Translations under genes and position numbers: made by a program
The notes under the pieces: generated by a model
Seen by the model: only the letters and a program-made list of their open reading frames with translations
What the model was told of the DNA's origin: nothing
Database searches by the model: none
Shown here: positions 1-39,736 of the stretch, piece after piece
Numbering within the stretch: the stretch's first letter is position 1
How the letters are laid out: each line of letters begins with the position of its first letter
NCBI GenBank assembly: GCA_020850475.1
Contig: JADZEO010000094.1
Coordinates: 1 to 39,736, forward strand
Origin: Bdellovibrionales bacterium
GTDB taxonomy: Bacteria; Bdellovibrionota; Bdellovibrionia; Bdellovibrionales; UBA1609
Direction: 5' to 3'
DNA: 39,736 nucleotides

Positions 1-1
1 A

Positions 2-667
2 ATCCAGAGTCAAAAGGCCCGCAGGTCGGTCGGTCTTGAAGAAACTCTTGAGACTCTGGTGAACCACTATTTGGCCAAGTGCGATCCGCTGGAAGTGGCC
101 AAGCGACAACTTCTGCGCGGCAAACTCGGCCACGCACCAAAAGCAGATGAATCGCTCGGAGTTGAGGGTGGTGTTGCCCTCTCGGAGACTTTATCGGGAG
201 CTGCGCAATCAACGGCGGGACCAACGGCGCACCCAACTGCGGGACCAAGGGTGCGATCAACTGCGGATTCAGCCGCGAAATCAGCTGCGGAATCTCCTTC
301 GCAATCAACTGCGGAAAAAGTCGGCAATCAACAGGTCTTAAGACTTGTTGCCGAAATGGGTGCGTCAGACCGGACGCCATCGCCAGCGCCGCCGTCGCCA
401 CCGCCTGAGGCGACGACGCGGACACGGTCGAGGAGGGAGGGGCGCGGGCGGGAGAACAGGCGACCACTGCCTGCGGCGATCAAGCATCGGGTGTATTTGA
501 AATTTCAAGCCCGTTGCAGTCATGTTGATTCGCGAGGGGAGCGGTGTCGTGAAACCAAGTTTTTGGAAATTCACCATCTCAAACCAATTCGCTTGGGCGG
601 GAGTGATCGCTTCGAGAATCTCACTTTGCTTTGTTCGGGACACCACCAGGGGATTCACCTCGGGTAA
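2..667 (+). CDS. HNH endonuclease-like protein, 5' end cut off by the window
   Basis: The frame is open to the left edge, so the start lies upstream; the GTG at 59 is probably internal. The last 60 or so residues hold an HNH nuclease fold: a C..H..C cluster, then EIHH, then a downstream Asn and a C-x2-HH end (LLCSGHH). This matches the C-terminal HNH module of Bdellovibrio-type proteins, which pair a helical N-terminal part with a C-terminal HNH. The family should be a metal-dependent DNA nuclease; the target is unknown. Between the two parts is a low-complexity linker with nine tetrapeptides of the form [SP]-[TA]-A-x (bases 209-316). A Pro/Arg-rich stretch follows before the HNH. The gene ends 13 bases before a hexanucleotide repeat array. 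I am sure of the HNH domain and unsure of the biological role. Confidence 0.8.
209..316 (+). repeat. In-frame 12-bp tandem repeat in the HNH gene linker
   Basis: Nine consecutive 12-base units encode tetrapeptides [32 protein letters not shown] and STAE. The DNA core of a unit is close to tcaactgcggga, with diverged copies. The unit length is a multiple of three, so copy-number change would lengthen or shorten the linker without breaking the frame. Confidence 0.8.
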
Positions 668-680
668 GTGGGTCCACCCC

Positions 681-836
681 GACACCGATTCTGACTCTGA
701 CTCAGACTCTGACTCTGACACTGACGCCGACACCGACGCTGACACTGACACTGACACTGACACTGACACTGACGCCGACACCGACTCTGACTCTGACGCT
801 GACGCCGACGCCGACACCGACTCCCACGCCGACACA
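681..836. repeat. Hexanucleotide tandem repeat, 26 units of the type gacNCN
   Basis: Twenty-six contiguous 6-base units begin at 681, mostly gactct, gacact, gacgcc, gacacc or gacgct, with one unit starting gat and one starting cac. Read in phase on the plus strand they would give Asp-Ser/Thr/Ala dipeptides. The only plus-strand open frame covering them starts inside the HNH gene in another frame, so I treat the array as probably untranslated. Such arrays are prone to slippage. Confidence 0.9.
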
Positions 837-1139
837 GGTAGGGTCGCGCCCAAAGCGGTGGGGCCACACGAGCCAAAGGGGGATCACGCCAAAACAGGTG
901 AGACCACGCGAGCCAAGCGAGATCACAGGTATTTAGATGAGAGTGCGTCATGACCATCACAAAAATTGGGTTCACTGTGCAAGATGGCGATGAGTGAAAA
1001 TCGGGTAGCCAGGAATTGGGGGGTGGGCGATGATGGAGTGGTCCGGGCGGATAGTTGGTCTTGGTAGGTTGTTGGTCGCTGGTGGATGGTTAAACTGGCG
1101 GGCGAGGGGGACACTTTTGAGGCCCCAAGGAGAGAACAG
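837..1139. other. Spacer without a recognisable gene
   Basis: About 300 bases between the hexanucleotide array and the membrane protein gene. The first 90 bases contain degenerate copies of a motif like gaccacgcgagccaag. The rest is G-rich on the plus strand. I see no convincing promoter, terminator or RNA gene, only the ribosome binding site of the next gene at 1127-1134. Confidence 0.5.
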
Positions 1140-1484
1140 ATGCTTCAGTATGCGCTTCGAGTCCTAATTACGGCGGTGTTGGTGGTGGCAGTGGCAGAGG
1201 TGGGCAAACGCTCGACCTGGGCGGGGGCTTTGTTGGCTTCTTTGCCGCTCACCTCGATATTGGCATTGAGTTGGTTGTATTGGGACACGAAAAGTGTCGA
1301 ACAAGTGAGTCGCATGTCCTCTTCAATCTTTTGGTTGGTGGGGCCGTCGCTGATTTTCTTCTTGGTTCTCCCTCTGCTTTTGAAGTGGGGGGTTCACTTT
1401 TGGGGAGCGCTCGCGCTGGCGAGTGGGGTGATGGCGGGAGCCTATTTGGGATTTGTTAAAATTCTCTCGCGCTGGAGCCTTTAG
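1140..1484 (+). CDS. DUF3147-type small integral membrane protein
   Basis: A 114-residue, very hydrophobic protein with about four predicted membrane helices and almost no soluble parts. Length and pattern (an early R-V-L-I-T segment, then a short KR turn, then A-S-L-P-L-T-S near residue 40) fit the DUF3147 family, whose function is not known to me. The ATG at 1140 is chosen because AAGGAGAG sits at 1127-1134 with good spacing; the frame remains open upstream to 1086 without a better site. The gene stands alone between two tandem-repeat arrays; the 25-bp minisatellite begins three bases after its stop codon. The family assignment is from memory of its pattern, so moderate. Confidence 0.75.
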   Translation: MLQYALRVLITAVLVVAVAEVGKRSTWAGALLASLPLTSILALSWLYWDTKSVEQVSRMSSSIFWLVGPSLIFFLVLPLLLKWGVHFWGALALASGVMAGAYLGFVKILSRWSL

Positions 1485-1487
1485 AGA

Positions 1488-1712
1488 GCCGAGGGCGACG
1501 GGTGTTTGAGGTGCCGAGGGCGACGGGTGTTTGAGGTGCCGAGGGCGATGGGTTTTGAGGTGCCGAGGGCGACGGGTGTTTGAGGTGCCGAGGGCGACGG
1601 GTGTTTGCAGTGCCGAGGGTGATGGGTGTTTGCAGTGGCGAAGGTGATGGGCATATAAAATGCCGGGGGCGACTGGCATTTAAAATGCCGGGGGCGTACG
1701 GGCAGGTACAAC
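1488..1712. repeat. 25-bp minisatellite, nine units
   Basis: Units start at 1488, 1513, 1538, 1562, 1587, 1612, 1637, 1662 and 1687. The first six are nearly identical (consensus beginning gccgagggcgacgggtg); the third is one base short. Units seven and eight drift to a form ending in taaaat. The graded divergence toward the right end suggests growth by duplication on the left side. The array is noncoding on the plus strand; minus-strand frames through it are repeat artefacts. Confidence 0.92.
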
Positions 1713-1719
1713 CCCCGGC
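1687..1719 (+). terminator. Possible hairpin at the end of the minisatellite
   Basis: gccggggg at 1687-1694 is the exact complement of cccccggc at 1712-1719, giving an 8-bp GC-only stem with a 17-base loop. No T tract follows, so if it ends transcription of the upstream membrane protein gene it is not a classical intrinsic terminator. Confidence 0.35.
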
Positions 1720-1809
1720 TAAGGGAATGGGTTTGGTTATTGAGGACTCGGGGTTGAGGAGGAATTTAAATAAAAATCTTTACCAACCGACGAGGGCAAG
1801 TGAACAACA

Positions 1810-2595
1810 TCACTGGGACCCTCCATCGAGTTCACGGGCGCGGTTGAGCACACGATGAGCACGGCGCTCAATGGCATCTAGATATTTGCTGGCATCCCAG
1901 CGCACCTGAATCTTATTGCGCGAAAATTCTTGGGTGAAGATTGCGCCGTCGCCGGCGGTGGGGGCGAGGGTCGGCAGGCGGTAGGCAGCCATCCGCTCGC
2001 GGAAGGCGGGAGTACAGATCTCATTGACATAATCATGGGGCTGTTCCGCCGGAAACTCGAGGCGCGGGGTAACGCCCTGACGGTAATCGGCGTAGCTCCG
2101 AAGGTGCTCGACAAACCACGGATATTTATTAGCCAGAACCGGCGCGACAATCTGGCGACTGGTGGCCAAGTGACCTTGCAGGCGCAACTCACCTCGCACA
2201 AAGCGGATGGCTTCAACGGCGGTGTGGGCACTGATGAGATACTTTCCCTCGGCACAAGCAAAACTGAGAAGAGCCAAGTGCAAGTCGTCCGGTTCACCGA
2301 TTAAAAAGAAGTAAGTGTTTTCGGCACTGTCTCGTTCAGACTCCCGCTGTTGGATGCCAAAGACATCTCCAACCCGAATACAGATTCCAACGCAACTGTT
2401 ACGTGCGGACATCCCAGTGCCGACGCCGATATTCATGAGTTGCGGCTCAACCCGGATCCAACCTTCGGAGAGATCAAACTGCACAACAGCGGCGATTCCA
2501 AACGCATGGGCCGGGGAGGATTTGAGACTCAACCAGGGAAGCGTCAACATGAGGGCCGCGGCAACAAGTCGGAGTGGTGAGCAGCGCAATTTCAT
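1810..2595 (-). CDS. Exported protein of unknown function, second gene of a two-gene operon
   Basis: A 261-residue protein with a clear signal peptide: KLR at the start, a hydrophobic core, and an S-P-A-H-A-F cleavage region near residue 31. I recognise no domain. The mature part opens with a beta-rich segment (FGIAAVVQFDLSEGWIRVEP), has a short C-x3-C segment near residue 51, and ends in a charged helical tail. The ATG at 2595 is chosen because it overlaps the upstream stop codon as ATGA, which also places the signal peptide at the start; a longer frame to 2640 would lack this. Coupling to the upstream exported gene suggests that the two products act together in the envelope. Function is not inferred. 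Confidence 0.8.
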   Translation of the reverse strand: MKLRCSPLRLVAAALMLTLPWLSLKSSPAHAFGIAAVVQFDLSEGWIRVEPQLMNIGVGTGMSARNSCVGICIRVGDVFGIQQRESERDSAENTYFFLIGEPDDLHLALLSFACAEGKYLISAHTAVEAIRFVRGELRLQGHLATSRQIVAPVLANKYPWFVEHLRSYADYRQGVTPRLEFPAEQPHDYVNEICTPAFRERMAAYRLPTLAPTAGDGAIFTQEFSRNKIQVRWDASKYLDAIERRAHRVLNRARELDGGSQ

Positions 2596-3770
2596 TGGCG
2601 ACCTCGCGATTGAGGGTTGCTCCCGCGCTCGTTGAACCAACGCTCGGTCTCCGCATCGAGAGCCCTTAGGTAAATTTCTTGGCGCTTTTGACTCAACTGT
2701 TGGTGAAAGTCATAGTTGCGGTCGAGGTTGGCCTCTAAGAACGCAATGCGCTTGTTGAGAACCTCTAACCAAGACATTTTCTCTTCGACTTCCATTCCCT
2801 TTGCAGCGGATTCAAAAAGACTGCGCACCACGCGCTCACGGTAGGAGGGAAAGGGCATGGGCATAATACCCATGGATCCTACCATGTCAGCGTAGGCGTT
2901 ACCCATTTCGCTAAAAGCCTTGCGCGCTTGATCGGCATAGGGGCGACGCTCGGCAAGTGTGGCGCGTAAATCACGATCGTCTTCGGTGATCTCGGCACGG
3001 ATGCGCTGTTTTTCTTTTTCGATGGCATCAAAGATGTGAGTCGGAAAGAAGTCGGTCGGTTGCACCGAGGCTTGAACCCGGTCAAACAGAGGATTGGCGC
3101 CTTCGTTGAGCTCGCGCACCAGGCGAGACATAAATTGGGCATCATAGGTGCGTCCCGAGAGGTTGTAGTGGGTTTCGCCAACCCCCATCACGCGCAGATA
3201 CTCATGGTAAATGGTGCCGAGCGCGACGCGAATGTTGCGAAGCTCGTTTTGAAAGCGCTGTTCATCCACTTTAATCATGCCGAGTTGAAAGTCCTTGGCG
3301 ATTAATTCCTGGGCCTGGGCTGAGGTAAAACCTTTGGCTACGAGCTCCTGGCGCACTTCTTCAGGGTTCAAAAAAAGTGCAGTGACGGGGTCGCCATGGC
3401 GATCATGCAGAGGGCCTTCGACCATCACCACCTTGGTGCGATCAACGGCCTGGAGAAACTGCTCCACCGGAAGCCGGTCGCGCACCTGAACGCGCTGTGA
3501 TTCATAGGGTTCCATGAGCATCTCGCGATGGAGTCGATACCCCAAATGGACAAAGGCGAGGGCGTGCCCATTTCCGCCAGAGCCCGTCCAGTTCCCGGCA
3601 CTTTGTTGGCCCGTTTTGACCTCACGCGGTCCGCGGATGACCGCCTCTCGAACGACGGCCTCTCGCCCTTTACGTTTAATCTCGGCGGCAAGGTTTTGGG
3701 CGTGGCTCAGGTTCACCAGCAGGGCGTTGGCAGCAATGGCTACGAGGGTAAGGGCAATTTGGGGGCTCAT
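2592..3770 (-). CDS. Exported helical protein of unknown function, first gene of a two-gene operon
   Basis: A 392-residue protein with a signal peptide ending near NLSHAQ. The mature part is rich in charged residues and predicted helix, with coiled-coil-like stretches near residues 245-290 and 335-380. No known domain is recognised. The ATG at 3770 is preferred over the longer frame to 3836 because AGGAG lies eight bases upstream on this strand and the signal peptide then begins the protein. It is transcribed away from the TIGR02147 gene and shares a 150-base AT-rich control region with it. That arrangement makes the divergent regulator a candidate controller, by inference only. Confidence 0.8.
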   Translation of the reverse strand: MSPQIALTLVAIAANALLVNLSHAQNLAAEIKRKGREAVVREAVIRGPREVKTGQQSAGNWTGSGGNGHALAFVHLGYRLHREMLMEPYESQRVQVRDRLPVEQFLQAVDRTKVVMVEGPLHDRHGDPVTALFLNPEEVRQELVAKGFTSAQAQELIAKDFQLGMIKVDEQRFQNELRNIRVALGTIYHEYLRVMGVGETHYNLSGRTYDAQFMSRLVRELNEGANPLFDRVQASVQPTDFFPTHIFDAIEKEKQRIRAEITEDDRDLRATLAERRPYADQARKAFSEMGNAYADMVGSMGIMPMPFPSYRERVVRSLFESAAKGMEVEEKMSWLEVLNKRIAFLEANLDRNYDFHQQLSQKRQEIYLRALDAETERWFNERGSNPQSRGRQ

Positions 3771-3835
3771 GGGGCATTCTCCTACGTCTTGGCAGGCGCT
3801 GTAACGCGCTGTTTCTATGCAATTAACGTACAGCA

Positions 3836-3864
3836 TTAGTACCCTCAGGCAAGTTTACTGTAAA
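3836..3864 (-). promoter_or_regulatory. Possible promoter of the minus-strand exported-protein operon
   Basis: On the minus strand TTTACA (plus 3859-3864) and TACTAA (plus 3836-3841) are 17 bases apart. The -35 matches consensus at five of six positions; the -10 is weak. The -35 overlaps the palindrome tttactgtaaa at 3854-3864. Confidence 0.35.
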
Positions 3865-3900
3865 TAAATTTATTGGAAAAAATGGTTAAAAAAGTTTACT
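3851..3900. promoter_or_regulatory. Candidate operator: direct repeat aagtttact and palindromes in a divergent promoter region
   Basis: aagtttact occurs at 3851-3859 and again at 3892-3900, with starts 41 bases apart, about four helical turns. The first copy is part of the perfect palindrome tttactgtaaa (3854-3864), and aataaatttatt at 3863-3874 is a perfect 12-bp palindrome. Each copy overlaps a candidate promoter element, one for each divergent transcript. The sequence fits a looping or paired-site regulator, perhaps the adjacent TIGR02147 protein. The binding protein is inference. Confidence 0.45.
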
Positions 3901-3902
3901 AT
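3873..3902 (+). promoter_or_regulatory. Possible promoter of the TIGR02147 regulator gene
   Basis: TTGGAA at 3873-3878 and TACTAT at 3897-3902 are separated by 18 bases, each four of six to consensus. The -10 overlaps the second aagtttact copy. Confidence 0.35.
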
Positions 3903-3918
3903 TAGGAAACAAATAGGG

Positions 3919-4737
3919 GTGACTTTTGTGGTCTTTGAATTTCTTGATTATAGAGAGTTTTTAAGGTCTTGGATCAAGGATCAGCGCCAAAAAGGACAGC
4001 GCGTTACTTTCCAATGGTTGGCAGAAAAAGTGGGAGTGCAGAAGTCCTACTTCTCCAAGATCCTCAACGGCGACGCCGAACTGAGCGCCGACCAAGCCTA
4101 CCTGGTGTCGCAGACCCTTAATTTGAGTGAAGACGAGTCCCATTACTTTGAACTCTTGGTGGAACACGAGCGCACCGGCGTGCAGTCGCGGCAGGCCGTC
4201 TTGCGCCGCAGATTGGAGCAAATGCAAAAGCAATTTTTGCTGAGCAGTGCTCATCTCAGTAAGTCCTTTTCGTCGGCAGAAGGTCTTGAAGACTATTATT
4301 TGAATCCCCTCCTACAGGTTTTGCACATCGGAGCCACTCTCAAAACCGGGGATGAATCAACGGCGGCGCTCGGTAAAACTCTCGGACTCACCGGTGAGCT
4401 GACTCAGGATTTGCTGTCGCGCCTTGAGGAATTGGGAGTGCTCAAAAAGGAAGAAAAGCATTGGGTGAACCAAATGCCGGGAATTCATCTCAAACGCGAA
4501 CATCCACTGACCAAGTTAAATCACTACTTGATGCGAGCGATGAGTTTGTTTCAACTCATGCGCCGCCCCTGGCAGGAGTCCTACACCTTGTCGGTGACTT
4601 TCTCGGCCGATGATGAAGCACAACTTCTCATCCAAAAGGAATTTCAAGGTTTCCTTAAGCGAGTGGAAGGAATTGTTGGCCAGGCCCGCAATGACAAAGC
4701 CTACCAAATTAATTTTGATCTCTATCCGTGGACTTAA
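3919..4737 (+). CDS. TIGR02147 family protein, probable transcriptional regulator
   Basis: A 272-residue protein. The N-terminus V-F-E-F-L-D-Y-R-E-F-L and the following helix-turn-helix-like segment (LAEKVGVQKSYFSKILNG, residues about 34-51) are typical of the TIGR02147 family. The rest is the family's helical central and C-terminal part, ending in FDLYPWT. I know no biochemical function for the family; the early segment resembles XRE-type DNA-binding helices. The start may be GTG at 3919, or GTG at 3928 preceded by AGGGGTGA at 3915-3921, which has better spacing. It is divergent from a two-gene exported-protein operon across an AT-rich repeat-containing region. The family call is strong; the role as a DNA-binding regulator is inference. 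Confidence 0.88.
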   Translation: MTFVVFEFLDYREFLRSWIKDQRQKGQRVTFQWLAEKVGVQKSYFSKILNGDAELSADQAYLVSQTLNLSEDESHYFELLVEHERTGVQSRQAVLRRRLEQMQKQFLLSSAHLSKSFSSAEGLEDYYLNPLLQVLHIGATLKTGDESTAALGKTLGLTGELTQDLLSRLEELGVLKKEEKHWVNQMPGIHLKREHPLTKLNHYLMRAMSLFQLMRRPWQESYTLSVTFSADDEAQLLIQKEFQGFLKRVEGIVGQARNDKAYQINFDLYPWT

Positions 4738-4904
4738 CTGACTTTGGCGGGAATTGAGCTTAGTTCTCGCGTGGCCTCACCTCTGCAGTGAGAGCCAAAA
4801 ATTGACACGTCAAGCCTTCATTTTTTCAAGTCCTCGGCTTTTTTCGTGGCAGCCGCGAGCCTCTTTGGTAAATCGACACGAACATTATAGACAAGGGGTA
4901 TTTC

Positions 4905-7583
4905 ATGGCGATGCTGATGCAGTGGTCGATCGTGCTGTTTTTGTGTGTGGCCGTACTAAGTTGCGGTGGCGGCGGAGGCTCGGGTTCTAAAGCTCCAGCA
5001 ACTCCGCAAACTCCTGAGCAAGCTTTGGCCCGCTTGTCGCCCGAGGATCGCAAGACTTTTGAGACCTGGAAATCAAACATCGTTAAGAGCTGTAATGCGA
5101 CCGAAGTCTTTATGGGCGGCAGTGGCCTCGGTGAATCGGGACTTGATCCTGCGGTGCTCGTGCAAAATAACGAAAACTCATTGATCGTTAAGGGGCCGCA
5201 AGGTGAGCAGGTGTTCTTAGGGGGGATCGCTGGTTTCTCGGGCGAAAGCAATTCCAAGCACGAACATTCCATCTCCATTAATGGCAGCAGCTATTCGGTG
5301 CAGGCCGAAACCAAGCGCTCAGGTTCGTTCTGCGAAGTGTTTTTGTTTGGCCAAAAAGTTTACGAGACCCATATTGCGCGAAGCATGGATGTGGTGGGCT
5401 TTTGGCAGCCGGGCTTCCAGACCAAGGCCAGCGTCGGAACGGTGAACATTCGTCGTTCAGCGGATCCGCGCTATGGTCAGCTCGAAGGTCATCGTTTTGT
5501 TGAATCCGTTTTTGATATGCAAATGCCTCGGCCAGAGGCACTCGCGGTTTTGGCGCGACACTTGGGCTTTACCGCCGAGGAGACTCAACGACTGTTTCGT
5601 CTGCAGAACGCGCGAGACTTGATTAGCCTGCGGGTGATGGGGGCGGAGCCTTCGTTGTGGTTGAATGCCAGCTTTCCCGAGCTGGTCGCCCCAACGGAAT
5701 TGCTCAAAGAAATTCGTCCCGGTGGCGTGGGCGTGTTGCAACTCGAAATTCAACGACGTCTGCCGCAAACCACCTATGGCAAGCAGACCAATACCGCTGA
5801 TGCATCGGCCAGTAAGTGGCTGGCCAGTTTTCGCTTGAGCGCTGCTGAGCCGGGCGACAACACGCGCTTTAAGTTTGAAATGACTGAGGTTCAGTACCAA
5901 GGCTTGGTGACCGGAGGGGCAAACCTCGCAGCACAGTGTTTTACTGATCGAGTGCAAATCCTCGCGCGCATGGCGAATCCCGGCCAAGCGCAACAGCGCG
6001 TGGTGCCCGCCTTTGCGCAAGCCCTCGATCCTTGCGAAACGCTGATGCCGGAGCTTCATAAGCATTTGCGCACCAGTGGGCAGTTGCAGCGTTTGCTGGG
6101 GGCGGTGTTGAGTTCCATCGTGCCGTCTCGGCAAGCCGACTATGCTGGTTGGGCGAGTGAGCTTTATTCGATCGCCTTGGCGGTTCTTGAGTCGGGAAAA
6201 AATCTGCAGCCCGAACTCGATCCGACCGGTCGAGTCCGAGTGATTCAAGATCTCGCGCTTTATTTAGAACACTTGCGGCTTGAAATGACCCGAACCCCAC
6301 AACTTCGTGAGGCTTTGCGCTCCGAAGTTTACAGCATGGGTTTTGATTGGGCCCTGGCCGGTGAACGAGTGGGTCCTGGGCACGCCACCCGCATTCTGCA
6401 GGTGGGTGAGTCCGTGGTGCGAGACTTTTCTGCTTCAACGCGAGCTTTGTTAACCAACTTAGGACGCGATCCTCGTTCACAAGAAGAGGCTTTGAACTTC
6501 GCCGAGCGGATGACTCCCGAGTATCGGGCCGAGGCCTTGAGCACTTTGGCCGTGGCCCGTGCACTGAACTATGCCTTGTGGGAAAATGAATTTCACAACC
6601 AGATCTTGCAAAAGCGTCCGACTCAACAAGAAGTCCGCGACTGGGGACAGCGGTTGCGTGGACTTCAGGGTCAGTTGAATCAATATCCACGTTTGGCTTC
6701 GGAGCGCGGCGAGTTGGTTGAGATGGCGCTCACCTGGCTTCGTCAAGGAGAAGGAACCGAGCAAGACGTGGCTTGGGTTCTGGCTGGCCTTAACAACGCC
6801 ATTGATCCCTTTCAGGCGAGCACTCGTCAGTTGATTCGCGATCTCAAACGATCATTGGCGCAAAATCGCCAGGCGGTGGCTTTTGCTCATGGATTGACTC
6901 CTGAGTATAAGAATTTGGCCCAATCAATTGTGGTGAATAGTGCGGCGATCGGCATGAAAGAGTTGGGCGAGCGGCTGATGCAGAATGTGCTGCAAGAGCG
7001 CCCGACGATTGAGCGGATGCGCGAAATGGCCGAGACCATGGCGGCCGGAATGGAATTCTCACAACGCGAAAAGGCTCGCGTGGGAGCTGACTCCGACTTT
7101 TTTAATGATCGTCACCTCAAAGAGGTCTTAGAGCGGGCAGTGAACGAGGCTTGGTCGCGCGCGGATTTTATCACTCTTGAGCACATCACTGAGTTGGGTC
7201 GGCGCAAATCCCAGTGTGACAACGGCTTCAACAAGGGAGCGAGCTCTGTCGCCCAATGTGTGGGACTTGGCTGGTTTAGTCGCCAGTCCGGACGTTTCCT
7301 TGATCTGCGGTTGGACCGCATCCATGGCGCCCTAGCAGTTGATTTTGTGGGCTATCTCAATTTGCTCCAGCCTGATTTCGATTACTCAACCGGCCGTCGC
7401 GAATTACTGGGTGCATTCTTTGGATCTTTTGATGTTCTGTGGAACAAATGTGATTTGGCCACCATCCGCGCGCGGCGGGATCAATTGCGCCAACAAGTCC
7501 ACGGCTACAAAAATGCCCCGGATACTCTCAAGCGTTGGGAGTGGGAAAAAGTTCTGCGCGAAACGGTCAAGAATTGCCCTTAA
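4905..7583 (+). CDS. Large lipoprotein of unknown function (892 residues)
   Basis: The protein begins with a short signal sequence and a lipobox ending V-L-S-C20, followed directly by G-G-G-G-G-S-G-S, a flexible tether. It should be lipidated and anchored in the envelope. Residues about 35-210 look beta-rich. From about 360 onward the sequence is almost wholly helical with regular 30-40 residue spacing, which could be a helical-repeat solenoid, though I find no clear TPR signature. Four Cys lie in the last 150 residues (SQCDNGF, VAQCVGL, WNKCDL, VKNCP). The ATG at 4905 follows AAGGGG. A possible weak hairpin plus T-run lies at 4812-4845 upstream. It is monocistronic and convergent with the yceI-like gene. 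No database family is recognised. Confidence 0.8.
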   Translation: MAMLMQWSIVLFLCVAVLSCGGGGGSGSKAPATPQTPEQALARLSPEDRKTFETWKSNIVKSCNATEVFMGGSGLGESGLDPAVLVQNNENSLIVKGPQGEQVFLGGIAGFSGESNSKHEHSISINGSSYSVQAETKRSGSFCEVFLFGQKVYETHIARSMDVVGFWQPGFQTKASVGTVNIRRSADPRYGQLEGHRFVESVFDMQMPRPEALAVLARHLGFTAEETQRLFRLQNARDLISLRVMGAEPSLWLNASFPELVAPTELLKEIRPGGVGVLQLEIQRRLPQTTYGKQTNTADASASKWLASFRLSAAEPGDNTRFKFEMTEVQYQGLVTGGANLAAQCFTDRVQILARMANPGQAQQRVVPAFAQALDPCETLMPELHKHLRTSGQLQRLLGAVLSSIVPSRQADYAGWASELYSIALAVLESGKNLQPELDPTGRVRVIQDLALYLEHLRLEMTRTPQLREALRSEVYSMGFDWALAGERVGPGHATRILQVGESVVRDFSASTRALLTNLGRDPRSQEEALNFAERMTPEYRAEALSTLAVARALNYALWENEFHNQILQKRPTQQEVRDWGQRLRGLQGQLNQYPRLASERGELVEMALTWLRQGEGTEQDVAWVLAGLNNAIDPFQASTRQLIRDLKRSLAQNRQAVAFAHGLTPEYKNLAQSIVVNSAAIGMKELGERLMQNVLQERPTIERMREMAETMAAGMEFSQREKARVGADSDFFNDRHLKEVLERAVNEAWSRADFITLEHITELGRRKSQCDNGFNKGASSVAQCVGLGWFSRQSGRFLDLRLDRIHGALAVDFVGYLNLLQPDFDYSTGRRELLGAFFGSFDVLWNKCDLATIRARRDQLRQQVHGYKNAPDTLKRWEWEKVLRETVKNCP

Positions 7584-7592
7584 TTGTCGCGT

Positions 7593-7640
7593 CACTGGGT
7601 CCCGCCCAAGGCAGGGACCCCGAGTGGCGGTTCGAGCCAC
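7593..7640. terminator. Two hairpins between convergent genes, possible bidirectional terminator
   Basis: gggtccc at 7597-7603 pairs perfectly with gggaccc at 7614-7620, and flanking cact and agtg can extend the stem with one bulge. A second stem, gtggc at 7624-7628 with gccac at 7636-7640, follows. The spacer separates the lipoprotein stop from the minus-strand yceI-like stop. There is no strong T tract on either strand, so termination strength is uncertain. Confidence 0.55.
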
Positions 7641-7644
7641 AGGA

Positions 7645-8208
7645 CTAGGGCTTTTCTCTCGTCCATGTCAGTTTGAAGTCGACCGGGGCTTGGTCCTTAA
7701 TGGGGACGCCCAGCAGAGTTGGCAGCTCAATTTTGTAGGAAGTTAAGATTAAAGGGAGCTGCCCACTCACCGTGACTGTGTCCGCCTGCTCTTCAACTTT
7801 GATTGCCAAGTGATCATAGTCTTGGCTTTGCCCCGCAAATTCCACATGAGCCTTGGAGACTTGGGCGCTGACGTTGAGTTCACTTGGGAGTTCAACTCTT
7901 ACAACGATCATGGGATGAAGCGCACCCTTGGTGGTCTCGAGCATGTGTGCATCGCGGTTGGTATCGCCGGAATCAAAACTCTTGACCGGAATGCCAATCA
8001 GAAACTCGCACGCCTTGGCGTCGCAACGACCTTTGCCTTTGGCTTGTTGGCTGGTGCCCGTGAATTTCTTAAGCACATAGGCGATGTGGTAAGTGAGCTC
8101 GCTGCTTTTGAGCTCCCAATTGCCCGCAAAAGATTTGGCCTGGGCTGAGAGAGAGAGCACTGGAGAAGTGGCAACTAGGGCGAGCGTCGATAACAATAAC
8201 TTCCTCAT
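7645..8208 (-). CDS. YceI family periplasmic protein
   Basis: A 187-residue protein with signal peptide ending S-A-Q-A-K near residue 25. The mature region has the YceI-like lipocalin fold signature: an early W-E-L segment, F-D-S-G-D-T-N-R-D-A-H-M-L-E near residues 75-90, and alternating beta strands. YceI proteins bind isoprenoid or amphiphilic ligands in a barrel in the periplasm; the ligand here is unknown. The start at 8208 is set by AGGAG, which overlaps the stop codon of the upstream membrane protein gene; the gap is nine bases. It is therefore probably translated with that four-helix, His-bearing membrane protein. YceI genes often neighbour cytochrome b561-like genes, which fits. Confidence 0.88.
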   Translation of the reverse strand: MRKLLLSTLALVATSPVLSLSAQAKSFAGNWELKSSELTYHIAYVLKKFTGTSQQAKGKGRCDAKACEFLIGIPVKSFDSGDTNRDAHMLETTKGALHPMIVVRVELPSELNVSAQVSKAHVEFAGQSQDYDHLAIKVEEQADTVTVSGQLPLILTSYKIELPTLLGVPIKDQAPVDFKLTWTREKP

Positions 8209-8217
8209 GGGCGACTC

Positions 8218-8781
8218 CTAAAATTCAAAAGAGACGGTGACGGCGGAGATCAACAGCGAGACGGCGGTAATACCAGCAAGGTCCTTGTGATATTCTTCAG
8301 GTCCATCGAGCTTTTCGCCCTTCTCGAATTTTTTCGCCGCCATATAACCCAAAATGGGGGTGAGAATCATGCCCGGCAGGTGAATCCACACCAGCCGCCG
8401 ATGCCAGGCGGAACCACCCTTTACTTTTTCGTCCTTGAGTTCGGGGGCGGCCCACGCGGTGTAGGCGGCCGCCGCATAACTAGTAAAGGCCAGGCCCGCC
8501 ATGTAGGGATGCTCGGGCGGCAAATCTCCTTCGCCTCCACTTAAGGTGGCAAGCGCCATCGTCCCGGCGCTCACGAGTCCCCAGATCTGGTGCTGCTTTA
8601 AGTAAAATCGTCGCTCTTCAAGTTGTTTTTGCGTCTCGGGCGAGGCTTTGGTGTCTTCACTGGTAAAGCCCAAGTCTTTGAGATCCAAAGGTTGGCTCTG
8701 GTCGGCGAAGGCGAGGGGTCCGCTCGTCACGAGAGCAAGAATCAAGGCGAGTCGAGTGAAGCAGTTGGCAGATATTTTCAT
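8218..8781 (-). CDS. Four-helix membrane protein with conserved-looking histidines, possible b561-like
   Basis: A 187-residue protein with an N-terminal signal sequence (about 26 residues), a charged segment, and four predicted membrane helices near 65-81, 93-111, 130-149 and 167-184. His64, His91, His127, His134 and His165 lie at helix ends, which is suggestive of a bis-haem b561-type arrangement; the HRRLVWIH..PGM..TPILGY segment is the best-looking part. I do not recognise a named family with certainty. The start at 8781 is chosen because AGAGGAAA lies just upstream and a signal peptide follows; the longer frame to 8973 looks noncoding. Pairing with YceI by a nine-base gap supports an electron-transfer or quinone-related role, as inference. 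Confidence 0.7.
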   Translation of the reverse strand: MKISANCFTRLALILALVTSGPLAFADQSQPLDLKDLGFTSEDTKASPETQKQLEERRFYLKQHQIWGLVSAGTMALATLSGGEGDLPPEHPYMAGLAFTSYAAAAYTAWAAPELKDEKVKGGSAWHRRLVWIHLPGMILTPILGYMAAKKFEKGEKLDGPEEYHKDLAGITAVSLLISAVTVSFEF

Positions 8782-9086
8782 TGAGGTCTTTCCTCTTGTA
8801 ACTGGGTAAAAAGACTTCGGGCAATCTATCATGGCTCGAGGTTCTCTTGGTAGATGATAGTTAATTGAGAACGGATGTCCCAGGTTTGGTTTGTGGCTCG
8901 GCGCAATGTCGGTCAGCGTAACTTGGTCAGCAAATCTTATTTTTTGTTGCCCATGGGGAGTGATCACATACAATTCAGCTTCTGGGCTAAACTTTTAGGT
9001 GCTCCCAAAGCGTCCAATGGACATTTTGGGAGCACCTCAATATTTGGACCAAGTCAGAATTGTAATCACCCATGGGGGGTCAACAA
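8782..9086. other. Divergent intergenic region dominated by a nested palindrome
   Basis: About 305 bases between the minus-strand b561-like operon and the plus-strand pair starting at 9087. The left 160 bases show no gene or clear promoter. The right 130 bases form the nested inverted repeat listed separately. Confidence 0.6.
8950..9077. repeat. Nested inverted repeat, near-perfect 41-bp core
   Basis: The core runs 8997-9037. aggtgctcccaaa (8997-9009) is complementary to tttgggagcacct (9025-9037), and gtcca-a-tggac (9012-9022) fills the centre; only two opposed bases fail to pair. Further out, cccatggg, tgat and acaattc near 8950-8976 match the complement of 9057-9077 in the same order, with small insertions. 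The segments in between also align loosely. The whole looks like a partly decayed palindrome of about 125 bp. It could be a palindromic repeat element, a MITE-like remnant or a transcript-level hairpin. Confidence 0.75.
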
Positions 9087-9761
9087 ATGAAGCAAGGGTT
9101 ATTGGTGTTATCGATGTTGAGTTTGGCAGCTTACGCTGGCGAGCACGGCGGCAAAAAAATGGAACATGGTGGGCAAAAGGTGGAAGGCGAGTCAACGACT
9201 GCCCCGGGCGACACGGCTGAGGCGGGCGGCGAAATGATGGGCGAAGGTTGTGGCGAAATGAAAGACAAAAAAGACCACAAGGCTTGCATGGAGAAAATGA
9301 AAGGCAAAAAAGGCTCGGGCAAAAAGCCAGCGGCCAAAGAAGAAGCGGCCCCCGGCAAAGCGGATCAAGGGCAAGTGATGCCGCAGCCAAAAAACCAAGT
9401 GACAGTCGAGCAAATCAAAGCCGCGTTAACTGAGTACATTGCTCAACACACCGATGCCTCCGGCATTTATAGCTACATCGATGTGGATCGCAACAACCAG
9501 CCGATGAAGCTCAAGTTTGTAAAAATCCACGATCCGGTTCGCTTCATGGAGAAAAAGGGCCAGTATTTTGCGTGCACCGATTTCGAAGTCACGGGTGAAT
9601 CCGGCAAGCTCCACGATCTTGACTTCTGGATGGTCCCGACCGCGACCGGTCTCGAAGTGGTTTCGACCAAAGTGCACAAGGATCCAGTTAAAAAAGCCAA
9701 AGCTTGGGTGAAAGTTCCCCGCTACACCTTCGAAGGTGAAGAGATGGTGGGTGTGAATTGA
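9087..9761 (+). CDS. Exported protein with a His/Met/Lys-rich N-terminal region
   Basis: A 224-residue protein with signal peptide ending A-A-Y-A-G. The first 90 mature residues are low-complexity and rich in Gly, Lys, Glu, Met and His, with EHGGKKMEHGG and C-G-E-M-K-D-K-K-D-H-K-A-C motifs that could bind metal. From about residue 110 there is a compact alpha/beta domain (VEQIKAALTEYI, then strands ending in FEGEEM) that I cannot name. The ATG at 9087 is preferred over 9072: GGGGGGT lies upstream and the signal peptide then starts properly. The stop codon overlaps the TTG start of the transglutaminase-like gene, so the two are probably made together. Confidence 0.75.
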   Translation: MKQGLLVLSMLSLAAYAGEHGGKKMEHGGQKVEGESTTAPGDTAEAGGEMMGEGCGEMKDKKDHKACMEKMKGKKGSGKKPAAKEEAAPGKADQGQVMPQPKNQVTVEQIKAALTEYIAQHTDASGIYSYIDVDRNNQPMKLKFVKIHDPVRFMEKKGQYFACTDFEVTGESGKLHDLDFWMVPTATGLEVVSTKVHKDPVKKAKAWVKVPRYTFEGEEMVGVN

Positions 9762-10759
9762 AGACGACGGCACTTTTCTTGATTGGGTTGAGTGCCGCAG
9801 TACTAGGGGGGCCTTGTTCTTGGGGCGCCCCCACACCTTTTGATGCGTTCATGAATTCTCAGCGCTTGGAGTTTACCTACCAGGCAACAGTGGAAAAGCC
9901 GTCGGTGGGCGAGGTGCGCCTGTGGGTGCCATTTCCAATTGAGGACAGCGAACAGCGCGTGATTTCTTATAAAATTAAAACTTCGCCGGCGATCCAGCAG
10001 GCCGGACAAGTTACAACGGAAAAAGCCTACGGCAACAAAATGCTTTATTTTGTTCTCCCGGCCAAAGAGTTTGTGGACCATCAGTCGGTGCAGATTGAAG
10101 TGACTTATCAACTTGAACGTCACCCAGGAAAAACTACTAAGCTCGGTCAGCTGGAGAAGAAGCCGGCCTTGTCGCCGGATCTTTATATGCAGGAAAATCC
10201 TTGGCTCAAATCCAATGAGACCATTCGCGAGATGGCGATGAAGGCGATCGCGGGGGCCAACTCGGATCAGGAAAAGATTCGCGGCCTCTACGACCATGTT
10301 TATGACCTCATGACTTATAACAAAGACGGTAAGGGTTGGGGGCGCGGTGATCCAGTGTGGGCTTGCACGGCCAAACGGGGAAACTGTACGGACTTTCATT
10401 CGTTGTTGATTGCCATGGGTCGCCAGGTGGGTGTGGCCGGTCGGTTCGAAATTGGGGTGCCGATTCCGAGTCACTTAACCGAGGGCGAGATTCCCGGATA
10501 CCACTGTTGGGCGCGGATGTATGACCGTGACCACGGCTGGCTGCCGGTCGATGCCAGTGAAGCCAAAAAGGCCGGTGCTCGGGATAAGTACTTTGGTCTA
10601 ATTCCCAGTGATCGCGTGGCGTTTTCCGTCGGGCGAAACCTCACCTTAGAGCCACCTCAAGCCGGTGGGGGACTTAATTTTTTTATTTACCCCTACGCCG
10701 AAGCGGGCGGAGTGCCCCACACGGGATTGCAACAGAAGTTCTCTTTCCGTCGACTTTGA
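9758..10759 (+). CDS. Exported transglutaminase-like (papain-fold) protein
   Basis: A 333-residue protein with a signal peptide (cleavage near SWGAP). Residues about 30-130 form a beta-rich N-terminal domain; 160-280 are a transglutaminase-like core with the catalytic triad visible as Cys210 in GNCTDFH, His249 in GYHCWARMY and Asp265 in PVDASEA. Bacterial members of this fold act as proteases, amidases or crosslinking enzymes; the substrate here is unknown. The start is TTG at 9758, overlapping the preceding stop as TTGA, an arrangement that implies coupling to the His/Met-rich protein. It ends about 160 bases before the OmpA-type gene. Confidence 0.88.
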   Translation: MKTTALFLIGLSAAVLGGPCSWGAPTPFDAFMNSQRLEFTYQATVEKPSVGEVRLWVPFPIEDSEQRVISYKIKTSPAIQQAGQVTTEKAYGNKMLYFVLPAKEFVDHQSVQIEVTYQLERHPGKTTKLGQLEKKPALSPDLYMQENPWLKSNETIREMAMKAIAGANSDQEKIRGLYDHVYDLMTYNKDGKGWGRGDPVWACTAKRGNCTDFHSLLIAMGRQVGVAGRFEIGVPIPSHLTEGEIPGYHCWARMYDRDHGWLPVDASEAKKAGARDKYFGLIPSDRVAFSVGRNLTLEPPQAGGGLNFFIYPYAEAGGVPHTGLQQKFSFRRL

Positions 10760-10832
10760 TCTAGGGACCTTCAAGGCGATTTCACCGGAGAGGCCCTTAA
10801 ACTGGTCTTGCCCCCGTCCAGGTGCACCGAGC

Positions 10833-10838
10833 TAAAAT
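10833..10838 (+). promoter_or_regulatory. Possible -10 element upstream of the OmpA-type gene
   Basis: TAAAAT matches the -10 consensus at five of six positions. The nearest -35-like hexamer, TTGCCC at 10808-10813, is 19 bases away, longer than ideal. A short dyad, gcatc-ggt-gatgc at 10893-10905, lies between it and the start codon. Confidence 0.3.
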
Positions 10839-10922
10839 AGGGTCACAAGCGGACGTAAACTGAATACACAACAATGTTATGCAACTGGTAACGCATCGGT
10901 GATGCAGCTGAGGTGATCGTCC

Positions 10923-12284
10923 ATGACGAACTGGCTTTCCAGGTTTGGGTGTGTCGTCGCTCTTTTATTCGGGGCCGTTACGGCTAAGGCCAACGTCGTT
11001 GGCGTTGATACGCAAAATTTTAATCCGATCACCAGTGGCCTTGATTACGTCACAGTTCATTCTTCGAAAACTTTGGAGCCGGGGATTTTTAACCTGGGCG
11101 TTTTTCTTAACTACGCCGTTAACAGTTTGCCTAATTACGAAAACGTCTCCAATCAAACCCGCACCAACGTGGTTGACACCTTGTTTTCCTCGGACCTCAA
11201 TGTGGGCCTTGGTCTTACGCGCAATTGGGACGCCGGGTTTAGTATGCCCCAGGTTCACGCTCAATCGGTCGATAGCGATGTGTTTCGCGGCGAATTTGAA
11301 AACACTGGAATCACAGAATTTCGAATGAATACCAAATTGCGCGTTTGGGGAGACCCGACGGAAGGTGGCGTGGCTCTGGTTGCCACCATGAATCTGAATC
11401 AAATTGAAGACAATCCCTTTGCCGGAACTAACCCTGGGCCCACGCTTAACTTTGAAGCTGTGTGGGACCGCACTTGGGGGGCGACCAGTGCCTCGGTCAA
11501 CTTGGGCTACCGGTTGCGCGATCCGGGCGATGCGGTGGTGGGCGTTCCCGTCAACCCCTTTGGTGATCAGTACATTGCCTCAGTTGGCGTGAGTCACCTG
11601 CTCGCGAGTTGGGACACCAAATTGATCGGTGAGGTTTACGGGAGCTTTCCGGCTGAATCGGATCAGCTGGCATCCGACCGCGACCTCACATCGGCAGAGT
11701 TGCTCGTGGGAATCAAAACTGACATTCGCCACAATTTGGCCTTTCACGCGGGGGCTGGAACGGAAGTCATTCACGGCACGGGCTCGCCCGATTGGCGGGT
11801 TTACACGGGACTCAATTGGAACTTCGGACCCGTCTTCACGAAAAAAGAAGATATGCTCGTGAAGGTGGATAACAGCAAACCGATGGAGCCGATGTCAGGC
11901 GAAGGCAGTGATCCTTTTGCAGGAACACCTTCCGGAAGTGAGCGCTTTGTCGCTAAGGATGTGCTCTTTGCCTTTGACTCAGCCGACGTGAATGAAGATT
12001 TTAAACAGCTCTTGCGGCGAATGATTGCATATCTAGATCGGCCACCGGGCTTTAAGCAGCTGGTGATTGAGGGACACACCGACTCCGTGGGACCAGCGGA
12101 GTACAATCTGGATTTGAGTCGACGGCGCGCCGAGGCGGTCCGTCAGGTGATGATTGATCTGGGCGTGGATGGCAAAAAAGTCAAAGCCGTGGGTTACGGA
12201 GAAACCAAACCCATCGCTAACAACGCCAACTACCAGGGGCGAGCCCGCAATCGTCGCGTGGAATTCCGCATATACCGCGAGTAG
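10923..12284 (+). CDS. Outer membrane beta-barrel protein with C-terminal OmpA peptidoglycan-binding domain
   Basis: A 453-residue protein with signal peptide ending T-A-K-A-N. Residues about 30-300 alternate polar and hydrophobic residues with aromatic girdle residues, as in a transmembrane barrel. A short acidic/Pro linker near 305-335 leads into an OmpA-like domain (about 338-453) with FAFDSADV, then EGHTDSVGPAEYNLDLSRRR starting near residue 383, then YGE.KPI..N and RNRRVEF. It should link outer membrane and cell wall. AGGTGAT precedes the ATG at 10923. Its 3' end overlaps the convergent metallopeptidase gene by 55 bases, so the two coding ends occupy the same DNA. Confidence 0.92.
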   Translation: MTNWLSRFGCVVALLFGAVTAKANVVGVDTQNFNPITSGLDYVTVHSSKTLEPGIFNLGVFLNYAVNSLPNYENVSNQTRTNVVDTLFSSDLNVGLGLTRNWDAGFSMPQVHAQSVDSDVFRGEFENTGITEFRMNTKLRVWGDPTEGGVALVATMNLNQIEDNPFAGTNPGPTLNFEAVWDRTWGATSASVNLGYRLRDPGDAVVGVPVNPFGDQYIASVGVSHLLASWDTKLIGEVYGSFPAESDQLASDRDLTSAELLVGIKTDIRHNLAFHAGAGTEVIHGTGSPDWRVYTGLNWNFGPVFTKKEDMLVKVDNSKPMEPMSGEGSDPFAGTPSGSERFVAKDVLFAFDSADVNEDFKQLLRRMIAYLDRPPGFKQLVIEGHTDSVGPAEYNLDLSRRRAEAVRQVMIDLGVDGKKVKAVGYGETKPIANNANYQGRARNRRVEFRIYRE

Positions 12285-13009
12285 TCCTGCTCCAACTGAC
12301 GTTTAAGAACGTGTTCGCGCTCATGATAAGTTCGCATGCGCTCACACTGGCCTTGCTTAAAGGTCCGCTCAGCGCCGTTGATGCTCATGAGGTTGCCCGG
12401 AAACTTATCATGGTCGGTGGAGTTGAGGAGCAGATGGCCCAATTCATGGGCATCGACATCGTAGGGCGTGAGGTTGGGCGAGTGAAAGTAAGTCGCAAAC
12501 TGCGGGTGGCTGGTGGAGTAGTGCTCCGAGAGAACCGCAATCCCATGGGCCTTTTGCACCCGGGGAAATTCCTCCAAGTACAAATTCCCCGGGCTTCTTC
12601 GATCGCCCAGAACATAGGCCTGAGCGACGAGTGGGAAGGTATTCTCCTCGTGGTAAACCTTGCGAACATAAAGCAGGGTCACGCCCTTGGCAGCCGGGCC
12701 ACTTTCTTTTAGCGCGATTTTATCTTTGATACCTTGATCATTAAATCCGCCGTTGATGTCCTGCAGGTTCGGGTCTTCCACTCGCACGACGCCCTGTAAG
12801 TTCAGTTGAATGCCGCACGACTGGCGAAAAATCCAAGCCGCATTGTTAAATCGCGCCAGGACTTCCGCTTCCGTCCAGTGCGACTGAGCGACATAGCGAA
12901 TGCTGACCGGAACTTCAATGAGTTCCGGTTTAGGCTTCTCCGCCCAGGCACTTAAGTTGCCTAAAATTGTGAGAGCGCAGAGGAGGAGTGCGGGATATCG
13001 AGACTTCAT
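12230..13009 (-). CDS. Exported zinc metallopeptidase-like protein (HExxH)
   Basis: A 259-residue protein with signal peptide ending S-A-W-A-E. The motif H188-E-L-G-H192 is followed by L-L-L-N-S-T-D-H200 and by P-G-N-L-M208, giving two His ligands and the catalytic Glu, a plausible third ligand, and a Met-turn candidate. This resembles metzincins, but the third His is eight positions after the second instead of the usual six, and Gly is absent. I therefore call it metallopeptidase-like. The start at 13009 is set by the signal peptide and the short 14-base gap to the upstream six-Cys gene; the longer frame to 13093 overlaps that gene. The product should act in the periplasm or outside the cell. 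Confidence 0.8.
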   Translation of the reverse strand: MKSRYPALLLCALTILGNLSAWAEKPKPELIEVPVSIRYVAQSHWTEAEVLARFNNAAWIFRQSCGIQLNLQGVVRVEDPNLQDINGGFNDQGIKDKIALKESGPAAKGVTLLYVRKVYHEENTFPLVAQAYVLGDRRSPGNLYLEEFPRVQKAHGIAVLSEHYSTSHPQFATYFHSPNLTPYDVDAHELGHLLLNSTDHDKFPGNLMSINGAERTFKQGQCERMRTYHEREHVLKRQLEQDYSRYMRNSTRRLRARPW

Positions 13010-13023
13010 TGGTACTCTCTCAG

Positions 13024-13620
13024 TTAAATTGAAGTGTTTGAGCGGGGTGTCGTCCGTTGGTCCGGTGAGCCGGGGTTGGGTCGTGAGGCGCAACCGGAAC
13101 GCTGATACACCCGTGCCACCTCTCGGTTTTGCTCGCGCAGGGCTTCTTTGCCAGATTCATCCGCCAGGGTGTGCTTCAGACTATTGAGTTGAATGATGGA
13201 GGACAGGATTCCACAAGACTCATCGTTAGCCGCAAAGGGTGCAATGGTCGAGCGCAGGCCGTCCTCTAGCACTTCGATCTCGCCCATGTAACCGCAGGCA
13301 AAGAGGCGTTTGTTGAGGTCGGCCGTGAGAGTCACGAGGCTTCGCCGGTTGGCCTCGCTCATGACCGTTTGAAAAGTTCGCGCATCCATCGTGGGTGTAT
13401 TAGCACCTAATAACACCTGTTGATTGCAAGTGCTAAAAATTTGTGCGACGTGAACCCTAACACTCTTGAAGTCGCAGGACTTGATTGCTGGTGCCTGGCG
13501 GTGAAAGCTCTCAAGGACGCACTTTCCATGGCTCTCCACCTGAATCGGGCCGCGAGTTTGTGCCCAACTCATGGTTGGCAACACAAGCAGCGCCAGCGTA
13601 GCAAAAGCAAGCCGTTTCAT
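13024..13620 (-). CDS. Exported six-cysteine protein of unknown function
   Basis: A 198-residue protein with signal peptide ending M-S-W-A-Q. The mature part has six Cys (GKC, KSC, STC, FAC, ESC, SGC), an even number consistent with three disulfides in the periplasm. The C-terminal 25 residues are Pro/Arg/Ser-rich and probably disordered. The start at 13620 is set by AAGGAG seven bases upstream. No family is recognised. It lies between a vWA lipoprotein gene and a metallopeptidase-like gene on the same strand, 58 and 14 bases away, so shared function is plausible, for example as an inhibitor or chaperone of the peptidase; that is only inference. Confidence 0.75.
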   Translation of the reverse strand: MKRLAFATLALLVLPTMSWAQTRGPIQVESHGKCVLESFHRQAPAIKSCDFKSVRVHVAQIFSTCNQQVLLGANTPTMDARTFQTVMSEANRRSLVTLTADLNKRLFACGYMGEIEVLEDGLRSTIAPFAANDESCGILSSIIQLNSLKHTLADESGKEALREQNREVARVYQRSGCASRPNPGSPDQRTTPRSNTSI

Positions 13621-13663
13621 CTGAACTCCTTTGGTCACTCGTCACTCTGGTTGGCGTTCGAGC

Positions 13664-13694
13664 AATTCCCCACCCCGGTTAGGGTTGGGGAATT
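13664..13694 (-). terminator. Strong hairpin across the vWA gene stop codon
   Basis: aattcccca (13664-13672) pairs with the complement in tggggaatt (13686-13694), and after one mismatch three more C-G pairs extend the stem; the loop holds the stop codon. It lies between the vWA gene and the next gene of the set. No T tract follows, so it may be a weak terminator, a processing site or a stability element that sets unequal expression. Confidence 0.5.
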
Positions 13695-15532
13695 TCGACT
13701 TGCCAGGTGATGGTTATTTTATCGAGGGGTCGCGGCTCAAAAAGGCGACCTTGCACAGGAGTATCCGACGGGAGAATGAGAACCTCGTTGGTTTTTTCAT
13801 CAAAAACAATTCGATACGACTCAGGCGGAACCTTGGTCCCGTCAGCGCGCTCGATCGTGACTTCGACCAAGGCGCGAGGGCGATCACTGCCTTCGGGTGT
13901 GACAATGGCGACGCGTTCGCTTGCGGGGATTTGAAACTTGTCAATGTAGCGGAGCGCGTGGGTGGTGAACTTACCCAAGAATTCCATTGCAACATCAAAG
14001 TTTCCAAGCGCCATGTCCATCGCGGTGGAACCGGTCAGTGCCATCAGTTCCAAATAGCCGCGTCCGATTTCGTTTTCGTCAAAATACTGGTCGGTGCCTT
14101 TTTCGTGGGGCACGGTCGCAAGATTGGTGTAAACGATTCCGGTGGCGCGCATGGGTTGCTCACCTTTGAATTCACGCAAAGCCTCGTACACCGTGCGCTC
14201 CGGCACTTCGCCGAGGGCCGGGCAGTACTTTTTGTGAGCTTCGACTTCGATCGGGTCAAAGCCCTTGATGCCGTTGAATTCGACAGCTTTGCGATTTTTC
14301 GGGTGGTAGCGTTCATCATATGATGGTTGTTCACCGGGCTTATACTTGTAGCAAATGTCATTTTCGTCAGCGACAAAGATGACCATCAAAGCGGCATTGG
14401 CGCGCATGAACTCATCCATCGACTTGAGGGTTTGCGCCTGGCTGCCCTTAAGGAAGTTGTACAAGCTCAAGAGTCCCAACTCACCGGCGTCGTTGCCTTT
14501 CTCGGCTGGGACCTTCTTCATCTTTTCAACCAAGGCCTTGGTGATTTGCTCCAGGGTCATGGTATCTCGACCCTTATTGCCGAGGACGAGGCGATCGCGC
14601 CCATTGATCGCAAACAATTTGCCACCATGGGGGCTGTCGGGACTGTGCGCTGGCAAAACGCCAATGCGATAACTGGTGCCGTTCTCGCCGCCCGGCAATT
14701 GACGGATGAGTCGCGGCAGTTGCTCGACGATCCACTTGCGCTCGTGGAAAATCGACGTCGAGGTATCAACAACAAATAGTAAGTCGACTTCGGTCGTCAC
14801 CGGTCCTTCGGGTTGGCGGAACTCGAGGTGCTTGGACTGGTACACTGGTGCCGGAGGCGGTGGCGGTGGCGGGGGCGGAACGGGTGCGGGCGCCACTTCC
14901 GCAGGACACGGAGGGCGATTCGGACAATCTTCCACCAGCGGGCGCTCGCCGCGGTCACAAGGATCGACGGGAGGCGGTTGCTCACAAGGATTAACTGGGG
15001 CCACGGGCGCCGGGGCCGGTGCCGGGGGAGGAGGCGGAGGCGCCGGGGCCGCAACTGGCGCTGGCGCAGGCGGTACAGCCGGTTGCGGACGGCAATCAGG
15101 CCGTCGGCAAGTATCGATCACTTCCTCTCCTCTATATATTACGACTCGCGTCTGGGCTGCAGCCACTGTCGGTGGGTGCGCGCTGGTATCAAAGATAGGG
15201 CGCACCGGCTGGCTGGCGCCGGTAACCACGGTTGGGGCGTCGGGAACTTCATGACCACCACCGCGAGGATCCGCCGGACTTTGAGTTGGCAAAACAATTG
15301 GGCTGGCAGAGCCCGTGTTAGCGGGGCGTACAGGAGCGGGCGGAGTGCGTTGGGGTTGTACCGGGACAGGTCCGGGAGGAGCTGAGTCCTGATCCGGCTG
15401 AACTTTGGGAACGCGAGGCGCCCCTTCTTTTTTTGTCATCTTGGCCTTCTGGCAGGCCGGAAGCGCCAACAAAGTCACTCCGAGCATCAAGCTCAAGAGC
15501 CACACGGCACGACGATGTTTGACCGATCCCAT
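13679..15532 (-). CDS. Lipoprotein with Pro/Ala-rich stalk and von Willebrand factor A domain
   Basis: A 617-residue protein. The lipobox is L-P-A-C27. Residues about 35-230 are a Pro/Ala-rich stalk with polyproline runs and several C-x3-5-C pairs (for example at 183-209). From about 248 comes a vWA domain with the MIDAS motif D-T-S-T-S at 256-260 and a later D-A-G-E-L-G-L-L-S-L segment, then an acidic FVADENDIC strand. The last 100 residues form a separate beta-rich domain. vWA domains bind protein partners through a metal. The protein should be outer-membrane anchored with a long reach. The start at 15532 is chosen because AAGGAG lies six to seven bases upstream; the ATG at 15547 precedes that site. 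Confidence 0.88.
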   Translation of the reverse strand: MGSVKHRRAVWLLSLMLGVTLLALPACQKAKMTKKEGAPRVPKVQPDQDSAPPGPVPVQPQRTPPAPVRPANTGSASPIVLPTQSPADPRGGGHEVPDAPTVVTGASQPVRPIFDTSAHPPTVAAAQTRVVIYRGEEVIDTCRRPDCRPQPAVPPAPAPVAAPAPPPPPPAPAPAPVAPVNPCEQPPPVDPCDRGERPLVEDCPNRPPCPAEVAPAPVPPPPPPPPPAPVYQSKHLEFRQPEGPVTTEVDLLFVVDTSTSIFHERKWIVEQLPRLIRQLPGGENGTSYRIGVLPAHSPDSPHGGKLFAINGRDRLVLGNKGRDTMTLEQITKALVEKMKKVPAEKGNDAGELGLLSLYNFLKGSQAQTLKSMDEFMRANAALMVIFVADENDICYKYKPGEQPSYDERYHPKNRKAVEFNGIKGFDPIEVEAHKKYCPALGEVPERTVYEALREFKGEQPMRATGIVYTNLATVPHEKGTDQYFDENEIGRGYLELMALTGSTAMDMALGNFDVAMEFLGKFTTHALRYIDKFQIPASERVAIVTPEGSDRPRALVEVTIERADGTKVPPESYRIVFDEKTNEVLILPSDTPVQGRLFEPRPLDKITITWQVEIPQP

Positions 15533-15863
15533 AGGGAACTCCTTCATTAACCAACACTTTTTAGGCCACTTCGCTCTCTCAATAGAAAAAAGGACACGAG
15601 TGGTTAAGCTGTGCTCACTGCAAAGTCAGGGCTCATTTAGGGAGTCGGTGCCATCAAAAAAATAGATTAAAATCAAATACTTACCGATTACCCAAGGAAT
15701 AGGGTTAAATTAGGGGGTGTTGAATTTTGAGACGAACTGCCGCCGAAGGTCACCTCGACCTAGAGAGGGATTCGCTCATTCAGTGCACGGGATGAACAGG
15801 TTTGTTGACCCTCCTCGAGCCTCTACCTATCGTGAAAGAAACCGCTAAGTGGGGAGGTTCGCT
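15533..15863. other. Divergent spacer between the vWA lipoprotein gene and a small exported protein gene
   Basis: About 330 bases. The central part (15650-15720) is AT-rich. A good promoter for the plus-strand gene lies at 15805-15833. I found no convincing promoter for the minus-strand vWA gene and no small gene or RNA. Confidence 0.5.
15805..15833 (+). promoter_or_regulatory. Sigma-70-like promoter of the small exported protein gene
   Basis: TTGACC at 15805-15810 and TATCGT at 15828-15833 are separated by exactly 17 bases, five and four of six to consensus. A start site near 15840 would leave a leader of about 25 bases containing the ribosome binding site. Confidence 0.55.
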
Positions 15864-16298
15864 ATGGGGAGATCGTGGCCAGTCGTCATCGGGAGCGCCT
15901 TATTGGCAGTCACCCTTTTCTGGAGTGAGGGTCAGGCGGCTCCAGGAACTCCTCCCTCGGCGCTGGGGACCCTACCCGCGATGAATGCTCCATCTCTTGC
16001 CCCTTCGGGGTGTGACACTCTGCTGGCGCGGCTTGATGCTTATGGATCTTTGGTCAGGCAAAACGACGACAACGTGGTTCAGTATTTGGCCGATCTCGGC
16101 CAAATTATTCGCGTGTGGCATGGTCAACTCTCCCCCTTGGAGGGGCGTAACGTCTTTATCGAAAAGGGCTCCTTTGATCCGATTCGAAATACCGGAGACA
16201 ATGTGTCGGCCAGTTCGGTGACGGTTAAAAAGAACGCCGACGAGTTGGCGATGCTGCTCAAAGAAGTCATGACGGAACTGCCCGGGTGTTTGAAGTAA
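15864..16298 (+). CDS. Small exported protein of unknown function
   Basis: A 144-residue protein with signal peptide ending E-G-Q-A-A-P. A Pro-rich segment (about 27-46) precedes a helical domain with two Cys (GCDTLL near residue 48 and GCLK at the very end) that could form a disulfide joining the two ends. No family is recognised. The ATG at 15864 is chosen because GGGGAGGT sits five to six bases upstream; a GTG at 15849 lies before that site. A good promoter is visible at 15805-15833. It is followed 74 bases later by the COQ10/START-like gene. Confidence 0.75.
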   Translation: MGRSWPVVIGSALLAVTLFWSEGQAAPGTPPSALGTLPAMNAPSLAPSGCDTLLARLDAYGSLVRQNDDNVVQYLADLGQIIRVWHGQLSPLEGRNVFIEKGSFDPIRNTGDNVSASSVTVKKNADELAMLLKEVMTELPGCLK

Positions 16299-16372
16299 AC
16301 AGCTCGACTCAACGCGCTTGTCAATGGCCACCGGATCGAGCTAACATTTGATTCAGCAGAGGGAAAAGCAAC

Positions 16373-16807
16373 ATGGCAGGCGCAGAAACAACCGAAGTTT
16401 TTAAGTGCACGATGGCGGAGTTTTTCGCCATTGTTTCCGATTACCCCAATTACCCCAAGTTTTTGTCTGAGGTCGCGAAGTGCGAAGTCGTTAAACAAGA
16501 AGGCTCGCGCAAATTGGTGGAGTTTCATATTTTTCTCATCAAAAACTTTAGCTACCGACTGTGGATCACCGAAAATCCCGGCAAAGGCATTGAGTGGACC
16601 TTCGATTCCGGGGATCTATTTAAAGAGTCCAACGGCTTTTGGCGCCTTCAAGAGGACGGCAAAGGTGGGGTGCGCGCCACTTACGGAGTGGACGCCAAAT
16701 TCAAGATGTTTGTGCCCGGACCCATCGCCAAAGCTTTGGTGAATGTGAATCTTCCTAACATGATGGCCTCCTACCACAAGCGAGTAAAAGAGCTTTATGG
16801 TAAGTAA
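16373..16807 (+). CDS. SRPBCC/START-fold protein of the COQ10-RatA type
   Basis: A 144-residue protein without a signal peptide. The pattern F-x2-V-x-D-Y-x-x-Y-P-K-F-L near residues 19-31 is the hallmark of the polyketide cyclase/COQ10 family, followed by alternating strands and a final long helix (NMMASYHKRVKEL). Relatives bind quinones (COQ10) or the ribosome (RatA); I cannot say which role applies. The ribosome binding site is GAGGGAAAA. The last 11 bases overlap the start of the next gene, so the two products are probably stoichiometric or functionally linked. Confidence 0.85.
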   Translation: MAGAETTEVFKCTMAEFFAIVSDYPNYPKFLSEVAKCEVVKQEGSRKLVEFHIFLIKNFSYRLWITENPGKGIEWTFDSGDLFKESNGFWRLQEDGKGGVRATYGVDAKFKMFVPGPIAKALVNVNLPNMMASYHKRVKELYGK

Positions 16808-17204
16808 GCCCAAGTCCGGTAAGACTGAAAACCCTGCTCCTGAGTCGGATGCCTCTGGAGCCGAAGAAGCCGAAGATTTTTTCGGCGAAGCCGAGGGCGA
16901 GGGGCGCTCCAAGGGCGTCTCCGAAGCGATCAAGAAGGTCATTTCTGCCGGAATTGGTGCGGCCTTTATGACGGAGGAGAGCATTCGCAATTACTTGGCC
17001 GAAGTGCGACTGCCCAAAGATGTGATGAACATGCTGCTCCAAAGTGCGGCCAAAAGTAAAGAAGAGCTCCTCGATCGCGTCGGTAACGAAGTGGTTCGCA
17101 TTGTCAGTAAAATTGATTTTGTGCAAGAGGCCTCGCGCTTTGTCGAAGAGCACAAATTCAAGATCAGTGCGGAAGTCGAAGTCATCAAAAAAGACAAACG
17201 CTAA
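16797..17204 (+). CDS. Cytoplasmic helical protein of unknown function
   Basis: A 135-residue protein with an acidic, disordered N-terminus (residues 1-40, many Glu/Asp/Ser) and a helical remainder with a repeating amphipathic pattern. That pattern and the short Lys-rich end resemble phasin-like or coiled-coil adaptor proteins, but I do not recognise a named family. The ATG at 16797 overlaps the upstream COQ10/START-like gene by 11 bases. The gene ends ten bases before the convergent trypsin-LRR stop codon, leaving no room for a terminator. Confidence 0.75.
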   Translation: MVSKPKSGKTENPAPESDASGAEEAEDFFGEAEGEGRSKGVSEAIKKVISAGIGAAFMTEESIRNYLAEVRLPKDVMNMLLQSAAKSKEELLDRVGNEVVRIVSKIDFVQEASRFVEEHKFKISAEVEVIKKDKR

Positions 17205-17214
17205 AACAAAACTC

Positions 17215-19287
17215 TCAGCGCCCGTCGCGCAGAGCCGCGCACACCCGCTGCAAGGCCAAGTTCACTCCCCGCGTGGGGCAATTGCGCTCGGTGGGTTTGA
17301 CTTGGCCCTCAGTGAGGGGATTGCCATTGGCGAACAGGCCTTGCAACTGGGGCGGCCGCCCCAGCGGAGAAAAGTCCTGGATCTGATTGCCTGCCAAGAT
17401 CAGTCGTTCCAGGTGAGGAAAGTGATGAACCGCTTGGGCAAAGACGCTCACGTCGGTAATGCCGTTGTCGTTGGCCTCGAGGCGAACCAGTTCCCGCATA
17501 CCCTTGAGAAAACCAAGCTTGCCAATACCGGTGTCGCCGAAGTCCAGAACGCGCAACTCCGTGAAAGTTGCCAACACGCCCAGGCTGTGGCGGAGAGGGT
17601 TTTTGTTGATGGCGAGTTCCTGAAGGCTCGGCCACCGGCCGCCGGCCAAAAAGGCCAGGGAGTCGAGTTGGTTGTTTGAGACATTTAGATTCTGCAACTG
17701 GCGTAAGGCTTTGAGTGACGGCAGTTGGGCCAATTGATTGTAGGAGAGATCAAGTTCTTTGAGTCGCCCCAGCTCGCTCACCACGGCCACCTCAGTTAAT
17801 TTTGCGGCCGAGACCATGAGTCCTTCGAGTTGCGTCAGCCCACGCAAAGGCGACAAGTCAGAGAGGGGGTTACTTGAAATGTCGAGTCGGCGCAGCTGGC
17901 GAAAGTTGCGAATAAACTCGAGGTCTGAGAGCCCCACGTGGTTGAGCTTGAGCGACGCCAATCGGTCGGCTAAGGGTTTTAAGTCCTCGGGCTTCTTAAG
18001 GGGTGAGCGAATGAGGCTCAGGCTTTCCAGCTGAGGAGCGGTGAGAAGCAGAGGTAGCCCTAGTTTTTCCAGATCCTGGCGCTCACTCAACTGCAAACTC
18101 TTAAGGCGTGGCAAAGTGGTGAGTGGGGCGAGCGAATCCAAATCACTTTCGGCGTTAAACGCCAGCTCGGTGATGCCGCCGAGAAGTTCCTCGACTCGTT
18201 CGCAGTTGAGAAACAAATCCCGCTCGGACTCGTGGGGGACTTTGCGCTTGATGGCTTCCAACACCAGAGTGCGAGCCGTCAGCCAACCTGGCTCATCGAG
18301 CGCGGTGTCTTGGCACCAATCTTTGAAACGGCGTTTGGGCGAGTGCCCAAGGCGCGGTGGGGGTGGCGGCGTAGGGTTCCAGGAGCTCTGAGGGAGTCGG
18401 CGCTCGAAGGTTTGTTCAATCCAGTCAACGTAATGACCGGCAAAGCCGTAGAGAATTTCGCCTTGATCGCAATTGGCCTTGAGCGGAAACAGCGGGTCGG
18501 GAGTTTTCTGTAGCGCCCGCGGCGTGAGGGCCACATCAAAGCCGTTGGTAACGCCCGCGATCGCCCAGGTGGTGGGGCCACCCGGCGGGCTTGAGGGAAC
18601 GGGAAAGTACGCGGGCCCACCGGAGTCCCCATGACAGGCCCCTTGTCCGGGCTGGGCTTGAATGAAGAGCAAGTTCTGAAAAAACGTCGACAGCAAATAT
18701 TCTTTGAGTTCGACATCAATAAAAAACAGCTGCCCGGCCACCACCTCGGTAAGTGAGGTCGCCCGATTGCCAAAGCCAGCCAGCCGCAGAGGTTGGCGAG
18801 GGGCCAAGGCCTCGCGGTTTCGCAAAATTTCGAGAGGCCGAAATCGCGGAAGATTGGGGTCAGCACCGTCTTGATTGGGCAAGGCACCGGCAAATTGCAC
18901 AACTGCGATATCGAGGTTAGGAAAATAGCTGGTCCAATCGCTCGACCCGGCCACTTCGATGCGACTCACTTCTCGTAGGAGAGAGGGCTGCAAATGATCG
19001 GTGTCAGGCCCAAAATAGACTTTAATCGACTTTTGATCGCGGCCGGCCACGCAGTGTTTGGCGGTGAGAATGAGATCACTGGCAATGATAGAACCCGTGC
19101 AAAAAACCCGCGAGTAATTGCCCGTGAAGGCCACAAACGCCACGGTGTTGAATTGCCCGGGATGATCGCGCCCCTCTAAACCTTGCGGGACGGGTTGGCC
19201 TCCCACCATGGCCTGGGTGCTAGTGCTTGTAGCCAGCAAAACCACCAAGGCGGCCTTGCAAGCTAAAAGTGGAGAGAGAATTTTCAC
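17215..19287 (-). CDS. Exported trypsin-like serine protease fused to leucine-rich repeats
   Basis: A 690-residue protein. A signal peptide ends near T-Q-A26, directly before M-V-G-G, which occupies the place of the I-V-G-G N-terminus of mature trypsins. The protease domain (27-295) has the triad His78 in TAKHC, Asp126 in LDIAVVQF and Ser222 in GDSGGP. A Pro-rich linker (298-318) leads to about ten internalin-like leucine-rich repeats of 20-23 residues (about 365-660; for example L-K-E-L-D-L-S-Y-N-Q-L). A Cys-containing cap ends the protein. Signal peptidase cleavage alone could yield the active N-terminus. The start is GTG at 19287 after TTGAGG. It is convergent with the gene at 16797. Confidence 0.9.
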   Translation of the reverse strand: MKILSPLLACKAALVVLLATSTSTQAMVGGQPVPQGLEGRDHPGQFNTVAFVAFTGNYSRVFCTGSIIASDLILTAKHCVAGRDQKSIKVYFGPDTDHLQPSLLREVSRIEVAGSSDWTSYFPNLDIAVVQFAGALPNQDGADPNLPRFRPLEILRNREALAPRQPLRLAGFGNRATSLTEVVAGQLFFIDVELKEYLLSTFFQNLLFIQAQPGQGACHGDSGGPAYFPVPSSPPGGPTTWAIAGVTNGFDVALTPRALQKTPDPLFPLKANCDQGEILYGFAGHYVDWIEQTFERRLPQSSWNPTPPPPPRLGHSPKRRFKDWCQDTALDEPGWLTARTLVLEAIKRKVPHESERDLFLNCERVEELLGGITELAFNAESDLDSLAPLTTLPRLKSLQLSERQDLEKLGLPLLLTAPQLESLSLIRSPLKKPEDLKPLADRLASLKLNHVGLSDLEFIRNFRQLRRLDISSNPLSDLSPLRGLTQLEGLMVSAAKLTEVAVVSELGRLKELDLSYNQLAQLPSLKALRQLQNLNVSNNQLDSLAFLAGGRWPSLQELAINKNPLRHSLGVLATFTELRVLDFGDTGIGKLGFLKGMRELVRLEANDNGITDVSVFAQAVHHFPHLERLILAGNQIQDFSPLGRPPQLQGLFANGNPLTEGQVKPTERNCPTRGVNLALQRVCAALRDGR

Positions 19288-19609
19288 CGCCAGGCCTCAA
19301 GAGGTTTTGGGTTGGTTATCAAAATCAAGTGATGCTTCAGTTGATAACCGGAACACCCCAAGCCCCTCAACTTCGACGGCCGGGTCGAAACGGGGTCGGC
19401 CTCGCGGGGGCGCATATACACAGAACTCGCCGCCGCTGTCGCAGTCGTTGACAGGTAAATTTTGCTCGCCGAGGACCGAGATTTGATGAGGTTTATAAGT
19501 GGGATTTATCCTGGCAAGTGGCGGATCAAGGTCGGGGCGACCGCCAAAAACTCCTAGCCGAAAGTGCAGCATCCTAAAGTGGCGCTTCAGTCCTGTCGAA
19601 GAATGAGAC
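19288..19609. other. Upstream region of the trypsin-LRR gene, with one doubtful minus-strand frame
   Basis: About 320 bases. A minus-strand frame runs from about 19611 to a stop at 19297, nine bases before the protease start. Its codon choice in the second half is not absurd, but it lacks a ribosome binding site and recognisable features. It could be a small gene cotranscribed with the protease or chance. The perfect dyad at 19314-19349 lies in the same place. Confidence 0.4.
19314..19349. promoter_or_regulatory. Perfect 9-bp dyad upstream of the trypsin-LRR gene, candidate operator
   Basis: ggttatcaa at 19314-19322 is the exact complement of ttgataacc at 19341-19349, with 18 bases between. 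A smaller dyad, atca-ag-tgat at 19324-19333, sits inside. The nearer arm is 27 bases upstream of the protease start codon on the minus strand. Arm spacing of about 27 bases centre to centre is larger than one helical turn, so two protein subunits or an RNA hairpin are both possible. Confidence 0.4.
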
Positions 19610-19843
19610 ATGGTCAACGGAATATTGAGCTTGGTGTGGATTCTCTTGCTGTGCCTTTCGGCGCGTTGTTTGATGCTGACCATTCAGCAGAAAGTCAGTG
19701 CCTACGCCCACAGTCCGAGCTACTCAAAACAAGCTCTCCGGGTGGCTCGAGCCTATAAAATTACCGCTTGGCTCGTTCTCACGCTCTTTGTGTTTGCCTC
19801 GCTGATACAGTCTTTCTGGCAGACTTTCACGCAAAGTTATTGA
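19610..19843 (+). CDS. Small two-helix membrane protein, tentative
   Basis: A 77-residue frame with two predicted membrane helices (about residues 4-24 and 51-70) joined by a basic, polar loop. The hydrophobic layout supports a real gene; the ribosome binding site is poor (gaagaatgag before the ATG). Its TGA stop at 19841 lies directly next to the convergent minus-strand stop at 19837-19839, a tight tail-to-tail packing common for real genes. No family recognised. Confidence 0.5.
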   Translation: MVNGILSLVWILLLCLSARCLMLTIQQKVSAYAHSPSYSKQALRVARAYKITAWLVLTLFVFASLIQSFWQTFTQSY

Positions 19844-20730
19844 GCCGGTGGTGGCGTTGGTGCCGCTGCGGGATCGGTCTGCGGGAGGAGTTGGTACTCC
19901 TTGCCCAGGCGATAGCGAAGTTCGACGGCGGGTTCCTCTTCCGGGGGAGAGCTGTCGATATCAGAGGAAGGTGCGGCCCCTGACTCGTCCTTAATGGCGG
20001 GCACTTTCAGCAAGGGCTTGCGCTCTTCAAAACGTTTGGCAGCTTGATCAAGAACCGTTTGCCTCTCGTATTGCTCGAGGCGCGATTCAACGGCGTCACC
20101 CACTTCGGTTTTGTCGACGGCTTGTTCGGCGGGCTGACTGTGAGTGCCATTGGTGTAGTGGCGCAAGCTCACAAATTGGTCGGGGCGCACGGGCTTGGAG
20201 ATCGTCGAAAACTCCATGTAACCTTCAACAAACGAAATCAGATTTTCGCCTCGCTCAGGCAGCGTTTTGATGGCGAGACTGAGGTAAGTGAGAAAACGCC
20301 ACAGCGAAGTGTCCGAGGCTCCGGAGCTGGCTTCGGTGAGTGACATTTCCAAAAACACCTGGTGCAGGAATTCCCGAATGTCGCCACCCTGAAATTTGCT
20401 GTCGATTTGAAACACCAAGCGATCCAGGAATTCTTGGCGGAGCAGTCGCTCGCGGCGCTGAAGGATCAAAACTTCCATCTCTTCTTCCAGGGCCTTGTAA
20501 ACCCGACTCGCCACAGGTGCCGTGCCGCTGTCCTTGAATTCCTGCAGGCGTTGGGAGTTCAGCAGAGTTCGAATCTTGGTATCCACCTCACCGAGTCGGC
20601 GGGTGTTTTCTGACTTCAGCGAAAGAGCCTGAGTGAGGGCTTCCTTGCGATCCAGGGCAGAGGCCGTCCCTCCCGCTAAAAGCAGGAACAACAGGGGTAA
20701 AATAAGGAAATTCGCAATGAATCCTTTCAT
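19837..20730 (-). CDS. Exported coiled-coil protein of unknown function
   Basis: A 297-residue protein with a signal peptide ending G-T-A-S-A-L. Residues 28-150 are strongly helical and charged, with heptad-like spacing (SENTRRLGEVDTKIRTLL; EEEMEVLILQRRERLL). The C-terminal 90 residues are acidic, Pro/Ala/Ser-rich and end in a Pro-Ala tail. I recognise no domain. Its ribosome binding site is weak. It is divergent from the C-x4-C-x3-G-W repeat gene across a 298-base spacer and tail-to-tail with the small membrane protein. Confidence 0.75.
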   Translation of the reverse strand: MKGFIANFLILPLLFLLLAGGTASALDRKEALTQALSLKSENTRRLGEVDTKIRTLLNSQRLQEFKDSGTAPVASRVYKALEEEMEVLILQRRERLLRQEFLDRLVFQIDSKFQGGDIREFLHQVFLEMSLTEASSGASDTSLWRFLTYLSLAIKTLPERGENLISFVEGYMEFSTISKPVRPDQFVSLRHYTNGTHSQPAEQAVDKTEVGDAVESRLEQYERQTVLDQAAKRFEERKPLLKVPAIKDESGAAPSSDIDSSPPEEEPAVELRYRLGKEYQLLPQTDPAAAPTPPPAQ

Positions 20731-21013
20731 CTCAATAGAGAGGGAGCAAAACCCAAGCCAAGGCCTCTAGTAAAAAGCCCTTAGTTTCAATGACTTAGAC
20801 GTAGCAAGAAGGGGTCTAAAGCGAGTCTTTGGGGGTAGTGACGAGAATCGCTGACAGGTGGCTAGGTTATGCACCCTTTCGTGGGGGTAACAAGCGAAGC
20901 GTAACGCACACGGGCCAAACCCCTAGTTTTCCCTGGAAGCCGCTTCCAGATGGGCGTTAGGATTGTGTTGCGAAGTCGGCAAATGATCAAGGTGCGCGAC
21001 CCTTAGTGATTCA
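20731..21013. other. Divergent spacer with hairpin-rich segment, no gene seen
   Basis: Separates the exported coiled-coil gene (minus) from the six-repeat Cys gene (plus). No open frame or clear promoter. The hairpin cluster at 20866-20959 is listed separately; a very strong ribosome binding site AAGGAGG begins at 21014. Confidence 0.5.
20866..20959 (+). ncRNA. Candidate structured leader RNA upstream of the Cys-repeat gene
   Basis: Three features can pair on the plus strand. First, gtta at 20866-20869 with taac at 20888-20891, with C-G pairs inside. Second, an outer stem taacgc (20902-20907) with gcgtta (20954-20959). Third, nested in the second, a perfect 7-bp hairpin ctggaag-ccg-cttccag (20933-20949). 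The segment acgcacacgggccaaacc recalls the start of the GEMM (c-di-GMP-I) riboswitch, but the rest of that consensus is missing. I treat it as an unassigned structured element; it could also be read on the minus strand. Confidence 0.4.
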
Positions 21014-21028
21014 AGGAGGAAGTAACTC

Positions 21029-21541
21029 ATGAAGATATTAGCAGTGTTGTCTCTGATACTAGGTCTGGGTTGGACAACTTCGGCGCGGGCGTCGATGGAT
21101 GTAACTTGTGTTCACGATGATTGTCTCACCTATGGTTGGAAAATTCGCGACACCAAGAGCTTGGGTCGGGGATTTGTCGAATGTGTCGACGAGGATTGTA
21201 AGAAAAAGGGCTGGTACGAGACCTCCATGAGTGGGCAAACCTTTTTGAACGAGTGCGCTCGAGGTGGCTGCTGGGTTGAGGGTTGGGACGCCGTGGATCG
21301 CGCGGGTCGGCTGTTGGCTTCGGCCCGTTGTGAGTCGGGTGGACCCGAGCATCCTGAATCTGATTGCCTCACCTTTGGCTGGACCGTTCGGCAAGCCAAT
21401 GGCATGGTCGCCCACATTAGTTGTCTCGAACACAACTGTCGCGAGAAAGGTTGGGAAATCACTCTCCGCGGAGCGCCTCCGCAGTTGGCGCACTGTAAAC
21501 CGGGCGGGTGTTTTACTGAAGGATGGCGTCTGTACTACTGA
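21029..21541 (+). CDS. Exported protein of six C-x4-C-x3-G-W repeats
   Basis: A 170-residue protein with signal peptide cleaved near A-R-A21. The whole mature chain is six repeats of 24-25 residues. Cys pairs lie at 27/32, 52/57, 76/81, 101/113, 132/137 and 156/161, each followed after three residues by Gly-Trp (36-37, 61-62, 85-86, 117-118, 141-142, 165-166). Repeat four has a seven-residue insertion between its Cys. Twelve Cys suggest six disulfides or a metal-bound ladder in the periplasm or outside. I know no named family with this signature. A strong ribosome binding site (AAGGAGG, 21014-21020) suggests high expression. The end overlaps tilS by 19 bases. Confidence 0.85.
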   Translation: MKILAVLSLILGLGWTTSARASMDVTCVHDDCLTYGWKIRDTKSLGRGFVECVDEDCKKKGWYETSMSGQTFLNECARGGCWVEGWDAVDRAGRLLASARCESGGPEHPESDCLTFGWTVRQANGMVAHISCLEHNCREKGWEITLRGAPPQLAHCKPGGCFTEGWRLYY

Positions 21542-22578
21542 AAAAACCAAAACGTGCTTTGGATGCCACCGAACATCGGGTGGCGCAAACCCTACGGCCC
21601 CTGAATCTCGACGGGGCCGTTTTGCTTTTGGCGGTCTCCGGCGGACTGGATTCCATCGTCCTCTTGAACCTCTTGGTTCGTCTGCAAAAGCTGCTCAAAG
21701 TCCAAGTGGTCGTCGCCCACGTTCATCATGGGAAGACCTCCGGGGCGGGCGCAAGCTTTCGTCGCCGGGCCTGGTCCTTGGTGGCCGGTGCGGCTGCAAG
21801 TCATGGGCTGCGTTTTTTCTCGAATGTCGAGGGCGAGGCGGAGGGGCGGCGTCGGTCCCTGCGATTCAGCATGAGTCCGCCGCGAGTCTTAAAGTCAGAG
21901 GCCGATTTGCGAGAGTTTCGTTATTCCTTGTTGCGCACCTGGCAGAGAGAACTCGAACACACTTTAGCCACTCCGGTGTGGCTGGTAACGGCCCACCACT
22001 TGGATGATCTGCTCGAGACGCGTCTGCTGCGGCTGGTGCGTGGAACGGGGGGACAAGGACTTGAGGCGATGGCCCTCCAAGAGGGTGAAACCTTGCGTCC
22101 GCTGCTGGCGCTTTCTCGTCAGGAACTGCTGCACTACGCGCGCCAGCGACGTTTGAAGTGGGTGGAAGACCCCAGCAATGCCCAGCTCGATCCTCTGCGC
22201 AATTGGCTCCGACATCGTTGGCTCCCAGCGCTAGAGTCTCGCCGGCGCGGCTCCTTGGTCAATTTGGCTCGGTCTTTAGAACAGATTGTGGGTGAACTTA
22301 AAACCACTTCGAGTCGAGTTGTCTCACCGATCCAAGGCGATTATCTGGACCGACAAAAGTACCTGGAGTTGAGTCGAGAAGAGAAGAAACGCGCGGTCGC
22401 GTCTTACTTACGCGAGTTGGGAGTGCGCGGTTACGGCCAAAGTCATGTTGAAGAAATCACCAAGCGCCTTGACAGTTCTCGTCGGGAACTCAAGTTTCGA
22501 GTATTGAAGTGGGACTGGGTTGTCAATGCCGAGCAAATCAGAGCCATCCGGCCTGAGGGTGAGTCAGGAAACAATTGA
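21523..22578 (+). CDS. tilS: tRNA(Ile)-lysidine synthase
   Basis: A 351-residue N-type ATP pyrophosphatase that makes lysidine at position 34 of the CAU-anticodon isoleucine tRNA, so that it reads AUA. The PP-loop is S-G-G-L-D-S at residues 39-44, and the family's HVHHG, then TAHHLDDLLETRLLRL..G and LRPLL..SR segments follow in order. The C-terminal substrate-binding part is short, about 100 residues, so it is a compact TilS. The start at 21523 overlaps the end of the Cys-repeat gene, with GAAGG immediately before the ATG. It is followed by ftsH, an order (tilS-ftsH) seen widely in bacteria. Confidence 0.92.
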   Translation: MASVLLKKPKRALDATEHRVAQTLRPLNLDGAVLLLAVSGGLDSIVLLNLLVRLQKLLKVQVVVAHVHHGKTSGAGASFRRRAWSLVAGAAASHGLRFFSNVEGEAEGRRRSLRFSMSPPRVLKSEADLREFRYSLLRTWQRELEHTLATPVWLVTAHHLDDLLETRLLRLVRGTGGQGLEAMALQEGETLRPLLALSRQELLHYARQRRLKWVEDPSNAQLDPLRNWLRHRWLPALESRRRGSLVNLARSLEQIVGELKTTSSRVVSPIQGDYLDRQKYLELSREEKKRAVASYLRELGVRGYGQSHVEEITKRLDSSRRELKFRVLKWDWVVNAEQIRAIRPEGESGNN

Positions 22579-22644
22579 GGCCATTTCTCCTGAGTGATAT
22601 TCTTTAAGAGTGTCGTTCACGCCTTTGGGAAAGGACTAAGCCGG

Positions 22645-24630
22645 ATGCGTTCACCACAAAAAACCATGGCACTTTGGGCAATGTTGATCGTCGTCGCGAT
22701 CCTGTTGTTTCAGATGTACGAAACTCAGCGCCACACTTTGATTCGTGACTTTGACTACCCCAAGTTCCTGAAGGCCTTGGAAGCGAACGAGATTGAGTCT
22801 GTCACCTTCAACAAGGACACCGGCGAAATTGAAGGCGATATCAAGCCCGAGTTCAAAGACAAGTACGCTGGCCGCCACTTTCAGATCTTGGGTAACACCG
22901 ACTCGGAAGGTTTCAAAATCGTCCGGCAGCAAGGGATTACCCCAAAGTACATTGGCTCGGACAACTCCCTCATGACGTCGGTGTTTCTCAACTGGTTGCC
23001 GCTGATCATTATCATCGGGATGTTCATGTTTTTTATGCGGCAGATTCAGGTGGGCGGTGGCAAAGCCATGAGCTTTGGCAAAAGCCGCGCTCGTTTGCTG
23101 ACCGAAAACAAAAATAAAGTGACCTTTAAAGACGTGGCCGGCGTTGAAGAGGCCAAAGAAGATTTGCAGGAAATCGTCGCCTTCCTGAAGGAACCGAAGA
23201 AATTTACCCGTCTCGGCGGTCGCATTCCCAAAGGCGTCTTGCTGGTGGGCCCTCCCGGAACTGGTAAGACCTTGCTTGCCCGAGCGGTGGCCGGAGAAGC
23301 CAACGTGCCTTTTTTTACGATTTCTGGTTCCGACTTTGTCGAGATGTTCGTGGGCGTGGGCGCGAGCCGCGTGCGCGATTTGTTTGAGCAAGGCAAGAAG
23401 AACGCACCTTGTTTGATCTTCATCGATGAGATCGATGCGGTGGGACGTCATCGGGGAGCCGGAATGGGTGGCGGACATGACGAGCGCGAACAGACTCTCA
23501 ATCAATTATTGGTTGAGATGGATGGCTTTGAAAGCAACGAAGGCGTCATTTTAATTGCGGCCACGAACCGACCCGACGTGCTCGATCCAGCCTTGCTGCG
23601 ACCGGGGCGCTTTGATCGGCGCGTGGTGGTTAACAAGCCTGACCTCAAAGGCCGGCGCAAAATTTTGGAAGTTCATACCCGCAAAACGCCCCTTTCAACC
23701 GAAGTCGATCTTGATCGCATTGCGCGGGGAACTCCCGGGTTTTCTGGCGCGGATTTAGAGAACTTGGTGAATGAAGCAGCTCTCCAGGCGGCCCGCGATA
23801 ATAAACCTAAACTTGAGCAAGAGGACTTTGAGAAAGCCAAAGACAAAGTCATGATGGGTTCGGAGCGCAAGTCGATGGTGATTAGCGAAAAAGATCGTCG
23901 GATCACGGCTTACCACGAAGCCGGGCACACCTTAGTGGGTAAGAAGGTTCCGGAGCTTGATCCCATTCATAAGGTGACGATCATTCCGCGAGGCATGGCC
24001 TTAGGTCTAACCCAGACCTTGCCGGAAGAAGATCAGCTCAATCTTTCGAAGAAAAAAGCTGAAAGCATGATTGCCTTTTTATTCGGGGGTCGAGCAGCGG
24101 AAGAATTGATCTTTAATGACTTTACCACCGGTGCCGGTAACGACATCGAGCGAGCCACGGAGCTGGCGCGTCGCATGGTTTGCGAGTGGGGAATGAGTGA
24201 AAAACTGGGACCCTTGGCTCTCGAGCGGCGCGAAGGTCCGGTGTTTTTGGGAATGCAGTCGTCTCACCATCGCGACTACTCCGACGCCAAAGCCGAAGAG
24301 ATCGACAAAGAGGTCTATCGTCTGGTGGTTGAGGGCAACGAGTTGGCCAAGAAGGTGTTGCGCGACAACATTGATACACTTCATCGCATGGCGGAGTCGC
24401 TCCTGGAACATGAGACCATCGATGGCGAAGAGGTTGAGATTCTCGTCAAGGGTGGAAGCCTGCGCGACATTGACGATCGTCGAGGTTCCAAGCAGGAAAA
24501 ATTAGTTCAAGAAAGAAAAGCTGCCGAAGAAGAAGAGGCAAGGCGCAAAAAAGCCGAAGAGGATAAAGCGAAAGCAGGAGAGAGCGGTGACCGGGATCCA
24601 GTGGGTAATCCGGGCCCGGTAACGGCTTAA
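22645..24630 (+). CDS. ftsH: ATP-dependent zinc metalloprotease FtsH
   Basis: A 661-residue membrane protease that degrades damaged membrane proteins and selected cytoplasmic regulators. Visible in order are an N-terminal membrane helix (about 9-24), a periplasmic domain, a second helix (about 106-125), the AAA domain with Walker A G-P-P-G-T-G-K-T near 201, Walker B F-I-D-E-I-D-A, the second region of homology with R-P-G-R-F-D-R, and the zinc motif H-E-A-G-H near 424. The tail is a charged Lys/Glu coiled coil. The ATG at 22645 follows GGGAAAGGA; a GTG at 22594 would add 17 residues but has no good site. The next gene starts eight bases after the stop. Confidence 0.97.
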
Positions 24631-24638
24631 ATTAGGCA

Positions 24639-25448
24639 GTGTCCATTTTTCAGAATTTTGTCGACAACTTCATGCTGATTTTCTCGCAGCTCCGCCTGAT
24701 GGATTTGGTGGATCTGTTTTTGGTTTGGATTGTCGTCTACCGCGTCCTGCACCTCACAAAACGTTCCGGTGCCGTACAAATCCTGAGTGGCCTTGGTATA
24801 TTGGCGATTTCTTATCTCGTCAGTATTTGGCTGGAGCTTGTCACTTTTAACTGGCTGCTCGAAAAGTTCTTTTCAAATTTGTTCTTGATTGTGGTGATTC
24901 TGTTTCAGACGGAGATTCGCCAAGCTTTGGCGCAGATTGGATCCAATCCCTTCTTGTCGGGGGCGGCGCGACTGGAAGAAGCCCACATCGTTGAGGAGCT
25001 CGCAAAGAGTGTGGTGGTGCTGGCGCAAAAGGGGTTTGGCGCACTCATCGTCATCGAGCGGGAGATTTCCCTCGACTACTTTGTCGAAATGGGAACCAAG
25101 CTGGATGCTCTCATCAGCAGCGAGACCCTCACGGCGCTGTTTAATCCCACCAGTCCCGTCCATGACGGTGCGGTGATTATTCGTGATGGACGGCTTTACT
25201 CGGCCGGTTGCTTTTTGCCGCTCAGTAAGAATCCCGTGCTTGATAAAAATTTGGGCACTCGTCACCGCGCCGCCATTGGGCTCACTGAGGAAACTGATGC
25301 CCTGGTGCTGGTGGTGAGTGAAGAAAAAAACTCGGTGGGCGTGGTCCACGGTGGCCAACTTCACCCGGACTTGGATCATGCCTCGGTTCGGCAGATGCTC
25401 TACGACAGCTTCGGTCTCAAGTTACGAGTTGAGCGGAGTCCGGTATGA
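24639..25448 (+). CDS. cdaA: Membrane diadenylate cyclase CdaA
   Basis: A 269-residue protein with three N-terminal membrane helices (about 22-40, 45-65, 78-92) and a cytoplasmic DAC domain. The two catalytic motifs are intact: D176-G-A and G-T-R-H-R at 206-210. It condenses two ATP into cyclic di-AMP. The start is GTG at 24639 with only a weak upstream purine run (TTAGG). The stop overlaps the cdaR-like start as ATGA. The block cdaA-cdaR-glmM is the classic arrangement in which CdaR and GlmM modulate CdaA. In relatives I recall folP between ftsH and cdaA; here only eight bases separate them. Confidence 0.95.
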   Translation: MSIFQNFVDNFMLIFSQLRLMDLVDLFLVWIVVYRVLHLTKRSGAVQILSGLGILAISYLVSIWLELVTFNWLLEKFFSNLFLIVVILFQTEIRQALAQIGSNPFLSGAARLEEAHIVEELAKSVVVLAQKGFGALIVIEREISLDYFVEMGTKLDALISSETLTALFNPTSPVHDGAVIIRDGRLYSAGCFLPLSKNPVLDKNLGTRHRAAIGLTEETDALVLVVSEEKNSVGVVHGGQLHPDLDHASVRQMLYDSFGLKLRVERSPV

Positions 25449-25864
25449 GCCTCACGACCAAGCGCTCACTACGGAAGAGTTTCGGCGAAGACACGAGCTA
25501 TAAAATTGTCGCCCTGTTTGTCACCTTGGTGTTGTGGGTGACGATCCTGGGTCGCAAGAATTCGGTGGTGAGTAAGGATATGGATTTGGAAATGCTGGTG
25601 CGTCCGAATCACATCATCACTAACCCCTTGCGTAAGCGCGTGCGGGTTCAACTCTCCGGTCCCCGCATGGTGCTCAAAAAGTTCTCGCAAACAGAACAGT
25701 CTTTTACCGTTGATTTGTTTGATCGAGAGCCAGGGAAGCATCAGGTGAATCTGAAGCGTTTGAATTTGAATTTGCCCGTGGGTGTAAAAGTGGTATCAGT
25801 AACGCCAGACGTGATCGTGGTTCATCTGAAAGAAACCGGTTCAGCCGAAAAGGCGGGTAAGTAG
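25445..25864 (+). CDS. CdaR-like protein with a single YbbR domain
   Basis: A 139-residue protein with an N-terminal anchor helix (about 18-35, ending V-T-I-L-G-R) and one extracytoplasmic YbbR-type beta domain of about 85 residues, including the typical V-R-V-Q-L-S-G-P-R-M-V-L-K-K segment and a final V-T-P-D-V-I-V-V-H-L strand. Firmicute CdaR usually carries several YbbR domains; this is a minimal version. CdaR regulates the cyclase CdaA at the membrane. Start overlaps the cdaA stop by four bases, and the glmM ATG follows its stop codon directly with no gap. Confidence 0.88.
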   Translation: MSLTTKRSLRKSFGEDTSYKIVALFVTLVLWVTILGRKNSVVSKDMDLEMLVRPNHIITNPLRKRVRVQLSGPRMVLKKFSQTEQSFTVDLFDREPGKHQVNLKRLNLNLPVGVKVVSVTPDVIVVHLKETGSAEKAGK

Positions 25865-27352
25865 ATGGCAAAGACGGGCAAAGGCAATGGCAACGGTAAT
25901 GGCAAAGACGAAACCGTCGGTCCTAAGGGCGGAGCGACCAGTGTCGTCGGTGGCGCCAAGGTCAAGACCCCCGCTGTTGGATCAGGCTCCTCGCGTTTGT
26001 TTGGCACCGACGGGATTCGCGGTACGGCCAACCGAGCCCCCATCACCCCGGATATTGTGCTCAAAGTGGGTCAGGCTCTTGGGTATGTTTTGAGTCAGCA
26101 ACCGACTCATCGACGAGTGAAACATCGCACCGTCATGATTGGTAAAGACACTCGCTTGAGCGGTTACATGGTGGAACAAGCTTTGTCGTCGGGACTCAAC
26201 AGTATGGGGGTGTGGACTCAACTGGTGGGCCCGCTGCCCACTCCGGGTATTGGTTTTCTTGCTCGCAACATGCGGGCCGATGCGGGAGTGGTGATTTCGG
26301 CGTCTCATAATGCCTACTTTGACAATGGCATCAAGATCTTTGGTGCTGACGGATTTAAAATCTCCAGTGAAATGGAATTGGAGATTGAGCGACTGGTGCG
26401 GGAAGTGGATTTAAATAATCATTTGGTCGAGGGTAATGAAATCGGTCGCGCCAAACGCATTGACGATGCCGCCGGTCGTTACATCGTCTACGTCAAAAAC
26501 ACTTTCCCTCTCGATTTGAATCTCGACGGAGTTCGAATTGTCCTCGATTGCGCGAGCGGCGCAGGCTACAAAGTCGCACCGGCGATTTTTGAAGAGTTGG
26601 GTGCTGAACTGATTGTTCTTGATGACCGGCCAACGGGTTTTAACATCAACGAAAAAACCGGAGCCTTGTTCCCGAAAAAAACCTGTGAGGCCGTGGTGAA
26701 GTACCGGGCCGATGTCGGAATCAGTCTCGATGGCGACGGCGACCGGGTGATTTTGGTCGACGAAACCGGCAAGATCGTAAACGGCGACCATATTCTGGCC
26801 ATTTGTGGAATCCACTTGGCCAAGAAGAAGTCTCTCCCTTCGAACACGATTGTGGCGACTCACATGAGTAACGTCGGTTTGGAACTGGCACTCAAAGAAC
26901 ATGGGATCAATTTGGTGCGCACCGATGTGGGCGATAAATACGTAGTCGAAGAAATGCGCAACCACGGTTACATCCTCGGTGGCGAGCAAAGCGGGCACAT
27001 TATTTCGCTTGAGCACAGCACCACCGGCGACGGCTGTGTCGCGGCCCTTCACGTGCTGGCCGTCATGCTGCAAGAGAAAAAGAAGCTGAGCGAGCTCACC
27101 AAGCTCATGAAGGACGTCCCCCAAGTATTGATTAACACGAGAGTGAGTTCGCGACGGGATTTGGAATCCATTCCTGGCTACCGGACCATGTTGGACGAAA
27201 TCAACCACAAACTCGAAGGCAACGGGCGCACTTTTGTGCGCTTCTCAGGCACTGAGCCCGTGGTGCGGGTCTTGGTCGAGGGCAAAGACAAAAAGAAGAT
27301 TGGGCTATATGCCGAGCAAATCGCTCATTTTCTGCAAAAGGAGTTGGGCTAA
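25865..27352 (+). CDS. glmM: Phosphoglucosamine mutase, with an N-terminal extension
   Basis: A 495-residue enzyme interconverting glucosamine-6-phosphate and glucosamine-1-phosphate on the path to UDP-GlcNAc, peptidoglycan and LPS. Domain marks are R44-L-F-G-T-D-G-I-R-G, the phosphoserine loop I-S-A-S147-H-N, the metal loop D-G-D-G-D-R, the sugar loop G-E-Q-S-G-H and the phosphate loop R-F-S-G-T-E-P. Family members normally start two to four residues before the first of these. Here a Gly/Asn/Lys-rich tail of about 40 residues precedes it, encoded partly by hexanucleotide-like ggcaat units. AAGGCGG lies before the ATG, which abuts the cdaR-like stop, and no better internal start is visible. 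Confidence 0.96.
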   Translation: MAKTGKGNGNGNGKDETVGPKGGATSVVGGAKVKTPAVGSGSSRLFGTDGIRGTANRAPITPDIVLKVGQALGYVLSQQPTHRRVKHRTVMIGKDTRLSGYMVEQALSSGLNSMGVWTQLVGPLPTPGIGFLARNMRADAGVVISASHNAYFDNGIKIFGADGFKISSEMELEIERLVREVDLNNHLVEGNEIGRAKRIDDAAGRYIVYVKNTFPLDLNLDGVRIVLDCASGAGYKVAPAIFEELGAELIVLDDRPTGFNINEKTGALFPKKTCEAVVKYRADVGISLDGDGDRVILVDETGKIVNGDHILAICGIHLAKKKSLPSNTIVATHMSNVGLELALKEHGINLVRTDVGDKYVVEEMRNHGYILGGEQSGHIISLEHSTTGDGCVAALHVLAVMLQEKKKLSELTKLMKDVPQVLINTRVSSRRDLESIPGYRTMLDEINHKLEGNGRTFVRFSGTEPVVRVLVEGKDKKKIGLYAEQIAHFLQKELG

Positions 27353-27355
27353 CTC

Positions 27356-28870
27356 ATGCGTTTAGCGACGGTCGCGCAAAGTCGCGAGATCGACGAGCTT
27401 TCGCAAACGGTTTACCAGCTTCCGGCTGAAATCCTTATGGAAGCCGCCGGCGCAACCGCCGCGCGAGAATTGGAACAATCTTATTATCCTGATCTTAAGC
27501 GCGGCCTGCTGGCGGTGGTTTGTGGACCCGGTAACAACGGCGGAGACGGCATGGTCCTTGCGCGGCACTTGCACGCGGCAGGACATCGTAATCTCATGGT
27601 CTTTGTGCTGGCGCCTCATACCGGGCGCTCCGAGCTCGTGGTGCGGCAACTCAAACGAGTTGAACTGGCGGGAATTCGAGTGGTCGAACTTCTTGATCAT
27701 CCCGAGAAGATCGAACAGCTCCGTTCCGCAACTTTGATTGTGGATGCTTTGTTTGGCATTGGGTTGTCGCGACCACTTGATGGCGAGCACCTCAAGGTGG
27801 TCGAGGTCATTAACTCCATTCGCGTTCCGGTGGTGAGTTTGGATTGTCCCTCGGGGCTTGATTGCGATACCGGTGTCGTCAAAGGACAAGTCGTAAAGGC
27901 CGACATGACCTTGTCATTTGGTTTGGCCAAGCCAGGATTTTTTGTCGCCGATGGTCCTCGCCAGGTCGGTAAACTTCGCATTCTTCCCATTGGCTTTCCG
28001 TATGAATCTCTCCGGGGAGTGGCGACAACTCATTTTGCTTTTACTGAAAAACTAGCGCGTCGCTATCTGCCCCGACGCCTTGACCAATCAAATAAGTCCG
28101 ACCACGGGCACTTGCTGGTGTTGGCCGGTCGTGAAGGAATGTGGGGTGCGGGGTTGCTGGCCTCCTCGAGTGCCTATCGCATGGGTGCGGGCTATGTCAC
28201 CTGGGCCAGTTTTACTTCGCCTAGCCGCGAGATCGTGGATTCGCCGGAAATCCTCACCAGTGAAATTGGTCGCGATGAGCTGTGGAGCAAAAAGTATACG
28301 GCCGTCGCCGTGGGACCGGGACTTGGCGTGAGTCGAGAAACGGCTGAGGTGATCACGCGACTTAAAAAAATGAACTTAGCCAGTGTGGTTCTTGATGCGG
28401 ACGCAATCACCACCTGTGTTCAGTTTGATTTGTTTCCGCTGCCTCGGACCTGGGTGGTCACCCCCCACTCTGGCGAGTTGGCCCGAATTGTAAAAAAAGA
28501 AGTCGCGCAGCTGGAAGCCGATCGCTTCGCCGCTGCTCTTCATGGTTCAGAAATCACGGGGTGCCATGTTTTGTTTAAGGGCTTTCGTAGTGTGGTGGCG
28601 CACGAAAAGCGTTGCATGGTCATTAATGCCGGCAACTCAGCCCTTGCCAAAGCCGGAACGGGCGACGTCTTGACCGGTATGATTGGCGGTTTTCTCGCCC
28701 AAGGCTTAGAGCCACTCCAGGCGACGGCCACCGGCGCCTACATTCATGGCCGCTTGGCCGATGAGTGGGTGAGGGTTGGACACGACCGGCGCACTTTGCT
28801 GGCCTCTGATTTGCGGGAACACTTGCCCCAATTAATCGGACGGATTGCCGGCGGCACTTTGGTGTTGTAA
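27356..28870 (+). CDS. nnrD-nnrE fusion: Bifunctional NAD(P)H-hydrate epimerase / dehydratase
   Basis: A 504-residue two-domain repair enzyme. The N-terminal half (about 1-215) is the YjeF/NnrE epimerase with C-G-P-G-N-N-G-G-D-G at 56-65 and L-D-C-P-S-G-L-D. The C-terminal half (about 235-500) is the ribokinase-like NnrD dehydratase with T-P-H-S-G-E, N-A-G-N-S and A-G-T-G-D-V-L-T-G. Together they rescue NADH and NADPH damaged by hydration, using ADP or ATP. The ATG lies three bases after the glmM stop, within its transcription unit, and tsaE follows. Confidence 0.95.
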   Translation: MRLATVAQSREIDELSQTVYQLPAEILMEAAGATAARELEQSYYPDLKRGLLAVVCGPGNNGGDGMVLARHLHAAGHRNLMVFVLAPHTGRSELVVRQLKRVELAGIRVVELLDHPEKIEQLRSATLIVDALFGIGLSRPLDGEHLKVVEVINSIRVPVVSLDCPSGLDCDTGVVKGQVVKADMTLSFGLAKPGFFVADGPRQVGKLRILPIGFPYESLRGVATTHFAFTEKLARRYLPRRLDQSNKSDHGHLLVLAGREGMWGAGLLASSSAYRMGAGYVTWASFTSPSREIVDSPEILTSEIGRDELWSKKYTAVAVGPGLGVSRETAEVITRLKKMNLASVVLDADAITTCVQFDLFPLPRTWVVTPHSGELARIVKKEVAQLEADRFAAALHGSEITGCHVLFKGFRSVVAHEKRCMVINAGNSALAKAGTGDVLTGMIGGFLAQGLEPLQATATGAYIHGRLADEWVRVGHDRRTLLASDLREHLPQLIGRIAGGTLVL

Positions 28871-28880
28871 GACCCCATTG

Positions 28881-29339
28881 ATGATGAAACCTCGGCGCAT
28901 TCATAATCTTGGCGAGTACCAAAAATGGGTCGTGAGCGAACTCGTGCCGTCCTTGGGTAAGCGCGAAGTGTTGCTCCTCACGGGACCGGTTGGCGTAGGC
29001 AAAACCCAACTCGTGCGGTTTTTGGTCGAGGCTCTAGGAGCGCGCCAAGCCTGTTCGCCCAGCTTTGCGATACATAATAGTTATCAAGTGGCGCGCGGCA
29101 CAGTTGATCATGTCGATCTCTATCGTTTGGAAAACGATGACGATCTGGAGTCCACGGGATTTTGGGAACTGTTTGCGCAGCCTGAGGGACTCATTCTTAT
29201 TGAGTGGGCCGACCGACTGGATCCTGAATATCTGCCGCCGGGATGGCGCATTCGTCGCGTGGAAATCTCCCAGCCCGCAACCGCGGGAGCGGCGGCGCAA
29301 GAGCGACAAATTGAAGTGACTGAGCTGAGAGGTTATTGA
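28881..29339 (+). CDS. tsaE: tRNA threonylcarbamoyladenosine biosynthesis ATPase TsaE
   Basis: A 152-residue P-loop ATPase needed with TsaB, TsaC and TsaD to make t6A at position 37 of ANN-decoding tRNAs. The Walker A motif is G-P-V-G-V-G-K-T at 35-42; the family's S-P-S-F-A-I-H-N-S-Y, V-D-L-Y-R-L and L-I-L-I-E-W-A-D-R segments are present in order. Two adjacent ATGs (28881, 28884) are possible; an upstream frame to 28845 overlaps the previous gene and looks unlike the family. It follows nnr by ten bases, a common pairing in bacteria. The 51-base spacer to the convergent gene at 29391 shows no terminator. Confidence 0.92.
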   Translation: MMKPRRIHNLGEYQKWVVSELVPSLGKREVLLLTGPVGVGKTQLVRFLVEALGARQACSPSFAIHNSYQVARGTVDHVDLYRLENDDDLESTGFWELFAQPEGLILIEWADRLDPEYLPPGWRIRRVEISQPATAGAAAQERQIEVTELRGY

Positions 29340-29390
29340 CCTTTCATCTTGCTCCTGGGGAAATCGAAATTAAGCGGGAGTCAACAGCAT

Positions 29391-31244
29391 CTAAGCCGCG
29401 GAAGAGTTAACTTTTTGCATGGCTTCAGAGAGCTGCTGAGTGAGACGTTCGGCGTAGCTCAAGTGCTGAGTGGTGTCGCAGTTTTTGTTACCCACGGCGA
29501 GTACCATGCCGACTAAGTGTGAGTCATATTGGATCGGGCAAATCGTGACGTGAGCCGGTAAATCGGCGTAGCCCCAAGATCTAAAGAAGTTCTCGTTGAT
29601 CTCGTTTTTGACGACCATCCCGTGATAGGACAAGCGGGTGCGACGAACAATGCGGAACACACAGGCGTTACTGACATCAAAGGCATCGGCGGCCGTCGGC
29701 AGAGTGGCCACCCACGGGGCGTCCCACATCCACGGGCGCAGTTTGGTTCCTTCAAAGAGCAGAATCATGGATTTTTCAAAGCGATCGTGCAATTGGCTGA
29801 ACACATAAGCGGCCACTTCTTTTTCGTCTTTGGCCGAAGCCAAACTGGCTGGCGGTGGCGGCAAGTCACAAACTACCGCACTCACTGCGGGATGGGCGGG
29901 TGCCACCATTTCAGTCGCGGTTGGCTCATTGGGGCCAGCCTCACTCGCCGCCGATGTTGCTTCTGGCGCCACTCCTTGCTCAGCCGCGAGAGCCCGGCGG
30001 GCCTCTTCCTGTTTTAACTTAGCATTGCGAATGATCGCGGTGGGCAAGTCGTGACCCTCATACTCGCTGTCCTCGACCGCCGATGCTTGCGACGATGGCG
30101 GGGGAGGCACTACGACGGGGGCGGGGCGGGCGGGCTCGGCTTGCATTGCCGCGACGGCTTCCGCAATGTCACCTGTCACCTCGTTATCGGCATCAATGGA
30201 GTTGGCAACGGCAGCAGGGGCGTGAATCACGGGAGCACGGGGTTTGGCGGCCTGGGGTGCGGCGAACTCTTCTTCCTGCGGCATCGCCGTTCCGGCGGTG
30301 GTGTCGAGCTGAACAACATTGGGTCCGGAAGTGGTCTGAGTCTCTTTATTGAGCAAATACTTATTGAGGCTGGCACTCAAGGTAAAACCATGAGGCTCAG
30401 GAAGTTCGATTCGACCATCCCCTCCCACCGTGGGCATGCCCTTGAGGATGTCAACATCATGGGTGGTTTTGGTTTGAAACTCGGAAGCCTCGTCGTCCTC
30501 GACGGGAGCCTCTTTGATACTGGCAATTAGCTTGGGATCCAAGCCCTCGATCATGTCTTCTTCTTTTTCAGGCTCCGGCGGAAGCTCTGGAAACATACTC
30601 TTTTCTTCGGCGGGACCTTGAGCTTCGACTTCCACGGCAATCTCGTCGCTCACTTCATCTTGGTTTGAGCCTAGGTTTTCAACTGAGACCTCATCCGCTT
30701 GAGTGATCTTGAGTTTGGCTGTTTTGGGATGAGTGGGAATTGAAGGTAGCGCTTCTGCCCTCGGTGCGGTTGGGGGTTCGACCACGATTTTTGCGGTGGG
30801 GATGGCTTCTGTCAGATTGTGGTGAGGCGATGGTGGCAACGATGAGCGCTGCAAACTTTCCCACGCCACTGATAAACTTGAGGCCGAAGCCAAGAGGAAG
30901 CGAACCGGAAATCCAAACTGCAGTCCTTCCGGGGGTTCCACACAGGCCACAAAAACCACACCCTCCCACTCGCCAACTGGGAGCAGGGCTTCGTTCCACT
31001 TGCCCTTATTCATGACTCGCTTCCAAAGTACCAAGTCAGGGGAAGTTTCAAAGAAGTCCTCGGTAATGGACGCCAGCCCATAGTGGTCCCGCGCCCAATC
31101 GAGGTATTCTTCCTCGTTGAGCTTGCCGGTTTCCAGGCACCAATAGGTAAAATCAACGTCCTCGGGCGCGATTTCGCGCCAGTTGGCGTAGGTTTTACGT
31201 GGCACTTGCAGGGGCTGAGCCCAAGCTTTGATTTCGTTCATCAT
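29391..31244 (-). CDS. Multidomain cytoplasmic protein with MshEN/GspE-N-like start and GAF-like end
   Basis: A 617-residue protein with no signal peptide. Residues about 1-130 resemble the small alpha/beta N-terminal domain of GspE/MshE-type proteins (EEYLDWARDHYGL, then a W-x-E-x-x-L-P-V-G-E-W segment and short strands). Residues about 131-460 are Pro/Ala/Glu/Val-rich and probably disordered. The last 150 residues (from about KEVAAYVFSQLHDRFEKS) have the helix-strand order of a GAF-type sensor domain. Both domain calls are by look only. The protein could be a regulator or scaffold for motility or secretion machinery. Two adjacent ATGs start it. It is divergent from the cysteine desulfurase gene and convergent with tsaE. 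Confidence 0.7.
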   Translation of the reverse strand: MMNEIKAWAQPLQVPRKTYANWREIAPEDVDFTYWCLETGKLNEEEYLDWARDHYGLASITEDFFETSPDLVLWKRVMNKGKWNEALLPVGEWEGVVFVACVEPPEGLQFGFPVRFLLASASSLSVAWESLQRSSLPPSPHHNLTEAIPTAKIVVEPPTAPRAEALPSIPTHPKTAKLKITQADEVSVENLGSNQDEVSDEIAVEVEAQGPAEEKSMFPELPPEPEKEEDMIEGLDPKLIASIKEAPVEDDEASEFQTKTTHDVDILKGMPTVGGDGRIELPEPHGFTLSASLNKYLLNKETQTTSGPNVVQLDTTAGTAMPQEEEFAAPQAAKPRAPVIHAPAAVANSIDADNEVTGDIAEAVAAMQAEPARPAPVVVPPPPSSQASAVEDSEYEGHDLPTAIIRNAKLKQEEARRALAAEQGVAPEATSAASEAGPNEPTATEMVAPAHPAVSAVVCDLPPPPASLASAKDEKEVAAYVFSQLHDRFEKSMILLFEGTKLRPWMWDAPWVATLPTAADAFDVSNACVFRIVRRTRLSYHGMVVKNEINENFFRSWGYADLPAHVTICPIQYDSHLVGMVLAVGNKNCDTTQHLSYAERLTQQLSEAMQKVNSSAA

Positions 31245-31330
31245 CCAAATTTTCGGAAAATTCGTGGATTCTCTTGAGGTTAGAAACCAACTTGAGTCAC
31301 TCCTGGACCTATGATAGCGTGCGGCGCACT

Positions 31331-32551
31331 ATGAACCCCTCTCCATTTATCCCTCAATCTTCAGATCGTGTTTATCTCGATCACAACGCCACTTCTCCCT
31401 TGGCCCTTGGTCTGGTCGAGGAACTAGTCCGTTGGTCGAGGTCGTGGGGAAATCCCAGTTCGATCCATTGGGATGGGCGCGCGCCCAAAAATCTCCTGCG
31501 CGAAGCCCGCCAACGAGTGGCAAAACTGGTGGGGGCTAATCCACTCGAGGTGGTCTTTACGAGCGGTGGCAGTGAAGCTAACAATCTAGCCCTTAAGGGT
31601 TTCCATGGAGCCCGTGCGGTGAGTGAAGTTCCAGGAGAGCGATTGGCTGATCGCAGTCAGTTCATCGTCAGCGCCGTTGAGCATCCGAGTGTGCGCAAAA
31701 CGGTCGACTATTTGACCCGCTGGGGAGTGCAGGTGCGGGTGATTGGGGTGGATCGCGACGGGCAAATTGATCTCGACAGTTACGCCGAGGCACTCAAAAC
31801 CCCCACCGCCTTAGTCTCGGTGATGTACGCCAACAACGAAACCGGCACCATTTTTCCAATTCAAAAAATGACCAAGATGGCTCATGAAGCCGGCGCAATT
31901 TTTCACTGTGATGCGGTTCAGGCTCTCGGCAAGGCCGTGGTGGATGTCAAAAAGTGGGGAGTGGACCTGGCCTCTTTTTCGGCCCATAAGTTCTACGGTC
32001 TTAAGGGCGCCGGCTGCCTTTATGTGCGCCAAGGGCTTCAACTTGAAAGCCTCATCCACGGCGGCGGTCAGGAACGAGGTCGTCGGGCGGGGACCGAGAA
32101 TGTCATGGCCATCGCTGCCATGGGCTGGATGGCTCAAGCCGCCGACCAAATTGAAGAGCGTGCGGGGGCGATGAAGGCTCTGCGCGATGAGTTTGAGCAA
32201 ATTTTGCTGGCCCGAATTTCTGACTCACGGATCAACGCCAGCCCAGGGAAACGTCTACCCAATACCACCAGTATTCAAATCGACGGAATTGACGGGGAAA
32301 CCCTTTTAATGAATTTAGATATGGCTGGATTTGCCGTTTCCACCGGGGCGGCCTGCAGCGCCGGAAGCCCCGAGCCGAGCCCGGTGTTGTTAGCGATGGG
32401 CCTTAGTCGAAAAGAAGCCCAAAGCTCCATGCGCCTCAGTATTGGTTGGGGCACGACGCGCGAAGAGCTCGCCCGTTTCGTGGAGACCTTGCAAGTCACT
32501 GTCCAGCGTTTGCGTTCGCTTCGAGACGCCGTTAAGGACGAGCACTTATGA
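31331..32551 (+). CDS. Cysteine desulfurase of the NifS/IscS type
   Basis: A 406-residue PLP enzyme that takes sulfur from cysteine as a protein persulfide. The N-terminal L-D-H-N-A-T-S-P, then T-S-G-G-S-E-A-N-N and H-C-D-A-V-Q-A-L-G-K, the PLP lysine K220 in S-A-H-K-F-Y-G, and the catalytic loop A-A-C342-S-A-G are all present. It is placed directly before mnmA with a four-base overlap, so its likely main job is sulfur supply for tRNA 2-thiouridine, and perhaps for Fe-S clusters. The ATG at 31331 is preferred; a frame from TTG at 31274 adds 19 unlike residues. TATGAT at 31311 could be a -10 element, giving a very short leader. Confidence 0.93.
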   Translation: MNPSPFIPQSSDRVYLDHNATSPLALGLVEELVRWSRSWGNPSSIHWDGRAPKNLLREARQRVAKLVGANPLEVVFTSGGSEANNLALKGFHGARAVSEVPGERLADRSQFIVSAVEHPSVRKTVDYLTRWGVQVRVIGVDRDGQIDLDSYAEALKTPTALVSVMYANNETGTIFPIQKMTKMAHEAGAIFHCDAVQALGKAVVDVKKWGVDLASFSAHKFYGLKGAGCLYVRQGLQLESLIHGGGQERGRRAGTENVMAIAAMGWMAQAADQIEERAGAMKALRDEFEQILLARISDSRINASPGKRLPNTTSIQIDGIDGETLLMNLDMAGFAVSTGAACSAGSPEPSPVLLAMGLSRKEAQSSMRLSIGWGTTREELARFVETLQVTVQRLRSLRDAVKDEHL

Positions 32552-33645
32552 CCACGACGTCGGCTCCTTCCAAAAAACGAGTGTTGGTCGCGATGAGTGG
32601 CGGCGTGGATTCGTCCGTCGCCGCGTCTTTGTTGGTCGATCAAGGCTACGAAGTCATCGGCGTCACCATGCAAGTTTGGGATTACTCCGCGACTCAATGT
32701 GATTTGGAAGAAGGCCACGGGACTTGTTGCTCCAGTACGGATGTCGATGATGCCCGGGCGGTGGCCGACAAACTCAACATTCCTTTTTATGTCGTCAATT
32801 GTGAGGAGAAATTCAAAGCTCAAGTGATTGATGACTTCGTCTCGACCTATTTAGCTGGCAAAACTCCGGTGCCTTGTGTGAATTGCAATACCTACCTCAA
32901 GTTTGATCACCTCCTGAAAAAGATGAAGGAACTCGATTGTCAGTACCTGGCCACCGGACACTATGCCACGATCCAAACCGATGAGCTGGGGCGGCCGTCG
33001 ATTGTGACCAGCGAAGACAACTGGAAAGATCAAACCTATTTCTTATTTACTTTGGATCAAGCGATCTTACCGTTGCTGATGTTTCCCGTGGGCACTTGGC
33101 AAAAGGAAGACATTCGACGTTACGCCGAGGAGCGGGGCTTGGCGGTCGCGCGAAAAAAGGATTCTACAGGCATTTGCTTTATCGGTAAATCTGGCTATGC
33201 CGACTTTGTTGAAAAGCATTCTCCACCTTCCGAGTTGGCGCCCGGACTGTTGCGCCGGTATCCTTCCGGTGAAGTGCTGGGCGAGCACCGAGGCATCCAT
33301 CAGTTTACCTACGGACAACGCAAGGGTCTGGGGGTCGCCGTGGGTGATCCACTGTATGTCGTCAAGATTGACGGTGCGACTCGAACCGTGTGGCTCGGTG
33401 AAGAATCTTGCCTTTATGCCTCTGAAATGATCGTGCAAAAGCTCAACTGGCTCGGGCCCTGGGCACCGGGCGAAAAGTTACGAGTTAAAATTCGCTTTCA
33501 ACACCGCGGCGCCGAGGCGGAGTTGGTTCCCCAAGGCGATCAATTGCTGGTGCGGTTTGCCGAACCTCAACGGGCGATCACGCCGGGGCAGGCGGCGGTC
33601 TTTTACCGCGGCCAACAATTGCTGGGCGGCGGGTGGATCGTATGA
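32548..33645 (+). CDS. mnmA: tRNA-uridine 2-sulfurtransferase MnmA
   Basis: A 365-residue enzyme that adds sulfur to U34 of Lys, Glu and Gln tRNAs. The PP-loop S-G-G-V-D-S-S is at 17-23. The two catalytic Cys are visible: C113 in C-V-N-C-N-T-Y-L-K-F and C210 in D-S-T-G-I-C-F-I-G. T-G-H-Y-A and the C-terminal barrel segments (Y-T-x-G-Q-R-K-G-L, later Q-x-A-V-F-Y) are in place. It overlaps the desulfurase gene by ATGA upstream and the methylthiotransferase gene by ATGA downstream, so the three are very likely translated together as a tRNA sulfur-modification unit. Confidence 0.96.
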   Translation: MTTTSAPSKKRVLVAMSGGVDSSVAASLLVDQGYEVIGVTMQVWDYSATQCDLEEGHGTCCSSTDVDDARAVADKLNIPFYVVNCEEKFKAQVIDDFVSTYLAGKTPVPCVNCNTYLKFDHLLKKMKELDCQYLATGHYATIQTDELGRPSIVTSEDNWKDQTYFLFTLDQAILPLLMFPVGTWQKEDIRRYAEERGLAVARKKDSTGICFIGKSGYADFVEKHSPPSELAPGLLRRYPSGEVLGEHRGIHQFTYGQRKGLGVAVGDPLYVVKIDGATRTVWLGEESCLYASEMIVQKLNWLGPWAPGEKLRVKIRFQHRGAEAELVPQGDQLLVRFAEPQRAITPGQAAVFYRGQQLLGGGWIV

Positions 33646-34976
33646 GTGGTGAACACTCCGGCGATTATGCCGTTCACACTTTTGGGTGCAAGGTGAACAC
33701 CTACGACACGGGTCTACTGGAAAAGCGGTTAAGTGGAGCCGGCTTTCGTTTGAACTCACAGTCGCCGCACATTCATATTCTCAATACTTGCGCGGTGACG
33801 GCCGAAGCCACCAAAGAGGCGCAGCGAACCATTCGAAGGATCAAGGCCCGCGATCCGCTCGCCTTGGTGGTGGTCACAGGCTGCGCCGCCCAAGTCGACA
33901 CTGAGAAGTTTGCCGCCATGAAGGGAGCGGACCTGATCGTGGCCAACTCCCACAAGGGCCAACTTGAGGAGCTGATTCGTCAGCACTATGCCGGGCAACT
34001 CCAGGAGCGGATTTTCAAGTCCAACATCTTTAAAAAAATGGATCTCGAAGAGGGTGGTGGGGTCGAGAGCCAACACACCCGGGCCTTTTTGAAAATTCAA
34101 GATGGCTGTAACTCCTTTTGCACTTATTGTGTGATCCCCTTTGCCCGGGGCAAGAGTCGAAGCCTCAGTGTTGATACCTTAGTCGCCCGCGTGCGCGAAC
34201 TCGAGGCGCACGGTTTGGCCGAGGTGGTTCTCACCGGCGTGCACATTGGCGATTACTTTGACGAGCGCGTAAGCGAGCGGCCGGGGCCCGAGCCTCTGCT
34301 GCGTGAATTGCTGAAGCGCACGCGGGTGCCGCGGATTCGTCTGTCGAGTTTGGAACCCACCGAGGTGAGCGACGAACTCTTAGAGCTTTATCAGGACGAC
34401 CGACTGTGTCCCCACTTTCATTTGTCGATTCAAAGCGCCTGCGATGCGGTGTTGACGGGAATGAAGCGGCAGTACTCAGCCCAGCAAGTGGAAGCAGCCC
34501 TCGAGCGGGTGGCGCAGCGAGTGCCCCAGGTCTTTGTCGGCATGGACGTCATCGCGGGATTCCCGGGCGAGACCTCCGAGCAATTCGGCGAAACCGTGGC
34601 CCGCCTGGCAGCAACTCCGTGGACCCGAATTCATGTCTTTCCTTACAGCGAACGGCCTGGGACTTTTGCCGCTCGCCTTCCCCACCCAATTGAGCGCGCT
34701 GAAGTGCTCAAGCGGGCTCGCGAGTTGCGCGAGCTCTCCAGTGTTCGTTATGCCGAGCAGGCTTTAGCGCAAATAGGGCAAACCAAACGGGTGTTGATTT
34801 TGGCGGGCCAAGCGGGGCAAGGACTCAGCCGGGATTTTTGGCCGGTGCAAATTGAGGGTGAAGCAGGACTTCCAGGAACAGAGCTAACCATTCGAATTCA
34901 GGGCTATGATCACTCCGATCAGGGGCGCCTCGAAGGCTGCCTGCGGGGTCAATTGGTTATTGACGCCAAGCACTAA
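33642..34976 (+). CDS. mtaB: MtaB-like tRNA methylthiotransferase (radical SAM)
   Basis: A 444-residue enzyme of the MiaB/MtaB/RimO group, which adds a methylthio group using two Fe-S clusters. The N-terminal UPF0004 Cys are in F-G-C-K-V-N, N-T-C-A-V-T and T-G-C-A-A-Q; the radical-SAM cluster is C156-N-S-F-C160-T-Y-C163. F-G-C-K-V-N, as opposed to the MiaB type Y-G-C-Q-M-N, supports the MtaB branch, which converts t6A37 to ms2t6A. A t6A gene, tsaE, lies 4 kb upstream. The start at 33642 overlaps the mnmA stop by four bases. A short TRAM-like end is present. Confidence 0.9.
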   Translation: MSGEHSGDYAVHTFGCKVNTYDTGLLEKRLSGAGFRLNSQSPHIHILNTCAVTAEATKEAQRTIRRIKARDPLALVVVTGCAAQVDTEKFAAMKGADLIVANSHKGQLEELIRQHYAGQLQERIFKSNIFKKMDLEEGGGVESQHTRAFLKIQDGCNSFCTYCVIPFARGKSRSLSVDTLVARVRELEAHGLAEVVLTGVHIGDYFDERVSERPGPEPLLRELLKRTRVPRIRLSSLEPTEVSDELLELYQDDRLCPHFHLSIQSACDAVLTGMKRQYSAQQVEAALERVAQRVPQVFVGMDVIAGFPGETSEQFGETVARLAATPWTRIHVFPYSERPGTFAARLPHPIERAEVLKRARELRELSSVRYAEQALAQIGQTKRVLILAGQAGQGLSRDFWPVQIEGEAGLPGTELTIRIQGYDHSDQGRLEGCLRGQLVIDAKH

Positions 34977-35071
34977 AAGAGTTACAAACTAACACCCCGT
35001 TTTCGAAGAACCTTGGACCTCGGAGCGGGAACTTTATGTTGGGCCAAAACCTGAAAAGAGGAGAGCCCTTG

Positions 35072-35749
35072 ATGACCTTATCTGAGAAGCTGCGCCATCG
35101 CTTTAGCGATGAAGGGCTGCTGACGCAGGCCCTGACTCACAAAAGCTTTCATAACGAAAGTAATGGGAATTCGACTGGTCACAACGAGCGCCTGGAGTAT
35201 CTGGGCGACGCGGTTTTGGATTTGGTCTTAAGCGATCTCTTGATGCGCCGATTTCCCGAGCTGCCCGAAGGGGATTTGTCGAAAATCCGCGCCAGCTTTG
35301 TCAATGAAACTATTTTGGCGCAAATCTCGCTCGAGTTGGGCTTGGACCAAGAACTGCGCTTGGGTCGCGGCGAAGTTCTGACCGGAGGAGCGGCCAAGCC
35401 GCGAATTTTGGCCTCCGGGCTCGAAGCCGTGATCGGGGCCTTGTATATGGATGCGGGATTTACCGTGGCTTTTGAATGGGTCGCGCAATTGTTTGTGGGC
35501 CGAATCGAAACTCTCGATCTGTCTCTGCACTTTGCGACCGATTACAAGACGCGGCTGCAGGAGCTGGTACAAGAGAAGTTTCGCGAAGCTCCCCGTTACG
35601 CCGTGATTGGGGCGGAGGGTCCGGACCACGAGAAGACCTTTCACGTGGAAGTTCGGGTGGGCACTAATGTTGTCGCCTCGGGAAAAGGAAAAAGTAAAAA
35701 AACTGCGGAGCAAGAAGCTGCTCGCCTGGCCTTGGAGAAGTTCAAATGA
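35072..35749 (+). CDS. rnc: Ribonuclease III
   Basis: A 225-residue double-stranded RNA endonuclease for rRNA and mRNA processing. The signature N-E-R-L-E-Y-L-G-D-A-V-L-D is at 38-50, with E41 and D45 as catalytic candidates, and L-E-A-V-I-G-A-L-Y-M-D-A-G holds the second acidic pair. The C-terminal 70 residues form a dsRNA-binding domain ending G-K-S-K-K-T-A-E-Q-E-A-A. The ATG at 35072 follows AGAGGAGA with ideal spacing; an ATG at 35036 with a weaker site would add 12 residues. The stop overlaps the era start as ATGA, in the standard rnc-era order. Confidence 0.95.
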   Translation: MTLSEKLRHRFSDEGLLTQALTHKSFHNESNGNSTGHNERLEYLGDAVLDLVLSDLLMRRFPELPEGDLSKIRASFVNETILAQISLELGLDQELRLGRGEVLTGGAAKPRILASGLEAVIGALYMDAGFTVAFEWVAQLFVGRIETLDLSLHFATDYKTRLQELVQEKFREAPRYAVIGAEGPDHEKTFHVEVRVGTNVVASGKGKSKKTAEQEAARLALEKFK

Positions 35750-36642
35750 GTTTTCGTGCAGGATTTGTAGGATTAATTGGTCTCACCAACGCCGGCAAAA
35801 GCACCTTGGCGAATGCCCTGGTTGGTGAAAAAATCTCGATCGTGACCGCGAAACCTCAGACCACCCGGCAGCGGGTGCTGGGGATTATTACCGATGACGA
35901 GAGTCAAATCTTGTTTGTCGATGCTCCCGGTCGAGTCAAGTCAACGGCCGGGCTCAATCAATTTTTGAGTGCTGAATATGAAGCCGTCATCGCCGGCAGC
36001 GATGTCTTAGTGGCGGTCCTCAATTTAGATCAACGCAAACCTGAGGAGTTACTGAGTGTAGCTCAAACGTGTGCTGACTCGGGCAAGCCGTGGATGGTGG
36101 TCATGAGTAAGATCGATTTCCCCGAGCCTCAGCGCGTGGCGATCTTAAGGGCTAAGCTCAATGACTTTGGCGTGCCGGTGGTTGGTGTTTCGGCCCTCAA
36201 GCAGCCCGACGAGGCGCGGGAGTTGATTCTCCCTTTGGTGCGCAAGCTCCTTCCCGAGAGTGCGGCCCCGCTTTACGATACCGACGCTTACACGACCCAA
36301 TCAATGCGGGAGTTGGCGGCCGAAACGGTACGTGAAAAATGCTTTGAGCACCTGCACCAAGAAATTCCCTATGGCCTGGCAGTTAAAACGCAAAAGTACG
36401 TCGAAGATGAAGGCAAGGTCGTCAAAATTTACGCTGACATTCTCGTCAACAAAGAGGGACACAAAGCCATCGTGGTCGGTAAAGGTGGCAGTGCTTTAAA
36501 GCGCATCGGCACCTTGGCCCGTCAGGATTTAGAGCGAGTTTTGGGACGCAAAGTTTACTTGGAACTTCATGTCGTGGTTCGTAAAAACTGGGCAACCAAT
36601 CCCCAGATGCTGGAGGAGCTCGGTTATGTCGTCCCTCAGTAA
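35746..36642 (+). CDS. era: GTPase Era
   Basis: A 298-residue GTPase binding 16S rRNA near its 3' end and assisting 30S maturation. Motifs are G1 G-L-T-N-A-G-K-S-T at 12-20, switch I K-P-Q-T-T-R-Q, G3 D-A-P-G and G4 S-K-I-D, and a C-terminal KH domain (I-Y-A-D-I-L-V-N-K-E-G-H-K-A-I-V-V-G-K-G-G). G3 and G4 differ from the usual D-T-P-G and N-K-x-D; both changes can occur in the family. The start overlaps the rnc stop by four bases, and its end overlaps der by 17 bases. Confidence 0.95.
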   Translation: MSFRAGFVGLIGLTNAGKSTLANALVGEKISIVTAKPQTTRQRVLGIITDDESQILFVDAPGRVKSTAGLNQFLSAEYEAVIAGSDVLVAVLNLDQRKPEELLSVAQTCADSGKPWMVVMSKIDFPEPQRVAILRAKLNDFGVPVVGVSALKQPDEARELILPLVRKLLPESAAPLYDTDAYTTQSMRELAAETVREKCFEHLHQEIPYGLAVKTQKYVEDEGKVVKIYADILVNKEGHKAIVVGKGGSALKRIGTLARQDLERVLGRKVYLELHVVVRKNWATNPQMLEELGYVVPQ

Positions 36643-38137
36643 TCGCCATTGCGGCCGAGTCGGGATTATCGGGCGCCCCAACGTGGGCAAGTCCACCTTG
36701 TTTAATATTCTCACGCGCACCCGCAAAGCAGTGGTGCGCAACGAACCGGGAGTAACCCGCGACGTGCAAATTGAGTTGGCCGAGTGGTGGGGCAGTCGCT
36801 TTGAGGTGATGGACACCGGCGGAATCACCGATTCCAAGGAGGGTTTTTCTCCTCTCATCCGCGAACAAGTGTTGTCGGTGCTCTCGAAAGTGGACACGAT
36901 CATCGTCGTCATGGATGGACGGGCCGGGCTCGTTCCTGAAGATCGCGACATCATTCGAATCGCCAAAGAATCGGGTAAAGAGTTTTTAGTCGTGGTTAAC
37001 AAAGTGGATCGCATGCACGACGCCGATATGTTGGTCTCAGAATTTTTTGAGTTTGGCTTTGACGTGGTTCCGGCTTCGTTTGAGCGGCGCGATAACATCG
37101 ACATCATCGTCGAGTGGATCCGCGCGCGCTTGCCAGAGCAAGTGGCGAGCGAAAAAGTCGGAGTTCGTTTGGCCTTGGTTGGCAAACCCAACGTCGGCAA
37201 GAGTTCACTCGCCAACCGCTTACTCGGCGAAAAGCGCATGCTGGTGTCGCCCATTGCCGGCACCACGGTGGATGCCATCGAGACCGAGTTTACGTTTAAT
37301 AATAATCCTTATGTGTTAGTTGATACCGCGGGACTGCGGCGCTCCGCTCGAAGGCAAGATGGAGTGGAGTTTTTATCAGCCGTCATGTCCCATCGGAGTA
37401 TCATCCATGCCGACATTGTCTTACTGTTGGTGGATGGCACCACGGGCCCGACCGATCAAGACGCCACGGTTCTTGAGTATGCCCTGACCCGCCACAAAGG
37501 GGTCATTTTAGTGGCCAATAAGTCGGATTTAGCGGAAGCCGAAATCCCCGAGTACCGCAAGTGGTTTCGCGAGCGGGTGGCGCGGGAGTTTCACTTTTTT
37601 GCCGACATTCCGGTTGAGTTTATTAGTGCCAAAACTGGGGCGGGCGTGGGGCGCTTGTTTGAGCGCATTGAAGACTTGTGGGCCAAGCTCAACATCAAGA
37701 TCTCAACCAGTAAGCTGAACAATTTCTTTTTCCAAGTGATTCGCCAAGCCCCGGCTCCGGTGTGGGGTGTACAAAACGTCAAGCTTTATTACTTGGTAAA
37801 AACTCAGCAAGTACCGCCGTCATTTATTGCCTTTGCAAATTATCCCCAAGGTGTGACGCCGGCCTATCGACGGTTTTTGGCCAAACGAATTCAGGATGAG
37901 TGGGGACTTGAGGGAGTTCCGATTCGCATTTTTGTGATGCAAAGACGCCGCACCAAGCGAGCGGCTCCGCTTCAGGAACCCACCCTCATGGCTCCGCCTG
38001 AGGCTCAGGACCAGCATTTGGATTTTGCCGACGAAGGGGAGTGGTCAACGCCTCATAACGAAGCGGAATGGGGTGAGGCGGTTTTGCAATTTGATTTTAC
38101 CTCCCCCAACGACGGCCCGGTGGATGAAAAGTCGTAA
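36626..38137 (+). CDS. der: Double-GTPase ribosome biogenesis factor Der
   Basis: A 503-residue protein with two tandem GTPase domains and a KH-like C-terminal domain, needed for 50S assembly. The first domain has G-R-P-N-V-G-K-S-T at 16-24, D-T-G-G and N-K-V-D; the second, starting near residue 182, has G-K-P-N-V-G-K-S-S, D-T-A-G-L and N-K-S-D. An acidic tail of about 50 residues (from about 455) extends beyond the usual end. The ATG at 36626 follows GGAGGAG and overlaps era by 17 bases. Its last 14 bases overlap the transporter gene. Confidence 0.96.
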   Translation: MSSLSNRHCGRVGIIGRPNVGKSTLFNILTRTRKAVVRNEPGVTRDVQIELAEWWGSRFEVMDTGGITDSKEGFSPLIREQVLSVLSKVDTIIVVMDGRAGLVPEDRDIIRIAKESGKEFLVVVNKVDRMHDADMLVSEFFEFGFDVVPASFERRDNIDIIVEWIRARLPEQVASEKVGVRLALVGKPNVGKSSLANRLLGEKRMLVSPIAGTTVDAIETEFTFNNNPYVLVDTAGLRRSARRQDGVEFLSAVMSHRSIIHADIVLLLVDGTTGPTDQDATVLEYALTRHKGVILVANKSDLAEAEIPEYRKWFRERVAREFHFFADIPVEFISAKTGAGVGRLFERIEDLWAKLNIKISTSKLNNFFFQVIRQAPAPVWGVQNVKLYYLVKTQQVPPSFIAFANYPQGVTPAYRRFLAKRIQDEWGLEGVPIRIFVMQRRRTKRAAPLQEPTLMAPPEAQDQHLDFADEGEWSTPHNEAEWGEAVLQFDFTSPNDGPVDEKS

Positions 38138-39557
38138 GCGCGCCCTCTGGGGTACAAGGCTCGGCTTTTATTTTGCCGCCATCGGCTCAGCCTTTGGCTT
38201 AGGCAATGTTTGGCGCTTTCCCTATGTGGTCTCGGAAAACGGCGGCGGCGCATTTGTCCTTATTTACTTATTCTTTCTATTTTTGGTCGGCATGCCGCTC
38301 TTGATGGCTGAACTCATGCTGGGCAAGACCACTCGCCGAAGTGTGGTCTCGGCGCTGGATCGCATTCGCCGGCCGCTCGCTGCCGAAGCACCCGGGAGTG
38401 ACGGCGGCACACAAAGTCGGTGGGCGCGGGCACTGGTCAAGCTCATGCCCTTAGTAGGCAAGGTCAGTGTACTCGTTGGGCTCATTGTCCTGGCCTATTT
38501 TGGTGTGATCTCCGGATGGGTCTTATACTTTTTGGGCCACACCGTGGTGTCCTTGGCCTCGGGGCTTCCGTTTTCTTCCGATTGGGCGCTGAATACCTTG
38601 CTCAATAGTGGGTGGCTGCAAATCCTGCTGACCTCGATTCACCTGCTCTTGGTCATTATCGTCGTGGCTAAGGGTGTGGAAGACGGAATTGAGCGTTGGG
38701 TGGGCTTTATGATGCCGGCCTTTGGGGTGTTGATGGTGGCGCTCGCGACTCAGACTTTGTCGTTACCGACGGGCGGAGATGCCCTGCGGTTTTTGTTTTA
38801 TCCAGATTTTTCGCGTCTCACCTATTCTTCGCTCAGCCAAGCCATTGGCCACGTCTTTTTTACTCTCAGTATCGGCTTTGGTTCGATGGTCACCTTTGGT
38901 AGTTATCTGCAGCAAAAAGCCTTTATCCCCACCGCCGGGTTTCGCGTGGCGAGCATTGATTCGTTGATTTCGCTGGGGGCGGGATTGCTGATTTTTCCTC
39001 TGGCTTTGTCGACCGTGGCAGGCAGTTCCGGTCCGGAGTTGTTATTTCGAACCGTGCCGGTGTTGTTTCAAGAAATCTCCGGTGGATTGTGGTTTGGCGC
39101 AGGTTTTTTTCTTTGCCTTTATCTCGCCGCCTTTGGCGCCAGCATTGGCTTACTTGAAACCGTTGTTTCGAACCTGAAAGACTCCCAAAAAGTGAAGCGG
39201 GTCAGTGGCGCGTGGTGGTCGGGTGCGATTTGCGTATTGCTGGCGGTGGGCCCGGCGCTGAGTACCAATGTCCTAAGTGGAGTCAAAGTCCGCGGTCTTG
39301 GCTTACTTGAAATCTGCGACACCCTCTTGATCAACTGGGTCTTGCCGCTCGTCGCCCTGTTTGTTTGCCAAGGGGTCTTGTACGGAATTTCAGATCAAAT
39401 GCGGCGGAGTGAATTCATCGAGGACTCCGAAGGCTCTCCAAGCCCCGAACAAAATCGGCTCTACAGCCATTGGGTATTCATTTTGCGTTGGATTGTCCCG
39501 ATCGTGATCATCGGCGCCCTTGCTCTCCAGTTGGTGGGTTTGATCAAAGGCCGTTGA
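38124..39557 (+). CDS. Sodium-dependent transporter of the NSS (SNF) family
   Basis: A 477-residue membrane protein with about eleven or twelve predicted helices. The first helix carries G-S-A-F-G-L-G-N-V-W-R-F-P-Y, the sodium and substrate binding signature of the neurotransmitter:sodium symporter family, followed by E-N-G-G-G-A-F. Bacterial members import amino acids with sodium; the exact substrate cannot be read here. The ATG at 38124 is internal to the der end and gives the usual family N-terminus; the open frame extends to 38025 but that part overlaps der and looks unlike the family. It is the last gene of the run. Confidence 0.92.
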   Translation: MKSRKRALWGTRLGFYFAAIGSAFGLGNVWRFPYVVSENGGGAFVLIYLFFLFLVGMPLLMAELMLGKTTRRSVVSALDRIRRPLAAEAPGSDGGTQSRWARALVKLMPLVGKVSVLVGLIVLAYFGVISGWVLYFLGHTVVSLASGLPFSSDWALNTLLNSGWLQILLTSIHLLLVIIVVAKGVEDGIERWVGFMMPAFGVLMVALATQTLSLPTGGDALRFLFYPDFSRLTYSSLSQAIGHVFFTLSIGFGSMVTFGSYLQQKAFIPTAGFRVASIDSLISLGAGLLIFPLALSTVAGSSGPELLFRTVPVLFQEISGGLWFGAGFFLCLYLAAFGASIGLLETVVSNLKDSQKVKRVSGAWWSGAICVLLAVGPALSTNVLSGVKVRGLGLLEICDTLLINWVLPLVALFVCQGVLYGISDQMRRSEFIEDSEGSPSPEQNRLYSHWVFILRWIVPIVIIGALALQLVGLIKGR

Positions 39558-39579
39558 GTTCCTTCCCTTGAGCCTCGTT

Positions 39580-39612
39580 CAGTGTCCGAGTCCGAGTCAG
39601 TGTCGGAGACTG
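39580..39612. repeat. Short gac-type hexamer repeat, minus-strand orientation
   Basis: Read on the minus strand the segment gives units gacact, gactcg, gactcg, gacact, of the same type as the 26-unit array at 681-836. It is short and imperfect. It sits in the spacer after the transporter gene. Confidence 0.4.
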
Positions 39613-39663
39613 CAGCCCGTGACCCTTGGCCCGTTTGCCAGAAGGGCCGATCCCCGATCCCGA

Positions 39664-39735
39664 TTAAAAAGCACCTTCATCCCGCAGACTGCGGCACAGA
39701 CAATAAGCACTGGCCGCGAGTTGATCCGTGAGTTT
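39664..39735 (-). CDS. Possible 3' end of a minus-strand gene entering from the right
   Basis: A minus-strand frame is open from the right edge for 23 codons (reading K-L-T-D-Q-L-A-A-S-A-Y-C-L-C-R, then S-L-R-D-E-G-A-F) to a TAA at 39664. The sequence looks protein-like, with an amphipathic helix, but is too short to identify. A 5-bp stem (ggccc with gggcc, about 39628-39648) lies just beyond it and could end transcripts from either side. Confidence 0.3.
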   Translation of the reverse strand, partial: KLTDQLAASAYCLCRSLRDEGAF

Positions 39736-39736
39736 G

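Follow-up and report, generated by a model that had tools for sequence, protein, structure and literature searches.

Results

The window analysed here, 39,736 nucleotides of contig JADZEO010000094.1 (assembly GCA_020850475.1) from a Bdellovibrionales bacterium, contains a long imperfect palindrome located between two divergently transcribed genes. The coordinates of the features are shown in Table 1. The product of the downstream gene matched no family in Pfam or NCBIfam, and searches of 144 genomes of the class returned no homologue. This orphan protein probably carries a signal peptide and includes a stretch rich in lysine and glycine. The 3′ end of its gene overlaps a transglutaminase-like gene, and an additional in-frame ATG lies inside the right arm of the palindrome. 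The first-pass annotation had described the palindrome as filling the space before an operon; it does not do so completely, since about 160 bp separate it from the start of the left gene at 8781.

Table 1. Features in and around the palindrome (positions are those of the window).
Feature	Position	Strand	Basis or remark
Divergent left gene, 187 aa	8218..8781	-	Kept next to a YceI-like gene by several relatives
Left copy of the imperfect flanking direct repeat, GGTCAGCAAAT	8925..8935	+	10/11 identical to 9078-9088
Whole imperfect palindrome	8943..9087	.	Self-comparison and alignment with its own reverse complement
Left arm	8943..9016	+	Alignment with its own reverse complement
Sigma-70-like promoter match, TTGCCC-16-TACAAT	8947..8974	+	Inside the left arm; consensus match only
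Near-perfect core, 41 bp	8997..9037	.	Direct reading; 18/20 pairs around one base
Right arm	9018..9087	+	Alignment with its own reverse complement; last base is the A of the start codon at 9087
GGGGGG, Shine-Dalgarno-like	9074..9079	+	Direct reading; in the right arm, separated by 7 bases from the start codon at 9087
Right copy of the imperfect flanking direct repeat, GGTCAACAAAT	9078..9088	+	Shares bases with the right arm at its outer end
Downstream gene, 224-aa protein	9087..9761	+	No family match; in-frame ATG also at 9072

The palindrome comprises 145 bp centred on A9017 and is 71% self-complementary (E 3.8e-12; gap-tolerant self-comparison and BLAST against the genome). It had been recognized in the first-pass annotation at 8950-9077, a slightly shorter span than that obtained by self-comparison. 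The core consists of AGGTGCTCCCAAAGCGTCCA A TGGACATTTTGGGAGCACCT. From the outside toward the centre the arms are identical at 11/15, 8/15, 11/15, 10/15, 13/15 and 4/4 positions, and outside the core each block of 15 alignment columns, indels included, retains about 53-73% symmetry. The earlier description of a near-perfect core with decayed outer arms is therefore reasonable. The palindrome score of 20 was the best ungapped score in the window, compared with 10 in shuffled windows and at most 15 in a shuffled megabase. Folding of the palindrome as RNA gave -70 kcal/mol (z -5.8), a score that is not independent evidence because good folding is expected of every long palindrome. The 29% difference between the arms led us to reject a fold-back artefact of assembly. 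The palindrome is a genuine feature, far above chance level, of a kind that is ordinary in this lineage.

No intrinsic terminator (a G+C-rich stem followed by a T run) was found in 8700-9200, and the structure is, as first proposed, beyond an ordinary operator or intrinsic terminator. Two promoter-like sites were found in 500 bp, where 0.3 would be expected from shuffles. The right arm does reach the ribosome-binding region of the gene at 9087, as had been noticed from the letters; the GGGGGG motif is within the arm, which ends at the ATG. In predicted folds with three assumed transcript starts this motif was 39-61% unpaired, the highest value corresponding to an assumed start at 8981, with which the core hairpin folds intact (-46.8 kcal/mol). 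Since the motif is partially unpaired whatever the start, a clear on/off switch is not predicted. The 11-bp direct repeat that flanks the palindrome was equalled by 1 of 300 control placements.

The genome, 3.9 Mb in size, was searched for other copies by BLAST and with a covariance model built from the element and its reverse complement, which recovered only the palindrome itself. The same kinds of search in relatives produced matches at chance level only. There were no matches in 369 genomes of the phylum and none in phages or plasmids, and scans of viral and GTDB contigs with the core pattern were empty. Nothing in Rfam reached the gathering score; lax filters gave only animal or plant microRNA precursors, far below threshold. 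The first-pass annotation had suggested that a family of copies would indicate a mobile palindromic element, and that a lack of other copies, together with a lack of conservation in close relatives, would refute its reading. Other copies are indeed lacking, so such a family is not supported; the sets searched contained no further genome of the genus. In relatives that retain the 8218 gene and its YceI-like partner, the upstream neighbour is another gene and nothing matches the palindrome, and in G040 the transglutaminase homologue is found in another gene order.

A census of inverted repeats was carried out on 1.34 Mb, about a third of the genome, by comparing stretches with their own reverse complement. 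Fifteen nearby inverted repeats scored at least 60 bits (11.2 per Mb), the window palindrome scoring 67 bits, while mononucleotide-shuffled sequence reached 48 bits at most, with none at 60 or above. In the relatives G004 and G042 the same threshold gave 10 and 5 per Mb, respectively (0.4 Mb each). Three of the fifteen are members of a short repeat family, AAAGGTGCCTGCTACTTTTT, often found as inverted pairs (L065:17530-17622, L075:15998-16175, L078:6606-6711, L081 and others). Another is a GATATC-rich palindrome (L050:11173-11234) that ends two bases before a GTG start codon and recurs in part at C34:556-594 and C74:3038-3077 of the same genome. A 185-bp quasi-palindrome with no recognised head, L154:7938-8122, lies near a contig end, where an assembly effect is possible. 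Eight Y1_Tnp matches with E < 0.001 were found in the genome, five of them over the cut-off. The window palindrome falls into a loosely defined class of long, locus-specific inverted repeats in intergenic regions of this bacterial group. It is placed in this class, and not called a family member, because only the kind of arm is shared: long, near-adjacent and unique in the sample.

In most long hairpins of the genome a conserved structured head is flanked by arms of locus-specific sequence; the window palindrome has no head. One such head, head 1, is about 90 nt long and is carried by seven of the fifteen inverted repeats. BLAST gave ten matches to it in the genome, one of them partial (loci L118, L123, L127, L130/L142, L133, L136/L144, L138 and L140), and further matches in G006 (L119 and L125), G055 (L120 and L126), G017 (L122) and G037 (L121); L246:6610-6774 in G004 is related to it. 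In the alignment of head 1, GCGTATCCG is invariant and CGAAGACG nearly so. The consensus fold has 25 pairs, 11 of which show pair-keeping changes on both sides. The stems are near-perfect, about 30-80 bp long and different in sequence at each locus, and six of the nine distinct loci listed lie between convergent genes according to a simple ORF call. No Rfam match was obtained for these hairpins, and the pattern was not found in the literature searched. They look like a hitherto undescribed element, or RNA, with a stem formed by an inverted duplication of local sequence. Matches to the head-1 pattern in viral contigs look like chance, with at most 30 flank pairs and none with a long stem. The 260-bp nested palindrome L148:19041-19300, whose loop retains only a 22-nt piece of head 1, is apparently a decayed head-1 hairpin.

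A second head is shared by L101:11875-12115 and L159:258-432 of the same genome (84% over 51 nt; L159 scores 53 bits), with weaker matches at L238:15292-15429 in G004 and L213:438-559 in G042. Its stems are also long and locus-specific. Flanking direct repeats comparable to that of the window palindrome were not found at the head-bearing hairpins. No head relic was found in the window: with filters off the head-1 model scored at most 2.4 bits, compared with 80-103 bits for the main copies, and the conserved head with CGTATCCG and CGAAGACG at the centre, the hallmark of the head-1 hairpins, is absent from the window palindrome.

Discussion

The explanation that we favour, with confidence evenly balanced, is that the palindrome is a locally generated single-copy quasi-palindrome, an inverted duplication produced by fold-back or template-switch copying, that is now decaying. 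Through copying on the spot, one flank would have become an inverted duplicate of its counterpart, and subsequent drift would have diverged the outer arms through substitutions and small indels, leaving the core nearly perfect. This origin is inferred: local copying explains the unique arms, the tight one-base centre and the outward fall of symmetry, and a single genome copy with no relative elsewhere is as expected for a local event. The palindrome has the properties of a local quasi-palindrome, a near-adjacent imperfect inverted repeat with locus-specific arms, and the recurrence of inverted repeats with such arms in the same genome and two relatives counts for a local origin. It is established for E. 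coli that template switching makes quasi-palindromes more perfect (PMC7202029), and a role in the creation and maintenance of hairpins has been proposed for it (PMC8794818). The window palindrome resembles the quasi-palindromes of the E. coli thyA hotspot and lacZ reporter (PMC7202029) in its tight centre, imperfect inverted repeat, unique locus-specific arms and a core more perfect than the flanks; in contrast, it is far longer than the 18-bp reporters, and what is observed is the product of copying and not the event. Against local copying, the symmetry gradient also fits selection on the core, the imperfect flanking direct repeat would fit insertion, and the other long hairpins of the genome may have another origin because most carry a conserved head and the window palindrome does not.

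Insertion is the main rival, and we consider it unlikely. It would make the palindrome a decayed non-autonomous mobile element (MITE, ERIC-like or REPIN-like), inserted with a short target duplication and with no other recognisable copy left. The flanking direct repeat, rarely matched by control placements, weakly supports this origin, but its right copy overlaps the palindrome arm and may be a by-product of symmetry. Size and shape are those of ERIC-like elements: like ERIC and MITE-like palindromes (PMC10969869), the structure is imperfect, intergenic and about 130-145 bp long, possibly with a short flanking direct repeat. Its arms pair out to 8943 and 9087 in the manner of MITE-type terminal inverted repeats, as those of any long palindrome would. 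However, MITE and ERIC-like elements are expected in several copies in a genome or its relatives, with about 30 to 711 ERIC copies reported per genome (review, PMC10969869), whereas the window palindrome is single copy and has no relatives in the phylum. A comparison with REP and REPIN sequences and their RAYT-type (Y1_Tnp) transposases is prompted by the Y1_Tnp matches in the genome and by AGGTGC, the outer hexamer of the core, which also starts the AAAGGTGCCTGCTACTTTTT family. Yet those six bases are all that the core and the family have in common, a search of the loci of 1.75-3.4 kb that surround the Y1_Tnp matches did not find the family word, and the symmetry extends far beyond the core. 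Instead of a genome repeat-family sequence with many copies, the core had one occurrence in the sampled 1 Mb.

A selected regulatory structure, either a 5′-UTR hairpin or a nested regulator site that controls the 9087 operon and perhaps the divergent gene, is in our judgement quite unlikely. The location between divergent genes, the promoter-like match in the left arm, the GGGGGG motif and start codon at the end of the right arm and the well-kept core all fit such a role. The stability of the RNA fold would fit too, but it follows from the palindrome. Against this explanation, the motif is partially unpaired for any assumed start, relatives retaining the 8218 gene lack a matching palindrome sequence upstream, the downstream gene is an orphan and 145 bp is long for an operator. 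It is most improbable that the palindrome is the remnant of one of the head-bearing hairpins of the genome, with the conserved head lost and the locus-specific stem left behind. The head-1 matches on locus-specific stems occur in the same genome, and the head piece retained at L148:19041-19300 indicates that heads can decay. The window palindrome is also, like the head-1 hairpins, a long locus-specific intergenic inverted repeat. Nevertheless, it scores close to nothing with the head model, closes around one base with no extra loop, has arms less alike (71%) and lies between divergent genes, while most of the listed head-1 loci are between convergent ones. The broader proposal that it is a head-less member of a new Bdellovibrionales class, defined by a conserved structured head on a long near-perfect stem of local sequence, seems highly unlikely. 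If true, elements of the class would be generated by converting the sequence beside the head into an inverted duplication, in contrast to ordinary transposons, which produce direct duplications.

The present effect of the palindrome, if any, would most likely be exerted through RNA. Were the operon transcribed from the putative promoter in the left arm, the strong core hairpin would form the beginning of the mRNA and the site of ribosome binding would be just outside it. The palindrome may in this way provide the operon with a strong 5′-UTR hairpin, perhaps incidentally.

Taken alone, the palindrome is a curiosity, a long natural quasi-palindrome before a gene that can serve as an example of how palindromes arise and decay. 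Its greater value is as a lead to the 5-11 long inverted repeats per Mb present in this genome and its relatives, many of which carry one of two conserved heads, each time on a stem of different sequence; neither Rfam nor the papers searched gave a match to this pattern. These head-bearing hairpins are more interesting than the window palindrome and deserve their own study. The two-head pattern would allow tests of how long natural hairpins originate and are maintained.

What the first reader, a model, noticed from the sequence alone, without database searches (positions are those of the whole stretch)
21029..21541. New-looking repeat family: six C-x4-C-x3-G-W modules in an exported protein
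The entire mature protein is a regular ladder of Cys pairs each followed by Gly-Trp with 24-25 residue spacing. I know no described domain of this form. Its strong ribosome binding site implies abundance, possibly as a wall, matrix or toxin-like protein.
Basis: partly seen in the sequence, partly recalled or inferred. Interest (0 to 1): 0.65.

Follow-up and report, generated by a model that had tools for sequence, protein, structure and literature searches.

The report
Six-hairpin disulfide barrel protein family
The gene encodes a small exported protein of a previously undescribed family, found in Bdellovibrionota, Myxococcota and one phage contig, in which exactly six cysteine-paired hairpins are predicted to close into one compact barrel; its biological task is unknown but probably lies in the cell envelope.

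Summary
The ladder is real. The 170-aa ORF at 21029-21541 has a signal peptide and six Cys-pair/Gly-Trp modules. Five are strict C-x4-C-x3-G-W; module 4 has an enlarged loop (C-x11-C). A paralogue lies in the same genome, and 24 of 369 Bdellovibrionota genomes carry the family; a DNA-pattern scan found a second branch in Myxococcota lipoproteins and one copy on a phage contig. All 12 Cys and six module Gly are invariant in 32 aligned sequences, and all 44 aligned members have exactly six modules. No Pfam, NCBIfam or PDB sequence family matches. AlphaFold2 is very confident (pLDDT 97.3, pTM 0.88; independent Myxococcota model 91.6/0.80). Each module is a beta-hairpin led by a short Cys-bracketed turn. 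The best solved matches are closed 12-stranded barrels (TULP1, At5g01750, designed ZZ4), so I read it as a closed barrel, not an open ladder. In 12 genomes it sits directly before tilS-ftsH; in six the tilS ATG lies inside the last GGATGG (Gly-Trp) codons. Best reading: an exported, disulfide-stapled binding or scaffold barrel of the envelope. The fold is well supported; the function is inferred and weak. Abundance, wall-matrix and toxin roles are unsupported.

The parts
21013..21019 (+). Shine-Dalgarno AAGGAGG, 9 nt before the start codon
21029..21091 (+). signal peptide (residues 1-21, MKILAVLSLILGLGWTTSARA, AxA-type cleavage site)
   Evidence: sequence reading; n-region Lys, hydrophobic core, ARA; orthologues begin alike
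21092..21538 (+). mature protein, 149 aa, 12 Cys, six hairpin modules; predicted closed 12-stranded barrel
   Evidence: AlphaFold2 pLDDT 97.3, pTM 0.88; structure matches
21107..21139 (+). module 1 C27..W37 (CVHDDCLTYGW)
21182..21214 (+). module 2 C52..W62 (CVDEDCKKKGW)
21254..21286 (+). module 3 C76..W86 (CARGGCWVEGW)
21329..21382 (+). module 4 C101..W118 with enlarged Cys loop (CESGGPEHPESDCLTFGW); the loop varies in length in orthologues
21422..21454 (+). module 5 C132..W142 (CLEHNCREKGW)
21494..21526 (+). module 6 C156..W166 (CKPGGCFTEGW); its GGA-TGG codons contain the tilS ATG
21523..22578 (+). tilS-like gene (SGGxDS motif) overlapping the barrel gene by 19 bases
22594..24630 (+). ftsH-like gene, next in the conserved run

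Best explanation
The gene encodes an exported small globular protein whose mature part is one closed, antiparallel 12-stranded beta-barrel made of six repeated hairpins. Each module runs: strand, Cys, short turn, Cys, x3, Gly-Trp, strand, tight turn. The Cys pair probably staples the turn at one rim by a disulfide within the module, and the six Trp with the alternating apolar residues probably fill the barrel. The barrel needs six modules to close, which explains why the number never varies. It most likely acts as a rigid, oxidation-locked binding or scaffold module in the periplasm or at the outer surface (a lipid-anchored C-terminal domain in Myxococcota). In Bdellovibrionota it is co-expressed with tilS-ftsH because it heads that gene run, often with the tilS start inside its last Gly-Trp codons. 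Shown by tools: family, conservation, fixed six modules, hairpin fold confidence, amphipathic alternation, gene context. Inferred: disulfide pairing, complete closure, Trp core, location, binding role.
For: The AF2 model of the window protein has pLDDT 97.3 and pTM 0.88, with five models agreeing; an independent Myxococcota alignment gives the same hairpin repeat at 91.6/0.80. VIA-align on the window model: TULP1 Z 8.9, rmsd 3.9, 130 of 150 residues; At5g01750 Z 8.3, 116 residues; designed protein ZZ4 Z 7.0, 117; FapF porin Z 6.6, 120. The Myxococcota model's top hit is also ZZ4, Z 7.3, 107 residues, Foldseek prob 0.99. All 44 aligned members have six modules (in L051, L109 and L124 the sixth was counted by eye because it lacks the aromatic after Gly). 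Paralogues L019/L020 carry a coiled-coil insert of about 100 aa after module 5 and still end with module 6. Apolar side: W, W+2, C1-2 and C1-4; polar side: W+1, C1-1, C1-3. The two phyla's profiles align module for module, hhalign prob 99.5, E 4.5e-22. Signal peptide or lipobox in members; tilS-ftsH context in 12 genomes.
Against: Coordinates of the model could not be inspected, so closure, the position of Trp and Cys-Cys distances were not measured. No Foldseek hit has E below 0.001, and Z values near 7-9 are close to what unrelated models reach. For the Myxococcota model no solved chain reaches Z 8. Foldseek's top local hits are open MORN arrays. No functional partner is conserved outside the tilS context, and nothing tests binding.
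Confidence: 0.5

Rival explanations
1. It is an open, MORN-like array of stacked hairpins (a flat or twisted rod) that serves as a structural spacer or matrix protein.
For: Foldseek's best local hits are junctophilin and MORN1 arrays; the module is a hairpin of 24-25 residues with a Gly turn, as in MORN (PMC7725318).
Against: Superpositions on MORN arrays are poor over the full length (TM 0.20-0.26, rmsd 9-16 A), while closed barrels align over 107-130 residues. MORN arrays vary in length from 2 to over 20 repeats; here it is always six.
Confidence: 0.12
2. The Cys pairs bind metal or act as redox centres instead of forming structural disulfides, making it a periplasmic metal-binding or thiol protein.
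For: Twelve invariant Cys in pairs.
Against: C-x4-C is not a usual metal or thioredoxin-type motif (general knowledge). Exported proteins are normally oxidised. Each pair brackets a turn at the same place in every hairpin. No metal or redox gene is conserved nearby.
Confidence: 0.1
3. It is a hollow barrel that carries a hydrophobic ligand in the periplasm, as LolB, lipocalins or fatty-acid-binding proteins do.
For: Weak fold matches to LolB, LptC, LolA-like and lipid-binding barrels (Z 3.5-4.6); lipid-anchored forms in Myxococcota.
Against: Those matches are at background level. Six Trp plus apolar residues on one face probably fill the interior.
Confidence: 0.15
4. It is an effector in predation or phage conflict (prey-directed protein, or envelope protein that blocks phage entry).
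For: Found in lineages known for predation (Bdellovibrionota, Myxococcota). One phage contig with a large-terminase gene carries a copy.
Against: No toxin or effector domain and no immunity or secretion neighbour. Only 24 of 369 and 6 of 284 genomes have it. The commonest context is housekeeping (tilS-ftsH). Only one phage copy was found.
Confidence: 0.13

Closest known systems
MORN repeats (PF02493, PF07661; junctophilins, MORN1)
   Same: Repeats of 23-25 residues, each a beta-hairpin with a Gly turn and conserved aromatic; top local Foldseek hits
   Different: No GxG or YEGEW motif, no Pfam match, hhalign of both branches against a MORN protein negative; Cys pair in every linker; fixed six modules; not an extended array in the model
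Tubby-like 12-stranded barrels (TULP1, plant LURP1-related At5g01750, scramblases)
   Same: Full-length fold match of the window model, Z 8.9 and 8.3; 12 strands
   Different: No helix longer than 4 residues in the model, whereas the tubby-like barrel surrounds a buried helix; no sequence match; short hairpin repeats with Cys pairs
De novo designed protein ZZ4 (PDB 9lx4)
   Same: Best full-length match common to both models (Foldseek prob 0.87 and 0.99; Z 7.0 and 7.3)
   Different: A man-made protein, no ancestry; no description was found in the held library
Outer-membrane porins such as FapF
   Same: 12-stranded up-and-down barrel, Z 6.6
   Different: Strands of 3-7 residues and polar outward residues, too short and too polar to span a membrane

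Membership tests
MORN repeats | Match to Pfam MORN models PF02493 or PF07661 | tested here: not met
   No such match among the members of A1 and A3 at E up to 1, nor the window protein at E up to 10
MORN repeats | GxG at strand 1 and YEGEW at strand 2 (definition in PMC7725318) | tested here: not met
   Alignments show C-x4-C-x3-G-W and no GxG/YEGEW; hhalign against a MORN protein E 0.6-0.9
MORN repeats | Tandem beta-hairpins of about 23 residues | tested here: met
   Model secondary structure
Tubby-like superfamily | Closed 12-stranded barrel | tested here: inconclusive
   TULP1 Z 8.9 over 130 of 150 residues, but Z near background and coordinates not inspected
Tubby-like superfamily | Buried central helix in the barrel | tested here: not met
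   DSSP of both models shows no helix over 4 residues
Tubby-like superfamily | Sequence match to Tub, LOR or scramblase models | tested here: not met
   Absent from Pfam scans
Outer-membrane beta-barrel | Strands of 9 or more residues with apolar outward face | tested here: not met
   Strands of 3-7 residues; outward positions W+1, C1-1, C1-3 polar
Pentapeptide repeat proteins | Profile-level similarity (the single-sequence PDB hit 2xt4 had E 0.014) | tested here: not met
   Profile search of PDB sequences with 14 orthologues finds none
New six-module family (Bdellovibrionota and Myxococcota) | Export signal, 12 invariant module Cys, six modules | tested here: met

The most novel reading that the evidence does not exclude
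An undescribed natural barrel family: six disulfide-stapled hairpins close a 12-stranded barrel whose core is filled by six tryptophans in place of the buried helix of tubby-like barrels. Predatory lineages and a phage use it as an envelope recognition or exclusion module. In Bdellovibrionota its last Gly-Trp codons double as the tilS start codon, coupling it to an essential tRNA-modification gene.
Probability: 0.2. Interest if true: 0.7.

Novelty: new variant of a known kind. Interest (0 to 1): 0.5.

Why it matters
It adds an unrecorded protein family, with strict anatomy in two phyla, to largely uncharacterised envelope proteomes. It offers a naturally symmetric, disulfide-locked barrel that closes from repeated hairpins. 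Natural closed barrels with such clear internal repeats are useful for questions about how barrels evolve from hairpins and as a design scaffold. The shared Gly-Trp/ATG codons are a testable case of overlapping coding constraint and translational coupling.

Tried and rejected
Many pattern hits (Streptomyces, Paenibacillus, Planctomycetes and others) are low-complexity or wrong-frame matches and were discarded by in-frame module counts. A Cys-rich Bacteroidales protein (L074) has a different repeat. The weak Bdellovibrionota hit G064 (E 6e-4) overlaps, in another frame, a 622-aa ORF that looks like a membrane transporter; judged false. Sub-threshold Pfam hits in Myxococcota (AcrIIA4, Tcp10_C, Beta_helix) lie on short stretches of a repetitive sequence below curated cut-offs; rejected. 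PHROG hits at E 6e-4 and 8e-4 rest on single short stretches; rejected. MORN ancestry tested by hhalign, negative (only one MORN sequence was available, so remote ancestry is not excluded). MORN_2 search in relatives found nothing, but its control also stayed silent. A duplicated three-module origin (ABC-ABC) is suggested: pairing n with n+3 is the best of 15 pairings by mean BLOSUM (23.8 against 21.9 for the next), but this is weak. Rfam found nothing in the upstream region. No phage or plasmid record matches. Literature searches found no description of the family.

Full report
WHAT IS THERE. The ORF at 21029-21541 (170 aa) starts 9 nt after AAGGAGG, has a signal peptide ending in ARA, and a mature part of 149 aa with 12 Cys and six Gly-Trp. 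Five modules read C-x4-C-x3-G-W; module 4 reads C-x11-C-x3-G-W. Spacing of first Cys residues is 25, 24, 25, 31, 24. Shuffling the mature protein 200,000 times never gave more than two strict motifs.

A REAL FAMILY. The same genome has a second copy (C17:2929-3378, 38% identity), just upstream of an amidase-like gene in the same direction (reading). Profile search gives 24 of 369 Bdellovibrionota genomes; one of these, G064, I judge false. In 14 orthologues and paralogues all 12 Cys and the six module Gly are invariant; the same holds for 32 sequences. dN/dS of close pairs is 0.05-0.19. No Pfam, NCBIfam or PDB sequence family matches, by single sequence or profile.

A SECOND PHYLUM. A DNA pattern for two consecutive modules, allowing any codon, was run over the species-level genome collection. 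After checking frames the true hits fall in Bdellovibrionota (including Halobacteriovorax-type MAGs) and Myxococcota (Nannocystis, Polyangium, Paraliomyxa, Sandaracinaceae and others). The Myxococcota proteins carry the six modules at the C terminus. Many begin with a lipobox-like signal (for example LLSCSTLVAC) followed by a linker that reads as helical or low-complexity; they add two Cys at the end. 6 of 284 sampled Myxococcota genomes have it, one of them with a weak, interrupted match. The profiles of the two branches align module 1 to 1 through 6 to 6, prob 99.5, E 4.5e-22 (internal repeats inflate such scores). In the tree the Myxococcota copies form one clade (support 99/99). One IMG/VR contig (L149) carries a six-module copy; the contig has a large-terminase match, E 1e-31, and a virion-type transglycosylase, so it is most likely a phage.

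ALWAYS SIX. Every one of 44 aligned members has six modules (three whose last module lacks the aromatic after Gly were counted by eye). Two paralogues with a coiled-coil insert of about 100 aa after module 5 still end in module 6. Open repeat arrays drift in number; a fixed number fits a structure that closes on itself.

FOLD. AlphaFold2 on the window protein with 32 family sequences gives mean pLDDT 97.3 and pTM 0.88; an alignment of 19 Myxococcota domains gives 91.6 and 0.80. Both show the same unit: strand, short turn or 3-residue helix between the two Cys, Gly-Trp, strand, tight turn, strand. Foldseek finds only local similarity to MORN hairpins, with poor full-length superposition. VIA-align of the window model against solved chains ranks closed barrels on top: TULP1 (Z 8.9, rmsd 3.9, 130 residues), At5g01750 (8.3, 3.6, 116), designed protein ZZ4 (7.0, 3.8, 117), FapF porin (6.6, 3.4, 120). 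The Myxococcota model also puts ZZ4 first (7.3, 3.2, 107). These Z values are only just above background, so closure rests on the sum of fold matches, strand count and fixed module number. Coordinates could not be read here.

INSIDE AND OUTSIDE. Around each module, W, W+2, C1-2 and C1-4 are apolar or small while W+1, C1-1 and C1-3 are polar; in Myxococcota W+3 is also polar and W+4 apolar. Such alternation is that of strands with one buried face. The six Trp would lie on the buried face and could fill the barrel, the place taken by a helix in tubby-like barrels (a buried helix in the scramblase barrel is described in PMC11335299). This is inference.

GENE CONTEXT. In the window and 11 other genomes the gene is followed in the same direction by tilS and ftsH, then cdaA, ybbR and glmM where the contig reaches (in L064 the contig ends inside tilS). 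In nine of the twelve the tilS reading frame has a start candidate overlapping the barrel gene. In six (window, L132, L055, L133, L114, L083) a tilS ATG sits inside the GGATGG that encodes the last Gly-Trp; in L059 a TTG sits in GGTTGG. Copies outside this context have no shared neighbours beyond near-identical contigs.

WHAT IT PROBABLY DOES. No neighbour or domain fixes the function. An exported, compact, oxidised barrel with variable outward residues, and a lipid-anchored form, most simply suggests an envelope binding or scaffold module. Carrier, metal, predation-effector and phage-exclusion roles remain possible and are listed as rivals. The link to tilS-ftsH is probably one of transcription and translation, not of shared biochemistry.

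VERDICT. The reading 'new family' is supported; 'ladder, wall or toxin, abundant' is not. Novel is the family and its predicted barrel built from six Cys-paired hairpins; the architecture itself, a 12-stranded barrel of hairpins, is known.

Noticed in passing
window 21523-21541 and L132, L055, L133, L114, L083: The tilS ATG lies inside the GGATGG codons of the last Gly-Trp of the upstream gene; a conserved overlap that may couple translation.
   Followed up: partly
L019, L020 (G022): Two adjacent paralogues of the family with a coiled-coil insert of about 100 aa between modules 5 and 6.
   Followed up: partly
L149:10445-10867 (-): Six-module family member on a phage contig with a large-terminase gene; possible phage-borne envelope protein.
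   Followed up: partly
L002:1492-1992 (-): Same-genome paralogue lies directly upstream of an amidase_3-like gene in the same direction.
   Followed up: no
window 17215-19287 (-): Signal peptide, trypsin-like serine protease and a leucine-rich-repeat tail in one ORF (read by eye).
   Followed up: no
window 522-953: Tandem DNA repeat read as (DS/DT)n on + and SV/SA/SE runs on the other strand.
   Followed up: no
window 13679-15547 (-): Proline-rich lipoprotein with a von Willebrand-like domain, ORF 622 aa (read by eye).
   Followed up: no
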